A stretch of 11,156 nucleotides of DNA, from assembly GCA_012800135.1 (NCBI GenBank), contig JAAZJV010000249.1, positions 1 through 11,156 on the forward strand, read 5' to 3'. A program made the position numbers and the translations under genes. The notes under the pieces were generated by a model. That model was not told the DNA's origin. It saw only the letters and a list, made by a program, of their open reading frames with translations, and ran no database searches. Source of the DNA: Clostridiaceae bacterium. Its GTDB lineage: Bacteria > Bacillota > Clostridia > Saccharofermentanales > DTU023. Within the stretch, counting starts at the first letter, position 1; the number at the start of each line of letters is the position of its first letter. Below, piece by piece: positions 1 to 11,156 of the stretch.

Positions 1-2
1 CA

Positions 3-254
3 GAGGAGATTCGACTTTTATTTGACATTTTTAGTCTTTATAAAAATCTGGCTACATCACGTCTTGTCGAACTATCACATCAGCCGAACGGCCCTTGGCA
101 CAGAGCCTACGCAAACGGTGTTGGAAAGAAAATCATACCTCTAGAAGAAATTGCACAGTTTTACCGACAGGCCTATATAAAGAATAAGTTTCCGAGAAGG
201 AGTGAACACTTATTGACACTAATTCCTGAGGCAGAGCAAATCTCGATCGAGTAA
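3..254 (+). CDS. Panacea-domain (DUF4065-like) antitoxin, C-terminal part, cut by window edge
   Basis: The open frame enters from the left edge and ends at TAA 252-254, leaving about 83 residues. The segment YKNLATSRLVELSHQPNGPW, then HRAYANGVGKKIIPLEEIAQFY, resembles the end of the Panacea domain (formerly DUF4065): a short helix ending in a YG-like pair, a 'L..LSH...PW..A' core, then a helix after a proline. Panacea proteins, including SocA, are antitoxins that neutralise many unrelated toxin families. The gene lies 44 bases upstream of a PemK/MazF-like toxin gene on the same strand, the usual antitoxin-toxin order. The N-terminal half is outside the window, so any DNA-binding or other fused domain cannot be judged. 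The family call rests on motif memory over a short fragment; an unrelated phage-associated protein is the alternative. Confidence 0.6.
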   Translation, partial: EEIRLLFDIFSLYKNLATSRLVELSHQPNGPWHRAYANGVGKKIIPLEEIAQFYRQAYIKNKFPRRSEHLLTLIPEAEQISIE

Positions 255-298
255 TAAGAGCGGTCGTCAAAACAAAAAGAATAGGTACAAGGGTACGC

Positions 299-643
299 AT
301 GGCAAGTTTAGGTGAAATTTGGACGGCTGACTTTCCATACGAAGATAACCCGTCACAATCAGATGAAAGACCCGTTGTAATCGTGGGAGTTAACGATGAC
401 TTGTACCTATGTACGACTCTGATGATAACGTCTAAAGCCTCAGCGAAAGATCGCTATAGATATGAAATCCGCCATTGGCAACACGCAGGCTTAATCAAAC
501 AATCATACATTCGCTTATCTCGAAAACACACTTTTCGAATTTCACAATTGCGTAGATTCATCGGCTGTTTGCACCAAGAAGATCAAATCAATCTTTGGTT
601 CAAGATAGATGAATGTTATGGTCACGAGATCGGCCTCTTCTGA
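299..643 (+). CDS. PemK/MazF-like toxin (probable mRNA interferase)
   Basis: This 114-residue protein opens with LGEIWTADFPYEDNPSQSDERPVVIVG, the hallmark N-terminus of PemK/MazF toxins: a G-[DE]-[IV]-W strand, a short loop, then an RPV(V/L)(V/I) strand. The length is normal for the family. Known family members are small beta-barrel endoribonucleases that cut mRNA and are held inactive by an upstream antitoxin. The middle (TTLMITSKASAKDRYRYEI) and the end (LRRFIGCLHQEDQ) fit the remaining strands and final helix loosely, so it is a divergent member. The ATG at 299 is supported by AAGGG at 289-293, five bases upstream. It probably forms an operon with the Panacea-like gene ending at 254. Toxicity and target sequence cannot be read from the sequence. 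Confidence 0.65.
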   Translation: MASLGEIWTADFPYEDNPSQSDERPVVIVGVNDDLYLCTTLMITSKASAKDRYRYEIRHWQHAGLIKQSYIRLSRKHTFRISQLRRFIGCLHQEDQINLWFKIDECYGHEIGLF

Positions 644-797
644 TTAGAAATCACAGGGATTATCAGTACTATCAAGGATCTTTTGCACGTTTGTCCTGCT
701 AGCGCCCTGCCAACTAAGGCTAGAGACCAATCCCCGCCTAAAGAGTGATGAGGGCATTCAGCTAAAGTTATACCTGTAAAAAAGAGGGTTAACTGTC

Positions 798-826
798 TTT
801 CCCGAAATTGCTAAACAGGCTATAAT
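798..826 (+). promoter_or_regulatory. Candidate promoter of the crRNA-like RNA
   Basis: There is a perfect TATAAT at 821-826. The -35 at 17-base spacing is poor (TTTCCC, 798-803). Transcription would start about seven bases after the -10, at or next to position 833, exactly the first base of the repeat-like element. No protein start codon with a ribosome binding site follows, so the promoter would serve a non-coding transcript. Confidence 0.45.
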
Positions 827-832
827 GGCCAA

Positions 833-860
833 GTCAAGCTAACTGCTTGCGGGTTGAAAT
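833..860 (+). repeat. Solitary CRISPR-repeat-like element (pseudo-repeat)
   Basis: The array repeat is GT, a 7-base stem arm, a 5-base loop, the second arm, and an 11-base handle TGGATTGAAAT. This element is GT, arm CAAGC, loop TAACT, arm GCTTG, handle CGGGTTGAAAT. The plan is therefore 2-5-5-5-11 against 2-7-5-7-11; both stems are perfectly paired and 9 of the last 10 handle bases are identical. The stem sequence itself is different, as expected if pairing rather than sequence were conserved. It stands alone, more than 8 kb from the array. Confidence 0.6.
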
Positions 861-880
861 TATAGCATTTAGAGGATGAC

Positions 881-916
881 AGGGGCTACGATCACTCGTG
901 GCCTCTCTTCTGCTTT
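881..916 (+). terminator. Hairpin, possible 3' end of the crRNA-like RNA
   Basis: On the plus strand AGGGGCTACGA (881-891) pairs over 11 bases with TCGTGGCCTCT (896-906) around a TCAC loop; two pairs are G-U, so the fold is complete only in plus-strand RNA. It is followed by CTTCTGCTTT, a pyrimidine-rich but interrupted tail, so termination may be weak. The minus-strand transcript of cas3 would have two A-C mismatches here, so it is less likely to be the cas3 terminator. Confidence 0.4.
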
Positions 917-3155
917 AGGCGATAAACCCCGTACCCATTTTTGGCTCGATATTCAGGCCCTTCTCTTCAGTATATTGTGATGTGTCCCATAGAATTGCGG
1001 CAATAACGTCCGTGCCCTCTCGAACTTCCTCTACACAACGCTCGAGCAACTGGTAGTGTTTTTTGTATACCGCGACTGAATCCATTCCAAGCCTTCCCAA
1101 ATCTTCCCTGCTAACATCTTTGTAACGCAACCGATTAAGAAGCTCTATGTTGTCTTCATTAGGAATGTATATTGTTATTGTTTGCTCCTCAATCATTCGA
1201 AAGGAATCACAGCATTTTCTGAAATTAAGATTCACATGATTCATTAATACACCCTTCTCATCGAAACTGTGTTTTTCTGTGTAAACGCGGGATTCATTAA
1301 AACCAATTTCGTCCACGTAATAGCGCAATTGTTCAAAATACGTTTTGATCGTATCAAAATTGTCAAAGGACCCATACTTGCGAACTGCATAATTCATAGC
1401 GGATTGACGTCGTTTTACATACTGTGGAACAGGGTGATCGGACGATCTGAAAACACGAACAATACTTTTGTATTTGTCGTTTTTACCTTCACGATTGCAT
1501 CTCCCTCCAGCTTGTAATATTGAGTCTAATCCTGTTTCCTGACGAAACACATACGGAAAGTCAACATCAACGCCTGCTTCTATAAGTGACGTGGATACTA
1601 CCCGGCAAGACAAACCATCTTTTAGCCTTTGCCGAATTTGTTCTAGAACGCGACGCCTGTGATTTGGCGTCATATACGTCGAAAGATGAAAACACCCCTC
1701 TCCTTCAAGCAGATCGTAGAGAACCTGGGCCTGCTTACGAGTGTTGACGACACAAAGTACTTTGCTTTGCTGATTCAATTGACCGGCCAATTCCTCGTCT
1801 GACTGAGATCCTATATGCTTGTAAGTGACTCGCTTTAGTTTCTCGTATAGTTCAACAGGATTCTCCATTAGCTCGCGGATCGGATTCTCGGAATCAAAAA
1901 AATGGATTATTCTATCCAAAAATGGCTGTGTTGCAGTGCAAATAACAGCTGTCGAACCATAGTACTTCACGAGTTCCACAATTCCTGCAACACATGGATA
2001 AAGATGCTCAAGCGGAATAAGCTGTGCTTCATCGAAAATAATGACCGATCGCGCCAAACGATGAAGCTTTCGACAACGCGAGCTTTTGCTCGAAAAAAGA
2101 GACTCGAAAAATTGTACAGTTGTTGTAACAACAATAGGAATGTCCCAATTCTCAGAAGCAAGCCTCATTTTTATGGCATTTTCGCTTGGAATCTCAGCCT
2201 CTGAAGGATCGAACGAGAAATTAGAGTGATGCTCCAGAACACTTTCCTCTCCAAATATGTCGCGAAAAACGTCTGAACATTGCTCTATAATGCTGGTGTA
2301 TGGAATAACATAAATGATTCGTTCTAGTCCATGAACTATGGCATGTCTAAGAGCAAAACCCATCGACGCCGTTGTCTTCCCTCCGCCTGTTGGAACCGTG
2401 AGCGAATAGCAACCGCGTTGGTTTGTTCCTTGTTCTAAGCAGCGATACAAGATATTTGAACGTATTCGATTTAGCTCACCTGCCAAATTATCCCACCTGC
2501 CAATATATTGTCTAAACATCTCAAATAACTCCTCAATTGAGGTATGTTCTCTAAAGCGTTCTTTCTCCGGCGACATAAAAGCTTCTGTGTCAAGGTAATC
2601 TGCATCCACAAGACAAGAAAAAAGCATCCGTATAAAGAATGCGTGAGAGAATCTTGTTTTAGGTCCTGGGAGCTTTGGCAGCCATTCAGGAATTTCTATT
2701 GCAGGAATTGATATTTCGTCCAAATACACATCAATATTGACTCGTTGATCTCGCGCAACTTTTTTGATCCTACCCATCAAGTCAGGCATAGTCTCAGTGG
2801 ATGCGTTTGTACCCATATCTGGAATACCGGTATGATGACCTGCCACACAAAAACTACTAAAAATATCCTTCTTTTTCTCTTGACACGACAACCAAGCTCC
2901 TACAGATGAATGGTCACATCTCACATTCTTGCCGCGTATGCGTTCTTGAAACACACGCTGATATTTCCCAATATCGTGCAATAATCCCACTCGGCAACCC
3001 ATCCTCTCTGCAGAAAAAGTTCTGGCAAACTCAGCTGCCAATTTCGCAGTTTCTTTCAAATGATCGGCAAGATAGTGAACACGTCCATCATCTGCTCGGT
3101 GCGCAAAAAACTCTGATGTGTTATCAACGCCAATTCCCGTAGTAATGTTAACCAT
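915..3155 (-). CDS. cas3: CRISPR-associated helicase-nuclease Cas3 (type I-C)
   Basis: The 746-residue protein is the single-strand nuclease and translocase recruited by Cascade to destroy target DNA. An N-terminal HD nuclease domain shows DHL near residue 31, LLHDIGK with the HD pair at 60-61, DHSSVGAW from 81, GHH at 106-108 and the VDADYLD segment at 183-189. A superfamily 2 helicase follows: Walker A TGGGKT at 256-261, DEAQ box at 375-378, TAT at 407-409, and motif VI QAGGRCNR at 548-555. The C-terminal Cas3 domain is present. All key residues look intact. The ATG at 3153-3155 has AAGGAGA (3165-3171 on the plus strand) nine bases upstream. In the usual type I-C layout cas3 is the first gene of the operon on the same strand; here it is inverted and separated by 520 bases, so its expression can be controlled apart from Cascade. 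Confidence 0.97.
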   Translation of the reverse strand: MVNITTGIGVDNTSEFFAHRADDGRVHYLADHLKETAKLAAEFARTFSAERMGCRVGLLHDIGKYQRVFQERIRGKNVRCDHSSVGAWLSCQEKKKDIFSSFCVAGHHTGIPDMGTNASTETMPDLMGRIKKVARDQRVNIDVYLDEISIPAIEIPEWLPKLPGPKTRFSHAFFIRMLFSCLVDADYLDTEAFMSPEKERFREHTSIEELFEMFRQYIGRWDNLAGELNRIRSNILYRCLEQGTNQRGCYSLTVPTGGGKTTASMGFALRHAIVHGLERIIYVIPYTSIIEQCSDVFRDIFGEESVLEHHSNFSFDPSEAEIPSENAIKMRLASENWDIPIVVTTTVQFFESLFSSKSSRCRKLHRLARSVIIFDEAQLIPLEHLYPCVAGIVELVKYYGSTAVICTATQPFLDRIIHFFDSENPIRELMENPVELYEKLKRVTYKHIGSQSDEELAGQLNQQSKVLCVVNTRKQAQVLYDLLEGEGCFHLSTYMTPNHRRRVLEQIRQRLKDGLSCRVVSTSLIEAGVDVDFPYVFRQETGLDSILQAGGRCNREGKNDKYKSIVRVFRSSDHPVPQYVKRRQSAMNYAVRKYGSFDNFDTIKTYFEQLRYYVDEIGFNESRVYTEKHSFDEKGVLMNHVNLNFRKCCDSFRMIEEQTITIYIPNEDNIELLNRLRYKDVSREDLGRLGMDSVAVYKKHYQLLERCVEEVREGTDVIAAILWDTSQYTEEKGLNIEPKMGTGFIA

Positions 3156-3242
3156 ATAGTATTGTCTCCTTCACTACTCAGTTTGCTACGCACTACACTA
3201 AATTACAGAGATTCCCTACACAAACAAAGGAACTGATGGAAG

Positions 3243-3248
3243 ATAATA
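3243..3248 (-). promoter_or_regulatory. Possible -10 box of cas3
   Basis: The minus strand reads TATTAT here (5 of 6 to consensus), about 88 bases upstream of the cas3 ATG. No good -35 hexamer lies at 16-18 bases; the tandem 9-mer occupies that region instead, which would fit a promoter that depends on a bound regulator. This is weak on its own. Confidence 0.25.
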
Positions 3249-3253
3249 TGGCG

Positions 3254-3271
3254 GTAGCGACTGTAGCGACT
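3254..3271. repeat. Tandem 9-base direct repeat (iteron-like)
   Basis: GTAGCGACT occurs twice with no gap (3254-3262 and 3263-3271). It lies just upstream of the possible cas3 -10 box, a place where a repressor or activator commonly binds side by side. The regulator is unknown. Confidence 0.55.
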
Positions 3272-3561
3272 AATAAAGAATTTAGCACATCAAATATCGT
3301 CTCATATGCAATGTATTTATCGTCGTAGCATTTTCATTGAATTTATCATGTACCACCACATATCTTTGAACTGACTTTCGCTCTATATAACAGCTATATT
3401 CTTTGTCATAAGTATAAAGCTTTACAGAAAAACGAACTCTTCGCTACCAACCTTTCAGCTTTAGCGCTTTTAAGAGTTGAACGGCATACTTCTTCTCAAG
3501 CATTGTCAACACTCTTCCATTCAATCTTCTAAACTCAGAATCTCCGCAAGCTAAACTTATT

Positions 3562-3589
3562 GACATGTCTGTTTGACGAATTCGTCTAA
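3562..3589. promoter_or_regulatory. Palindromic operator candidates at the cas operon promoter
   Basis: Two perfect palindromes lie close together: GACATGTC (3562-3569) and GACGAATTCGTC (3575-3586). The second extends to TTTGACGAATTCGTCTAA (3572-3589) with only one non-complementary pair. Both share the pattern TTGAC...GTC. The larger one covers the -35 element of the cas5c promoter, so a dimeric regulator bound here would be expected to block transcription. Which protein would bind is not shown. Confidence 0.5.
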
Positions 3590-3601
3590 GGCAACTAACA
3601 T
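3573..3601 (+). promoter_or_regulatory. Likely promoter of the cas5c-cas2 operon
   Basis: TTGACG (3573-3578, 5 of 6) and TAACAT (3596-3601, 4 of 6) are separated by 17 bases. The predicted start is near 3608, giving a 5' leader of about 68 bases before the cas5c start. A second -35-like TTGACA at 3560-3565 has no good -10 partner. Confidence 0.5.
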
Positions 3602-3620
3602 TAGCTTAAAATCTATAGAA
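3600..3620 (-). promoter_or_regulatory. Partial target site of the crRNA-like RNA, with TTC PAM
   Basis: Read on the minus strand, TTC (3620-3618) is followed by TATAGATTTTA (3617-3607). The spacer-like stretch at 861-871 reads TATAGCATTTA. Positions 1-5 and 8-11 match; position 6 is one of the bases flipped out of pairing in Cascade guides (shown for type I-E), leaving one true mismatch at 7. Beyond position 11 only position 16 matches. TTC is the known PAM of several type I-C systems. The site spans the predicted transcription start, where a bound Cascade would block RNA polymerase. Confidence 0.45.
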
Positions 3621-3628
3621 TGGAGGGC

Positions 3629-3643
3629 GTTGATTCTATCAAC
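3629..3643 (+). promoter_or_regulatory. Inverted repeat in the 5' leader of the cas operon
   Basis: GTTGAT and ATCAAC are separated by TCT (3629-3643). In DNA it may be an operator; in RNA it is a small hairpin about 20 bases before the cas5c ribosome binding site. Without a U-tract it is not a terminator. Confidence 0.3.
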
Positions 3644-3675
3644 AATCAGAAGCACATTTGGAAAGGAGGTAGATT

Positions 3676-4350
3676 TTGGCTATACAAGTAGAAGTATGGG
3701 GTGACTATGCTTTGTTTTCAGCCCCTGAGTTTTCGACAGAGCGCTTGACCTATGACGTCATTACGCCTAGCGCTGCGAGAGGTATTTTGGAGGCGGTATT
3801 TTTCCATCCTGGTATGCGTTTTGTCATTGATCGCATACATGTTCTTAATCCAATTGAGTTCGCTTCGATTAGACGGAACGAAGTATCTAAAAAGATCTCC
3901 GCATCGAATGTTCTGGCAGCAGCAAAAGGTGGTGATAAACAATTATTTTTGGCGACCAGTCAGTCAATTCAGCAAAGAGCGGCTGTCGTCTTAAAAAATG
4001 TTCGCTATATGATTGAAGCGCATTTTGAAATGACGGACAAAGCAACTGAAGCCGATAATCCAGGGAAATTCCAAGCAATGTTAAAAAGGCGCTTAAGTCG
4101 TGGGCAATCATACCACCAACCTTATTTAGGAACGAGAGAGTTTCCAGCACGGTTTCGTTTGTGGGAAGGCGGTGTGATTAATGCCATTCAGGAGACACGC
4201 GATCTTGGGTTTATGCTGTTGGATTTCGACTACCGAAACCCGGAAGACATCAAGCCTATCTTTTTTAGGGCTAAAATGGTCCAAGGAGTAATTTCGCCGC
4301 CAGATCCTGTAGCGTGGTTGAGAAACAACGGGGGAGGAGTGATTCTATGA
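3676..4350 (+). CDS. cas5c: Cas5c (Cas5d), Cascade subunit and presumed pre-crRNA nuclease
   Basis: This 224-residue protein matches the type I-C Cas5 family from its start (VEVWGDYALFSAPEF, then TYDVITPSAARGILEA, DRIHVLNPIEFASIRRNEV) to PYLGTREFPA near 149-158. Type I-C has no Cas6, and Cas5c cuts the repeat at the base of its hairpin, then stays on the 5' handle. The start is TTG at 3676, chosen because AAAGGAGGT (3662-3670) lies six bases before it. Odd: at the positions of the Bacillus halodurans Cas5d catalytic Tyr46, Lys116 and His117, by my hand alignment, it has Phe42, Lys131 and Phe132, so only the lysine is kept. Either nearby residues such as His44 serve, or processing differs here. 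The stop overlaps the cas8c start as ATGA, indicating coupled translation. Confidence 0.93.
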   Translation: MAIQVEVWGDYALFSAPEFSTERLTYDVITPSAARGILEAVFFHPGMRFVIDRIHVLNPIEFASIRRNEVSKKISASNVLAAAKGGDKQLFLATSQSIQQRAAVVLKNVRYMIEAHFEMTDKATEADNPGKFQAMLKRRLSRGQSYHQPYLGTREFPARFRLWEGGVINAIQETRDLGFMLLDFDYRNPEDIKPIFFRAKMVQGVISPPDPVAWLRNNGGGVIL

Positions 4351-6149
4351 TTTTGCGATCATTAAATGACCTCTATTATCGTCTTCTCGAACAAGGAGAG
4401 ATCGCTCCTGCAGGCTGGACAATAGAGAGAGTACATTATGCTGTCGAAATCGATTCAAGCGGTGAACTACTTGATATTATTCCGCTAACGGACGAACGTG
4501 GTAGAAGACAAAAAAAGTATCGGATGATGCAGATCCCCGCTCGCGGTACTCGAACATCAACGAAAATTCTTCCACACTTACTGTGTGATACATCTCCTTA
4601 TTTTTTTGGTATACCGAACAAAAAGGACATCTCAAAAGACAAGATTGAATACGAAAAAAGTAGAGCAAGAAAATGTTTTGTTGCAAGCAGGGAACTCCAC
4701 AAGAAACTGCTTGCGGGCATTGATGACCCTAGCGCACAAGCCGTTATACGCTTTTACGAAAAATGGGATCCCGAGAAAGCTAAGCAACACCCTGTTTTGC
4801 GTGATAAATATGACGAGATACGAACAAAAGGCTCTCTTATCTGGATGCCTAATGGGAGATATATCACAGATAATGAAGCAATCACGGCAGCGGTGGATGC
4901 TTTGACATCACAAGATAGTAGCGAAGGTGAGAATGTTGTTGTCGGACAGTGTCTCGTAACAGGAGAAAGAGATCACATTGCGCGAATTCACCCGCTAATC
5001 AAAGGCGTTTTCGGTGCTCAATCAAGCGGCGCATCGCTTGTAGGCTTCAACATAGATTCTGCTTGCTCGTACGGTCGTAGTCAGTCATACAATGCGCCGG
5101 TGGGAAAAAGAACGGCTGTTGCATATAGTCAAGCTCTGAATCACTTGCTGAAAGACAATGATCATAAACTAGTGATGGGCGATACGACAGTGGTGTTTTG
5201 GGCGGAATCACCAAGCAATTCATATCCCGACCTTGTAACGATGTCCTTTAACCCAAATCCGGACGTGATTTCGATGGACAATCGTACACTCAAAGAGTCA
5301 GTTGAGATGTTATCTCAAGGGAAAATCATTGACTTCCACGAGGAACAGATTGATCCTAGCACGCCTTTTTTCATGCTGGGCTTGTCTCCTAATGCCGGAA
5401 GACTTTCCGTTCGTTTCTTTTTTAATAGTAGTTTCGGCAGTCTCATGAAAAATATAGATGAACACTGGAAGAGGTTAGAAATCGTTAGACCGATTAATGA
5501 TGAGAGAGAACTGTTGTCCATGTGGAGTTTGCTCTGCGAAACAGTAAATAGAAATAGAAAAGCTGAAAACCCGAAACCATCACCACAGCTCACAGGTGAT
5601 TTTTTGAGAGCTGTAATTGAGAATCATCGCTATCCAGATACTTTGTTGCTTGCAGTGCATCGTCGTATTTTGGCGGAGCAAGGCTATGTTACAAGAGGAA
5701 GAGCAGCATTAATTAAAGCATTTTTACTGAAGAACACTGAGAATAGAGTAATAAAGGAGGTTGTGAATTCTGTGAAACTCAATGAAGAAACTCGCTATGT
5801 ACCATATATTCTTGGGAGATTATTTTCCGTCCTTGAAAGTGTACAAGAATCAGCAAATCCAGGCGTCAACACGACGATACGGAATCGATATTTTAGCGCT
5901 GCATGCAGTACTCCAGCGATGGTATTTCCTGTGCTTATCAGATTGACTCAGAGTCATCTAAGAAAATTAGACAAAAAACTTGCAACATACTATCAAAAGC
6001 AAATAACCGAGTTGCTAGGACACATGGAGGTGTCATTTCCAACGCACTTAGTCCTACAGGATCAGGGGATATTTGCCTTAGGTTACTATCACCAAAGACA
6101 AGAGCGCTTTGCAAAAAAGGAGGAGAAAACAAATGATAGAACCAATTAA
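4347..6149 (+). CDS. cas8c: Cas8c (Csd1), large subunit of type I-C Cascade
   Basis: The 600-residue large subunit recognises the PAM and opens the target duplex. Family hallmarks seen are CLVTGE at 202-207 followed by IARIHPLIKG, GAQSSGAS at 223-230 then LVGFN, APVGKRTAVAYSQALN, TTVVFWAE, and a C-terminal block with NPG, RNRYFSAACSTP and FALGYYHQRQ. Length is usual for Csd1. The ATG at 4347 is preferred over a GTG 33 bases upstream because GGAGG (4333-4337) lies nine bases before it and it overlaps the cas5c stop. The C-terminal part also contains the independent start of Cas11c. The gene runs 17 bases into cas7. Confidence 0.95.
   Translation: MILRSLNDLYYRLLEQGEIAPAGWTIERVHYAVEIDSSGELLDIIPLTDERGRRQKKYRMMQIPARGTRTSTKILPHLLCDTSPYFFGIPNKKDISKDKIEYEKSRARKCFVASRELHKKLLAGIDDPSAQAVIRFYEKWDPEKAKQHPVLRDKYDEIRTKGSLIWMPNGRYITDNEAITAAVDALTSQDSSEGENVVVGQCLVTGERDHIARIHPLIKGVFGAQSSGASLVGFNIDSACSYGRSQSYNAPVGKRTAVAYSQALNHLLKDNDHKLVMGDTTVVFWAESPSNSYPDLVTMSFNPNPDVISMDNRTLKESVEMLSQGKIIDFHEEQIDPSTPFFMLGLSPNAGRLSVRFFFNSSFGSLMKNIDEHWKRLEIVRPINDERELLSMWSLLCETVNRNRKAENPKPSPQLTGDFLRAVIENHRYPDTLLLAVHRRILAEQGYVTRGRAALIKAFLLKNTENRVIKEVVNSVKLNEETRYVPYILGRLFSVLESVQESANPGVNTTIRNRYFSAACSTPAMVFPVLIRLTQSHLRKLDKKLATYYQKQITELLGHMEVSFPTHLVLQDQGIFALGYYHQRQERFAKKEEKTNDRTN
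5772..6149 (+). CDS. cas11c: Cas11c, small Cascade subunit made from an internal start in cas8c
   Basis: Type I-C loci have no separate small-subunit gene; the known solution is internal translation of the last quarter of cas8c. Here a full AAAGGAGG (5753-5760) sits inside cas8c, with an in-frame GTG at 5772, eleven bases after it. The product would be 125 residues, identical to Cas8c from residue 476. It begins KLNEETRYVPYILGRLFSVLE, the point where known Cas11c proteins start. The in-frame GTG at 5763 is only two bases from the ribosome binding site and is less likely. The protein is mostly helical and would line the Cascade belly to hold the displaced DNA strand. Expression is inferred. 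Confidence 0.75.
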   Translation: MKLNEETRYVPYILGRLFSVLESVQESANPGVNTTIRNRYFSAACSTPAMVFPVLIRLTQSHLRKLDKKLATYYQKQITELLGHMEVSFPTHLVLQDQGIFALGYYHQRQERFAKKEEKTNDRTN

Positions 6150-7062
6150 AAATCGTTATGAATTCGTTGTTTTATTTGACGTCGAGAATGGTAATCCAAA
6201 CGGCGATCCTGATGCGGGAAATATGCCTCGTATTGATCCAGAGACAGGCCACGGAATTGTCACAGATGTTTGCATTAAACGAAAGATTCGAAATTATGTT
6301 GAAACAGTGAAGGAAAGCGCTGAGGGATATGACATATACATCAAGGAAAATGTGCCTTTGAACCGCAGTGATCTAAGAGCCATCAACTCTGTGTGCAAAC
6401 AAAAAGATTCGGCGGCACTTGATAGCGATTCCGAGAAAGCTGTGACCGAAAAACTTAAGGAACTCAAGAAAACTAACCCTAACATCGACTCCATCTTGCG
6501 AGACTACATGTGCGAACACTTTTTCGATATTCGCACATTTGGCGCTGTCATGACAACGTTTGTCAAGGGTGCGCTCAATTGCGGGCAAGTAAGAGGGCCG
6601 GTACAACTCAGCTTTGCTCGCTCAATCGATCCAGTAGTGCCAAGAGAGATTACGATAACTCGAATTGCTATTACAACTGAAAAGGATGCAATCGAAAAAA
6701 AGACAGAATTCGGGAATAAGTTCATTATTCCGTATGGACTTTACAAAATGGAAGGGTATATATCAGCTAATTTAGCACGTAAGACGACAGGATTTTCGGA
6801 GGTAGACCTAGAATTACTGTGGGAAGCCATCAAAAACATGTTTGAGCACGATCGTTCTGCAGCTCGCGGGAAAATGACTGTTAGAGAATTAATCGTTTTT
6901 AAGCATGCTTCTGAACTCGGAAACGCACCAGCACACGAATTATTTGATTTGGTGAGAGTAAATCGAATTGATGAGGGAAGACCTGCGAGAAGCTATTCCG
7001 ACTATGAGGTAAAGATTCTCGAATCACAAGTCCCAGAGAACATTCAACTTATTCGCATGTAA
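6133..7062 (+). CDS. cas7: Cas7 (Csd2), Cascade backbone subunit, type I-C
   Basis: This 309-residue protein forms the repeating backbone that coats the crRNA spacer. It opens with the signature YEFVVLFDVENGNPNGDPDA near 9-28 and continues with the family blocks TDVCIKRKIRNYV, FFDIRTFGAVM, VRGPVQLSFARSIDPV, NKFIIPYGLY and HDRSAARGKM. The ATG at 6133 is chosen because GGAGG (6119-6123) lies nine bases upstream; an in-frame start at 6109 lacks such a site and sits within cas8c. It overlaps the end of cas8c by 17 bases, so the two are probably translationally coupled. The stop at 7060-7062 is followed by the only sizeable gap in the operon. Confidence 0.96.
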   Translation: MIEPIKNRYEFVVLFDVENGNPNGDPDAGNMPRIDPETGHGIVTDVCIKRKIRNYVETVKESAEGYDIYIKENVPLNRSDLRAINSVCKQKDSAALDSDSEKAVTEKLKELKKTNPNIDSILRDYMCEHFFDIRTFGAVMTTFVKGALNCGQVRGPVQLSFARSIDPVVPREITITRIAITTEKDAIEKKTEFGNKFIIPYGLYKMEGYISANLARKTTGFSEVDLELLWEAIKNMFEHDRSAARGKMTVRELIVFKHASELGNAPAHELFDLVRVNRIDEGRPARSYSDYEVKILESQVPENIQLIRM

Positions 7063-7082
7063 CATGACAACAAATCATCCTG

Positions 7083-7132
7083 AGCTCAGTCACACCTGCC
7101 AAAGGAAGTGGCTGAGCTGTGAAGAGGTGTGA
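7083..7132 (+). promoter_or_regulatory. Two mutually exclusive RNA stems before cas4
   Basis: Stem A: AGCTCAGTCAC (7083-7093) pairs with GTGGCTGAGCT (7108-7118), 11 pairs with one G-U. Stem B: TCACACCT (7090-7097) pairs perfectly with AGGTGTGA (7125-7132), which contains most of the cas4 ribosome binding site GAGGTG (7124-7129). The stems share 7090-7093 and cannot both form in full. Stem A leaves the ribosome binding site open; stem B hides it. No U-run follows, so it is not a classical terminator. It may tune cas4-cas1-cas2 levels or stabilise the upstream Cascade message. Confidence 0.5.
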
Positions 7133-7137
7133 TTAAA

Positions 7138-7803
7138 ATGATGGAATATCCGGAAGATAAATGGCTACTGCTATCAGGCATTCAGCACTTTGTTTACTGT
7201 CGGAGACAGTGGGCTCTTATTCATGTTGAAAATGAATGGGTTGATAATTCGCTCACAACACTCGGGAAATTAATTCACGAATCTGTTCATGAGTCCGCAA
7301 GACGATTTGAAAGACGAGGAAACCTGCTGATCGCGAGAGGATTGCATGTCTGCTCACGTAGACTAGGAATTACGGGTGTGTGCGATGTTGTTGAGTTTAT
7401 AAAAGACGATATCGGCATTGAGCTCTATGGGGTGAAAGGAAAATACAAGCCAATTCCCGTCGAGTATAAACGTGGAGTCCCGAAAAAAAGTGACGAAGAT
7501 ATTGTGCAAGTAACAGCACAGGCAATGTGTCTTGAGGAAATGCTCGGCTGTGAGATTCTCAATGCGACACTGTATTACGGGTCAACCAAGCGAAGGCTAG
7601 TGATTGCTATAGATGAACAACGAAGAAACAGGGTGCGAGAATTATGTGCAGAAATGCACCACCTAATGGATCGACGTTTTACTCCACATGTGAAAGTCGG
7701 GGAAAAGTGCAAATCCTGTTCCTTGCGGGATATCTGTTTGCCAGATATGGATAGATTTAACTCAGCCAAACGCTATGTACAGCAATCGGTAACGGAGATC
7801 TGA
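7138..7803 (+). CDS. cas4: Cas4 exonuclease with iron-sulfur cluster (spacer selection)
   Basis: This 221-residue RecB-like nuclease works with Cas1-Cas2 to trim prespacers and ensure they carry the right PAM. The four cluster cysteines are present: Cys21 in YCRRQW, and Cys191, Cys194 and Cys200 in CKSCSLRDIC. Nuclease residues are His47 (LIHES), Asp83 (GVCD) and the Glu109-Lys111 pair in PVEYKRG, followed by a QVTAQAMCLEE helix typical of RecB folds. The ATG at 7138 is eight bases after GAGGTG (7124-7129); an upstream GTG at 7129 overlaps that site and an ATG directly follows at 7141. The gene ends two bases before cas1. Confidence 0.95.
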   Translation: MMEYPEDKWLLLSGIQHFVYCRRQWALIHVENEWVDNSLTTLGKLIHESVHESARRFERRGNLLIARGLHVCSRRLGITGVCDVVEFIKDDIGIELYGVKGKYKPIPVEYKRGVPKKSDEDIVQVTAQAMCLEEMLGCEILNATLYYGSTKRRLVIAIDEQRRNRVRELCAEMHHLMDRRFTPHVKVGEKCKSCSLRDICLPDMDRFNSAKRYVQQSVTEI

Positions 7804-7805
7804 TT

Positions 7806-8837
7806 ATGAGACAGATGCTCAACACACTTTATGTCACAACGGGTGACGCTTATCTGAGTCTAGACGGAGAAACGATTGTCCTGACCCAAGATGGCGACGT
7901 GTTAAAGCGATATCCCCTGCTTAATTTTGAATCAATTATCAAGTTTGGACATATGGGGGTTAGTCCTGCGCTTCTGGGGCATTGTGCTAAGCACAATATC
8001 CCTATTTGTTTCCTATCTAGACATGGTCGTTTTCTTGCCCGCGTCGTTGGTGAATACAGGGGAAATGTTGTGTTGCGAAAGCAACAGTATAGAATATCCG
8101 ACGATGAGACCCGATCGCTAGGAATAGCGCGCAATTTTATTGCAGGAAAAATCTATAATTCACGACGCGTCTTAGATCGCACTGTGCGCGATCATGCGCT
8201 CCGAGTAAACGTTCCTTTAATCAAACAAAAAATGGGCTTTCTAAAAGAAGGGCTAAAGAATTCATATAAGGCACAAAGTCATGAATGTCTGCGAGGAATT
8301 GAGGGCCGAGCATCCGCAGATTATTTCGGTGTATTTGATGAGATGATTTTGCAGCAGAAAGATGATTTTATGTTTGCAACACGATCACGGCGTCCCCCGA
8401 GAAACAGAGTGAATGCACTCCTGTCTTTTCTGTACACATTGTTGACCCATGATTGCGCGTCTGCTCTTGAGACAGTTGGTCTCGATCCATATGTTGGCTT
8501 TCTTCACCGGGATCGTCCCGGTCGCATGAGCTTAGCTCTTGATCTTATGGAAGAAATGCGCCCTTTCATTGTTGATCGACTTGTTCTTTCAATAATTAAT
8601 CGAAAACAAATAACAGTTTCTGATTTTGACACTGAAGTTGCAGGCTCAGTTCTTCTAAATGACGAAGGTCGAAAAAAGGTTCTCTTTGCTTGGCAAGAAG
8701 CCAAGCAGGACAGCATTAAGCATCCATTTCTTGGCGAGAGCATATCAAGAGGACTCATCCCACACGCACAGGCACAATTATTGGCTAGATTCATTAGGGG
8801 AGATATCGATGATTATCCTCCTTTCTTTTGGAAGTAA
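7806..8837 (+). CDS. cas1: Cas1 integrase, type I-C
   Basis: The 343-residue spacer integrase starts MRQMLNTLYVTTGDAYLSLDGE, the usual type I-C Cas1 opening. Expected metal-binding residues are visible: Glu166 in LRGIEGRAS, His234 in GFLHRDRPGR, and the acidic group Asp246 to Glu250 in LALDLMEEMRP. The length is standard and no frame damage is seen. GGAG at 7794-7797, inside the cas4 end, lies eight bases before the ATG. It forms a tetramer-dimer complex with Cas2 and, with Cas4, inserts new spacers next to the leader. Confidence 0.97.
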   Translation: MRQMLNTLYVTTGDAYLSLDGETIVLTQDGDVLKRYPLLNFESIIKFGHMGVSPALLGHCAKHNIPICFLSRHGRFLARVVGEYRGNVVLRKQQYRISDDETRSLGIARNFIAGKIYNSRRVLDRTVRDHALRVNVPLIKQKMGFLKEGLKNSYKAQSHECLRGIEGRASADYFGVFDEMILQQKDDFMFATRSRRPPRNRVNALLSFLYTLLTHDCASALETVGLDPYVGFLHRDRPGRMSLALDLMEEMRPFIVDRLVLSIINRKQITVSDFDTEVAGSVLLNDEGRKKVLFAWQEAKQDSIKHPFLGESISRGLIPHAQAQLLARFIRGDIDDYPPFFWK

Positions 8838-8841
8838 ACAC

Positions 8842-9135
8842 ATGCTGATACTGATATCATACGATGTAGAGACAAAAACTCTTGAAGGCAAAAAAAGGTT
8901 GAGAAAGATATCGCGTATTTGTTTAAAATACGGCATGCGTGTCCAAAACTCAGTCTTTGAATGTCACGTTAATGCATCCCAGAAAATATTATTGACACAA
9001 GAAATTACAAACGCAGCAGATCTTAACTGTGACAGCATCAGAATATATGAGCTTGGCAACCGTTACAAAGGTCGAGTTGAACACTATGGTGTTAAAAGTA
9101 TTGACGATGTGAAATCAGATGTAATTATTGTGTAG
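8842..9135 (+). CDS. cas2: Cas2, structural partner of Cas1, type I-C
   Basis: The 97-residue protein has the ferredoxin-like Cas2 fold pattern: MLILISYDVE with the conserved Asp8, then KRLRKISRICLKYGMRVQNSVFECHV, very typical of type I-C Cas2. The ATG at 8842 follows the cas1 stop by four bases, with GGAAG at 8830-8834 seven bases upstream; longer in-frame versions would lie within cas1. It ends at TAG 9133-9135 and is the last gene before the leader. It probably bridges two Cas1 dimers during integration. Confidence 0.96.
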   Translation: MLILISYDVETKTLEGKKRLRKISRICLKYGMRVQNSVFECHVNASQKILLTQEITNAADLNCDSIRIYELGNRYKGRVEHYGVKSIDDVKSDVIIV

Positions 9136-9318
9136 AAACAAACTAATATCTGTTTGACACGCGAACCTCATGCTTACACAGGAAAGACAATGTGTTCGCA
9201 CCCTATTTTTCACACTTGCCAAGCTATTTTTGATGTCTTAGAATTATTTCCAAGCAAAGGTTCATTAGATTGTCATAAAAACGAGTACCATCTCGGCGGT
9301 TTTCTGTGAACATTTGCC
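9136..9318 (+). promoter_or_regulatory. CRISPR leader
   Basis: This is a 183-base non-coding stretch between the cas2 stop and the first repeat. It holds an inverted repeat GCGAAC (9161-9166) / GTTCGC (9194-9199) with a nested ACACA/TGTGT pair, then the array promoter and a downstream stretch of about 70 bases adjoining the first repeat. Inverted GCGAAC-type pairs after cas2 are something I recall from other type I-C leaders. Factor binding for integration is not resolvable. Confidence 0.8.
9216..9244 (+). promoter_or_regulatory. Promoter of the CRISPR array
   Basis: TTGCCA (9216-9221, 5 of 6) and TAGAAT (9239-9244, 5 of 6) are spaced by 17 bases. Transcription would begin near 9251, about 68 bases before the first repeat, and read the array in the orientation in which the repeat ends with the handle TGGATTGAAAT. 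Confidence 0.65.
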
Positions 9319-11156
9319 GTCGCAGCCCTCGCGGCTGCGTGGATTGAAATTTCGCCGGTTGGAATTAAGTCGATCATGTGACCCGTCGCAGCCCTCGCGG
9401 CTGCGTGGATTGAAATCTGACCTTAGTGGCGATTGTAGCCGTGCTCTTTGCGTCGCAGCCCTCGCGGCTGCGTGGATTGAAATGATCCAAACGATGTTGC
9501 TTTCTATGCCTTCCCCGTCGCAGCCCTCGCGGCTGCGTGGATTGAAATTGCCCAAACATGACACGCCATGTTTTCTGACCGAGTCGCAGCCCTCGCGGCT
9601 GCGTGGATTGAAATAACAGCAGATGGATAACCTCGATAAGTTTTACGAGTCGCAGCCCTCGCGGCTGCGTGGATTGAAATTTGTCCGTCTCTCGTCACTG
9701 CAAAAGGAGATGGAGTCGCAGCCCTCGCGGCTGCGTGGATTGAAATAGGAGCATGGATCTCCCTGTAGACGCTATCGAAAGTCGCAGCCCTCGCGGCTGC
9801 GTGGATTGAAATCTATACTCAATCCATCGCAAATAACACGACAACGGGTCGCAGCCCTCGCGGCTGCGTGGATTGAAATTTACAAGGCTCTTATCTATCT
9901 GATTGTTGATATAGTCGCAGCCCTCGCGGCTGCGTGGATTGAAATCCCATTCGCTAAATACTCAAGCTCGCCATGAAGCGTCGCAGCCCTCGCGGCTGCG
10001 TGGATTGAAATAACTTATAGCTCAGCTTTTGACGGCTCCACCCCAGTCGCAGCCCTCGCGGCTGCGTGGATTGAAATATCTGCTGACCTGTCTGCTCTAG
10101 CGTCAAGCCTTCGAGTCGCAGCCCTCGCGGCTGCGTGGATTGAAATCCGTTTGCCACGTCCCTGACGTTAAGGTCTGTGACCGTCGCAGCCCTCGCGGCT
10201 GCGTGGATTGAAATTATTGCCTCTCTGTTGTCCATCCAGTACCGATACAGTCGCAGCCCTCGCGGCTGCGTGGATTGAAATTTGTTGAGGGCGAAATACG
10301 TCCGCGCTCATATGAGTCGCAGCCCTCGCGGCTGCGTGGATTGAAATTCGACAACGGTCTCGAATACAAATCGATCGCCAGTCGCAGCCCTCGCGGCTGC
10401 GTGGATTGAAATGAGGATGGGAACTGGTATGGGAACAGCGGGTACAGTCGCAGCCCTCGCGGCTGCGTGGATTGAAATGTTCTGATCCACGGGTGGTCGC
10501 TGCCGTGCAAGCGTCGCAGCCCTCGCGGCTGCGTGGATTGAAATACAACGTCTCAACATTTGCGGCGGGCGATCACAACGTCGCAGCCCTCGCGGCTGCG
10601 TGGATTGAAATGATTGATGGCTACAAAGGTCAGATAAAAAGCTTGTCGCAGCCCTCGCGGCTGCGTGGATTGAAATCTGCGGTTAAATCATCAAGGCTCA
10701 CTTTCAAACGTCGCAGCCCTCGCGGCTGCGTGGATTGAAATTTCCGCCCATGACAACGTCGGAATGACGGTTAGTCGCAGCCCTCGCGGCTGCGTGGATT
10801 GAAATATGCGCGGCCATACCTCGCAATACCGGCGACAAGTCGCAGCCCTCGCGGCTGCGTGGATTGAAATTCCGTATACCCAACTGATTACCCTTCTTAC
10901 ATCCGTCGCAGCCCTCGCGGCTGCGTGGATTGAAATTTTTATCGCCCTTGCAAAATAATCAATGTCAAGTCGCAGCCCTCGCGGCTGCGTGGATTGAAAT
11001 GTATATTTCGCGGGTCACTCATTCCGACAACGATGTCGCAGCCCTCGCGGCTGCGTGGATTGAAATTCGTACTCGATCGCCTCAAGCTCGCCTGCGTCGC
11101 GTCGCAGCCCTCGCGGCTGCGTGGATTGAAATTCAATAAAGCCGATACGTGAGCTG
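9319..11156 (+). CRISPR. Type I-C CRISPR array, 28 repeats in the window, continues to the right
   Basis: The 32-base repeat consists of GT, stem CGCAGCC, loop CTCGC, stem GGCTGCG and handle TGGATTGAAAT. Repeat starts: 9319, 9385, 9452, 9517, 9583, 9649, 9715, 9781, 9848, 9914, 9980, 10046, 10115, 10183, 10250, 10316, 10381, 10447, 10513, 10580, 10645, 10710, 10774, 10839, 10905, 10969, 11035, 11101. All 28 copies are identical by eye. The 27 complete spacers are 32-37 bases, mostly 34; a further spacer is cut at 11156. No spacer is duplicated and none was seen to match the rest of the window. The leader side is on the left, next to cas2, so the newest spacers are at the left. Uniform repeats point to an actively used array; the degenerate far end is not in the window. 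Confidence 0.99.

Follow-up and report, generated by a model that had tools for sequence, protein, structure and literature searches.

A lone repeat beside cas3 of a type I-C locus

The window, which is the whole stretch of DNA analysed here, is an entire contig of 11156 bases from an assembly of 1.65 Mb that is 84% complete. It holds cas3, an operon that starts with cas5c, a CRISPR array and, adjoining cas3, a putative guide RNA gene (Table 1). The families TIGR01863, TIGR02589, TIGR00372, TIGR03640 and TIGR01573 (cas8c, cas7c, cas4, cas1 and cas2) were found over cut-off in the operon, and within the contig the array repeat TGCGTGGATTGAAAT occurs 28 times without a mismatch. Upstream of the guide gene, Pfam PF02452 identified a PemK/MazF-family toxin gene at 299-643 (+). 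Before it, a frame ends that weakly matches the SocA antitoxin (window 1-643, +), and the promoter of this pair lies off the contig.

Table 1. Coordinates of the guide RNA gene, its predicted target and the surrounding locus in the window
Feature	Position	Strand	Basis
Predicted -10 of the guide RNA gene, TATAAT	821..826	+	sequence
Lone degenerate I-C repeat	833..860	+	sequence, fold, re-paired ortholog in L003
Guide TATAGCATTTAGAGGATGAC, 20 nt, seed 861-871	861..880	+	directly 3' of the handle; target match
Terminator-like hairpin, 11 pairs, tail CTTCTGCTTT	881..906	+	terminator scan, folds
cas3	915..3155	-	TIGR01587, TIGR01596; BLASTN blocks for orientation
Predicted cas5 promoter TTGACG-17-TAACAT	3573..3601	+	promoter scan; aligns with TTGACA-17-TACATT of L003
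Predicted guide target, 35-nt protospacer frame	3583..3617	-	guide scan
TTC PAM of the predicted target	3618..3620	-	guide scan, assembly search
cas5c, first gene of the predicted repressed operon	3676..4350	+	TIGR01876, over cut-off
cas8c, cas7c, cas4, cas1, cas2, remainder of the operon	4347..9135	+	families over cut-off
CRISPR array, 32-nt repeats, 28 copies, continues past the contig end	9319..11132	+	sequence, repeat search

The element at 833-860 was confirmed as a real lone degenerate repeat of type I-C, located ~8.4 kb away from the array. It consists of GT, the stem arms CAAGC (835-839) and GCTTG (845-849) around a TAACT loop, and the 11-nt handle CGGGTTGAAAT (850-860), which ends in TTGAAAT. 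The array repeat reads GT, CGCAGCC, CTCGC, GGCTGCG and TGGATTGAAAT. The initial annotation had credited the element with the exact architecture of this repeat. This holds loosely, for the order of GT, stem, 5-nt loop and 11-nt handle, but not in detail, as the stem has 5 bp instead of 7, the total length is 28 nt instead of 32 and 2 of the 11 handle bases differ. In line with its proposal that a perfect TATAAT box places the transcription start at the first base of the element, a start 7 bases past the box would fall on base 833 (six-base spacing to GT). No good -35 was scored for the guide gene in the promoter scan. Likewise, the spacer-like stretch and the hairpin reported to follow the repeat correspond to the guide (861-880) and to an 11-pair hairpin (881-906) that stands where a second repeat would be. 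Neither in the window nor in the related locus L003 does a second repeat follow the guide; a hairpin is found instead.

Folded alone, the element reached -6.2 kcal/mol with a z of -1.6, and 16 of 200 shuffles folded as well, which is unimpressive by itself; for 833-916 the z was -2.8. The terminator scan of 700-3720 returned 3 terminator-like sites against 2.3 in shuffles, which is not above chance, and no Rfam family reached its gathering score in the window. The element is above chance because it has a same-genus ortholog and because other I-C loci hold guide/target pairs; the evidence is comparative and does not come from the fold.

The predicted target at the cas5 promoter and its counterpart in a relative

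Cascade flips out every sixth base paired with the crRNA and reads its target in fives. We scored the guide of the window along both strands of the entire contig, ignoring position 6, with TTC as the PAM of type I-C. The best TTC-flanked match in the contig is the site at 3617 (-), which lies 59 bp ahead of the cas5 start and agrees with the guide at 9 of the 10 seed positions (1-5 and 7-11) and has a mismatch at position 7. It covers the predicted -10/start, the -10 of the predicted cas5 promoter falling inside the target; the promoter scan itself gave 7 sites in the window against 6.4 in shuffles, which is not above chance. Two other matches were set aside for want of a PAM, one at 3274 (9/10, TAA in the PAM place) and one at 3614 (+) with ATC in that place.

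Searching the whole assembly for TTC plus seed with at most 1 mismatch yielded 2 occurrences, and TTC is intact only in the one at the cas5 promoter; the reversed seed pattern, used as a control in the same search, occurred once. An equally good match at a TTC site between cas3 and cas5 was reached by 1.1% of shuffled window guides and by 53 of 22288 12-mers of the contig. Beyond the seed the pairing is weak, with 1 of 4 at positions 13-16, and is among the shortest of all pairs described below. Taken by itself, the match between guide and predicted target is moderate evidence.

A Cas3 search of 59 genomes (the window's own and 58 relatives) gave any match in 10. Besides the own genome a close Cas3 (78%) was found in G009 only, a member of the same genus, and the same-genus comparison is made with this one relative. 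At its locus, L003, cas3 and cas5 point in the same direction and the element sits in the gap between the two, on the opposite strand. It reads GT, CGAGCCA, TTTGC, TGGTTCG and TGGATTGAAAT and aligns with the window element, including TATAAT and its spacing; the stem letters differ and the pairing is kept. Its predicted promoter, TTCTCA-16-TATAAT, scores 10/12. With up to 2 mismatches allowed, a search of G009 for this handle yielded only the element and no array. The hairpin after the guide of L003 has no T-run, and the terminator scan of L003 scored no terminator.

The guide of G009 differs from that of the window and has its own TTC-flanked site with a 10/10 seed at L003:3882, which is 63 bp before cas5 (59 in the window) and has the same orientation to cas5 as the window site. 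Beyond the seed 2 of 4 bases pair at positions 13-16. When guides and targets were swapped between the window and G009, the match was 6/10 in both directions. The two guides differ at 4 seed positions (2, 4, 7 and 11), and at 3 of these the target has changed alike. Guide and predicted target have thus changed together between the two genomes, with pairing and predicted targeting kept.

Compared with L003 by BLASTN, cas3 and the element of the window lie in opposite orientation to cas5, as if they had been inverted as one block. This inversion of 780-3155 parts the guide gene by ~2.7 kb from its predicted target, which stayed behind. Moved away from its target, the module of the window may be decaying. 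The inversion could also be an assembly error.

Lone handles and PAM-flanked sites in other type I-C loci

Further type I-C loci were gathered without regard to the element. We obtained 64 via Cas3 from GTDB genomes, and the Cas5d family gave 38 genomes within the family and 398 within the phylum. From these, 100 regions were retrieved, of which 30 were longer copies of loci already found. L157, L084 and L138 were removed as duplicates of L079, L006 and L036. Both cas3 and cas5 could be placed in 60 loci, and the gap exceeds 200 nt in 9. An element is present in 8 of these 9 gaps, with L057 as the exception (gaps under 60 nt were outside the scan).

As a handle rule we used a lone GG[AG]TTGAAA[CT], and targets were searched within 700 nt on each side, or 3000 nt in the window. 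Among the 48 distinct lone handles, window included, 14 had a target, 11 with TTC at 9 or 10/10 and 3 with TTT at 10/10. Guides placed on the regions of other loci found a TTC match of at least 9 in 12 of 2256 cases. For the 47 handles of the form GGATTGAAA[CT], duplicates included, the flanking trinucleotide was TTC in 10 loci and TTT in 5, and ten other trinucleotides gave 0 each. The remaining 34 of the 48 handles, which have no counted target, are array ends, coding sequence and some unexplained cases. L006 has no target under TTC alone, as its 10/10 site carries TTT.

Some matches were left uncounted. These are L167 (GTT) and L176/L177 (GTT, GTG), in which the seed matches at 10/10 with neither TTC nor TTT, as well as L036 (ATT), L161 (TTT) and L181, in which it matches at 9/10. 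The guides with GTT- or GTG-flanked matches are located at 3603 (-) in L167, 3973 (+) in L176 and 3972 (+) in L177. Moreover, 16 elements were folded and judged by eye, and in 12 of them the guide is closely followed by a strong hairpin. In L162 a complete second repeat takes the place of the hairpin, and in L156, L167 and L176 the hairpin after the guide is uncertain or absent.

For a held-out test the handle, the threshold and the distance were fixed beforehand, and a new sample was drawn from the class of the window. It comprised 391 genomes, of which 60 were over the family cut-off, and 57 fresh regions were fetched. Twelve of the 13 lone handles in this sample had a TTC target of at least 9 (11 of them at 10/10; spread over 11 loci), and the thirteenth had no TTC target of at least 9. 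Guide swaps within the held-out set, same-family guides being left out, gave a match in 1 of 128 cases.

One of these loci, L283, carries two elements, at 1398 (+) and 3785 (+), each with a 10/10 TTC target. One of the targets is near the cas5 start and the other near the cas3 start.

Positions 6, 12 and 13-16 had not been used in finding the 26 pairs. Nevertheless, guide and target match at positions 13, 14, 15 and 16 in 24, 23, 23 and 21 of them, respectively, and in the 12 held-out pairs alone 43 of 48 cells match at these positions. Farther out the count falls to 14 at position 17, 9 at position 18 and 4 at position 19, and positions 6 and 12 match in just 6 and 4 pairs. Such a pattern would fit a Cascade that reads in fives with the sixth base flipped and stops short of a full R-loop.

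We also applied a rule that is blind to the PAM (9/10 in the seed plus 3/4 at positions 13-16) to 220 non-redundant loci. It returned 23 pairs from 59 handles, and the PAM was TTC in 19 and TTT in 4, with no other. With five control motifs, the same search found between 4 and 18 pairs among 440 to 816 guides, and for one of these motifs 8 of 17 pairs were on a single PAM, GTT. The stricter rule is failed by the pairs of the window, G009, L270 and L285, in the case of the window because of the mismatch at 7 and only 1/4 at positions 13-16. A loose scan with any GAAA[CT] (9752 guides) was discarded; it produced 227 pairs with many PAMs, and many of the matches listed were palindromes or simple repeats.

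When ORFs of 150 codons or more are considered, the closest start is 7 to 207 nt away from the target in 21 of the 26 pairs. In L253 the target falls within such an ORF, 25 nt into its longest reading, and the targets of L162, L195, L205 and L281 are farther from such a start. Where cas3 or cas5 could be placed by tblastn, the ORF near the target, as far as it was identified, is usually one of the two.

Proposed repression of cas expression, alternatives and known systems

Since guide-target pairs recur in related systems, type I-C systems with such a pair probably turn down their own cas expression through a built-in guide. For the window we consider it very likely that the element encodes a CreR-type cas-regulating guide RNA of this I-C system, which would repress the cas5 operon. 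Observed here are the element with its ortholog, the PAM-flanked targets at cas promoters, guides that change together with their targets, and the pattern of pairing; we infer transcription, processing, Cascade loading, repression and release by competition. The guide RNA would be transcribed from its own promoter, and Cas5c would cut the lone repeat to leave the usual 11-nt 5' handle. The terminator hairpin would close the RNA instead of a second repeat, and the RNA would be loaded into Cascade. At the cas5 promoter the guide would pair over the seed only, so that the R-loop stays incomplete and Cas3 is not called, and the bound Cascade would block transcription of cas5-cas8-cas7-cas4-cas1-cas2. 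An abundance of array crRNAs, or inhibition of Cascade, would leave less Cascade with the guide, and cas expression would rise.

The element could also be a decayed, functionless array remnant that a rearrangement left beside cas3. Its shorter stem, the handle changed at 2 of 11 bases, the weak target match and the inversion of cas3 with the element are what a remnant might display. However, the G009 ortholog keeps promoter, handle and pairing despite altered stem letters, guide and target change together, and the pattern recurs in the held-out loci, so we regard decay as improbable. In this respect our data agree with the initial annotation, which had argued for function over a decayed array copy; when relatives were compared, no random decay of stem or handle was seen in G009, the sole same-genus relative with the element. 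The same annotation had suggested a guide like CreA or CreR. The CreR part is strengthened by the target at the cas5 promoter, the co-change in the sister locus and the recurrence in held-out loci. The CreA part gained no support, because no PAM-flanked match near the toxin genes is among the best ones, the toxin promoter being off the contig.

An antitoxin guide of the CreA kind would repress the adjacent SocA-like and PemK genes (CrePA-like), and the cas5 match would be accidental. The PemK-family toxin and the weak SocA-antitoxin fragment just upstream of the element invite this explanation, and the available part of PMC12737573 describes modules in which CRISPR controls a protein toxin. 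Nevertheless, none of the contig's best TTC-flanked seed matches is near the toxin genes, and with TTC intact and at most 1 mismatch the assembly has no site besides the cas5 promoter, although both searches leave out the toxin promoter, which is off the contig. As the target of the G009 guide also sits at cas5, we find such an antitoxin guide very improbable. A solitary repeat might finally act as a Racr-like decoy that only ties up Cas5c or Cascade, its 3' part being irrelevant. As far as the accessible text of PMC10651486 goes, RacrIC1, an I-C repeat unit standing on its own, acts as an inhibitor of type I-C CRISPR-Cas, and Racr and the window element are alike in being solitary repeat units, with one Racr known for type I-C. 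According to the same text, Racrs are inhibitory and belong to viral genomes, whereas the window element lies in a host cas locus, convergent with cas3, and has a guide that fits the cas promoter. It is not on viral or mobile DNA, being located between cas3 and a toxin gene, and the families matched by the ORFs scanned were Cas and toxin-antitoxin families. Moreover, its guide changes along with the site at the cas promoter, and a decoy needs no guide; there is hardly any likelihood left for it.

Returning to the CreR-type guide, we think it likely that type I-C systems often possess a built-in CreR that is mostly single-repeat and closed by a terminator-like hairpin. It would pair in a 5+5+4 pattern at the cas5 or cas3 promoter with positions 6 and 12 unmatched and would thereby place the Cas5c operon under an RNA that Cas5c makes; some loci (L283) would have two such guides, each next to one of the two promoters, and the guide of the window would act in trans after the inversion. 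In the part of PMC10651486 at hand, Cas5 is given as the crRNA processing enzyme of type I-C, and therefore the operon predicted to be repressed starts with the guide-making enzyme. If this is true, I-C would join the subtypes that hold cas expression down with their own effector and a dedicated guide, and the cell would limit self-damage yet respond to anti-CRISPR proteins or to a rise in crRNA.

The original paper on CreR (cas-regulating RNA) is reportedly that of Liu and co-workers from 2023. Shmakov and co-workers are said to have surveyed in 2023 standalone repeats near cas genes with spacers partly matching cas promoters, and most described elements of this kind are reportedly two-repeat mini-arrays. 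For CreR, a two-repeat mini-CRISPR layout is common, perhaps not required. CreR and the element of the window both represent ectopic repeat-derived RNA genes near cas genes with a crRNA-like 5' handle, and both have a guide partly complementary to a PAM-flanked site at the cognate cas promoter. Unlike the CreR reports, as far as their available text allows the comparison, the window belongs to subtype I-C, combines one repeat with a terminator-like hairpin, and the I-C targets are at cas5 or cas3 promoters. A CreR for type I-C was not found in our literature search, which did not reach two key papers. Type I-C cases may be in print because the survey by Shmakov and co-workers reportedly deals with such elements. 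They may also be in print because PMC12737573, in its accessible part, calls CreR widely distributed in type I; it puts the scope as 'Type I and Type V-A' and does not name I-C there. The available sections of PMC13131331 describe CreR more narrowly, for I-B, I-E and V-A. In these two reviews CreR is a crRNA-like RNA with partial complementarity to a cas promoter and a proposed role in autorepression by Cascade; the mechanism is given in PMC12737573, and the one proposed above for the window follows this scheme. Similarly, the accessible parts of PMC8501985 and PMC9458426 describe for CreTA/CreA a degenerate ectopic repeat RNA that guides Cascade to a promoter by partial pairing, with repeat degeneration as a common feature and two flanking repeats in most modules. 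By these accounts CreA targets a toxin gene and mostly has two repeats, whereas the element of the window has one repeat and a predicted target at a cas promoter. What may be new here, judged from sequence comparison, is a guide of the CreR kind in subtype I-C, mostly with one repeat and a terminator-like hairpin, and with a cas5 or cas3 promoter as its target.

The pairs offer a simple sequence rule (a lone GGATTGAAA handle, TTC and 5+5+4 pairing), which could be used to find guides elsewhere. They also represent naturally evolved cases that indicate how little pairing may suffice for Cascade to bind a site but not cut it.

In L156 at 2451 (+), L281 at 3742 (-) and L162 at 4439 (-) the element lies between the target and cas3, on the cas3 strand, so that in these loci a single promoter may serve both the guide and the cas mRNA; in L162 a further ORF lies between the element and cas3. 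L288 (2587), L291 (2587), L294 (2583) and L298 (2412), all on the + strand, have the handles GTGAGTTGAAAT or GTGAGTAGAAAT and a CTC-flanked 10/10 match that extends to 3 or all 4 of positions 13-16, which is perhaps the same device with a different PAM. Besides, L284 carries at 3180 (-) the variant handle GTGGATAGAAAT, which is outside the handle rule, and has a TTC target at 10/10 with 4/4 at positions 13-16.
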